DNA from: an uncultured Clostridia bacterium | Lineage (GTDB): Bacteria > Bacillota > Clostridia > UBA1381 > CAJOGA01 | Length of the DNA stretch: 46,826 nucleotides | Direction: 5' to 3' | NCBI GenBank assembly: GCA_905233855.1 | Contig: CAJOGA010000001.1 | Coordinates: forward strand, 1-46,826 | Shown here: positions 1 through 46,826 of the stretch, one piece after another | Position numbering within the stretch: the first letter of the stretch is position 1 | Layout of the letters: every line of letters starts with the position of its first letter | The notes under the pieces: model-generated | The model's database searches: none | Seen by the model: the letters and a program-made list of their open reading frames with translations, nothing else | Told to the model about the DNA's origin: nothing | Made by a program: the position numbers and the translations under genes

Positions 1-116
1 TACCTTTAATTTGAGTTCATTTTAACTGATGAGCTCTCCTGAAAAGCCTTTATAATGGGTTTTTTGCTTTATGCGGTCTGTGCATTTTGTCACAGCCCCG
101 TTTTTTATGCCTAAGT

Positions 117-1394
117 TTAATTATTATATGACAGCTTGTCAAATATATCAAAAAATCCCGGGAATGACACATCAATGCATGAAGTATCGTCTATGGTACA
201 TTCTGAATTGCTCATTTGTGCAAGAACAGCGGCGGACATTGCAATTCTGTGGTCTCCGTACGATACAAAATCACAGCCGTTGATTTGCAAATTCTGATTT
301 CCTTCTATTATCATGCCGTCGTCGGTAGCTGTAATGTCCACACCGCCGCGTTTCAGTTCAGTAACGACAGTGTTTATGCGGTCAGACTCCTTCACTTTCA
401 GCTCTTTTGCATCTCTTATAACAGTGCGTCCTTTTGCGAAAGCGGCGGCAACGGCAATAATCGGAATTTCGTCAATCAGAGACGGGATTATATCGCCGCC
501 TATAGTGGTCGAGAGCAGTTTTGATGTCTGAACGTTTATGTCCGCAACGGGTTCGTTGTTTGTCGTATGACAATTATTCAGAGCAATGTTTGCGTTCATA
601 TCTTTAAGAACAGACAGCAGTCCTGTGCGGGTAGGGTTAACGCCTACATTTTTTATTGTGATGTTTGAATTTGGCATTATCAAAGCGGCAACAATCAAAA
701 ATGCGGCGGATGATATATCACCCGGCACGGCAATATCCAACGGGGACAGCACGTCTGTTTTGTGCAGAGTAACACAGTTGTCGCTTACGATTATATTTGC
801 ACCCATAGACGCCAGCATACGTTCGGTATGATCTCTGGACTTTGCAGGCTCGTGTATAACAGTTGTGCCGTTTGCATACAATCCTGCAAGGATAAGTGCG
901 GATTTAACCTGGGCACTGGCAACCGGCATGGCATAGTCTATGCCTGTTAATGTTCCGCCTCTAACCGTCATCGGGCAGTATTCCGATGAGAAGGACGCAC
1001 CCATAAGTGTTAAAGGTGTTGCTATACGGTTCATCGGACGTTTGCGTATAGATGCGTCGCCGTCGATGTTACACTCAAACGGCTGACCTGCCAATATGCC
1101 TGACATTAAGCGTGTTGTTGTGCCGGAGTTGGCGGTGTACAGTGTGGAGGTTGGTTTTGTGAAGCCGTGCATACCTTTGCCGTGTACTTTAATAATTTCG
1201 GGCGACATTTCTATGTCTACCCCTAATTTTTTAAAACAGTCTATGGTTGCCAGGCAGTCCGCGCCGTTTAAAAAGCCTGTTATGGAAGTTGTGCCGTTTG
1301 CCATTGCACCCAGCATAACACCGCGGTGCGATATGGATTTATCACCGGGCACGGAAGTTGTTCCGTTTATGGACGAATATTTTTTTATTATCAT
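117..1394 (-). CDS. aroA: 3-phosphoshikimate 1-carboxyvinyltransferase (EPSP synthase)
   Basis: Protein MIIKKYSSINGTTSVPGDKSISHRGVMLGAMANGTT...NSGTTTRLMSGIL...KVKESDRI...YGDHRIAMS, typical EPSPS motifs. Start moved to internal ATG at 1394, preceded by GGGAG. Confidence 0.96.
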   Translation of the reverse strand: MIIKKYSSINGTTSVPGDKSISHRGVMLGAMANGTTSITGFLNGADCLATIDCFKKLGVDIEMSPEIIKVHGKGMHGFTKPTSTLYTANSGTTTRLMSGILAGQPFECNIDGDASIRKRPMNRIATPLTLMGASFSSEYCPMTVRGGTLTGIDYAMPVASAQVKSALILAGLYANGTTVIHEPAKSRDHTERMLASMGANIIVSDNCVTLHKTDVLSPLDIAVPGDISSAAFLIVAALIMPNSNITIKNVGVNPTRTGLLSVLKDMNANIALNNCHTTNNEPVADINVQTSKLLSTTIGGDIIPSLIDEIPIIAVAAAFAKGRTVIRDAKELKVKESDRINTVVTELKRGGVDITATDDGMIIEGNQNLQINGCDFVSYGDHRIAMSAAVLAQMSNSECTIDDTSCIDVSFPGFFDIFDKLSYNN

Positions 1395-1562
1395 AACAAT
1401 TAACTCCCGAAAATATATATTGATATGAGTATTGTACCACATTATTCCGGATATGAAAAGTTTTTACATTAAAAACAATAAAAAACTTTTATTTTTGAAG
1501 AATTTGTAGTACAATAAAAAGCAAAGTATTAAGGAAGGGAGTTTGCCTTAAATCAGGTAAGC

Positions 1563-3221
1563 ATGGATAATATGGGCAATACAATGAAAAAACAAAATTT
1601 TATGCAGGGTGCCGCAATCCTTATAATAGGAAATTTTTTGGTTAAGCTTATAGGCGGAGCCTTGAAAATACCGCTCACCTTTATTTTAAAAGAGGAGGGT
1701 ATGGCTGTTTTCAACACAGCATATCAGGTGTACGCAATGTTATTTGCAATATCTACGGCAGGCATACCTGTTGCGGTGTCAAAAATAGTGGCTGAAAGCA
1801 TGGCGATAGGTCAGGTGAAGGATACAAAACGTATATTCACCGTTGCTTTGGCAATACTTTCGGGCATAGGTCTTGTCGGAATGTTGGTGTTGTTTTTCGG
1901 TGCAAGACAGATAGCGTCTCTGATGGGAGACACAAAAATCGTGTATTGTGTTATGGCAGTTTCGCCTGCGATATTCTTTATTACAATAGTGGCGTCGTAC
2001 AGGGGCTTTTTTCAGGGCATGCAGAACATGATACCTACAGCGGTGTCGCAAATTATAGAGGCGTTGGGTAAGCTTGTTATAGGCGTTATACTTGCATATG
2101 CCCTTATATCGATATCTACCTTTGAAATAGCCGCTACAGGTGCAATACTGGGTGTTACATCGGGTACGGCTATAAGTGCGGTTGTGCTTACTCTGATGTA
2201 TTTTAAAAGTAAAAGTCAAATATATTCGGGTTACGAAAATGTTCCATACAGCAAAAGCAAGCGTGAAATTGCAAAAACAATACTTACCATTGCAATTCCT
2301 ATAACGATAGGTGCATCGGTAACGAGCGTAACTGCGGTTGTGGACACGGCAATGATAAGGGCCAACCTGCAGAGGATAGTTTTTTCACCCGAAACCGCAC
2401 AGGCTCTTTATAACACCTATTCCGGCTTTTCAAATAATTTTGACGATATAACAACCACATTAAAAATAACGGAATCCGGTGCAAGATGGCTCTACGGAGC
2501 ATATTCCGGTTATGCCATGACACTGTTTAACATAGCGCCAAGTATAGTGGTGTCGATAGGAATGAGCCTTGTGCCGGCAATTGTCAGTGCGTATGCGGTC
2601 AACAACCTTGACGGAGCAAGGGAGTCTACTCAAACAGCGCTCAGAATAACTCTTATTATTGCGTTGCCTTGCGTTGCCGGATTGGAAATGCTGTCTGCTC
2701 CGGTGCTTAAGCTGATATTTAACAATTCGGCATCATCAATTTTGTTAAGACTCTTAAGCCCGGCAATTATATGGATGACGGTTGTTACGGTTACAACGTC
2801 AATTCTTCAGGCTACAGGCAGAGTAATGGTACCGTTCTGGAACATGGTTATAGGTGCTGTGATAAAAATTGTTGTGAATTGGTTTGCGGTGTCTAATCCG
2901 TATTTGTATATACACGGTGCACCGATAGGCACAAATTTGTGCTATCTGTTTGTGGCAGCTTCAAATTTGTATTTTCTCAAAAAGACGATTGACATTAAAT
3001 ACGATGTTGTGTCGATACTGCTGAAGCCGCTGTTGTGTGCGGCAGCGATGGGGGCGGTTGTTTGGCTTATGTATAATCCTCTGGAGAGCATTCTTCACAG
3101 CGGAAGATTTGCAACTGTTGCGGACATTTTGATTGGCGGATTGGTGTATCTTGTAATGCTTGTGTTGACCGGAAGTATAACAAAGCAGGATGTGAATATG
3201 ATAATCAAAAGGAAAAAGTAG
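1563..3221 (+). CDS. SpoVB-like polysaccharide/lipid flippase (MATE/MOP superfamily, YabM-type)
   Basis: 552 aa multi-spanning membrane protein, 'GNFLVKLIGGALKIPLTFILKEEGMAVFNTAYQVYAMLFAISTAGIPVAVSKIVAE' is typical of SpoVB/YabM. Followed by mazG as in the B. subtilis yab cluster. Confidence 0.88.
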   Translation: MDNMGNTMKKQNFMQGAAILIIGNFLVKLIGGALKIPLTFILKEEGMAVFNTAYQVYAMLFAISTAGIPVAVSKIVAESMAIGQVKDTKRIFTVALAILSGIGLVGMLVLFFGARQIASLMGDTKIVYCVMAVSPAIFFITIVASYRGFFQGMQNMIPTAVSQIIEALGKLVIGVILAYALISISTFEIAATGAILGVTSGTAISAVVLTLMYFKSKSQIYSGYENVPYSKSKREIAKTILTIAIPITIGASVTSVTAVVDTAMIRANLQRIVFSPETAQALYNTYSGFSNNFDDITTTLKITESGARWLYGAYSGYAMTLFNIAPSIVVSIGMSLVPAIVSAYAVNNLDGARESTQTALRITLIIALPCVAGLEMLSAPVLKLIFNNSASSILLRLLSPAIIWMTVVTVTTSILQATGRVMVPFWNMVIGAVIKIVVNWFAVSNPYLYIHGAPIGTNLCYLFVAASNLYFLKKTIDIKYDVVSILLKPLLCAAAMGAVVWLMYNPLESILHSGRFATVADILIGGLVYLVMLVLTGSITKQDVNMIIKRKK

Positions 3222-3235
3222 GGGGGACGGGATTT

Positions 3236-3925
3236 ATGAAACAGTACACATTGGACGATATATTTGACATAATGAAGGTTTTACGCGGAGAAAACGGATG
3301 CCCGTGGGACAGGGTGCAAACGCATGAGAGTATAAGAAAAAATCTGATAGAGGAGGCATACGAGGCGGCAGATGCCATGGATAAAGACGATAAGGCCTTT
3401 GCAAATGAGTTGGGCGACGTTTTACTGCAGGTTATTTTTCATGCCTGTATAGCAAGCGACCGCGGTGCGTTCACATTTGACGACATTTTGAACGAATTGG
3501 GAAATAAGCTTGTGTCGCGTCATTCGCATATATTCGGAAACGATACCGCCGTCGATGCCGAACAGGCACTTGCCAGATGGGAAGAGAACAAACGTAAGGA
3601 AAAAGGATTGGAATCGCCGGCTCAGATGTTTGACGACATACCAAAACATATGCCTGCACTGATGAGAGCAGAGAAGGTGCAAAAGAAGATGGCGTCGGTC
3701 GGATTTTTGCAAAATGACGCAGAAGAATATATGAACATTATAAAGAGTAACGTGGGAAAACTTGAAAATGCTGTGAATGAAAATCAACCGGTTGAGGAAA
3801 ATATAGGTGAAATATTGTTCATGCTTGCGGGTTTTGCAAGGAAAATGGGCGTAAATGCCGAGGAATTATTGAGCAAAACCACGTCAAAATATGTGGAAAA
3901 ATATAAAAATTCTGAAAAACATTAA
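3236..3925 (+). CDS. mazG: Nucleoside triphosphate pyrophosphohydrolase MazG
   Basis: 'LRGENGCPWDRVQTHESIRKNLIEEAYEAADAMDKDD...ELGDVLLQVIFHACIA', canonical MazG. Confidence 0.95.
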   Translation: MKQYTLDDIFDIMKVLRGENGCPWDRVQTHESIRKNLIEEAYEAADAMDKDDKAFANELGDVLLQVIFHACIASDRGAFTFDDILNELGNKLVSRHSHIFGNDTAVDAEQALARWEENKRKEKGLESPAQMFDDIPKHMPALMRAEKVQKKMASVGFLQNDAEEYMNIIKSNVGKLENAVNENQPVEENIGEILFMLAGFARKMGVNAEELLSKTTSKYVEKYKNSEKH

Positions 3926-3974
3926 AAAACATAAAAAAAAACATGTATTTTTTGCATTTTTTATAAAAAAAGTC

Positions 3975-4003
3975 TTGAAAAAGTAAATTTTATATTATAT
4001 AAT
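3975..4003 (+). promoter_or_regulatory. SigA-type promoter for HU gene
   Basis: TTGAAA (3975-3980), 17-nt spacer, TATAAT (3998-4003). Confidence 0.75.
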
Positions 4004-4044
4004 TACAAAAGCAATAGAAATTAATTTTTAAGGGGGATATAATA

Positions 4045-4317
4045 ATGAACAAATCAGAATTGACAGTTAAGATCGCAGAAAAAGCAGGTCTTACAAAAAA
4101 AGACAGCGAGAAGGCATTAAATGCATTCTTGGAAACTGTTACAGAAACTCTTAAAGCAAAAGATAAAATCCAACTTGTTGGTTTTGGTACTTTTGAAGCT
4201 AAGAAAAGAGCTGCAAGAAAAGGCAAGAATCCTGCTACCGGTGCTGAAATCAAAATTCCTGCAACAACTGTTCCTACATTTAAAGCAGGTAAAGCTCTTA
4301 AAGATGCAATAAAATAA
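4045..4317 (+). CDS. HU family DNA-binding protein
   Basis: 90 aa 'MNKSELTVKIAEKAGLTKKDSEKALNAF...GFGTFEAKKRAARKGKNPATGAEIKIPATTVPTFKAGKALKDAIK'. RBS AAGGGGG. Confidence 0.97.
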   Translation: MNKSELTVKIAEKAGLTKKDSEKALNAFLETVTETLKAKDKIQLVGFGTFEAKKRAARKGKNPATGAEIKIPATTVPTFKAGKALKDAIK

Positions 4318-4335
4318 TTTTTTATGCATGAACGT

Positions 4336-4365
4336 AAAGCCGGGATAGTGTCCCGGCTTTTGTTT
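4336..4365 (+). terminator. Rho-independent terminator/attenuator between HU and rqcP
   Basis: AAAGCCGGGAtagtgTCCCGGCTTTTgttt. Confidence 0.8.
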
Positions 4366-4388
4366 GTGTTTTTCAAACGGAGGAAATT

Positions 4389-4631
4389 ATGCGGTTAGAT
4401 AAATATTTAAAGGTGTCAAGGCTCATAAAACGCCGAACGGTTGCAAATGAAGCGTGCGACCAGGGCAGAATAACCGTTAACGATAAGGTGGCAAAGGCGT
4501 CGTATGAGGTTAAAGAGGGCGACATTATAGCCATCAAAATGGGTGATAAGGTTATTAAGGCGGAAGTTATAAATGTAGCTCAAACAGTCGCAAAACAGGA
4601 CGCTTCCGGTCTTTATAAAATAATTCAGTAA
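4389..4631 (+). CDS. rqcP: S4-domain RNA-binding protein RqcP/YabO
   Basis: 80 aa 'MRLDKYLKVSRLIKRRTVANEACDQGRITVNDKVAKASYEVKEGDI'. Position between mazG/HU and yabP. Confidence 0.93.
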   Translation: MRLDKYLKVSRLIKRRTVANEACDQGRITVNDKVAKASYEVKEGDIIAIKMGDKVIKAEVINVAQTVAKQDASGLYKIIQ

Positions 4632-4705
4632 TAGGACAAAGCCTCTTATGCATAGATATAATATAGTTATAAAGCTATATTTTATCTTTTGAAAGGGGTT
4701 TTTTT

Positions 4706-4993
4706 ATGCCTGTAATTGAAGAAAAGAAAACACAACCTGTTCACAATGTCGCAATGGAAAACAGGGAGCGGATAACGCTTACCGGGATTGAAGAGGTTGA
4801 AAGCTTTGACGAAAGCCAAATAATGCTGTACACACAAATGGGTATGCTTACTATACGCGGCGAAGATTTGCATATTAATAAATTGAATGTGGATACCGGC
4901 GATGTTGTTATAGACGGACTTATCACAAGTTGTGTATATTCCGACGCACATAACGGTCATGACGGCGGATTCTGGAAAAGAATTTTCAGATAA
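4706..4993 (+). CDS. yabP: Sporulation protein YabP
   Basis: 'RERITLTGIEEVESFDESQIMLYTQMGMLTIRGEDLHINKLNVDTGDVVIDGLI', YabP/YqfC family. Adjacent to yabQ. Confidence 0.92.
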   Translation: MPVIEEKKTQPVHNVAMENRERITLTGIEEVESFDESQIMLYTQMGMLTIRGEDLHINKLNVDTGDVVIDGLITSCVYSDAHNGHDGGFWKRIFR

Positions 4994-5023
4994 TTTAAAA
5001 ATTCCGGAAAGGGAAATGATAAC

Positions 5024-5389
5024 ATGGCGGTTTCTGTTACTTTGCAGTGTTATGTTTTTTTGGTGATGTGCGTTATAGGTGTAGTTATTGGAGCGGCGTT
5101 TGACGTTTTGCGTGTTGTGCAGATGCACATTAAAACCAACACCGTTATAATTGCGTTGACAGATGCACTGTTTTGGATTGCTGTAACTTTTGTGGTGCTG
5201 TACACCGTGTTTTGGGTTAACAGCGGAGAAATACGCTGGTTTGAATTTTTGGCGTTGGCACTCGGCGGTATAATATATTTTAACACTGTGAGCAGATTGT
5301 TTATTAAGATAATAAGAAGCGTGTCGGATTTTATTATTAAAGCCGCAAAAAAGACAGTTATGTTTTTTGTAAAATTTAAAAGGACTTAA
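5024..5389 (+). CDS. yabQ: Spore cortex biosynthesis protein YabQ
   Basis: Small membrane protein with hydrophobic helices, 'GAAFDVLRVVQ', synteny after yabP. Confidence 0.82.
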   Translation: MAVSVTLQCYVFLVMCVIGVVIGAAFDVLRVVQMHIKTNTVIIALTDALFWIAVTFVVLYTVFWVNSGEIRWFEFLALALGGIIYFNTVSRLFIKIIRSVSDFIIKAAKKTVMFFVKFKRT

Positions 5390-5443
5390 AAAGGGACTGT
5401 AGCAATTTGATTAAAGAATCATTTTGCTACAGCCCCCTTTTTA
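5388..5443. terminator. Bidirectional Rho-independent terminator
   Basis: AAAAAGGGaCTGTAGCAA...TTGCTACAGcCCCCTTTTT between convergent genes. Confidence 0.85.
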
Positions 5444-5929
5444 ATATCCGAATTGACCGGAAAGGGAATCGTCGTCCTTTATCCATTCGTCAACATTTAC
5501 TATCCGGTAATCGTCAGAAGTGTCCCGTATAACAACCTTTGATATTCCTGAATTAATGATTAATCTTTTGCACATGGAGCAGCTGTTTGTGCCGCTTACC
5601 AACTCCGATGTTTTGGCGTCCATACACACAAGGTATAAAGTGGCACCGATGGTATCACGCCGTGCCGCACTGATGATTGCGTTTGCCTCGGAATGTACGC
5701 TTCGACACAGCTCATAGCGTTCACCACGAGGTATATTAAGTTTTTCACGCATGCAAAACTCCAAATCGGAGCAATTCCGTCTGCCGCGTGGTGCACCTGT
5801 GTATCCCGTTGATATTATCTCGTCGTTTTTAACTATGATAGCACCGAAATTGCGACGAAGACACGTGCCGCGTTCCGCAACAGTTTGTGCAATATCAAGA
5901 TAATAGTTGTATTTATCACGTCGATCCAT
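5441..5929 (-). CDS. dCMP deaminase family protein (ComEB-like)
   Basis: 'TCLRRNFGAIIVKNDEIISTGYTGAPRGRRNC...SVHSEANAIISAARR...NSCSMCKRLIINSGI', zinc-dependent deaminase motifs (HxE, CxxC). Confidence 0.92.
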   Translation of the reverse strand: MDRRDKYNYYLDIAQTVAERGTCLRRNFGAIIVKNDEIISTGYTGAPRGRRNCSDLEFCMREKLNIPRGERYELCRSVHSEANAIISAARRDTIGATLYLVCMDAKTSELVSGTNSCSMCKRLIINSGISKVVIRDTSDDYRIVNVDEWIKDDDSLSGQFGY

Positions 5930-5996
5930 TCATATCACCCCATAAGTTACTTTTACATACAGAGTAACATATTTTGGGTGAATATTCAACAGTTTT

Positions 5997-7055
5997 TTAT
6001 ATGATGGAATTTATAAGATTTTTGCTGTATTCATTCAATGAATCAAAATTCATGGCGGACACATAGCTTTCTTCCAATTTATCGTGCAATGATTTTGCTT
6101 TTTTAACACATTCCGATGCATAGCTTATCATTTTTGAAAAAAACTCTTCGTCATCGGCTATGTCTGACGGAGTATAATTTGCAATCAAAGCGATGTCATA
6201 AACGTCGGCATTTGAGTCCGGCACAGTGTGGAATCTGTTTGACGAAGTAATAAATGTTTTAAGTGCGGGAATATATATGTGTTCAATTTTGTCAGACGGC
6301 GACATCGGACAATAGAAAATGTATCCGTCTATGTTTTGCTTACGCATGATATTTGCAACGGTGTTAAACAGTAAAGACACGTCTGCGTGTATATCGTTTT
6401 TGATAACATAAATTTTGTCTGCAACGTCGGCAAAGGTTTGAATGTAGTTGATAAGACCCAAAGGTGTTATGCCGCTCAGGAAAAAATCCTTTGCGTTTCC
6501 GCTTCCGAAAGCGGCTGAAAGGTCGATTTCGTTTATAATGGATGACAATGCGGCGTTTATCGCATGGATATTAATATCGGCATTTATGTGCCGACAGCAT
6601 TTAACGCAAATACTGTTTGCCGCCGACAGATATGTATATGCATCTTTAAAACAGGTTGAAATGCTGTTTTGCAGCTTTATTATACTGTCTTTATCTTTTG
6701 CCAGCTTGTTTGTATCAAAGAAGTCGCCGAAGTTTAATATTTCGTCAAACGCACCGGGAACTATCGGATCGCACACATGCGGCGACGTGCCGTCTATAAC
6801 CGATATACCCAATTCACGAACCGTAACGCCGTCCAATGAATCGGGATCGGACGAACAGTGCAAAAGCTCAACATCATAGCCCTTTTCTTTTGCACGAGTG
6901 CCTAATTTTTTCATAAAGGTTGATTTGCCTGTGCCGGGGCCGCCTTTTACAATGTACATACGGTTGTTTTCCGCTGGGGTTAGAATGTTATGATAGTAAG
7001 AAAAGAAACCGCCCGGAGTGTTTGCACCCGGAAAATACTCTAAAACAGTAGACAT
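5997..7055 (-). CDS. P-loop ATPase of unknown function (PRK06851-like family)
   Basis: 'MYIVKGGPGTGKSTFMKKLGTRAKEKGYDVELLHCSSDPDSLDGV', Walker A plus the 'HCSSDPDSLDG' block typical of this Firmicutes family. Confidence 0.78.
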   Translation of the reverse strand: MSTVLEYFPGANTPGGFFSYYHNILTPAENNRMYIVKGGPGTGKSTFMKKLGTRAKEKGYDVELLHCSSDPDSLDGVTVRELGISVIDGTSPHVCDPIVPGAFDEILNFGDFFDTNKLAKDKDSIIKLQNSISTCFKDAYTYLSAANSICVKCCRHINADINIHAINAALSSIINEIDLSAAFGSGNAKDFFLSGITPLGLINYIQTFADVADKIYVIKNDIHADVSLLFNTVANIMRKQNIDGYIFYCPMSPSDKIEHIYIPALKTFITSSNRFHTVPDSNADVYDIALIANYTPSDIADDEEFFSKMISYASECVKKAKSLHDKLEESYVSAMNFDSLNEYSKNLINSII

Positions 7056-7141
7056 AGTATACCTCCAAATATGAAAAATAGCAGATAAAATATTTATCTG
7101 TCTGAATATATTTTTGAAAATTGAATTTTATTACAACTTTT

Positions 7142-7873
7142 TTATTTTAATGCTTGTTCACGCAGATTAAGCAGTATCTTTTTTTCCAAACGCGACACCT
7201 GAACCTGAGATATGCCAAAAGCCGATGCAACATCACTTTGAGTTTTGCCCTCCAGATAACGCATATGCACTAAGGCATAGCTGCGTTTGTCCAGCGTTGA
7301 CATAAGCTGTTTTAAAAGCATGGAATTTATTATCTTTTCTTCGCTTTCCTCATCGGCGACAGTGTCCATAAGGGTAAGCGGTCTGCCGGAGCTGTCCGAT
7401 GCGGTGTGATCGTCGAGAGATTGAGGCGGCTGTATTGCCTCCAAAGCAGGAATGAGCGTTTCGGTATCCACGCCAACAGCAGCCGCTATTTCGCTGATTG
7501 TCGGCTCACGACCTAACTCCTGCCTGAGCTTTAATGACTGAACACCGGCTTTCATGCCGAGCTCTTTTGTGCTCCGGCTTATTTTTATTATGGAGTCATC
7601 ACGTAAAAAACGCTTGATTTCGCCGGTTATAAGCGGTACGGCATAGGTTGAAAATTTTACTCCGAATTGCAGGTTGAAATTTTTAACGGCTTTTATCAAC
7701 CCTATAACGCCTATCTGAAAAAGGTCCTCCTGTTCGTGTCCTCTGCCTGTAAAATGTTTGACAATGCTGTGCACAAGAGCGGTGTTTTGCTCTATCAGCA
7801 TATCGAATGCACTGCTGTCGCCGTTTTGATACATAGTCAATAATTCTTCATTGCTGTATTGCAGATTTATCAT
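7142..7873 (-). CDS. sigF: RNA polymerase sporulation sigma factor SigF
   Basis: 243 aa sigma-70 family protein directly after spoIIAB, 'DLFQIGVIGLIKAVKNFNLQFGVKFSTYAVPLITGEIKRFLRDD'. Confidence 0.96.
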   Translation of the reverse strand: MINLQYSNEELLTMYQNGDSSAFDMLIEQNTALVHSIVKHFTGRGHEQEDLFQIGVIGLIKAVKNFNLQFGVKFSTYAVPLITGEIKRFLRDDSIIKISRSTKELGMKAGVQSLKLRQELGREPTISEIAAAVGVDTETLIPALEAIQPPQSLDDHTASDSSGRPLTLMDTVADEESEEKIINSMLLKQLMSTLDKRSYALVHMRYLEGKTQSDVASAFGISQVQVSRLEKKILLNLREQALK

Positions 7874-7905
7874 GCCTTTTCAGCTCCTTTCACTCTGCAA
7901 TACAT

Positions 7906-8328
7906 TTAATTTGTACCGATTTTTTTGGTCATGGTTACGGTTGTGCCTTCGCCTTTTTTGCTTTGCACCTCTACGCTGTCCATAAAGGTTTGCATTATTG
8001 TAAAGCCAAGACCGGTTCGTTCGCTGTCCGGCTTGCCTGTGTACAGAGGCTCCATCGCCTGATCTATATTTTCTATGCCTTTGCCTGTATCGCTGATTTT
8101 TATTGTGATAACATTTGCACAAGACGCACATTCCATACAAACAATGCCTTCACTGTCTTCGTATCCGTGGATAATGGCGTTTGTAACCGCTTCGGACACA
8201 GCCGTTTTGATCTCGTTTATTTCTTCAAGCGTGGGGTCTGATGACAACGCAAACGCGGCCGCTATACTTCTGGAAAGACGTTCATTGTCCGACCTGCTCA
8301 TTATTTCAACTTTTATGTAATTATCCAT
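7906..8328 (-). CDS. spoIIAB: Anti-sigma F factor SpoIIAB
   Basis: 140 aa GHKL ATPase, 'EIKTAVSEAVTNAIIHGYE...DTGKGIENIDQAMEPLYTGKPDSERTGLGFTIMQTFMD'. Confidence 0.96.
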   Translation of the reverse strand: MDNYIKVEIMSRSDNERLSRSIAAAFALSSDPTLEEINEIKTAVSEAVTNAIIHGYEDSEGIVCMECASCANVITIKISDTGKGIENIDQAMEPLYTGKPDSERTGLGFTIMQTFMDSVEVQSKKGEGTTVTMTKKIGTN

Positions 8329-8331
8329 TGC

Positions 8332-8676
8332 TTAACCCTCCTCTGCCATGTTGAGTGCGGCGTCTTCCGTTTCGCACATTTTCACAAGCTTGTCCACGCC
8401 CGACATTCTGAGCAGTTTGCCTATCCTGTCCGATGCACAGCTTATTATCACAGAACCGTTCATCATGGAGATAAGCTTGTATCTGCCCATTATCATGCCT
8501 ATGCCGGAGCTGTCCATGAACGTTATGCCGGATAAATCCAAAATGAAAGTTCTGGCAGTGGTACGCTTTATTTCTTTGTCCATGTTTTCACGCAGAGCAA
8601 TAACGCTGTGATGATCTATTTCCCCTTCAAGATATATAATCAATGCCCGTTTTGAATTGATAAGTTTTAAACGCAT
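8332..8676 (-). CDS. spoIIAA: Anti-sigma F factor antagonist SpoIIAA
   Basis: STAS domain 'FILDLSGITFMDSSGIGMIMGRYK'. Start set at ATG 8676 with upstream GGAAGG. Confidence 0.94.
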   Translation of the reverse strand: MRLKLINSKRALIIYLEGEIDHHSVIALRENMDKEIKRTTARTFILDLSGITFMDSSGIGMIMGRYKLISMMNGSVIISCASDRIGKLLRMSGVDKLVKMCETEDAALNMAEEG

Positions 8677-8953
8677 ATATACCTTCCTTTCTTTTGTGTA
8701 TAAATAAATTATATCAGCAATACGCTCCAAATGCTTTGACTTGTTTTGTCGTAACATAGGAAAATAAAAACAAAATACGACCTTTCACTGTAATGTAAGC
8801 GGCGGTGAATGAATTTATCAAACTGTGTGATGCGTTGCCGATACGGATAAATGGTTGTTATCAACAAAAAAATTAAAAATTTTATAAAAAATGAGTTAAA
8901 ATCATACAAAAAAAGAAGGAAAAATATTATGGAATGAAGAATACTATATATTG

Positions 8954-9026
8954 AGACGTAAATCGTCTGACGCTTGTAATTAACTCGAGATGATAAAGTA
9001 CGGATTTCTCCGTTTTATTACCCGAG
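8954..9026 (+). promoter_or_regulatory. Structured 5' leader of EF-G paralogue (two hairpins)
   Basis: AGACG-taaat-CGTCT (8954-8968) and a long hairpin CTCGaGaTGATAAAgtACGGA-tttc-TCCGTTTTATTAcCCGAG (8984-9026) just upstream of the RBS; no U-tract follows. Confidence 0.5.
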
Positions 9027-9051
9027 CAAAAATTTAAGGGGGTAAAACAAA

Positions 9052-11127
9052 TTGAACAGTTTTTCATCGGAAAATATCAGAAATATTGTGTTGCTGGGAC
9101 ACAGCAAGGCAGGAAAAACCACATTGACGGAAGCTATGCTGTTTAATGCGGGTGTTACAGACCGGCTGGGTTCTGTTGCAGACGGCACGACAGTATCGGA
9201 TTACGATCCTGAGGAAATCAAGCGTAAAATTTCGATAAGCACCGCTTTTGCACCTTTTGAATGGAAGGGAAATAAGTTTAATATAATTGATACTCCGGGG
9301 TATTTTGATTTTGTCGGAGGCGTGCAGGAGGGCTTAAGAGCGGCAGACGCCGCACTTATCGTGCTGAGCGGACGCAGCGGCGTTTCTGTCGGAACAGAAA
9401 AGGCTTGGGACGCCGTTAAAGACCGTAATATGCCGGTTATGTTCTTTGTTAATAAGCTGGATGACGAAAGGGCAAATTACCAGGAAACGCTGGAACAGAT
9501 GAAGGAGAAGTTCTCCAAATCTGTCGCACCGTTTGTATATCCTATCAAAGAGGGCGATAAATTCCGTGGGTTCGTTGACATAATAGACCATACGGCAAGA
9601 CGTTACGAGGGTACCGAAAGGGTGGATATACCTGTTCCGGAAGGCATGGAAGATGTTATCGCTCCGTTGCGTGATATGATCATGGAAGCCGTTGCGGAAA
9701 CAAGCGAAGAGCTGATGGATAAATACTTTGCCGGCGAAGAGTTTACCTTCGACGAGATAAAGCAAGCCATACGAAAGGGCGTTAAAGAAGGAACGATATT
9801 GCCTGTATATTGCGGCTCCGCACAGGACAATGTCGGCGTTTTGAGCCTTATGGACAGTATCGGAAAGTATCTTGACGGTGCGGATGCTGTAGACGTTGCG
9901 GCTGTTGACGCCAAAACAGGAGACGTAGTTGAACTAAAACCGGTTGCCGACGAAGCAATGTCTGCAATTGTATTCAAAACGGTTGCCGACCCGTACGTGG
10001 GCAAAATGTCTGTGTTCAGAGTTGTGTCCGGAAAGATAAAGAGCGATTCGGTTGTTTATAATCCGAACACACAAACGGAAGAAAAAATAGGTAAAATATA
10101 TATGCTCAGGGGCAAAAAACAGATAGAAGTTCCGGAAGTATCGGCGGGCGATATTGCGTCGGTAACAAAGCTGGTTAATACAAACACAGGCGACACATTG
10201 TGTTCCGTTTCCAAACCTGTTATTTTGGAGGGTATAGATTTTCCTGAACCTGTTTTGTCAATGGCTGTTACACCGCTTGCCAAAGGTGATGAAGAAAAGA
10301 TAAGTCAAGGTCTTACAAAGCTTTTGGATGAGGATTTAACATTCAAAATAAAAAACAATACCGAAACCAAACAGCTTATAATCTCCGGTCAGGGCGATCA
10401 GCATATAGATGTCATCATCAGCAAGTTAAAGGCTAAATTCGGTGTTAATGTGAAGCTTGAAGAGCCTGTTGTGGCATATCGCGAGACAATACGCGGCAAG
10501 GCAAAGGTTGAAGGCAAACATAAAAAGCAATCCGGCGGACACGGTCAATACGGTCATGTATGGATTGAATTTGAGCCGGGCGATACCGAAGAACTGACAT
10601 TCTGCGAACAGGTATTCGGCGGTGCAGTGCCTAAGAATTTCTTCCCGGCTGTTGAAAAAGGCTTGAGAGAATGTATGCAGAACGGTGTTTTGGCAGGATA
10701 TCCTATGGTTAATGTCAAAGCTACGTTGTTAGACGGTTCATATCACCCTGTAGACTCATCCGAAATGGCATTTAAGGTTGCGGCATCGCTTGCATATAAG
10801 GCAGGAATACCTCAGGCTAAGCCTGTACTTTTGGAGCCTGTCGGCATGTTGAAAACGTATGTGCCGGACGAAATAACCGGTGATGTTATAGGCGATATAA
10901 ATAAGCGTCGCGGACAGATTATGGGCATGGGTGCGTCGGAGATAAAAGGCCTAAGCCTTATAGAAGCTGAAGTGCCTGTGGCTGAAATGTTCAAGTATGC
11001 AACAGATTTGCGTTCCATGAGCCGCGGTAAAGGCAAATTTACCTTTGAATTTTTGCGTTATGATGAGGCTCCGGCAAACGTAACCGAAAAGGTTAAAGCA
11101 GAGGCTGCCGCAAAAAGAGAAGAATAG
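9052..11127 (+). CDS. Elongation factor G-like translational GTPase (EF-G paralogue)
   Basis: 691 aa; GTPase motifs 'GHSKAGKTTL', 'DTPGYFDF', 'NKLD'; EF-G domain IV 'SGGHGQYGHVWIEFEP'. TTG start after AAGGGGG. Divergent N-terminus suggests EF-G2-type rather than the str-operon fusA. Confidence 0.9.
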   Translation: MNSFSSENIRNIVLLGHSKAGKTTLTEAMLFNAGVTDRLGSVADGTTVSDYDPEEIKRKISISTAFAPFEWKGNKFNIIDTPGYFDFVGGVQEGLRAADAALIVLSGRSGVSVGTEKAWDAVKDRNMPVMFFVNKLDDERANYQETLEQMKEKFSKSVAPFVYPIKEGDKFRGFVDIIDHTARRYEGTERVDIPVPEGMEDVIAPLRDMIMEAVAETSEELMDKYFAGEEFTFDEIKQAIRKGVKEGTILPVYCGSAQDNVGVLSLMDSIGKYLDGADAVDVAAVDAKTGDVVELKPVADEAMSAIVFKTVADPYVGKMSVFRVVSGKIKSDSVVYNPNTQTEEKIGKIYMLRGKKQIEVPEVSAGDIASVTKLVNTNTGDTLCSVSKPVILEGIDFPEPVLSMAVTPLAKGDEEKISQGLTKLLDEDLTFKIKNNTETKQLIISGQGDQHIDVIISKLKAKFGVNVKLEEPVVAYRETIRGKAKVEGKHKKQSGGHGQYGHVWIEFEPGDTEELTFCEQVFGGAVPKNFFPAVEKGLRECMQNGVLAGYPMVNVKATLLDGSYHPVDSSEMAFKVAASLAYKAGIPQAKPVLLEPVGMLKTYVPDEITGDVIGDINKRRGQIMGMGASEIKGLSLIEAEVPVAEMFKYATDLRSMSRGKGKFTFEFLRYDEAPANVTEKVKAEAAAKREE

Positions 11128-11144
11128 TGATTTAACATAAGATT

Positions 11145-11188
11145 TAAAAAAAGCGATTTTTGGTATAACTTCTAAAAATCGCTTTTTT
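11145..11188 (+). terminator. Rho-independent terminator after EF-G paralogue
   Basis: AAAAAAGCGATTTTTgg...ctAAAAATCGCTTTTTT. Confidence 0.85.
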
Positions 11189-11275
11189 AAATGGTCGAAA
11201 AAAGCAGAAAAAAGAAAATTTATATATAGCTTTTTTTATAATTATATGTTACAATACATGTTGGTGTATTTATGA

Positions 11276-11293
11276 TAATTAAATTTTTAACAA
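11276..11293 (+). promoter_or_regulatory. Candidate Rex operator upstream of hydrogenase operon
   Basis: TAATTAA-ATTT-TTAACAA matches the Clostridial Rex consensus TTGTTAA-N4-TTAACAA except for 2 positions in the left arm. Confidence 0.55.
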
Positions 11294-11351
11294 TCTTAGC
11301 ATGAACAGGTTAGAACCCAAAATTCTAAGTAACTTAAAGGAGGACTTATTA

Positions 11352-11843
11352 ATGAGCAACCAGGCAAAATACGTTTTTAAAGGAACGCCTGAACAAGAAC
11401 AAGAACTTTTAAAAGTTATCGACAAATACAAAAACACAGAAGGAGCTTTGATCCCTATATTGCACGAAGCACAGGAGATATACGGATATCTGCCTTTAGA
11501 GGTTCAGAAAATAGTATCGGAAAATGCTAACATACCTCTTGCTGAAATATACGGTGTAGTAACCTTTTACGCTCAATTTTCTTTGGTGCCTAAGGGTGAA
11601 TACAGTATAGCAGTCTGTCTGGGAACGGCTTGTTACGTTAAAGGTTCGGGAAACATTCTTGAAAAAATAAAAGAAAAACTTGGTATAGACGTTGGCGAAT
11701 GCAGCGAAGACGGAAAATTCTCGCTTGATGCAACACGTTGTATCGGAGCGTGCGGTCTTGCACCTGTTATGACCGTTAACGATGAGGTTTACGGCAGACT
11801 GGAAGTCAAAGACGTTGATAAAATATTAGAAAAATATATGTAA
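11352..11843 (+). CDS. NuoE/HydC-like [2Fe-2S] subunit of NAD-linked [FeFe]-hydrogenase
   Basis: 'HEAQEIYGYLPLEVQKIVSENANIPLAEIYGVVTFYAQF...CLGTACYVKGSGNI...CIGACGLAPVMTVN', thioredoxin-like 2Fe-2S. Start ATG 11352 after AAAGGAGGA. Confidence 0.94.
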   Translation: MSNQAKYVFKGTPEQEQELLKVIDKYKNTEGALIPILHEAQEIYGYLPLEVQKIVSENANIPLAEIYGVVTFYAQFSLVPKGEYSIAVCLGTACYVKGSGNILEKIKEKLGIDVGECSEDGKFSLDATRCIGACGLAPVMTVNDEVYGRLEVKDVDKILEKYM

Positions 11844-11845
11844 TT

Positions 11846-12409
11846 ATGAGAGAGTTATCACTTCATATACTTGATATTGTTCAAAATTCTATAACAGCCG
11901 GGGCAAAACTTGTTATTATTAATATTGTTGAAGATATAAACTTAGATGAACTTGTTATAGAAATAATAGATAACGGAAAAGGAATGGATGATGAAACGAT
12001 TAAGCGAGTGATGGATCCGTTCTATACAACGCGTACCACACGCAAGGTCGGACTTGGCATACCGCTTTTTAAAAACGCCGCACTTACAACCGGAGGAAAG
12101 TTTTATATAACAAGCCGGCAGGGCAGCGGAACAATCGAAACTGCGGTGTTCAAACACAGCAGTATAGACCGTCAGCCGATAGGCGATATGTCGCAAACAA
12201 TGCTTACACTTATGACCGGTAATGAAAATATAGACTTTTTATATTACCACAGATACGTAAGCGGTGAGCAGAATGATCAATTTATATTCGACACAAGGCA
12301 GATAAAGCAAGCACTTGGCGGTGCGGATGTAAATGTACCGGAAATTTATATGTGGATAAAAGAATATATACAAGAAGGAATCTCAAATTTATACGGAGGT
12401 GTGCAGTAA
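11846..12409 (+). CDS. Orphan histidine-kinase-like ATPase (HATPase_c) in hydrogenase operon
   Basis: 'EIIDNGKGMDDETIKRVMDPFYTTRTTRKVGLGIPLFKNAALTTGGKF' N/G boxes; no HisKA or transmembrane region (187 aa). Confidence 0.88.
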   Translation: MRELSLHILDIVQNSITAGAKLVIINIVEDINLDELVIEIIDNGKGMDDETIKRVMDPFYTTRTTRKVGLGIPLFKNAALTTGGKFYITSRQGSGTIETAVFKHSSIDRQPIGDMSQTMLTLMTGNENIDFLYYHRYVSGEQNDQFIFDTRQIKQALGGADVNVPEIYMWIKEYIQEGISNLYGGVQ

Positions 12410-12780
12410 TGAAATCTTTGGCAGAATTGGAAGCATTGAGAAAATCAACTTTAGAGAAAATCAATTTAAGAAAAGAAGACGGAGACGGTGCAAGAGTTGT
12501 TGTCGGTATGGCAACATGCGGTATTGCGGCAGGTGCAAGACCTGTGCTTAACGCATTTATGGAGGAAATAGCAAAAAGAAATCTTGATAATGTTACGGTA
12601 ACACAAACAGGATGTATCGGTTTGTGTCAGTACGAGCCGATTGTTGAAATATATACACCGGGTCTTGAAAAAGTAACTTATGCAAAGGTTAAACCGGAAA
12701 TGGTTGCTCAAATTGTAACAGAGCATATTGTTAACGGAAAGCCTTGCAGCCAATATACTATCGGCAACGTTCAAAAGTAA
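12409..12780 (+). CDS. Small (2Fe-2S) thioredoxin-like ferredoxin domain protein
   Basis: 'VVVGMATCGIAAGARPVLNAFMEE...VTVTQTGCIGLCQYEPIVEIY', four Cys. ATG overlaps the preceding TAA. Confidence 0.9.
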   Translation: MKSLAELEALRKSTLEKINLRKEDGDGARVVVGMATCGIAAGARPVLNAFMEEIAKRNLDNVTVTQTGCIGLCQYEPIVEIYTPGLEKVTYAKVKPEMVAQIVTEHIVNGKPCSQYTIGNVQK

Positions 12781-12798
12781 TTTAGGAGGTCAGCTTAA

Positions 12799-14592
12799 AT
12801 GGAATTGTATAGAAGCCATGTGCTTGTCTGTGGCGGTACGGGGTGTACCTCTTCCAAGAGCCAGTTGGTTATGGAAAACATGGAGAAGTACATCAAAGAA
12901 TATAACCTTGATAAAGAGGTTAAAGTTGTAAAAACCGGTTGTTTCGGTCTCTGTGCCTTGGGCCCTGTAGTTGTAGTGTATCCTGAAGGTGCGTTTTACA
13001 GTATGGTAACTCCGGAAGACACCAAGGAAATTGTTGAAGAACATCTTTTAAAGGGAAGAATAGTAAAACGTTTGTTGTATTCTCCAACAGCTGAAGAAGA
13101 TGATATCAAATCTCTTAATGAGGTTGATTTCTATAAAAAGCAAAAACGTATCGCATTAAGAAACTGCGGTGTTATAAATCCTGAAATAATCGACGAATAT
13201 ATAGCGTTCGACGGTTACAAAGCTTTGGGTAAGGTGTTAACCGAAATGACACCTGAACAGGTTGTTAACGAAATAAAAGAATCGGGTTTACGCGGACGCG
13301 GCGGCGGCGGTTTCCCTACAGGTTTGAAATGGGATTTTACAGCAAAAGCTGTGGGCGATCAGAAATACGTTGCCTGTAACGCCGATGAAGGCGACCCGGG
13401 TGCATTCATGGACAGAAGTATATTGGAAGGCGATCCTCACAGCGTAATTGAGGCAATGGCTATTGCCGCTTATGCTGTTGGTGCAAACCAAGGTTATATA
13501 TACATCAGAGCGGAATATCCTATCGCTGTAAAACGTTTGCAGATAGCAATCGGTCAGGCAAGGGAATACGGTTTGTTGGGTAAAAACATCTTCGGTACCG
13601 ATTTCTGCTTTGACATTGATATACGTCTTGGTGCCGGTGCGTTTGTTTGCGGTGAAGAAACAGCACTTATGACATCTATCGAAGGCCATCGCGGTGAGCC
13701 GAGACCACGTCCTCCGTTCCCGGCTGTTAAAGGTTTGTTTGCAAAACCTACATTGCTCAACAATGTTGAGACGTACGCAAATATTCCTGTAATAATCAAT
13801 AACGGTGCTAAATGGTTTGCTGAAATCGGTACAGAAAAAAGTAAAGGCACAAAGGTGTTTGCTCTCGGCGGCAAAATTGTGAACACAGGTCTTGTTGAAA
13901 TTCCTATGGGTACAACGTTGAGAGAGATCGTTGAAGAAATAGGCGGCGGCATACCGAACGGTAAAAAGTTCAAAGCTGCTCAGACAGGCGGACCTTCGGG
14001 CGGATGTATTCCTGCGTCGCTTATAGATACTCCTATTGACTATGACTCATTGATAAGCATAGGTGCAATGATGGGTTCCGGCGGTCTTATCGTAATGGAC
14101 GAAACAACATGTATGGTTGATATAGCTAAGTTCTTCCTTGAATTTACTGTTGATGAATCATGCGGTAAGTGTGCACCATGTCGTATCGGTACAAGAAGGA
14201 TGCTTGAAATATTGGAAAAGATAACGTCCGGCAAAGGTGAAATGGAAGATATTGAAAAGCTTAAGAAACTGGCAAACGGAATTAAAGCATCTGCACTTTG
14301 CGGACTCGGACAAACAGCACCTAACCCTGTTTTAAGCACATTGAGATATTTTGAAGATGAATATATAGCTCACGTTGTAGACAAGAAATGTCCTGCAGGC
14401 GTATGTAAAGACTTGCTGCAATACAAGATCAATCCTGAATTATGTAAGGGTTGCAGCTTGTGTGCAAGAAACTGTCCTGTACAGGCTATCAGCGGTCAGG
14501 TTAAATCTCCGTTCACTATCGACCCTGAGAAATGTATCAAATGTGGTGTCTGTGCATCTTCATGTAAGTTTAATGCTATAAGCAAGCAATAA
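12799..14592 (+). CDS. NuoF/HydB-like flavoprotein subunit of NAD-linked [FeFe]-hydrogenase
   Basis: N-terminal 2Fe-2S domain; NuoF core 'RGRGGGGFPTGLKW', 'NADEGDPGAFMDR', 'GAGAFVCGEETALMTSIEGHRGEPRPRPPFP', 'ESCGKCAPCRIGTRRM'; C-terminal 2x[4Fe-4S]. Confidence 0.96.
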   Translation: MELYRSHVLVCGGTGCTSSKSQLVMENMEKYIKEYNLDKEVKVVKTGCFGLCALGPVVVVYPEGAFYSMVTPEDTKEIVEEHLLKGRIVKRLLYSPTAEEDDIKSLNEVDFYKKQKRIALRNCGVINPEIIDEYIAFDGYKALGKVLTEMTPEQVVNEIKESGLRGRGGGGFPTGLKWDFTAKAVGDQKYVACNADEGDPGAFMDRSILEGDPHSVIEAMAIAAYAVGANQGYIYIRAEYPIAVKRLQIAIGQAREYGLLGKNIFGTDFCFDIDIRLGAGAFVCGEETALMTSIEGHRGEPRPRPPFPAVKGLFAKPTLLNNVETYANIPVIINNGAKWFAEIGTEKSKGTKVFALGGKIVNTGLVEIPMGTTLREIVEEIGGGIPNGKKFKAAQTGGPSGGCIPASLIDTPIDYDSLISIGAMMGSGGLIVMDETTCMVDIAKFFLEFTVDESCGKCAPCRIGTRRMLEILEKITSGKGEMEDIEKLKKLANGIKASALCGLGQTAPNPVLSTLRYFEDEYIAHVVDKKCPAGVCKDLLQYKINPELCKGCSLCARNCPVQAISGQVKSPFTIDPEKCIKCGVCASSCKFNAISKQ

Positions 14593-14651
14593 TAACAACA
14601 CTTTTTGCATAACCTATCACAAAAAGAATTTATGGAAGGAGCCAACAACAA

Positions 14652-16385
14652 ATGGTTAATATAAAAATAAACGGTAAAGACTATTCTGTGGCAGAAGGCA
14701 CAACCGTTCTTGAAGCTGCAAGAAGTGTCGGAATTGATATACCAACATTATGCTATTTAAAAGGCGTTAATGAAATTGGTGCTTGCCGTATGTGTCTTGT
14801 TGAAGTAAAAGGAGCCAGAGCACTTCAGGCAGCGTGCGTATATCCTGTAAGCGAAGGTATGGAGGTTATGACAAACACTCCTGCCGTTAGAAATGCAAGA
14901 AAACTTAATTTGGAATTAATTCTTTCAACACATGACAGAAAATGTCTGACATGTGTGAGAAACAGAAACTGCGAGCTTCAGGCATTGGCCGACAATCTCG
15001 GCGTAACAGACATCGCATATGAAGGTATCAGAAATGAATATGACATTGACGAAATTTCTCCGTCAATCGTGCGTGATAACAACAAATGTATTTTGTGTAA
15101 ACGTTGTGTAAGCACATGTAAAAATGTTCAGACAGTCGCTGTTATTGACGCTAAAAACAGAGGCTTCAACACTGAAATAGGCTGTGCGTTTGATATGCCT
15201 CTTGCAGAAACTCCGTGTGTAAACTGCGGACAGTGTATCACAGCATGTCCTGTTGGTGCATTAAGAGAAAAATCCGATATCGACAGAGTATGGGCTGCGC
15301 TTGCAGACCCTGACAAGCACGTTGTTGTTCAAACAGCACCTGCTGTAAGAGCAGGCTTGGGTGAAGAATTTGACATGCCTATAGGCACGCCTGTAACCGG
15401 TAAAATGGCTAACGCTTTGAAACAAATCGGTTTTGACAAAGTGTTTGACACCGATACAGGTGCTGACCTGACAATCATGGAAGAAGGCACAGAAGTTATT
15501 GAAAGAATACAAAACGGCGGTAAGCTGCCTGTTATAACATCATGTAGTCCGGGTTGGGTTAAGTTCTGTGAACACAATTTCCCAGATTTTCTTGACAATT
15601 TGTCAAGTGCAAAATCTCCGCATGAGATGTTTGGTGCCGTTTTGAAAACATACTACGCACAAAAACAGGGAATAGACCCTAAAAATATCGTAGTTGTTTC
15701 TATCATGCCATGTACAGCTAAAAAGTTTGAAGCTCAAAGACCTGAACTTTCCAACGGCGATTTGCAGGATGTTGACATAGTTTTAACAACCAGAGAGCTT
15801 GGAAGAATGATAAAACAGGCAGGTATAGACTTTAAAAATATTGAAGATGCACCGTTTGATAATCCGTTTGGCGAAGCAACAGGTGCAGGCGTTATCTTTG
15901 GTGCAACCGGCGGTGTTATGGAAGCAGCGTTAAGAACGGTTGCTGAAGTGTTAACCGGTAAGTCTATTGAAAATTGCGACTATACCGATGTTCGCGGTAC
16001 AGACGGCATAAAGAGAGCAGAAATTAAGGTTGGCGATTTGACATTAAAAGCAGCTGTTGCACACGGCCTCGGCAATGCAAGAAAGTTGCTTGAAGCAATA
16101 AGAGAGGGTAAGGAAAATTACCACTTTGTTGAAATAATGGCATGTCCGGGCGGTTGTGTAACCGGCGGCGGTCAACCTATCAGAAGTGCTAAAGAGCGTA
16201 TGGATATAGACCTTAAAGCTGAAAGAGCAAAGGCTTTGTATTCGGAAGATATCAACTCTCAAATAAGAAAATCTCATGAAAACCCTGTTATCAAGAAATT
16301 GTATGACGAATTCTTTGAGAAACCGGGAAGTCATAAGGCTCATGAGTTGTTGCATACTCATTACGCTAAGAGAGAAAATTATTAA
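14652..16385 (+). CDS. [FeFe]-hydrogenase catalytic subunit (HydA-like, group A)
   Basis: H-cluster motifs TSCSPGW (L1), MPCTAKKFE (L2), EIMACPGGCVTGGGQP (L3); N-terminal 2Fe-2S, HDRKCLTC His-ligated cluster, two 4Fe-4S motifs; C-terminal small-subunit domain. Confidence 0.97.
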   Translation: MVNIKINGKDYSVAEGTTVLEAARSVGIDIPTLCYLKGVNEIGACRMCLVEVKGARALQAACVYPVSEGMEVMTNTPAVRNARKLNLELILSTHDRKCLTCVRNRNCELQALADNLGVTDIAYEGIRNEYDIDEISPSIVRDNNKCILCKRCVSTCKNVQTVAVIDAKNRGFNTEIGCAFDMPLAETPCVNCGQCITACPVGALREKSDIDRVWAALADPDKHVVVQTAPAVRAGLGEEFDMPIGTPVTGKMANALKQIGFDKVFDTDTGADLTIMEEGTEVIERIQNGGKLPVITSCSPGWVKFCEHNFPDFLDNLSSAKSPHEMFGAVLKTYYAQKQGIDPKNIVVVSIMPCTAKKFEAQRPELSNGDLQDVDIVLTTRELGRMIKQAGIDFKNIEDAPFDNPFGEATGAGVIFGATGGVMEAALRTVAEVLTGKSIENCDYTDVRGTDGIKRAEIKVGDLTLKAAVAHGLGNARKLLEAIREGKENYHFVEIMACPGGCVTGGGQPIRSAKERMDIDLKAERAKALYSEDINSQIRKSHENPVIKKLYDEFFEKPGSHKAHELLHTHYAKRENY

Positions 16386-16396
16386 ACCTATTAATA

Positions 16397-16424
16397 GAAA
16401 GCCCGGCTATGGAGCCGGGCTTTC
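16397..16424. terminator. Rho-independent terminator after hydA
   Basis: GAAAGCCCGGCtatggAGCCGGGCTTTC. Confidence 0.85.
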
Positions 16425-16440
16425 TTATACAACCAAAAAA

Positions 16441-16472
16441 AATCATCTTGCACAAAAATGTGCAAGATGATT
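16441..16472. terminator. Perfect inverted repeat between convergent genes; likely terminator for the minus-strand gene
   Basis: AATCATCTTGCACA-aaaa-TGTGCAAGATGATT, 14-bp perfect arms; on the minus strand it is followed by TTTTTT. Confidence 0.7.
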
Positions 16473-16489
16473 ACAATAGTTATTAAGTT

Positions 16490-16702
16490 TTACGCTTCTT
16501 TTGCGGCAAGAAAATCGTTTATCTTCTTAACCAAAGCATCAGGGTCTGTGTCGTGAACGGCACAAGCATCTTCGATTGACTCTCCGCTGGACGAAGGACA
16601 ACCCAAACAATGCATGCCCATTTCAAAGAAGAACTGAGCTGTTTCTGCGTCCATTTTTAACACATCCATTATAATCATGTCTTTTGTTACTGTTTTGCTC
16701 AT
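16490..16702 (-). CDS. DUF1858 domain-containing protein (hybrid-cluster-associated redox disulfide domain)
   Basis: 70 aa 'KDMIIMDVLKMDAETAQFFFEMGMHCLGCPSSSGESIEDACAVHDTDPDALVKKINDFL', CxxC. Confidence 0.92.
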   Translation of the reverse strand: MSKTVTKDMIIMDVLKMDAETAQFFFEMGMHCLGCPSSSGESIEDACAVHDTDPDALVKKINDFLAAKEA

Positions 16703-16750
16703 AGCTTTACATCCTCCGTTATATATTTTTTAGCATACATAATGCCATGT

Positions 16751-18709
16751 TTAACTGTTTGAATTATCGGCTGAATCTGTGTTTGCAGATTCTGTAACCG
16801 TGTCCGCATCGCCGGATTCATCATCCGGTTTTGTCTGTTCAAACACACCGTTAAAAGCTTTTTCAAATTCTGCTGAATCTATAGTCTCTTTTTCAAGCAA
16901 TGCCTTTGCAACGTTGTGCAGCTTATCTATATTCTGGGTAAGCAATGTTACACATCTTTCGTACTGTTGTTCCACAATGTTACGTATCTCAACATCAATT
17001 TCTGCCGCAACCTGTTCGCTGTATATTTTTGAATGGCCAAAATCACGGCCTATAAACACTTCTTGCTGATTATCCAACGATACAGGACCGATAGCGTCGC
17101 TCATACCGTATCGTGTTACCATAGCTCTTGCAATTTCCGTGGCACGTTGCAAATCGTTTGATGCACCCGTGCTTATATCGTCTAACACGAGACTTTCAGC
17201 CACACGTCCGGCAAGCAGGATAACAATGTTGTCCAACATTTCGTTTTTGGACATATACGAATGGTCTTCCTCAGGCAGATGCATTGTGAAACCGCCTGCT
17301 CTGCCACGCGGAATTATTGACACCTGATGCACCTTTTCTTTTGACGGCATCAGTTTTGTTATAACGGCATGACCTGCTTCGTGGTATGCAGTCAGCTTCT
17401 TTTCCTTGTCGTTGATTATTCTGGATTTTTTCTCGGTACCCATCATAACCCTTATTATAGCTTTGTCAAAATCCTCCATATTTATTTCGGATTTATTCTT
17501 TCTTGCAGCCAGAATAGCCGCTTCATTTACTATATTGGCAAGGTCCGCACCGGTAAAGCCGACAGTAGTTTTTGCTATAACGTCAAGATTTACATCGCTT
17601 GCCAAAGGTTTGTTGGTAGTGTGAACCTTAAGTATTGCTTCGCGGCCTTTAACATCCGGCACGTCAACCAATATCTGACGGTCGAATCTTCCCGGACGCA
17701 AAAGTGCACTGTCCAAGATATCTGCTCTGTTTGTTGCGGCAATTACGATAACTCCTTCGTTAACACCAAAACCGTCCATTTCCACAAGTAACTGGTTAAG
17801 TGTTTGCTCGCGTTCGTCATGTCCGCCGCCGAGGCCTGCACCTCTCTGACGTCCGACAGCGTCGATTTCATCTATGAATATAATACTTGGGCGGTTCTTT
17901 TTGGCTTGTTCAAATAAGTCTCTTACTCTTGACGCACCAACACCGACATAAAGCTCCACAAAATCAGAACCGCTTATGCTGAAGAACGGAACACCCGCTT
18001 CACCGGCAACAGCCTTTGCCAGCAGGGTTTTACCTGTTCCCGGAGGGCCCACCAGCAACACGCCTTTAGGTATTCTTGCACCTATATCGGTGAAACGTTT
18101 CGGGTTTTTCAAAAATTCAACAACTTCAACGAGTTCTGCCTTTTCTTCATCGGCACCTGCAACATCGTTGAAGGTTACCTTTTTTTTGCCGTCGTCTCCG
18201 GCTATTTTAGCACGGCTTTTTGTGAAAGCGTTGCCTCTGCCGCCGGCCTGTTGATTCATTATGAATGTCCAGCCGACTAAAACAATACCCACGAGGAATA
18301 ACGGTCCCAACAACGACATCCACCATGGCTGCGGTTTTGACGGATTTGCGGTATAGTTGGTTATAGTTCCGTCTTTTACCTGACGCAAGATGGTTTCACC
18401 AAGGTCTTGATGGAATATCTCGTATGACGGAATATCAACCTCCATGCGATTTACTTTATAGTTCCCGTCCGGCAATTTTTCAACCGGTTTTGACGGATCG
18501 CCCAAAACGGCAACTGCCACATTATCGCTCACTGTAAGTTCTGTAACGTGTCCGGCTTCAACTTCGCGGATAAGGTCGGAATATTTTTTCTGGTTATTGT
18601 TTTGAACCCATGAATCCAACGCCATCCATGCAATAAAAACAATAAGCATTATGCTTATCCATATACTGAAATTTTTTAAGTATTTTTGCAAATGTTTCAC
18701 TCCAATCAA
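16751..18709 (-). CDS. ftsH: ATP-dependent zinc metalloprotease FtsH
   Basis: '[32 protein letters not shown]', SRH, 'HEAGHA' zinc motif. Confidence 0.98.
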
Positions 18710-18833
18710 TTTGTTTTGGAAATATCTAACATCATATCACATTTGAAATAAAAAAACAACTGATAAATTGTGAATAAGATATGAACATACAATAATCATT
18801 GTCAGAATTAGCTTTTTTAATACATATGAGATA

Positions 18834-19373
18834 TTATTTTTCATACACACTTCTTTTTAAAACGCCTATGTAAGGTAAGTTGCGATATTTTTGAGCATAA
18901 TCCAAGCCGTACCCAACAACAAACTCATTCTCTATGTCAAATCCCTTATAATCGGCTTCTATGACAGACACTCTGCGTGCCGGTTTATTCAGCAGAGAAC
19001 ATATCTTCAAGCTTTCCGGGTTTTGCGAAAGAATAATTTCCTTAAACTTCGACAGGGTAGTACCGGTGTCTATAATATCTTCCACAACAATAATATTCTT
19101 GCCGTTAACATCAAAATTCAAACCGCCTATAATGTCCACTTTTTGGCTTGAAACGGACCCGTTTCCGTAGCTGGACAGGCGTATAAATTCAATGTCAATA
19201 TCAGATGTTAAATGACGGACAAGGTCGGCGGCAAAGATAGCGCTGCCTTTTAAAATGACAACCAACGTTATGGGCCGATTTTCAAAGTCCTTGTTGATAA
19301 CATCCGCCATTTCTTTTACGCGATTTGCAATTTCCTGTTCCGTAAACAATATCTTTTCTAAATCGTTGTGCAT
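18834..19373 (-). CDS. hpt: Hypoxanthine phosphoribosyltransferase
   Basis: 'LVVILKGSAIFAADLVRHL...VVEDIIDTGTTLSK', HPRT PRPP motif. Follows tilS. Confidence 0.95.
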   Translation of the reverse strand: MHNDLEKILFTEQEIANRVKEMADVINKDFENRPITLVVILKGSAIFAADLVRHLTSDIDIEFIRLSSYGNGSVSSQKVDIIGGLNFDVNGKNIIVVEDIIDTGTTLSKFKEIILSQNPESLKICSLLNKPARRVSVIEADYKGFDIENEFVVGYGLDYAQKYRNLPYIGVLKRSVYEK

Positions 19374-19377
19374 GTGT

Positions 19378-20775
19378 CTATACCTCATTTACTTTTATTT
19401 TTAAATAATTTTTTGTGTTTGAAGTGCAGATATAGTTTCTGTCCGACACACTATTTATAAGACAAATAATATTATCGTTGCTGTCTGTCAATATAAGCTG
19501 GGCATCACGCATTGAAACAGGAATTTTTTTGTCTGTAAAATAGTCGCTGAGTTTTTTTGTGCCATGCATGCCGGGAGGCTGAAATTTATCGCCTGCCCGA
19601 CGTGTGCGTATAAATAAATTTGTTCCGGTTTTATCCGAATCAAAATAATAGACGTGTTTTTCGTTTGTCATTTCGGTTGATGTTTCAAACAACAGTTTTA
19701 ATCCGTTTAAAATATATTCTTTGCCGAACTCTATATTTTGATGTATCGGCTCGGCAGGCAAAACGGATTTGGATATGATCAAATCACCGTATGATATTGC
19801 GGCTTTGATATTACCGGGCATATTTAAGCTTTTGCCTGTGTTTGATTTGTTTATAAAGCTTATTACGGTGTCGGTATGCACCATGCCGACGTGTTTTTCG
19901 CCTGCAAGGCTCTCTAAAATGCGATATATTATACGGCGTTGTAATGCGATATGGTAAGACAAAAGACTCTTGATGTCAATCACATATTCGCTGCCGTTTT
20001 GTTTAACCACGCTGTTATATGCATTATTTGCGGATGTGTTTAAAAAATCGTTTTCCGCAGAAATGATGTCGACATTATTGGTTATGGTTTCTAAGATGTT
20101 TGAATTGTATTCACGCCTGATAAGAGGTATAAGATCAAGTCTCACTTTGTTTCGTTTGTATACGGGGACTAAATTGGTTTCGTCCGTTACGTATGACAAA
20201 TCGTTTTCTTTGCAGAAAAGTTCAATCTCATCACGCGTTAAATTTAATATCGGACGTATTATATTGCCCCGGACTGCAGGTATACCTGACATGCCCTTGA
20301 TGGTAGTTCCCCTTAACAGGTTCATCAGAATTGTTTCTGCGTTGTCGTTTTTGTTGTGTGCCGTGGCAATTTTTGAAAAGTTGTGGGCTTGTAAAAGTTT
20401 GTCAAAGAAATCGTAACGTATTTTACGTCCGGCGTCTTCGTGTGATATATGGTGTTCCAATGCGTAACCTGCAACATCGGCACTCAAATAAAAAAACTCC
20501 AAATCCATATCCTCTGCAAGCTTTTTTGTGAACAGATAATCCCGCTGTGCAGTTTCGTTTCGAAGGTTATGGTTGACATGTGCCACAGCTATGTCAATAT
20601 TGTAGCAATTTTTGAGGGTAAGGAGCATATTCAGCATACAAACGGAATCTGCTCCGCCTGATACGGCTGCAAGCACTTTGTCGCCGTTTTGGATAAGGTT
20701 ATTTTTATCTATAAAACATTTAGCCTTTTGTGTGATTTTGTCCAAATCAGTATCACTCTTTTCGTGCGGTGTCAA
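19378..20775 (-). CDS. tilS: tRNA(Ile)-lysidine synthetase TilS
   Basis: 'VLAAVSGGADSVCMLNMLL' PP-loop, 'AHVNHNLR', 'TAHNKNDNAETILMNLLRG'. Start (TTG 20775) uncertain. Confidence 0.94.
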   Translation of the reverse strand: MTPHEKSDTDLDKITQKAKCFIDKNNLIQNGDKVLAAVSGGADSVCMLNMLLTLKNCYNIDIAVAHVNHNLRNETAQRDYLFTKKLAEDMDLEFFYLSADVAGYALEHHISHEDAGRKIRYDFFDKLLQAHNFSKIATAHNKNDNAETILMNLLRGTTIKGMSGIPAVRGNIIRPILNLTRDEIELFCKENDLSYVTDETNLVPVYKRNKVRLDLIPLIRREYNSNILETITNNVDIISAENDFLNTSANNAYNSVVKQNGSEYVIDIKSLLSYHIALQRRIIYRILESLAGEKHVGMVHTDTVISFINKSNTGKSLNMPGNIKAAISYGDLIISKSVLPAEPIHQNIEFGKEYILNGLKLLFETSTEMTNEKHVYYFDSDKTGTNLFIRTRRAGDKFQPPGMHGTKKLSDYFTDKKIPVSMRDAQLILTDSNDNIICLINSVSDRNYICTSNTKNYLKIKVNEV

Positions 20776-22084
20776 GGTTTGTGAATTTGGTATATTTGCC
20801 TATCCAGCCAAACTCCAGCTTGCCTGTTTCACCGCTTCGGTGTTTTGCAATATCACATTCAACAATGCCTTTTCTGTCGGTGTCCGGATTATAATAGTCT
20901 TCACGGTATAAGAACATTACAATATCCGCATCCTGCTCTATTGCACCCGATTCACGCAAATCGCTGAGCATAGGGTGCTTGTCGGTTCTGGCTTCGCTTG
21001 CACGGGAAAGCTGCGACAGTGTTACGACAGGCACTTCCAGTTCCTTTGCAAGTATCTTTAAAGAACGTGATATGTCCGATACTTCCTGTTGACGGTTTTC
21101 GGAACGTCTGCTGCCGGACTGCATCAGCTGCAGATAGTCTATCATTATCATGCCCAAGCCGTAACGCTGTTTGATGCGTCGGCATTTTGCACGTATTTCC
21201 GACACCGTGATTGCCGCGGTATCGTCTAAGAATATCGGAGCGGTTGCAATTTTATCAATAACGCCGGATATTTTTATCCAGTCCTCACGAGAAAGCTCGC
21301 CGCTGCGTATTTTATTTGAATCTACCATTGCCTCGCTGCATATGATTCTGTTCGCTAATTCATGTTTGGACATTTCCAAACTGAATATAGCAACCGGCAG
21401 TTTTTCACGCAATGCAACATTTTCGGCGATATTGAGGGCAAAGCTTGTTTTGCCCATACCCGGACGTGCCGCCAAAAGAATGAGGTTGGCACTTTGGAAT
21501 CCGGAGGTTTTTTTGTCAAGCTCGGAAAATCCGGTCGGTGTACCGGTAACGCCCTTTTTGATGGTTGAAAACTCTATCATCTGCTGATACGATTCAAACA
21601 ACACGTCTTTGATATGTACCATAGACTGATTTTCGCGGTTTATATCAAATATAGCTTTTTCAGCCTGCTCAAGTATGTCATACGCATCGTCTGTAGCAGA
21701 GTATGCTAAGTTGGTAACACCTTCTGTTGCCCTTATTATTTTTCTTAAAAGCGACCGTTCTTCGACAATGTGAACATATTCGCCGACGTTGGTGGTGGTG
21801 GGAACAATGCTCGTGAGCATAGACAGATACTCTATACCGCCTACGGCATCAAGCTTTTCTTCTTTGTTCAGACGCTCCGATACAGTTACAACGTCGATGG
21901 GTTCGTTAAGATTGAACATATCAATAACCGCTTCGTAGATATATCTGTTGTGTTCAAAGAAGAAATCGCTGCTTTTTATTTTTTCCGCACAGACGGATAT
22001 ACATTCCGGGTCTATAAGAATACTTCCCAAAACAGCCTGTTCTGCTTCTAAATTATATGGCATTGTTCTTTCTGCAATGTCCAC
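20753..22084 (-). CDS. dnaB: Replicative DNA helicase DnaB
   Basis: 'PYNLEAEQAVLGSILID', 'AARPGMGKTSFALNIA', 'SQLSRASEAR'. GTG start after GAGGAA. Confidence 0.97.
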   Translation of the reverse strand: MDIAERTMPYNLEAEQAVLGSILIDPECISVCAEKIKSSDFFFEHNRYIYEAVIDMFNLNEPIDVVTVSERLNKEEKLDAVGGIEYLSMLTSIVPTTTNVGEYVHIVEERSLLRKIIRATEGVTNLAYSATDDAYDILEQAEKAIFDINRENQSMVHIKDVLFESYQQMIEFSTIKKGVTGTPTGFSELDKKTSGFQSANLILLAARPGMGKTSFALNIAENVALREKLPVAIFSLEMSKHELANRIICSEAMVDSNKIRSGELSREDWIKISGVIDKIATAPIFLDDTAAITVSEIRAKCRRIKQRYGLGMIMIDYLQLMQSGSRRSENRQQEVSDISRSLKILAKELEVPVVTLSQLSRASEARTDKHPMLSDLRESGAIEQDADIVMFLYREDYYNPDTDRKGIVECDIAKHRSGETGKLEFGWIGKYTKFTNLDTARKE

Positions 22085-22118
22085 TTTAAATTCCTCCGAT
22101 ATAATAATCTTTAAAAGT

Positions 22119-22568
22119 CTAATTTGCCGCAGTAACGTTTACCTTTAAAACACCGACAACATCTTTGTGCAGTTTAATATCTATGTTAAAGGTGCCGAGT
22201 GATTTTATTCCGTCCGGCAGATTAAACTTTTTCTTATCAACAACTATGTGATGTTTCATTTTCAATTCTTCGGCAACATCCTTGCTGGTTATTGAGCCGA
22301 ACAATTTACCGTTTTCGCCGGCTTTTGCCGTTAATTCAACTGTTATATCCTTTAATTTATCGGCAAGCACTTTTGCACTTTCAAGCTCTTGCTGTTTTCT
22401 GTATTCTTCGGAGCTTTTTTGTCCTTGCAACATGTTCAGACTGTCTTTTGTTGCTTCAACAGCAAGCTTTTTAGGGAGAAGGAAGTTTCTGGCATAACCG
22501 TCCGAAACCTTGACAACATCGCCTTTTTTGCCCTGACCTTTAACATCTGCCAATAATATAACGTTCAT
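22119..22568 (-). CDS. rplI: 50S ribosomal protein L9
   Basis: 'MNVILLADVKGQGKKGDVVKVSDGYARNFLLPKKLAVEAT'. Confidence 0.98.
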   Translation of the reverse strand: MNVILLADVKGQGKKGDVVKVSDGYARNFLLPKKLAVEATKDSLNMLQGQKSSEEYRKQQELESAKVLADKLKDITVELTAKAGENGKLFGSITSKDVAEELKMKHHIVVDKKKFNLPDGIKSLGTFNIDIKLHKDVVGVLKVNVTAAN

Positions 22569-22592
22569 TTTTATGAACCTCCCTTGTGTGGA

Positions 22593-23297
22593 TTAATCTA
22601 CTACAGTTCCTATCTGTTCGCCTGTTAATACTCTGTATATATTTTCCGGATCATGAAGGCCGAATACCAGAAGCGGAATTTTATTGTCCATACATAAAGA
22701 CGTTGCGGTGGAATCCATAACGCCCAAGCCCTTATTCAAAACGTCGATATAGCTTACATGCTCAAACCGTTTTGCATCCGGATTGATATTAGGGTCGGAA
22801 TCGTATACACCATCCACTTTTTTAGCAAGCAAAATAACGTCTGCTTCTATTTCTGCGGCACGCAATGCTGCGGCAGTGTCGGTAGAAAAGAATGGGTTGC
22901 CTGTTCCGCATCCGAATATTACAACTCTGCCACGTTCTAAATGATGAATTGCTCTGCCACGGATATAAGGTTCGGCTATCTGACGCATTTCTATAGCGGT
23001 TTGTACGCGGGTTTGTACACCGTTTGCCTCTAATGCGTCGCTGAGTGCCAGAGCGTTTATAACAGTGGCGAGCATACCCATGTGGTCGGCACGTGTTCTG
23101 TCCATATTTTCGCCTGTTCTGCCACGCCAGAAGTTACCTCCGCCGACAACTACAGCTATTTCAACGCCCAAATCTGCACAACGTTTTATCTGTTTGCTCA
23201 CTTTGTCAAGTGTGTCTGTGCATAAACCGAAACCCTGGTTGCCTGCTAAAGCTTCTCCGCTTATTTTCAACAGTACTCTTTTGTATTTAGCCTGCAT
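22593..23297 (-). CDS. pyrH: UMP kinase
   Basis: '[20 protein letters not shown]...[37 protein letters not shown]'. Confidence 0.98.
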
Positions 23298-23345
23298 TTT
23301 AAAGTACCTCCGTTAGTATATTTTTAGATAATTGATTGTGATAAC

Positions 23346-23376
23346 AAAAAAAGGAAACACGGAGTGTTTCCTTTTT
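23346..23376 (-). terminator. Rho-independent terminator after tsf
   Basis: AAAAAGGAAACAC-ggA-GTGTTTCCTTTTT. Confidence 0.8.
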
Positions 23377-23438
23377 CAGAGGATGGAAAATCTTACACCC
23401 TCGACTATTATACTATAACTATTTTTGTTTTGCAATAA

Positions 23439-24347
23439 TTACTTAACCATATTTGCAACTTCTGCAGCAAAATCGTCTTCTCTTTTTTGTATGCCTTCGC
23501 CCTTTTCAAATCTTGTAAATTTTGTTACGCTGATATTTGCGTTAAGAGCAGCAGCCGTTTCTTTGATAAAAGTTTTAACGTTTTTGTCCTGATCTTTGAT
23601 GTACGGCTGTTCAATGAGGCAAACTTCTTTATAGTATTTGTTTATTCTGCCGACAACCATCTTTTCAACGATTGCTTCAGGTTTTCCTTCGTTAAGAGCC
23701 TGTGCTTTAAGGATTTCCTTTTCTTTTTCAAGAACGTCCGCAGGAACCGCAGAAGGATCTAAATATGTTGGCATTGCTGCAGCTATCTGCATTGCAATGT
23801 CTTTTGCGAAAGCTTTGAAAGTTTCGGAAGAGGTATCGGCATCTGTGTCGAACTGAACCATAACGCCGATTCTGCCGCCGCCGTGGATATATGTTTCAAC
23901 AACGCCTTCATATCTTTCAAAACGGCGGATATTCATGTTTTCGCCGATTGTTGAAATCTTTTCTGTGAGCATATCGCTGATTGTGAATTTGTCATTGTCG
24001 ATAAATTTTTCTGCAAGCAATGCTTCAACATTTGCAGGGTTGGTAACTGCTATCTGCTTTGCAACGTTATTTACAAATGTTTTGAATTCTTCGTTCTTTG
24101 CAACAAAGTCTGTTTCCGAGTTTACTTCAACCAAAACAGCAACGCCGTCGTTTGAATATGCGTGCACGATACCTTCTGCAGCAATTCTGCCTGCTTTTTT
24201 TGCAGCTGCAGCCAATCCCTTTTCACGCAAAAACTCTATTGCCTTTTCCATATCGCCGTCGGTAGCTGTGAGTGCTTTTTTGCAATCCATCATACCGCAG
24301 TTTGTTTGCTCTCTTAATTCTTTAACATCTTGTGCTGTAAAAGCCAT
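23439..24347 (-). CDS. tsf: Translation elongation factor Ts
   Basis: '[57 protein letters not shown]'. Start at second ATG (better RBS spacing). Confidence 0.98.
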
Positions 24348-24384
24348 GTTCATTCTCCTTTATATAAATTATTCCGTTTTGTGT

Positions 24385-24431
24385 AAAAACGGTCTTTGAG
24401 CCGATTAACCAAAGACCAAAAGACCGTTTTA
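24385..24431 (-). terminator. Hairpin between rpsB and tsf (attenuator/terminator, two nested pairings possible)
   Basis: AAAACGGTCTTT...AAAGACCGTTTTT on the minus strand, with an alternative GGTCTTTGG/AAAGACC pairing. Confidence 0.6.
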
Positions 24432-24453
24432 TAATTTTTTAATTATAGCTTGA

Positions 24454-25197
24454 TTAAGCCTCTTCGTTTGCTGCTTCTTCGGCTTCGTCTGCTTCTTCAG
24501 CCTCGTCCTGACCGCACTGTGAGCCTTCTACGATAGCGTTCGATATTGTTGAAGCAATCAATTTAACCGCTCTTATAGCGTCATCGTTGCCCGGGATAGG
24601 GTAGTCAACCTCTTCAGGGTCGCAGTTTGTGTCAACGATAGCAACAACAGGAATACCGAGTTTTTTAGCTTCTGCTATAGCTATTCTTTCTTTACGCGGG
24701 TCAACTATAAACAAAGCACCGGGGAGCTGATCCATATCTTTTATACCGCCAAGATATTTTTCAAGCTTTTCACGTTCGCCGTTAAGCTTTATAACTTCCT
24801 TTTTAGGCAAAAGATCGAATGTACCGTCTTCTTCCATTTTGTTGAGCTGTTCAAGTCTGTCGATACGTTTTTTGATGGTTTTGAAGTTTGTGAGCATACC
24901 GCCGAGCCATCTTGCATTTACGTAATACATGCCGACTTTTTCAGCTTCTTCTTTAATGGAATCCTGAGCCTGTTTTTTTGTTCCTACGAACAAAACGCTT
25001 TTACCGTCCGCAACAACATCTCTTACAAAATAATAAGCTTCTTCAACCTTTTTAACTGTTTTCTGCAGGTCGATGATATAGATGCCGTTTCTTTCTGTGA
25101 AGATGTATTCAGCCATTTTAGGGTTCCATCTTCTTGTTTGGTGACCGAAATGAACGCCGGCCTCCAAAAGCTGTTTCATTGAGATTACATTTGACAT
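24454..25197 (-). CDS. rpsB: 30S ribosomal protein S2
   Basis: '[41 protein letters not shown]'. Confidence 0.98.
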
Positions 25198-25303
25198 TTT
25201 TTAATACCTCCGGTTTTATTCCTCCACCCCTTTCGTTTTATGCAAAACGCATTTAGCGACCGTTTGCACAATCCAAGGGTGTGTATATTTAGTACAATTG
25301 CAC

Positions 25304-25332
25304 ATTATAGCACAATGTTTTACAAATTGCAA
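25304..25332 (-). promoter_or_regulatory. SigA-type promoter for rpsB-tsf
   Basis: Minus strand TTGCAA, 17-nt spacer, TATAAT. Confidence 0.65.
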
Positions 25333-25349
25333 GCATTTATTTTACTGTT

Positions 25350-26531
<1,182 letters not shown>

Positions 26532-26584
26532 ATATTTTTCAAGCCTTTCTGTTAATTTGCTTTATTATTTTTAACCTGAGCAAC

Positions 26585-26614
26585 AAAAAAACTTCTTCCG
26601 CATTCAGAAGAAGT
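26585..26614 (-). terminator. Intrinsic terminator in the metK leader
   Basis: Minus strand ACTTCTTCtgaatgcgGAAGAAGTTTTTTT. Confidence 0.8.
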
Positions 26615-26635
26615 ATCCATATTTTAAATTATACT

Positions 26636-26735
26636 CTTCTTATTGCTGTTAGCGGAACCACCTTACTTGATTATTGCGATGTAGGTTGGTGTGAGGTCAT
26701 CGAGCTAACTCTCTACCTCAACTCATAATAAAAAG
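26636..26735 (-). ncRNA. Candidate SAM-I-clan riboswitch aptamer (P4-less) in the metK leader
   Basis: P1 CUUUUUAUU/AAUAAGAAG; P2 UGAGGU/ACCUCA with AGAG..CUCGAUGA kink-turn-like element; P3 core CCAACC/GGUGG with bulged A; pseudoknot GUUAGC/GCUAAC; followed by AAGAAGAGTAT/ATACTTCTT antiterminator and terminator. Confidence 0.7.
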
Positions 26736-26744
26736 CTTGAATAC

Positions 26745-26773
26745 ATAATATAATATTTTTTTGCATATGTCAA
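26745..26773 (-). promoter_or_regulatory. SigA-type promoter for metK leader
   Basis: Minus strand TTGACA, 17-nt spacer, TATTAT. Confidence 0.75.
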
Positions 26774-26893
26774 CAAAAAATTTAACAACATTTTAGCTAA
26801 AGAACAAAATGGTGGCAAATTTGTTTTTTGAGTATTTGAAACAGAACTGTTGGACATAATTAAAACAGATATGTTTACGAGGAGGCAAGATGA

Positions 26894-28144
26894 TTGGGAA
26901 GTATTATTGTCAAAAAATCCGATAATCTTACAGGCGAGGTTGTTATCAGCGGTGCTAAAAATTCGGCTTTGCCTATAATTGCCGCATCCATATTGACAAA
27001 AGGCAAAAACAGGCTGTTATCCGTGCCGATGCTCGGCGATATAACCGTAATGCTGGAAATTTTGAAAAATATGGGTGCGGAGATAGAGTGTGAAAACGGT
27101 GTTGTTATGATTGATGCATCGGTAATAAATAACATTGCTCCGCAATATGAGCTGTCAAACAAACTGCGTGGATCGTTTTTGGTTGCGGGTCCGCTGCTCA
27201 CACGTTTCGGTAAGGCACAGATAAGTATGCCGGGCGGCTGTGCCATAGGCACAAGACCGATAGACCTGCATCTGAAAGGCTTTGCATCTATGGGTGCTCA
27301 GATAAGCAAGGAACACGGATATATAGATATGAGGGCAAAAAAATTACACGGCGGCAAAATATATTTGGATTATCCAAGCGTCGGAGCGACGGAAAATATA
27401 ATGATGGCAGCCGTTTTAGCCGACGGAGAAACTGTGATAGAGAATGCGTCTTTAGAGCCTGAAATTGTGGATCTGGCAAGCTATCTGGTGTCGGCAGGGG
27501 CGAACATATCGGGAGCCGGTACCGATACGGTCAAAATATCCGGTACTGACAGTTTGAACGCCGTATCGCACCGCATAATACCCGACAGGATAGAAGCGGG
27601 TACGTTTATGGTGGCAACTGCTATGACGCATGGGTGCGTCAAAATAAAAAACGTGATTTGCGGACATTTAAAGCCTGTAACGGCAAAGCTGAGAGAGATA
27701 GGGGTGAGCGTTACAGAGGGAGAAGACTATGTATTGGTTGACGCAAGAGGTGCATTACATTCGGCGGATATTAAAACATTGCCGTTCCCGGGTTTCCCGA
27801 CAGACATGCAGGCACAGTTTGCATCGCTTATGAGTTGTACCGAGGGCACAAGCGTTATAATTGAAACTGTGTTTGAAAATAGATTTATGCATATGGCGGA
27901 GCTTAAACGCATGGGTGCAAATATCAAAATAGAAGGACGCACCGCAGTGGTGGAGGGTATGCCGCATCTTACGGGGGCAAAGGTTAAAGCGAGCGATCTC
28001 CGTGCCGGGGCATCGTTGGTACTGGCAGGTCTTATAGCCGACGGGGATACGGAAATAGGCGAAATAGAGCATATAGACAGAGGGTATGAAGATATAGTAG
28101 GCAAGCTTAAAAGCATTGGAGCAAATATAGAGCGAAACGAATAA
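26894..28144 (+). CDS. murA: UDP-N-acetylglucosamine 1-carboxyvinyltransferase
   Basis: 'GEVVISGAKNSALPIIAASIL', 'MPGGCAIGTRPIDLHLKGF', 'DLRAGASLVLAGLIADG'. TTG start after GAGGAGG. Confidence 0.96.
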   Translation: MGSIIVKKSDNLTGEVVISGAKNSALPIIAASILTKGKNRLLSVPMLGDITVMLEILKNMGAEIECENGVVMIDASVINNIAPQYELSNKLRGSFLVAGPLLTRFGKAQISMPGGCAIGTRPIDLHLKGFASMGAQISKEHGYIDMRAKKLHGGKIYLDYPSVGATENIMMAAVLADGETVIENASLEPEIVDLASYLVSAGANISGAGTDTVKISGTDSLNAVSHRIIPDRIEAGTFMVATAMTHGCVKIKNVICGHLKPVTAKLREIGVSVTEGEDYVLVDARGALHSADIKTLPFPGFPTDMQAQFASLMSCTEGTSVIIETVFENRFMHMAELKRMGANIKIEGRTAVVEGMPHLTGAKVKASDLRAGASLVLAGLIADGDTEIGEIEHIDRGYEDIVGKLKSIGANIERNE

Positions 28145-28169
28145 ATGTGAAATCGGAAAAATAAAAGTT

Positions 28170-28217
28170 AAAAGGGCGTGTCTCAACAAGCAAATTTTCG
28201 CTGAATTGAGGCAACGC
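28170..28217. terminator. Bidirectional terminator between murA and dpaB
   Basis: AAGGGCGTgtCTCAA...TTGAGgcaACGCCCTTGattttttta. Confidence 0.7.
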
Positions 28218-28228
28218 CCTTGATTTTT

Positions 28229-28807
28229 TTATTTTAAAACAGGCTGCAGCTGACGGCCTTTTAAAGCACTGTCGGCGGCAGGAATTATCAAATTCATCTT
28301 GGCGACCAAAGAATTTGGCTTTTTAACCGAATCGTCCTGACCGAACGGCACAAAAAATATGTTTTTCATATTAAGGAGTGTGCCGATGTTTTTGGCACTG
28401 TTTCCCAAACCGTCGTTGGTAGAAACGGCGATCAGTGTGGGCCTTAAGTTACGCATATGTGCTTTTGCGGCCATGGTAACGCTTGTATCGGTTATACCGT
28501 TTGCCAGCTTTGCCAGAGTGTTGCCCGTGCAAGGTGCAATTATCAATAAATCCAGCAACGCTTTAGGGCCTATCGGTTCGGCATCTTTAACCGAGAAGAT
28601 GACCTTGTTTGACGTGATGTTTTCCAGCTTTTTCACAAAATCTTCCGCTTTGCCGAAACGTGTGTCGGTGAAATATGCGGTGTTGCTCATAATGGGCAAC
28701 ACGTTTGCACCTTCCGCAGCCAATGCCTCAAGTTCTTTTATCACGGAAGCAAATGTGCAGAAGGAGCCTGTCATTGCAAAGCCGATAGTTTTGTCTTTGA
28801 ATATCAA
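28229..28807 (-). CDS. dpaB: Dipicolinate synthase subunit B
   Basis: 'IGFAMTGSFCTFASVIKELEALAAEGANVLPIMSNTAYFTDTRFGKAEDF', SpoVFB flavoprotein. Overlaps dpaA. Confidence 0.95.
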   Translation of the reverse strand: MIFKDKTIGFAMTGSFCTFASVIKELEALAAEGANVLPIMSNTAYFTDTRFGKAEDFVKKLENITSNKVIFSVKDAEPIGPKALLDLLIIAPCTGNTLAKLANGITDTSVTMAAKAHMRNLRPTLIAVSTNDGLGNSAKNIGTLLNMKNIFFVPFGQDDSVKKPNSLVAKMNLIIPAADSALKGRQLQPVLK

Positions 28808-29694
28808 ATGTTTGACACCCCCAATTCATGTATCATATTCAGTACGGTGTTTTTAACTATATTTGCCGCTGTAACGGGTGCTGTCTTTCCGGGCAGACCC
28901 AAAGCCCATATCGTCTTTAATCCGAGTTCTGCCGCGGCACGCATATCCACACCGCCCGGCTTTGATGCCAGGTCGATTATCAGAGCGTCTTTATTTACAT
29001 TCTCCAATATACGCCTTTCAAAAATCAATGCCGGCACAGTGTTGAATATAACGTCAAAACCGGATATTTTGTCTTTCATGTCGGTTATATTAATGCCGTC
29101 ATAAGCGTATGCATCCGCCCATGCAATGTCGTGTAAATTTTTCGAGCAAACAGTTACCTTTGCACCTATGCCGTGCAGCATGTGGGATAAAACCTTGCCT
29201 ATTCTGCCGAAACCCATAACAAGACATCTGCTTGAATGAAGCGTTACCGGCAGTTCCGACATTGCAAGTTCTACAGCACCTTCCGCACTTGGTATGGCGT
29301 TAAGTACCGCAAATTCCTCGCGGAGAAAGTAGTCGTTCGGCTGTATGCGGTATTGCTGCATTAATGACGACGTTTTGTTGCTTATTTTTCCTCCGAAAAC
29401 GAATTGTTTTTCATTCACAAGTTTGAAAAGTTCCGATAAGTCAATGCTTATGTCTTTTGCAAGCGGAGCGGATACGGTTGTATCGTCCGAAGTAACCGGC
29501 AACGGCAGAATTATATAATCTGCGTCCTTCACCGAAGAAATAAGGTCAGCACCTTTTGTGCAACCGTTGGCAATATCATCGCCCAACGCAAAGACGGTTA
29601 CGTCAAAGCCGTCGCTTGCCAATGATTTTGCCAACGATAACTGACGCATGTCTCCGCCGATAACTGAAAAATGTTTGTTGTTCATAACCGCCAC
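28804..29694 (-). CDS. dpaA: Dipicolinate synthase subunit A
   Basis: 'FSVIGGDMRQLSLAKSLASDGFDVTVFALGDD', 'VMGFGRIGKVLSHMLHGIGAKVTVCSKN', SpoVFA. Confidence 0.95.
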   Translation of the reverse strand: MAVMNNKHFSVIGGDMRQLSLAKSLASDGFDVTVFALGDDIANGCTKGADLISSVKDADYIILPLPVTSDDTTVSAPLAKDISIDLSELFKLVNEKQFVFGGKISNKTSSLMQQYRIQPNDYFLREEFAVLNAIPSAEGAVELAMSELPVTLHSSRCLVMGFGRIGKVLSHMLHGIGAKVTVCSKNLHDIAWADAYAYDGINITDMKDKISGFDVIFNTVPALIFERRILENVNKDALIIDLASKPGGVDMRAAAELGLKTIWALGLPGKTAPVTAANIVKNTVLNMIHELGVSNI

Positions 29695-29745
29695 TCCCGA
29701 TATTTAAATATTTGCAGGTGTTTATTCTTTAACCCGCCTGCTCTA

Positions 29746-29777
29746 TCATTTTATGAAGACGTTACATTCTTTGTGCG
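29746..29777 (-). promoter_or_regulatory. Possible SigK-type promoter for dpaAB
   Basis: Minus strand GCACA-N16-CATAAAATG, versus sigmaK consensus AC-N16-CATAnnnTA. Confidence 0.4.
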
Positions 29778-29864
29778 TCGTTTTTTGATTTTTTGATATT
29801 GAGGTTTTTGTCAAAATTTCATAAATAACGTGTGGAAATATTGCAATTTTAGACAGCTAAACGG

Positions 29865-29893
29865 TTGACAAATATTTGCGGATTGTATACAAT
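29865..29893 (+). promoter_or_regulatory. Promoter for aconitase operon overlapped by 12-bp palindrome
   Basis: TTGACA (29865-29870), 17-nt spacer, TACAAT (29888-29893); palindrome ATTGTATACAAT (29882-29893). Confidence 0.72.
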
Positions 29894-29931
29894 AATACAA
29901 TAGTAAAATATAATGCGGAGGTATACGATTA

Positions 29932-31854
29932 ATGGGACTTAATTTAGCACAAAAAATCATAAAAGACCATTTGGTTACAGGCGATATGACGCCCGGAAGC
30001 GACATATCCATCAGAATTGACCAAACTTTAACACAGGACTCTACGGGTACTATGGCGTATCTGCAGTTTGAGGCAATAGGAATAGACAGAGTCAAAACAA
30101 AAAAGTCGGTTGCATATATAGACCATAACACAATACAGTCCGGCTTTGAAAATGCGGACGATCATAAATATATACAGACAGTTGCGTCAAAATACGGTAT
30201 ATACTTTTCAAAACCGGGCAACGGAATATGCCATCAGGTTCAGCTGGAGCGTTTCGGAGTGCCGGGCATGACGCTGTTGGGTTCTGACAGCCATACTCCA
30301 ACGGGCGGCGGTCTGGGAATGCTTGCCATAGGTGCAGGCGGTCTGGACGTTGCGGTTGCAATGGGCGGCGGAGCTTATCATATAACCATGCCTAAGGTTT
30401 GCAAGGTTAATCTTGTGGGCAAGTTGAATCCTTGGATAAGTGCAAAAGACATAATCTTAGAGGTTTTAAAAGTTCTCACGGTTAAAGGCGGCGTGGGCAA
30501 GGTTATCGAATATGCCGGCGAAGGCGTTAAAACCCTGACAGTTCCCGAAAGGGCAACAATAACTAACATGGGTGCGGAGCTTGGTGCAACAACATCTATC
30601 TTCCCAAGCGATGAAATAACAAAAGAGTTTCTGAAAGCACAGGGAAGGGAGTCTGACTGGACAGAAATCAAGCCTGATGCCGATGCTGTGTATGACGAGG
30701 AAATAACCGTAAACTTATCCGCTCTTGTGCCGATGGCTGCACAGCCGCACAGTCCGGATAGAGTAGACAGCGTTACAAACATAGGCAAAATAAAGGTTGA
30801 CCAGGTTGCCATCGGCAGCTGTACCAATTCATCATATCTTGACATGATGAAAGTTGCTTCAATATTGAAAGGTAAAACTATACATCCCGAAGTAAGCCTT
30901 GTTATCGCACCGGGATCAAAGCAGGTGCTGACAATGCTTGCAAAAAACGGAGCGTTGGCAGATATGGTTGCGGCAGGTGCAAGAATACTTGAATCGGCTT
31001 GCGGACCTTGCATAGGTATGGGACAGGCGCCTAAAACCGACGCTGTGTCGCTCAGAACATTTAACCGTAATTTTGAGGGCAGAAGCGGCACAAAATCCGC
31101 ACAGGTATACCTTGTAAGTCCGGAGGTTGCAGCTGTAAGTGCACTTACCGGCGTGCTGACAGATCCGCGTGAATTCGGAGACGCTCCTCAAATAGAAATG
31201 CCTAAGGAATTTTTAATAAATGACAACATGGTAATAGCACCGGCAGAGGACGGTTCAAAGGTTGAAGTTGTACGCGGTCCGAATATTAAACCGTTCCCTG
31301 TAAATGTACCGTTAAGCGATGTTGTAAGCGGTAAGACACTCATAAAAGTTGAGGACAACATCACAACCGACCATATTATGCCGTCGAACGCAAAATTGTT
31401 GCCGTTCCGTTCAAACGTGCCGTATCTGGCAAGTTTCTGTCTGACGCCGTGCGATCCTGATTTTCCTGAAAGAGCCAAGGCAAACAACGGAGGATTTATC
31501 ATCGGCGGTGTGAACTACGGGCAAGGATCCAGCCGTGAGCATGCGGCATTGGCACCGTTGTATCTGGGAGTTAAGGGCGTTATTGCAAAATCGTTTGCAA
31601 GAATACACATGGCAAACCTCATCAATTCAGGCATATTGCCTATGACATTCGTGAACGAAGCGGATTATGATTCAATCGATGTTATGGATGAATTAAAAAT
31701 AGAAAATGCTATAGAACAGGTTAAAAAATCCAATATAATAAAGGTTAAAAACGTAACCAAGAACAGTGAATTTGACGTTGAAATAAACTTGTCGGACAGA
31801 CAGCGTGAAATAATGCTGGCAGGCGGTTTGCTGAACTATACAAAAAATAACTGA
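29932..31854 (+). CDS. Aconitate hydratase
   Basis: 'GSDSHTPTGGGLGMLAIGAGGLDVAVAMGGG', 'GSCTNSSYLDM', 'ACGPCIGMGQAP', 'NYGQGSSREHAALAPLYLGVKGVIAKSFARIHMANLINSGILP'. Confidence 0.96.
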   Translation: MGLNLAQKIIKDHLVTGDMTPGSDISIRIDQTLTQDSTGTMAYLQFEAIGIDRVKTKKSVAYIDHNTIQSGFENADDHKYIQTVASKYGIYFSKPGNGICHQVQLERFGVPGMTLLGSDSHTPTGGGLGMLAIGAGGLDVAVAMGGGAYHITMPKVCKVNLVGKLNPWISAKDIILEVLKVLTVKGGVGKVIEYAGEGVKTLTVPERATITNMGAELGATTSIFPSDEITKEFLKAQGRESDWTEIKPDADAVYDEEITVNLSALVPMAAQPHSPDRVDSVTNIGKIKVDQVAIGSCTNSSYLDMMKVASILKGKTIHPEVSLVIAPGSKQVLTMLAKNGALADMVAAGARILESACGPCIGMGQAPKTDAVSLRTFNRNFEGRSGTKSAQVYLVSPEVAAVSALTGVLTDPREFGDAPQIEMPKEFLINDNMVIAPAEDGSKVEVVRGPNIKPFPVNVPLSDVVSGKTLIKVEDNITTDHIMPSNAKLLPFRSNVPYLASFCLTPCDPDFPERAKANNGGFIIGGVNYGQGSSREHAALAPLYLGVKGVIAKSFARIHMANLINSGILPMTFVNEADYDSIDVMDELKIENAIEQVKKSNIIKVKNVTKNSEFDVEINLSDRQREIMLAGGLLNYTKNN

Positions 31855-31869
31855 TGGGAGGAAATAAAA

Positions 31870-33033
31870 ATGGCAGATAAATACACTGCTGCGGCAGATA
31901 AATTTGTTGCATTGTTGAAAGAACAGGACGCAAGAGTTCAGAGAATGAAGGAACAAAAAGAGTTTTTGGATTATGCAAAGCTTGATAAAATAATAATAGG
32001 CGTTTGCGGCGGCGACGGAATAGGTCCGTATATAACCGCACAAGGCCGCAGAATTTTGGAATTTTTGCTTGCGGACCAAGTTAAAGCAGGCAAAGTTGAA
32101 TTTAAAGTTATAGACGGATTGACAATAGAAAACAGAGCGAAAGTAAATAAAGCTATCCCCGACGATGTTCTGGCAGAGCTTAAAAAGTGCCACGTTATAT
32201 TAAAAGGTCCGACAACTACACCTCGTGCAGGCGATCCGTGGCCTAACATAGAAAGTGCAAACGTTGCAATGAGAAAGGAACTTGACCTTTTCGCAAACGT
32301 GCGTCCTGTAAAGGTTCCCGAAAAGGGCATAGACTGGACATTTTACCGTGAAAACACCGAAGGCAGCTATGCTGTCGGAAGCAAAGGCGTTCATGTGGAC
32401 GACGATATTGCTGTGGATTTTTGTATTACAACCACCGAGGGTAGCGAAAGAATTGCAAGAGCCGCGTTTGAATACGCAAAAAAGAACGGTAAAACAAAGG
32501 TTACGGCAGTTACCAAAGCCAATGTTGTTAAGACGACCGACGGTAAATTTTTGAAAATTTGTCAGGAGGTTGCAAAGGATTATCCGGGCATAGAGCTTGA
32601 TGACTGGTACATAGACATTATGACAGCAAAACTGGTTGACGAAAAACGCAGAACTCAATTCCAGGTTCTTGTTCTTCCGAACCTTTACGGCGATATATTG
32701 ACAGACGAAGCCGCTGAATTTCAGGGCGGTGTGGGCACAGCAGGCAGTGCAAACATAGGTAAAAGATACGCTATGTTTGAAGCTATCCACGGCTCCGCAC
32801 CGAGAATGGTTGCAGAAGGCAGAGCACAGTATGCCGATCCGTGCAGCGTTATAAGAGCGGCTGTTATGCTGCTTTCGCATATCGGATACCAGGAACAGGC
32901 AGATAAGCTTGAAAAAGCTTTGGATAAATGTATGTATGACGAAAAGAAACTTGTAATGACAGGCAGAGATACAGGTGCTACAAGCGAAGAATTTGCAAAC
33001 TACGTTATGGACACAATAAAAAATATGCAGTAA
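31870..33033 (+). CDS. Isocitrate/isopropylmalate dehydrogenase family protein (probably isocitrate dehydrogenase)
   Basis: 'GVCGGDGIGPYITAQGRRILEFLL', 'YRENTEGSYAVGSKG', 'YGDILTDEAAEFQGGVGTAGSANIGKRYAMFEAIHGSAP'. Next to aconitase. Confidence 0.92.
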   Translation: MADKYTAAADKFVALLKEQDARVQRMKEQKEFLDYAKLDKIIIGVCGGDGIGPYITAQGRRILEFLLADQVKAGKVEFKVIDGLTIENRAKVNKAIPDDVLAELKKCHVILKGPTTTPRAGDPWPNIESANVAMRKELDLFANVRPVKVPEKGIDWTFYRENTEGSYAVGSKGVHVDDDIAVDFCITTTEGSERIARAAFEYAKKNGKTKVTAVTKANVVKTTDGKFLKICQEVAKDYPGIELDDWYIDIMTAKLVDEKRRTQFQVLVLPNLYGDILTDEAAEFQGGVGTAGSANIGKRYAMFEAIHGSAPRMVAEGRAQYADPCSVIRAAVMLLSHIGYQEQADKLEKALDKCMYDEKKLVMTGRDTGATSEEFANYVMDTIKNMQ

Positions 33034-33210
33034 AGTTCCGGCTTGAAGCGATATAAAGTCCATTCCCTTACGGAGGAACAGTATAAAACAGTTTCAAGCA
33101 AGTGCGGTACGATCCGCCGCAAGATCATTGCCTCAATTACAACGGCGAAGAAAAACAGCGTAAATAAACCTACCGTACTAAACAGGGAATAAAGGCTGAT
33201 TGACGGAAGG

Positions 33211-33759
33211 ATGGATTTGGTTATGCATGAAGAAGATGTAATTCGTATATGCAAAGAAAACGGTGTTAGCAATACCGGAGCCATAAACATACCGGATATT
33301 GATTTTAACGAACAGTTAAGAGATAATTGTAAGCTCAACACATGCGGAAGGTATAATACAAACTGGACGTGTCCTCCGCGTGTGGGCGATTTTGACGTGT
33401 TGGTTAAAAAGGTGTTTGAATATAAGCATGCTATAGTGTTCCAGAATATATATGAATTGGAAGACAGCTTTGATTACGAAGGTATGGAACGTGGGTCTGC
33501 CGACCATTACCAAAAGACGCAAAAAATTGCGGAGCAGATAAAAAAGTTGTGCCCCGATGCTCTTGTTTTGGGGGCAGGCGGCTGCAGAGTTTGCAAGGAA
33601 TGTGCCGCGGTGAAAAATGAGCCCTGCAGATTTCCCGATAAAGCCGTCGCGTCTATGGAGGCATACGGAATGTATGTGTCAAACGTTGCAAGTAAAAGCG
33701 GATTGGAATATATGAACGGTGTTAACACTATGACATATTTCGGTATGGTTTTGTATTAA
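33211..33759 (+). CDS. DUF2284 domain-containing Cys-rich putative metal-binding protein
   Basis: 'CKLNTCGRYNTNWTCPPRVGDFD', 'GAGGCRVCKECAAVKNEPCRFPDKAVASMEAYGMYV'. Confidence 0.88.
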   Translation: MDLVMHEEDVIRICKENGVSNTGAINIPDIDFNEQLRDNCKLNTCGRYNTNWTCPPRVGDFDVLVKKVFEYKHAIVFQNIYELEDSFDYEGMERGSADHYQKTQKIAEQIKKLCPDALVLGAGGCRVCKECAAVKNEPCRFPDKAVASMEAYGMYVSNVASKSGLEYMNGVNTMTYFGMVLY

Positions 33760-33797
33760 TATTTCCAATGAAATAATTTGGAAAGGACAGTGAGTTT

Positions 33798-34436
33798 TTG
33801 GAAAAGACAGAAACAAATTCATTAACTGCGAAGATTTTTAACATCATTGAAGATAAAATTTTAGTCGGCGAATATTCCGCCGGCGACAGTCTTGCCGAAA
33901 GCAAGGTGTGCGGACAGCTTGGAGTAAGCCGTACACCTGTGCGTGAAGCGTTAAAACAGCTTGAACGTGCGGGGCTTGTCGCAATAACGCCTAATAAAGG
34001 TGCTGTGGTTGTGGGAATTAGCGAAAAAGACATCAGAGATATAATGGAGGTAAGACTCAGAATAGAAGGTCTTGCCGCAAACTGGGCGGCAAAAAACATA
34101 ACCGACGGGGAAATACAAAAGCTGCAAGAGGTTGTTGATTTGTTGGAATTTTATATCCGACGTGATGACTTTAATTCTATCAATGAGATGGATTCCGATT
34201 TTCACGAAATCATATATCAGGCGTCAAAGAGTAAGATTTTGGCAAATATCCTGTCTGAGTTTCATCACTACTTAAAAAAAGTGCGTTACGATTCCATGCA
34301 GGAGGAAAACCGTCGCAACACAGTTCTTAAAGAACACAGGCAGATACTCAACGCACTGGCAGCTCATGATTCTCTGCTGGCGGAAAAGCTGGCATGTGAG
34401 CATGTGCAGCATGCGGCACAAAACATAAACGGTTAA
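33798..34436 (+). CDS. GntR family transcriptional regulator (FCD/FadR subfamily)
   Basis: wHTH 'GEYSAGDSLAESKVCGQLGVSRTPVREALKQLERAGLVAITPNKGAVV' plus helical FCD domain with 'DSDFHEIIYQASKSKIL'. TTG start at 33798. Confidence 0.93.
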   Translation: MEKTETNSLTAKIFNIIEDKILVGEYSAGDSLAESKVCGQLGVSRTPVREALKQLERAGLVAITPNKGAVVVGISEKDIRDIMEVRLRIEGLAANWAAKNITDGEIQKLQEVVDLLEFYIRRDDFNSINEMDSDFHEIIYQASKSKILANILSEFHHYLKKVRYDSMQEENRRNTVLKEHRQILNALAAHDSLLAEKLACEHVQHAAQNING

Positions 34437-34464
34437 AAACACCTTGCCGTGTTGGAGGATAACA

Positions 34465-35112
34465 ATGAACAACGAAATCAAAAAAAATGTTCCTACGGTT
34501 GTCATACGTCGCCTTCCAAGATACTATAGGTATCTGGAGGATTTGTTGAAGAACAATATAATAAGAATATCGTCTACGGAGCTTGCCAAGAAGATGAATA
34601 TAACCGCATCACAGGTGCGTCAGGATTTCAGCTGTTTCGGCGGATTCGGTCAGCAGGGATATGGCTATAACGTTGAAAATTTGTATAACGAAATAGGCAA
34701 TCTTTTAGGACTCAGAGAAAACTACACCACCGTCATAGTAGGGGCAGGCAATCTGGGACGTGCTTTGGCGAATCACGCCTCGTTTGACAGACGAGGCTTT
34801 AAGCTTGTGGGCATTTTTGATATTGACGAACGTATCATAGGTAAAAAAATAAACAATATAACCGTTATGCATGCGGACGAGCTTGATAAATTTGTTGCGG
34901 AAAACCGTGTTGACATAGGCATAATAACCGTGCCGAGAGACAATGTCAAAGACGTTGCAAACAAGCTTATAAGCTTGGGAATAAAGGGCCTGTGGAACTT
35001 TTCGTATATAGAACTCAAGGGCAATGACGATGTTCAGATTGAAAATGTCCATCTTACCGACAGCCTTATGACATTGTCATACAACATTAAGAAAAACAGT
35101 CAGGAGAATTAA
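34465..35112 (+). CDS. rex: Redox-sensing transcriptional repressor Rex
   Basis: 'VVIRRLPRYYRYLEDLL...SSTELAKKMNITASQVRQDFSCFGGFGQQGYGYNVENLYNEI', Rossmann 'VGAGNLGRALANH'. Start ATG 34465. Confidence 0.97.
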   Translation: MNNEIKKNVPTVVIRRLPRYYRYLEDLLKNNIIRISSTELAKKMNITASQVRQDFSCFGGFGQQGYGYNVENLYNEIGNLLGLRENYTTVIVGAGNLGRALANHASFDRRGFKLVGIFDIDERIIGKKINNITVMHADELDKFVAENRVDIGIITVPRDNVKDVANKLISLGIKGLWNFSYIELKGNDDVQIENVHLTDSLMTLSYNIKKNSQEN

Positions 35113-35148
35113 TTATTCATGTTACCGTTTGAAAGGTGATGAATTGTT

Positions 35149-35961
35149 ATGACCACAGTTGCGTTTGTTGGCAAAAGCGGTACGGGCAAGAGTCATATTG
35201 CTACGGCCGTTGCAAAAAAAATAGGTGCGGATGCGTTTATAGATGACGGGTTGTTAATATCGTCGGACAAAATAGTAGCAGGTGTTTCGGCAAAAAAAGA
35301 GCCGACAAAGATAGCATCTATCCGCCGTGCAATATTCACCGATGCCGAGCATGCCAGACAGGTGAGAGCGGCAATCAAGAAAAACAATTTTCAAAAATTG
35401 ATGATAATAGGCACTTCAGACTCCATGGTGTATGAAATAGCGGATAAAATCGGAGCCGGGCAGGTGGAGCATATTTACAGAATTGAAGAATTTGCCACTC
35501 CTGATGATATTTCTAAGGCAAGGCAGATTCGGAAAGAATCGGGTAAACATGTTATTCCTGTGCCAACATTCGAAATAAAAAAGGACTTTTCCGGCTATTT
35601 TATAGACTCCTTCAAACAGTTTATGACCGGCAAACGCTGGGGCGATATAGTTGAAACAAATAAGTCCGTCGTAAGACCTACCTTCAGTTATATGGGCGGG
35701 TTTTCCATAAGCGACCAGGTGCTTGTAACCATATGTCAGCATGAGGCCAAAAAGATAAACGGTATAGTGAAGGTAACCGGTGTTGTTGTTGAACCGGTGG
35801 AGACGGGAGTAAAGCTGTATATGGATGTTACCGTCAAGTTCGGTATACATATCCCGACTACCATGACGAAGGCAAAGCAGGTAATAAAAGAGGTTGCAGA
35901 GGAGCTGACTGCAATAAATGTCAACAGTATCAATATACACGTTAAACGTATTGTGTATTAA
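35149..35961 (+). CDS. P-loop NTPase fused to Asp23/Gls24-like C-terminal domain
   Basis: N-terminal 'VAFVGKSGTGKSHIATAVAKKIGA'; C-terminal 'EAKKINGIVKVTGVVVEPVETGVKLYMDVTVKFGIHIPTTMTKAKQVIKEVAEELTAINVNSINIHVKRI' resembles Asp23. Confidence 0.75.
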   Translation: MTTVAFVGKSGTGKSHIATAVAKKIGADAFIDDGLLISSDKIVAGVSAKKEPTKIASIRRAIFTDAEHARQVRAAIKKNNFQKLMIIGTSDSMVYEIADKIGAGQVEHIYRIEEFATPDDISKARQIRKESGKHVIPVPTFEIKKDFSGYFIDSFKQFMTGKRWGDIVETNKSVVRPTFSYMGGFSISDQVLVTICQHEAKKINGIVKVTGVVVEPVETGVKLYMDVTVKFGIHIPTTMTKAKQVIKEVAEELTAINVNSINIHVKRIVY

Positions 35962-36043
35962 AAATAGCTGTTGAGGTTTTCCGGTAAAATTTTGTAAAAA
36001 ACATTAATTAAAATAAATATGTTCTGAAAGGATGGAATAATGT

Positions 36044-36547
36044 ATGTCAAAACCTAAAGTGGCAATTATTATGGGGAGCGATTCGGATTTCAATACTTTA
36101 AAGCCGTGTATAAAAATGCTGAAAAAATTTGAAATAGAGCCGGACGTTAACGTTATATCGGCACACAGAACGCCGGAGAATGCGGAAAAGTTTGCAAAAT
36201 CGGCAGAAGAAAACGGCATAGAGGTTATTATAGCGGCTGCAGGTAAAGCGGCACATCTTGCCGGAGTACTTGCGGCGTTCACAACTGTTCCGGTTATAGG
36301 GATACCTATCAAATCATCTACCATGGACGGTTTGGATTCGCTTTTGTCAGTCGTTCAGATGCCGAAAGGCATACCGGTTGCAACAGTTGCAATAGACGGA
36401 GCGGATAATGCGGGAATTTTGGCGGCACAGATACTGTCGCTCAAATATGACTACATAAAACCTATGCTCAAGGAATTTAAACAGGATATGAGATCAGAGG
36501 TTGAGGCTAAAAATGAAAAAATAAAACAAGAAGCTGCACAGCTGTAA
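36044..36547 (+). CDS. purE: N5-carboxyaminoimidazole ribonucleotide mutase PurE
   Basis: 'VAIIMGSDSDFNTLKPCIKMLKKFEIEPDVNVISAHRTPE'. Confidence 0.97.
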   Translation: MSKPKVAIIMGSDSDFNTLKPCIKMLKKFEIEPDVNVISAHRTPENAEKFAKSAEENGIEVIIAAAGKAAHLAGVLAAFTTVPVIGIPIKSSTMDGLDSLLSVVQMPKGIPVATVAIDGADNAGILAAQILSLKYDYIKPMLKEFKQDMRSEVEAKNEKIKQEAAQL

Positions 36548-36571
36548 TTTGTATTTTTATCATATGGAGGA

Positions 36572-37975
36572 TTGAATATGTGTAACTATGCGGAGAAAAC
36601 AAAATTAAAGGAAGAGTGCGGAGTTTTTGCTATCTATGACAATGACAATTTAGATGTCGCGCATCTTACCTACTGTGCTCTTTTTGCTCTCCAACACCGC
36701 GGTCAGGAAAGCAGCGGTATTGCTGTAAACAGCGACGGTACTATACTCCAGCATAAGGACAAGGGTGTTGTGCCTGATGTGTTTAACGAAGTAATATTGA
36801 ATTATCTCAAAGGCAACATGGCTGTAGGACATGTGCGTTATTGCAAGGCGAGCGAATCGTCAAGGGAAAATGCACAGCCGTTGGTGTCGAAATACGTTAA
36901 AGGCACATTGACCATTGCGTATAACGGAAGTATTTTAAACGCACAACAGCTCAGAGCGGATTTGGAACAGCAGGGTGCAATATTCCAAACCTCCAGCGAC
37001 GCCGAGCTTATCACATATATGATAGCAAGGGAACGTCTGGGCAGCAAAAGTGTTGAGGAGGCAATAACAAAGGTAATACCAAAGCTGGACGGCGCTTATT
37101 CCATGGTTATAATGAGCCCTAAAAAGCTTATTGCGGTAAGAGATCCTCACGGTATAAGACCGCTGTCTATGGGCAAGATAAGAAATTCACACGTGTTCGC
37201 ATCGGAAACCTGTGCGTTAAATGCCATCGGTGCCGACTTTGTGCGTGATATAGAGCCGGGTGAAATTGTTGTTGTAAGCGAAGACGGCGTAAAGAGCATC
37301 AGAGACAATGTTAAAAACAAAGCGTCAATATGCGTGTTTGAATATATATACTTTGCACGTCCCGACAGCGTGATAGAAGGCAGAAGCGTGTATGAGTCAA
37401 GGAAAGCCGCAGGAAGATGTCTTGCAAAAGCACATCCGGTGGATGCCGATATTGTTATCGGTGTGCCTGATTCGGGATTGAATGCCGCATTGGGATATGC
37501 CGAGGAATCCGGCATACCGTATGGCGAAGGACTTATAAAGAACAGATATATAGGCAGAACCTTTATCCAGCCTACACAGCATCAGCGTGTTGAAAGTGTG
37601 GACATAAAGCTCAACGTTTTAAGAAGCAGTATAGAGGGTAAACGTGTTGTCATGGTAGACGACTCTATCGTAAGAGGCACAACCTGTGCAAAACTGGTGC
37701 ACATGCTCAAGAAGGCAGGGGCAAAAGAGGTGCATATGCGTATAAGCTCGCCTGAATTTTTGTGGAGATGCTTCTTCGGCACAGACATACCGTCCAGAAA
37801 AGACCTTATGGCATGTAACTACACTGTTGACGAGATGTGTAAAAAATTCGGAGCGGACAGTTTGGGCTTTCTGCCGATTGAAAATCTGAAGGATGTTATG
37901 GCAGGAACCGACTGTAATTGGTGTGAAGGTTGCTTTACAGGCAAATATCCTATAGAAATAACAGAAGAACAATAA
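36572..37975 (+). CDS. purF: Amidophosphoribosyltransferase PurF
   Basis: 'LKEECGVFAIYDND', 'ALQHRGQESSGIAV', 'VVMVDDSIVRGTTCAKLV'. Confidence 0.97.
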   Translation: MNMCNYAEKTKLKEECGVFAIYDNDNLDVAHLTYCALFALQHRGQESSGIAVNSDGTILQHKDKGVVPDVFNEVILNYLKGNMAVGHVRYCKASESSRENAQPLVSKYVKGTLTIAYNGSILNAQQLRADLEQQGAIFQTSSDAELITYMIARERLGSKSVEEAITKVIPKLDGAYSMVIMSPKKLIAVRDPHGIRPLSMGKIRNSHVFASETCALNAIGADFVRDIEPGEIVVVSEDGVKSIRDNVKNKASICVFEYIYFARPDSVIEGRSVYESRKAAGRCLAKAHPVDADIVIGVPDSGLNAALGYAEESGIPYGEGLIKNRYIGRTFIQPTQHQRVESVDIKLNVLRSSIEGKRVVMVDDSIVRGTTCAKLVHMLKKAGAKEVHMRISSPEFLWRCFFGTDIPSRKDLMACNYTVDEMCKKFGADSLGFLPIENLKDVMAGTDCNWCEGCFTGKYPIEITEEQ

Positions 37976-38002
37976 AAAGCACAGAAGATTGGAGGAATGA
38001 TT

Positions 38003-39037
38003 GTGAATAACAGTTATAAAGCGGCAGGCGTAGATGTTGAGGCAGGCTATGAAGCGGTAAGATTAATGAAGGAACATGTTCAGAAAACCTTTACAGAAGG
38101 AGTTATAGGTTCAATAGGCGGTTTTGGCGGATTGTTTGAATTGCCTCAGGGTTATAAGAAACCTGTTTTGGTTTCGGGCACAGACGGCGTCGGAACAAAG
38201 CTTAAGATTGCGTTTTTGATGGATAAGCATGACACAATAGGTCAGGACTGCGTTGCAATGTGCGTGAACGACATAGTTTGTTCGGGTGCAAAACCGCTTA
38301 TCTTTTTGGACTATCTTGCTGTGGGAAAAAACTATCCCGAAAAGATAGCAAATATCGTTAAAGGCGTTGCTGACGGATGCATTCTTGCCGGAGCAAGTCT
38401 TGTCGGCGGAGAGACGGCTGAAATGCCGGGCTTTTATCCTGTAGACGAATATGACCTTGCCGGTTTTGCTGTCGGAATAGCGGAAAAAGATGAAATGACC
38501 GATGCAAGCCGTGCAAAAGCAGGCGATGTGCTTGTGGGTATAGCGTCCAGCGGTATACACAGTAACGGTTACTCGCTTGTAAGAAAAGTGTTTAACCTTG
38601 GCGGAGAAAATGCAAAGGAATTGCTTAAGGAAAGACCGGCAGAGCTTGACAAAACCCTTGGCGAAGAACTTTTAACTCCAACCAAAATATACGTTAAAGT
38701 ATTGCTTGATTTGATAGATAAAGTCGGCATAAACACAGTATCGCACATCACAGGCGGCGGATTTATAGAAAATATACCGAGAATGTTGCCGGATAATCTT
38801 CAGGCAAATATAAACAAAGGCACATGGGATATTCTACCTATATTTAACCTTATTCAAAAACGCGGAAACATTGCCGAAAGAGATATGTACAACACCTTTA
38901 ACATGGGTATCGGCATGGTTGTTGCGGTTGATAAGGAAAAGGCACAAAAAGCCGTTGAATGTATACAGGCAAACGGTGAAAAAGCGTATATCATAGGTAC
39001 AGTTGAAAAGGGAAGCGAAGGAGTGGCTATATCTTGA
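38003..39037 (+). CDS. purM: Phosphoribosylformylglycinamidine cyclo-ligase PurM
   Basis: '[26 protein letters not shown]', '[15 protein letters not shown]', '[17 protein letters not shown]'. GTG 38003 fits RBS GGAGGA better than ATG 37997. Confidence 0.96.
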
Positions 39038-39624
39038 ATATAGGTGTTTTGGTATCCGGCGGCGGTACTAATCTGCAGGCTATACTTGATGCGTGCGACA
39101 GCGGTATTATTAAGAGCGGCAAGGTTGTTACGGTCGTTTCAAGCAAGGACGGAGTGTATGCACTCGAGCGTGCCGCAAAACGCGGCATTAATTCGGTTGT
39201 TATCCGCCGCAAAGACTATGACGAGCCTGCATTGTTTGACAAAGCAATAGCTGACCATATGAAAAGCATGAATGTGGAGCTTATTGTCATGGCAGGATTT
39301 TTGTCGGTTGTCGGCACAGATCTGATAAAAGAATATCCGAATAAAATAATAAACATTCATCCGTCGCTTATTCCAAGCTTTTGCGGAAAGGGCTTTTACG
39401 GTTTAAAGGTGCATGAAGCTGCTTTGGAATACGGTGTTAAAGTTACCGGTGCAACAGTGCATTTTGTGAACGAAATACCTGACGGCGGAAAGATAATTTT
39501 GCAGAAAGCCGTTGAAATTCAAGACGGCGATACTCCGCAAACGTTGCAAAAACGTGTTATGGAGGAGGCTGAATGGAAAATTCTTCCAAAAGCTGTTGAA
39601 ATGATATGCAGCGGACAAATATAA
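39034..39624 (+). CDS. purN: Phosphoribosylglycinamide formyltransferase PurN
   Basis: '[22 protein letters not shown]', '[18 protein letters not shown]', '[21 protein letters not shown]'. Confidence 0.96.
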
Positions 39625-39642
39625 ACAAAAGGGGAAATAAAT

Positions 39643-40338
39643 ATGCAAATATCAGATATAAGCAAAGAACTTAAAAACAATTCCTATCCGGGACGCGGAA
39701 TTATATTGGGACGCAATGGTGATTGTGCCGTTATAGCGTATTTTATAATGGGCAGAAGTGAAAACAGCCGTAACCGTGTGTTTACAGAAGACGGAGATGG
39801 CATTAAAACAAAAGCGTTTGACGAGAGCAAAATGAAGGATCCTTCACTTATTATATACGCTCCTGTAAGGGTGTTAAACGGTTGCACTATTGTTACAAAC
39901 GGCGATCAGACCGATACAATATACGACTTTATGCAAAAGGGCAAAACCTTTGAAGACGCTTTAAGAACACGTGAATTTGAGCCGGACGAACCTAACTACA
40001 CACCGAGAATATCCGGCGTTTTAAGCGGTTTTGACTATAAGCTTTCTATATTGAAAAGTGCGGAGGGCAATCCGGCATCCGTAAGACGTTATTTTTATGA
40101 ATACACTGCACCGCTTTCCGGTCAGGGACATTTCATACACACATATAAAACCGACGGCAATCCTATACCGTCGTTTGAAGGCGAGCCGGAGCTTGTTAAA
40201 ATAGAAGGCGATATCGACACATTTACAAAATGTATATGGGACAGCCTTAATGCCGATAATAAAGTTTCACTTTTCACAAGATACATAAACATTAAAACCG
40301 GCGAAGTTCAAACGCGTATAGTTAATAAAAATAAATAA
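39643..40338 (+). CDS. PurO-like IMP cyclohydrolase
   Basis: 'KNNSYPGRGIILGRNGDCAVIAYFIMGRSENSRNRVF', 'YTPRISGVL' motifs of the IMP cyclohydrolase (PurO) family. Between purN and AICARFT. Confidence 0.88.
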   Translation: MQISDISKELKNNSYPGRGIILGRNGDCAVIAYFIMGRSENSRNRVFTEDGDGIKTKAFDESKMKDPSLIIYAPVRVLNGCTIVTNGDQTDTIYDFMQKGKTFEDALRTREFEPDEPNYTPRISGVLSGFDYKLSILKSAEGNPASVRRYFYEYTAPLSGQGHFIHTYKTDGNPIPSFEGEPELVKIEGDIDTFTKCIWDSLNADNKVSLFTRYINIKTGEVQTRIVNKNK

Positions 40339-40361
40339 TGACAGAAAGGTTATGATTTATC

Positions 40362-41537
40362 ATGGCAAAAGAAATTGAATTAAAATACGGATGTAACCCT
40401 AATCAAAAGCCTTCAAAGATATTTATGAGCGAAGGTGAGCTTCCTTTGGAAATATTAAACGGCAAACCGGGTTATATCAACTTTTTGGATGCTTTAAACA
40501 GCTGGCAGCTTGTTAAAGAGCTTAAAGAGGCAACAGGTCTTCCGGCGGCGGCGTCTTTCAAGCATGTAAGTCCTGCGGGAGCTGCGGTTTACAGTCCTAT
40601 GTCTGACGTTTTGAAAAAGATATATTTTGTCGACGATCTGGAGCTTTCGCCGCTTGCAAACGCCTATGCAAGAGCAAGAGGAGCGGACAGAATGTCGTCA
40701 TACGGCGATTTTATCGCTTTGTCGGACGAATGTGATGTTCAAACCGCACGTCTTATAGCAAGGGAAGTGTCGGACGGCGTTATCGCACCCGGATATTCCG
40801 CCGAAGCATTAGAGGTGTTGAAGGGCAAACGTAAGGGCGGATACAATGTTATAAAAATCGACCCGTCATACAAACCTGCTCCTGTCGAGCATAAGGACGT
40901 TTTCGGCATAACGTTTGAACAGGGCAGAAACGAAATAAAAATAGACAACGATTTGCTAAAAGAAATCGTAACCGATAATAAAAATATCCCGGATAATGCA
41001 AAACGCGATTTGCTTATCTCGCTTATCACATTAAAATATACACAGTCCAACTCTGTTTGCTATGTCAAGGACGGACAGGCTATCGGTATAGGAGCAGGTC
41101 AGCAGTCCAGAGTACATTGTACAAGATTGGCAGGAAATAAGGCTGATAACTGGTATCTGAGACAGAACGCGAAGGTGCTCAATTTGCCGTTTAAAACCGA
41201 TATCCGCCGTGCGGACAGAGACAACACAATAGATGTGTATATTTCCGACGATTATATGGACGTTTTGCAGGACGGTGTATGGGAAAACTTCTTTACTGAA
41301 AAGCCTGAAGTGTTCACAAGAGAGGAAAAACGTGCATGGCTCGACACCATGACGGACGTTGCCCTTGGCTCCGATGCATTCTTCCCGTTCGGCGACAATA
41401 TAGAACGTGCAAATAAGAGCGGTGTTAAATACATAGCACAGCCGGGCGGTTCTATCCGTGATGACAACGTTATCGAAACCTGTAATAAGTACAATATGGC
41501 AATGGCATTCACAAAGGTAAGACTGTTCCATCATTAA
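40362..41537 (+). CDS. Stand-alone AICAR transformylase (PurH C-domain-like)
   Basis: 'LKYGCNPNQKPSKIF', 'AASFKHVSPAGAAV', 'DFIALSD', 'YTQSNSVCYVKDGQAIGIGAGQQSRVHCTRLA', 'SDAFFPFGDNIERA'. No MGS-like IMPCH N-domain. Confidence 0.93.
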   Translation: MAKEIELKYGCNPNQKPSKIFMSEGELPLEILNGKPGYINFLDALNSWQLVKELKEATGLPAAASFKHVSPAGAAVYSPMSDVLKKIYFVDDLELSPLANAYARARGADRMSSYGDFIALSDECDVQTARLIAREVSDGVIAPGYSAEALEVLKGKRKGGYNVIKIDPSYKPAPVEHKDVFGITFEQGRNEIKIDNDLLKEIVTDNKNIPDNAKRDLLISLITLKYTQSNSVCYVKDGQAIGIGAGQQSRVHCTRLAGNKADNWYLRQNAKVLNLPFKTDIRRADRDNTIDVYISDDYMDVLQDGVWENFFTEKPEVFTREEKRAWLDTMTDVALGSDAFFPFGDNIERANKSGVKYIAQPGGSIRDDNVIETCNKYNMAMAFTKVRLFHH

Positions 41538-41571
41538 TGTTAAACTTTTGACCACAGAGAGGAAATAGATT

Positions 41572-42852
41572 ATGAAGGTATTAATAGTTGGCGGCGGCGG
41601 AAGGGAACACACAATAGCGTATAAGGTAAGCAAATCACCTCTTTTAACAAAACTGTACGCAGCACCGGGCAATGCCGGTATCAGCGAGGTGGCAGAGTGT
41701 GTGCCGATTAAAGCGACAGACATTGACGCTCTTGTTAAATTTGCTTCTGAAAAGGAAATAGACCTTACCATAGTAGGGCCGGACGACCCGTTGGTAATGG
41801 GTATTGCAGATGCATTTAAAAATGCCGGATTGAGGGTGTTTGGCCCTGATAAAGCTGCTGCAATTATAGAGGGCAGTAAGGTATATTCAAAGGAATTGAT
41901 GAAAAAATATAACATACCTACCGCAGGCTACGAAGTGTTTGACGACAGTGTTAAAGCTTTGGAATATATAAAACAGCAAAATACATATCCGACCGTTATA
42001 AAGGCGGAAGGACTGGCACTGGGTAAGGGCGTTATTATTGCAAACGACTATGAAACAGCCGCCAATGCCATAGATGACATAATGGAAAAGAAGGTGTTCG
42101 GCGATTCGGGCAACAGAGTTGTTATCGAAGAATTTTTAACAGGACCCGAAATTTCCGTTTTAACCTTTACGGACGGCAAAACAATAGTGCCAATGGTGTC
42201 GGCACAGGATCATAAGCGTGCGTTTGATAATGACGAAGGTCTGAACACAGGCGGCATGGGAACTTTTTCGCCAAGCCGTATATACACAAAAGAGCTTGAA
42301 AAAGAGTGTATGGACAATATATTTGTGCCTACAATGAACGCACTTAACGCAGAAGGCAGAACCTTCAAAGGCGTAATCTTTTTCGGACTTATGTCCACAG
42401 AAAAAGGCGTTAAGGTGATAGAGTATAATGCGAGGTTCGGCGATCCCGAAACACAGGTTGTGCTGTCGCGTTTGGAAAGTGATTTGCTTGAAATCATCAA
42501 CGCGGTGGTTGACGAAAAGCTGGCAGACGTTGATGTTGTCTGGGGCGACAATGCCGCTGTATGCGTGGTTATGGCATCGGGAGGGTATCCTACAAAGTAT
42601 CAGACAGGTTATCCTATAACAGGTATTGAAGAAGCGGAAAAGATACCGGATGTTAAAGTGTATCATGCCGGGACAAAATTGCAGGGCGGCGTGTATTGTA
42701 CCGCAGGAGGACGTGTGCTGGGCGTAACTGCTGTTGACGGGGATTTGGATAAAGCAATCAAAAAAGCGTATGATGCTGTAAGCAAGATTGATTTTAAGGA
42801 TAAACATTTCAGAAAGGACATAGGCATTAAAAAGGATTTGATTGCAAGATGA
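41572..42852 (+). CDS. purD: Phosphoribosylamine-glycine ligase PurD
   Basis: 'KVLIVGGGGREHTIAYKVSKSP', 'ALGKGVIIA', 'NTGGMGTFSP', 'EYNARFGDPETQVVL'. Confidence 0.97.
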   Translation: MKVLIVGGGGREHTIAYKVSKSPLLTKLYAAPGNAGISEVAECVPIKATDIDALVKFASEKEIDLTIVGPDDPLVMGIADAFKNAGLRVFGPDKAAAIIEGSKVYSKELMKKYNIPTAGYEVFDDSVKALEYIKQQNTYPTVIKAEGLALGKGVIIANDYETAANAIDDIMEKKVFGDSGNRVVIEEFLTGPEISVLTFTDGKTIVPMVSAQDHKRAFDNDEGLNTGGMGTFSPSRIYTKELEKECMDNIFVPTMNALNAEGRTFKGVIFFGLMSTEKGVKVIEYNARFGDPETQVVLSRLESDLLEIINAVVDEKLADVDVVWGDNAAVCVVMASGGYPTKYQTGYPITGIEEAEKIPDVKVYHAGTKLQGGVYCTAGGRVLGVTAVDGDLDKAIKKAYDAVSKIDFKDKHFRKDIGIKKDLIAR

Positions 42853-43985
42853 ACAAAAATACAGTGTCTAAGCTTTGTTTGTTCGCATCGGGACTGGTTT
42901 CCAGAATGGAAGAAAACAAAGCGTATTTCATCAACATCAATATACTGTATAAATCCGGCACTAAAAATTTCAGCGGAAACGTTAAGAGTGAAAACGGTGA
43001 ACTCACGCTGTCATACCAAGGCATAAAAAACGTCATATCACCCGATGGGTTTACGGAGTTTTTGAAGAACAATTCATCAAACTACGATTCGGTGCTGATA
43101 ACATACAACGAACGCGGTGCAAAGCTTGTTATCGACGCATCTGATAAAAACGTAAAATTTTCTCAGACCGATAGTTCACCGGACGAAAATGTCGCTCAGC
43201 CGACAGACAGACAATATATCGTCAATCCTGTTGCGGCAAAGGAACTGCTTGAAGAGATTGGTATTCTGGCTCAAAACGGCAAGATAAAAAATGATAAGAT
43301 AAGAAAATATAATCAGATAGACTATTTTATAGAACTTATCCAAAAAGAACTTGCAGGTTTTGAAGATGGCAGAGAAATTATTGTTATGGACTGTGCGTGC
43401 GGAAAATCGTATCTTTCGTTTGTGCTTAATTTTTATTTGAGAGATGTTCTTAAAAAGCCGTGCAGATTTGTGTGTATAGACTATTCCGAAGCGGTTATAA
43501 AAGCGTCTGAAGCGATTGCTGAAAAATTAAACTATACAAACATGGAATTCATAAAGGCGGATTTAAAAACCTATGAGCCAAAATTGCAGGCGGATATTGT
43601 AATATCGCTGCATGCGTGCGATACCGCAACAGATATGGCACTTGGCATAGGCATACGCACCAACGCAAAGCTTATAGTTGCGGTTCCGTGTTGCCATAAA
43701 TATATGCTCAGACACTATTCCTACAAGCCGTTTGATTCCATAATGAAATACGGTATATTAAAAGCACGTTTGGCAGACACTTTAACCGACGGTTTGAGGG
43801 CGTTGTATCTTGAAAGCGTCGGATATAAAGTCAGTGTCAAGGAATATATATCACCTCTTGAAACTCCGAAAAATATAATGATAATGGCAAGTTACACAGG
43901 TAAGTGCAATAAAGAGTCGCAAGAAGAGTATGAATCGTTGAAACAGCAGCTCGGATTCACTCCGGCGATAGAACAAATGGTTTAA
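42849..43985 (+). CDS. SAM-dependent methyltransferase (Methyltransf_32-like, 'VPCCH' motif)
   Basis: 'IIVMDCACGKSYLSFVLNFYL', 'FVCIDYSEAVIKASE', 'DIVISLHACDTATDMAL', 'LIVAVPCCHKYM'. Overlaps purD stop (ATGA). Confidence 0.85.
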   Translation: MNKNTVSKLCLFASGLVSRMEENKAYFININILYKSGTKNFSGNVKSENGELTLSYQGIKNVISPDGFTEFLKNNSSNYDSVLITYNERGAKLVIDASDKNVKFSQTDSSPDENVAQPTDRQYIVNPVAAKELLEEIGILAQNGKIKNDKIRKYNQIDYFIELIQKELAGFEDGREIIVMDCACGKSYLSFVLNFYLRDVLKKPCRFVCIDYSEAVIKASEAIAEKLNYTNMEFIKADLKTYEPKLQADIVISLHACDTATDMALGIGIRTNAKLIVAVPCCHKYMLRHYSYKPFDSIMKYGILKARLADTLTDGLRALYLESVGYKVSVKEYISPLETPKNIMIMASYTGKCNKESQEEYESLKQQLGFTPAIEQMV

Positions 43986-44030
43986 TTACAGAAAAGACAG
44001 CTTGTAATGATTGGAGGTAAAATTTACAAA

Positions 44031-44852
44031 ATGAGAAAGGTGTTGGATTTTCATGCACATCTGTTTCCGGATAATATAGCGGAAAAGGCGGCTAAAAATT
44101 TGCATGAATACTACGGCTTGCCACTGGCATCGAACGGTAAATTTGAGGATCTGCTTGCAAGTGCAAGAAGACAGAAAATCACGGCTATGGTCGTCCATTC
44201 AACGGCGACAACAGCATCGCAGGTGGAGAAGGTGAACAGCTATGTGCATGAAACCGTTACTAAATATAAAAATATATACGGCTTTGGAACTATTCACTAT
44301 GCATATCCGGATTTTGAAAAGGAACTCGAACGCATTAAAAGCATGGGTTTAAGAGGCATAAAACTGCATCCTGACTTTCAGAATTTTGATATAGACGATC
44401 CGAAAATGTTCCCGATATACGAAAAGATTATAGATTTGGATTTGCCGATACTGTTCCACGTCGGCGATGAAAACACCACAGCCTCCAAACCGCACAGATT
44501 GGCAAATCTGATGGACAGATATCCTAAGATGCGTGTGATTGCCGCACATTTCGGCGGATACAGCGATTGGGAAGAATCGTACGAGGTGCTTGCAGGACGG
44601 GATTTGTATATGGATACTTCAAGTTCGCTGTCAAATATAGATTATGGGTTGGCGATGAAGATAATAGAAAAACACGGTGTGGACAAATTTCTTTTCGGTA
44701 CGGATTTTCCGTTGATGTACCATGAACAGGAATTGGAACTGTTTGATAAACTTCCGCTCAGCGATGCCGATAAGGAAAAAATTCTTTGGGATAACGGAGC
44801 CAAATTGTTGGGGATAGAAGATCCGGACGCAGAAAAGACTAATATTGAGTAA
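44031..44852 (+). CDS. Amidohydrolase family protein (TIM-barrel, Amidohydro_2-like)
   Basis: 'KVLDFHAHLFPDNIAEKA', 'GLRGIKLHPDFQNFDIDDP', 'FHVGDEN', 'AAHFGGY', 'FGTDFPLMYHEQELE'. Start ATG 44031 after GGAGG. Confidence 0.9.
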   Translation: MRKVLDFHAHLFPDNIAEKAAKNLHEYYGLPLASNGKFEDLLASARRQKITAMVVHSTATTASQVEKVNSYVHETVTKYKNIYGFGTIHYAYPDFEKELERIKSMGLRGIKLHPDFQNFDIDDPKMFPIYEKIIDLDLPILFHVGDENTTASKPHRLANLMDRYPKMRVIAAHFGGYSDWEESYEVLAGRDLYMDTSSSLSNIDYGLAMKIIEKHGVDKFLFGTDFPLMYHEQELELFDKLPLSDADKEKILWDNGAKLLGIEDPDAEKTNIE

Positions 44853-44918
44853 TATTTATACGTAAAAATATCGGTTTTTGTGTATTTTTGCTAAAAATTA
44901 TATATAGTGAAATTTTGC

Positions 44919-44947
44919 TTGAAAAATGTAAACGTTTACTATATAAT
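44919..44947 (+). promoter_or_regulatory. pfkA promoter with internal palindromic operator
   Basis: TTGAAA (44919-44924), 17-nt spacer containing perfect palindrome GTAAACGTTTAC (44928-44939), TATAAT (44942-44947). Confidence 0.8.
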
Positions 44948-44999
44948 ATCAAAAGTTGCTGATTATTTTAAAACATTATAGTGATATGGGGAATGAGAT

Positions 45000-46091
45000 A
45001 TGAGCGAAATTAAAAAAATAGCCGTTATGACAGCCGGCGGTGATTGTCCGGGTCTTAATGCGGTAATAAGAGCGGTTGTCAAAACCGCAATCACAAAATA
45101 CAATCTCGAGGTTGTTGGTATAAAGAGCGGATACAAGGGCTTGTATCATGCGGATTTTATGCCTCTTACCGAAGAAAACACGTCGGGAATTCTGCACTTG
45201 GGCGGAACAATCCTGCACAGTTCAAACAAGGATAATTTATTCAAATATCCGTTTGAAGAAAACGGTAAAACAGTATATAAAGATGTGTCGGATGTTGCAG
45301 TTAAAAACCTTAAAGATAATGGTATAGATGCAATGGTCATCATCGGCGGAGACGGAACACTGACAAGTGCCCGCGACTATGCAAGAAAAGGCGTTAAAGT
45401 TGTAGGCGTGCCTAAAACGATAGACAATGACCTTGCAATAACCGATTATACCTTTGGTTTTGATACGGCTGTCGGAATTGCTTCCGAAGCAATAGACCGA
45501 CTTCACACCACAGCAGCGTCGCACGACAGAATAATGGTGCTTGAAGTTATGGGCAGATACGCAGGTTGGATAGCTTTGGCAGCGGGTATAGCAGGCGGTG
45601 CGGACGCAATATTGATTCCTGAAATACCTTATGATATAAATAAAGTTGCCGAAAAGCTTAAAGAACGCCGTAAAAAAGGAAAGGATTTCAGCATAGTAGT
45701 AGTTGCTGAAGGAGCTAAATCCGTAACAGGCGAAATGGTTGTGCTGAAAGTTATAGAAAACAGTCCGGATCCGATCCGTCTCGGTGGTGTGGGACAAAAG
45801 GTTGCCGAGGAATTGGAGGAACTTGTCGGACTTGAAGCAAGGGCGACAACTCTGGGACATATCCAAAGAGGCGGCACACCAAGCAGTTATGACAGAATTT
45901 TGTCAACAAGATACGGCTGTGCGGCAGTGGATTTGTTGATGGACGGCATATACGGTCAGATGGTTGCGTTGATAAACAATAAGATGTCATATGTGCCTCT
46001 TGAAGATGTAATCGGCAATAACAAAAATGTCGATCCTTCCTGTGAATTTGTAAAAGTTGCTAAAAATATAGGCATCTCTTTTGGTGATTAA
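45000..46091 (+). CDS. pfkA: 6-phosphofructokinase
   Basis: 'IAVMTAGGDCPGLNAVIRAVV', 'IGGDGTLTSARDYARKGVKVVGVPKTIDNDL', 'EVMGRYAGWIALAAGIAGGADAILIPE', 'LGHIQRGGTPSSYDR'. Confidence 0.96.
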   Translation: MSEIKKIAVMTAGGDCPGLNAVIRAVVKTAITKYNLEVVGIKSGYKGLYHADFMPLTEENTSGILHLGGTILHSSNKDNLFKYPFEENGKTVYKDVSDVAVKNLKDNGIDAMVIIGGDGTLTSARDYARKGVKVVGVPKTIDNDLAITDYTFGFDTAVGIASEAIDRLHTTAASHDRIMVLEVMGRYAGWIALAAGIAGGADAILIPEIPYDINKVAEKLKERRKKGKDFSIVVVAEGAKSVTGEMVVLKVIENSPDPIRLGGVGQKVAEELEELVGLEARATTLGHIQRGGTPSSYDRILSTRYGCAAVDLLMDGIYGQMVALINNKMSYVPLEDVIGNNKNVDPSCEFVKVAKNIGISFGD

Positions 46092-46104
46092 TAACAATGG
46101 TTAT

Positions 46105-46147
46105 AAACGGTTTTCAGCCCGGAAAACGGGTTGAAAACCGTTTTTTG
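46105..46147 (+). terminator. Rho-independent terminator after pfkA
   Basis: AAACGGTTTTCAgCCCGgaaaaCGGGtTGAAAACCGTTTTTT. Confidence 0.88.
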
Positions 46148-46309
46148 TATTTATACGAAAATTTTTGTTGAAAATATTGAATTAAATGTGGTTTACACAT
46201 GTAATAATTGTGCATAAAGTTGAATATGGAAAATGTGTATTATGTATCTTGAACAAAAAAGAATTAATGTTTTGTGTCATATTGACAACAATAAATTTAA
46301 TAAATATCA

Positions 46310-46338
46310 TTGCATTTTGAGTTAAATGCATGTATAAT
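46310..46338 (+). promoter_or_regulatory. Promoter for the secreted-protein ORF
   Basis: TTGCAT, 17-nt spacer, TATAAT (46333-46338). Confidence 0.5.
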
Positions 46339-46436
46339 AGTAGCATAAAAGGTATATCAATGGTTAATGCGTTATCGTATGTGTGTGCGAACATCTTGTT
46401 ATGCCAAAAAAATAAAAGAAAGAGGAGAGACTAAAA

Positions 46437-46826
46437 ATGAAAAAAATGGTTGGAACAAGAACAATCAAAGCGGTAGTTGCAATCGCAACTGTATTTGCCA
46501 TGCTTTTGACATCTTTGTCAATTGTTTGCATGGCAGAGGCAGAAGACATTTCTGCTACTTTCGATGAAACAAACAGTAAGTTTGTTGTTTCCGGTGAAGT
46601 AGAAGGTTTGAACGGTAAACAGGTAACAATCATGGTATTAAAACCTGGTTCTGAATCTTATACAAGCGATTCGGATATTTTGTATATCGACCAGAAAGCA
46701 GCTGATGGAGATACATATTCTTTCGATGTTCCTGCAGCAGGTATAGAAGCAGGTCAGACAGCTATTGCTAAAGTTGGTGGCGTTGGTGCAACACCGCTTT
46801 CAACAATATTGAAAAATGAATCTACT
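46437..46826 (+). CDS. Secreted protein with signal peptide, truncated by window edge
   Basis: Open frame to the edge: MKKMVGTRTIKAVVAIATVFAMLLTSLSIVCMAEAEDISATFDETNSKFVVSGEVEGLNGKQVTIMVLKPGSESYTSDSDILYIDQKAADGDTYSFDVPAAGIEAGQTAIAKVGGVGATPLSTILKNEST. RBS AGAGGAGAG. Absent from the ORF track (no stop in window). Confidence 0.85.
   Translation, partial: MKKMVGTRTIKAVVAIATVFAMLLTSLSIVCMAEAEDISATFDETNSKFVVSGEVEGLNGKQVTIMVLKPGSESYTSDSDILYIDQKAADGDTYSFDVPAAGIEAGQTAIAKVGGVGATPLSTILKNEST

Follow-up and report, generated by a model that had tools for sequence, protein, structure and literature searches.

Sequence evidence for a compact, P4-less branch of the SAM-I riboswitch family in a Clostridia metK leader

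The window, a 46,826-nt stretch of an uncultured Clostridia bacterium genome, carries on its minus strand a metK gene preceded by a structured leader, the features of which are collected in Table 1. As the preliminary description had it, a promoter is followed by P1, P2, a kink-turn, a P3 with a bulged A, and a terminator (ACUUCUUC...GAAGAAGU-U7), all of which can be seen in the sequence. Aptamer positions are given in T. tengcongensis numbering; the conserved positions and the roles of the SAM-contact nucleotides were taken from PMC3764141, and the alignment register is our own.

Table 1. Coordinates of the metK leader features in the window
Feature	Position	Strand	Support
Promoter TTGACA-17-TATTAT, sigma-70-like	26745..26773	-	11/12 consensus matches
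Whole aptamer, P4-less SAM-I variant	26636..26735	-	RF00162 40.2 bits; R1 37.1 bits; leave-one-out profile E 9e-20
P1 5´ strand CUUUUUAUU, with A6-U7 equivalents	26727..26735	-	
P1 3´ strand AAUAAGAAG, with A87-U88 equivalents	26636..26644	-	
J1/2 AUGAGU, with conserved G11-A12 plus the additional U characteristic of the subgroup	26721..26726	-	
P2a 5´ strand UGAGGU	26715..26720	-	compensatory change in 3/6 P2a pairs among relatives
P2a 3´ strand ACCUCA	26692..26697	-	
Kink-turn and P2b (AGAG AGUUAG CUC GAUG)	26698..26714	-	
Pseudoknot strand 1 GUUAG	26705..26709	-	100% paired, 17 distinct sequences; 2/5 pairs change on both sides
Pseudoknot strand 2 CUAAC	26648..26652	-	
P3 5´ strand ACCAACCUAC; position 43 is C at 26689	26681..26690	-	
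P3 3´ strand GUAAGGUGGU; position 59 is G at 26658	26657..26666	-	
J3/4 UCCG (canonical AAUU), no P4 after	26653..26656	-	
AUACUUCUU, candidate antiterminator segment for pairing with the P1 3´ strand; overlaps the terminator 5´ arm	26608..26616	-	
Intrinsic terminator hairpin and U7 run, 10 pairs	26584..26614	-	
metK, methionine adenosyltransferase, downstream gene	25350..26531	-	NCBIfam TIGR01034, 594.9 bits

The element 5´ of metK matched the Rfam SAM-I model (RF00162) over its full length (model positions 1-108), with E 1.3e-7 for 701 bases and E 7.3e-8 genome-wide. Its 40.2 bits lie below the curated gathering threshold of 44.4 bits, and since nothing in the window matched at Rfam gathering thresholds, the leader is overlooked by a default-threshold scan. 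No further credible SAM-I was found with RF00162 in the 1.67-Mb genome. R1, a covariance model of four P4-less elements from which the window element was left out, detected it (E 2e-7) as the sole match in the window, and a sequence-only profile of the subgroup described below, excluding both the window element and the member L173, gave E 9.1e-20. The metK leader match is far beyond chance.

The window element keeps the equivalents of A6, U7, G11, A12, C44, A45, A46, C47, G56, U57, G58, A87 and U88. It lacks three usual SAM-I features, namely a score above threshold, P4 and the conserved G43-C59 pair, in place of which C-G is found; only 3 nt separate the pseudoknot from P1, and A61-A62 of J3/4 are changed to UC. 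P2b (GAG/CUC) leaves the loop AGUUAG, which can pair with CUAAC over 5 bp. The P2-loop pseudoknot proposed in the preliminary description stands, but we count 5 bp (GUUAG/CUAAC) rather than six, since a sixth pair would form at the expense of P2b. The same description viewed the RNA as a diverged SAM-clan riboswitch in which P4 is absent and the G-C beside the bulge has become C-G; these traits turned out to be conserved in relatives, with SAM-I as the best model of the clan. The opposing view of an ordinary SAM-I match applies in part, as the Rfam model does match, but under its own threshold. P1, P2 with kink-turn, P3 and the loop pseudoknot of SAM-I are present with covariation support. The metK leader is best regarded as a structural variant of SAM-I that has the same functional core and would work like SAM-I.

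Alignments of related leaders show that SAM-I lacking P4 is a genuine and frequent form. More than 30 such leaders with strong covariation were found, among them metK leaders from other Clostridia (L013, L044, L075) and elements from two further genomes of the order to which the window belongs (L003, L088). Searching 392 genomes of the class with R1 gave a ranked set that, together with earlier loci, yielded 35 aligned elements (alignment A3), one of which (L147) probably has a P4 beyond the match. The structure including the pseudoknot was paired in 93% of cells, with both-side changes in 18/28 pairs and a covariation score of 0.468, compared with 0.172 for shuffles and at most 0.112 for slid structures. 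Model-fitted alignments favor the modeled helices; the pseudoknot, which lay outside the model and escapes such bias, was 97% paired, with all four pairs compensated.

When the 43-59 pair was tallied by script in 125 SAM-I elements, 117 had G-C and three had C-G (the window element, L124 and L128). A search for the pattern CACCAACC-N-AAGGTGGT in 399 genomes of the phylum returned mostly chance matches, about as many as in a reversed-pattern control. Of 15 pattern loci tested with R1, L164 (the same locus as L169) alone proved real, but it opened the way to the subgroup. This locus, from another class, is a near twin of the window element, sharing its GUAGAGAGUUAGCUC and GCUAAC and having compensatory changes in P2 (UAGGGU/ACCCUA compared with UGAGGU/ACCUCA). 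With a two-sequence model, R2, the class yielded 12 additional members scoring 65-99 bits, against less than 50 for the matches ranked next, and the other class yielded further ones.

Eighteen subgroup elements were aligned (alignment A6): the window element, 12 from other genomes of the class and five from another class. All have the 5-bp pseudoknot and the kink-turn style, and 17/18 have the C43-G59 swap. The equivalents of A6, U7, G11, A12, C44, A45, A46, C47, U57, G58, A87 and U88 are invariant in 18/18 sequences, and the P3 internal loop and all SAM contacts checked are invariant across the subgroup. The pseudoknot was fully (100%) paired, and 10/30 pairs changed on both sides. Covariation among relatives, as the preliminary description had anticipated, was detected, with compensated P2a and pseudoknot pairs and 0/500 shuffles reaching the score of either alignment (A3, A6). 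The sole unswapped row, L173, has the normal G43-C59; L170, which is swapped, precedes a small protein (MNTQGWMRG...) similar to that of L173, and this pair of related leaders may therefore capture the flip. The swap also is present outside the subgroup, and the pair thus may have flipped more than once: L124:1501-1587 and L128:1501-1587 are P4-less and precede homologous 70-83 aa proteins.

A subgroup model, R3, gave at least 82 bits for the subgroup elements listed when the other class was searched, one of them new (L199, 87.8 bits), and at most 54 bits for 100 other loci; among the 80 closest metK loci, it revealed no further member (best, 54 bits). In a FastTree analysis of 144 elements, all 17 swapped members formed one exclusive clade (support 0.865), which is indicative only given the very short alignment. 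The subgroup is characterized by a short link from pseudoknot to P1, the inverted 43-59 pair and no P4. The main oddities of the window element are a conserved state among relatives, not noise.

Compared with RF00162, members share P1, P2 with kink-turn, P3, the pseudoknot between loop and J3/4, SAM contacts, targets and the terminator platform, but lack P4, have C43-G59 in place of G43-C59, a 5-bp GUURG/CYAAC pseudoknot with G, not U, just before the pseudoknot strand, a GUAGAG or GGAGAG kink-turn and usually an extra U between J1/2 and P2. Other P4-less SAM-I elements (for example L044, L075 and L003) are similar in overall length and kink-turn, also without P4 and in some cases located before metK, but differ in having G43-C59, other pseudoknot sequences and R3 scores of 54 bits or less.

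The genes downstream of the subgroup are mostly those of the methionine cycle, typical SAM-I targets. Besides metK behind the window element, we found homoserine dehydrogenase (hom; L178), O-acetylhomoserine sulfhydrylase (L182), methylenetetrahydrofolate reductase (metF; L184) and, read by eye, luxS followed by a metH-like start (L186) and a metA-like gene separated from the element by a stretch of N (L199). NhaC-like transporters follow L171 and L172. Behind the other members lie small proteins that belong to no family, a GNAT protein, or a small ORF and then a TetR-like gene. A small protein bearing a EEVIKDMSPEELEAFKKERYEKFVKPL-like motif is repeatedly found behind subgroup members (L169:1258-1416, L175:1220-1432, L176:400-750, L179:851-1201, L180:1829-2074, L185:1050-1400); those of L175 and L176 had no Pfam or NCBIfam match. 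Four loci (L171, L172, L178 and L182) have a canonical SAM-I of 88-96 bits that begins roughly 65-80 nt after the variant, a terminator separating the two.

A simple terminator is present no more than 85 nt away in 16/18 members. Several show strong complementarity between its 5´ arm (CCUUCUU) and the P1 3´ strand (AUAAGGAG), which points to the usual SAM-I design. For L176, L179 and L180, 0/300 shuffles were as good; for L183 and L173, the complementarity was no better than chance by the same comparison. The antiterminator proposed for the metK leader falls in between: the complementarity is real, with a duplex of about -8 to -9 kcal/mol, but only moderately above shuffles, 20/300 of which were equally good.

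Aptamer architecture, SAM-contact conservation, covariation, the terminator and gene context, all read from the sequence, make it likely that the metK leader acts as a SAM-I-family OFF switch that senses SAM and works by transcription termination. SAM would enter the groove between P1 and P3 and lock P1, the P1 3´ strand then could not pair with AUACUUCUU, the terminator hairpin would form and metK would be left untranscribed. When SAM is absent, the P1 3´ strand would pair with AUACUUCUU and transcription would read through. We infer all three of SAM as ligand, the turning off of the gene and the antiterminator switch, the ligand and direction on the basis of the intact SAM contacts and the gene context. 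Counted against this reading are the high conservation of position 43-59 in classic SAM-I, the loss of A61-A62 from J3/4 in the window element, and the small proteins without assigned function preceded by about half of the subgroup.

A variant in series with a normal SAM-I could sense a second ligand. The subgroup would then keep the SAM-I fold and respond to a related compound such as SAH, methionine or a different sulfur metabolite, with the tandems as two-ligand gates. The four members that immediately precede a canonical SAM-I, all with terminators of their own, fit this scheme, as does the single (non-tandem) member before luxS-metH, and the spermidine riboswitch sets a precedent as a SAM-I variant with a changed ligand (PMC10853860). 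That riboswitch, which we compared by description only, is likewise a SAM-I derivative with OFF logic, one of which is known before metK, but it has an altered J1/2 and P3 internal loop and is associated with polyamine genes, whereas the subgroup has an intact P3 internal loop and G11-A12, all SAM contacts unchanged, and methionine genes as its known genes. Further, the available portion of a study of tandem SAM-I pairs reports 164 already known and reads them as pseudo-cooperative, without setting apart a variant first aptamer (PMC9481103), and in the window genome, the sole SAM-I-type element sits before metK. We consider a changed ligand unlikely. We give the same small chance to the subgroup being a separate riboswitch class with a non-SAM ligand, in which case the tandems, before hom, O-acetylhomoserine sulfhydrylase and the NhaC-like transporters, would be natural two-input gates on methionine supply.

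It is very improbable that the metK element is an ordinary, individually decayed SAM-I leader with meaningless oddities. Its score is just under the Rfam cut-off, and U10 and the UCCG of J3/4 depart from the norm, some of these changes being found in few or no other members, but 16 other elements, from unrelated genomes of many families and two classes, share its principal oddities, and the exclusive clade and the leave-one-out profile match also speak against decay. Even less probable is membership in SAM-IV or SAM-I/IV. SAM-IV shares the core of the SAM clan and the absence of P4, but has a P5 and PK-2 (PMC6890682) that are not evident in the window element, where a terminator and antiterminator follow P1; RF00162, and not RF00634 or RF01725, also won the cmscan clan competition at its sub-threshold score, leading us to reject this identity. 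The preliminary description stated that both classes lack P4, which is correct for SAM-IV, whereas SAM-I/IV has P4 and no PK-1 (PMC6890682). The chance of a T-box, suggested by the local resemblance of AAGGUGGUUCCGC, is negligible, as the same letters form P3 and J3/4 of a full aptamer and RF00230 gave no match up to E 10.

By these lines of sequence evidence, we take the metK leader RNA to be a real S-adenosylmethionine (SAM) switch and the subgroup to be a compact, previously undistinguished branch of SAM-I, located before methionine genes in other bacteria too, in some cases in tandem with an ordinary SAM-I. Searches of open-licence papers turned up neither P4-less SAM-I nor a C43-G59 subgroup, which is weak evidence of novelty. 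One of the most thoroughly studied riboswitch families holds a coherent compact branch at the edge of the Rfam threshold; with scores of 34-54 bits for the swapped members, about half of them under the threshold, annotation pipelines would recover it incompletely. Its existence suggests that many natural SAM-I members can do without P4 and that inversion of the conserved G43-C59 pair as a unit is tolerated. Since some members are arranged in tandem with a standard SAM-I, the same ligand with a different affinity can be tested directly against a second ligand.

We also noted two other sets of unusual SAM-I leaders. A second P4-less set (L003, L088, L120-L132, L134, L135, L137, L138, L140, L141, L145), in which the pseudoknot is often CAAG/CUUG and P1 resembles CCUAU/AUAGG, stands before genes without an evident SAM link. 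These encode small proteins without a Pfam family, several of them mutually homologous, three N-formylglutamate amidohydrolases and one ADP-ribosylglycohydrolase; in L140, metK comes after the N-formylglutamate amidohydrolase. The metK SAM-I leaders L020, L021, L025, L027, L032, L038, L042 and L053, from Psychrobacillus, Sporosarcina, Viridibacillus and Lysinibacillus, depart consistently from the consensus, with CCGAG in place of AAGAG in J1/2 and a changed J3/4.
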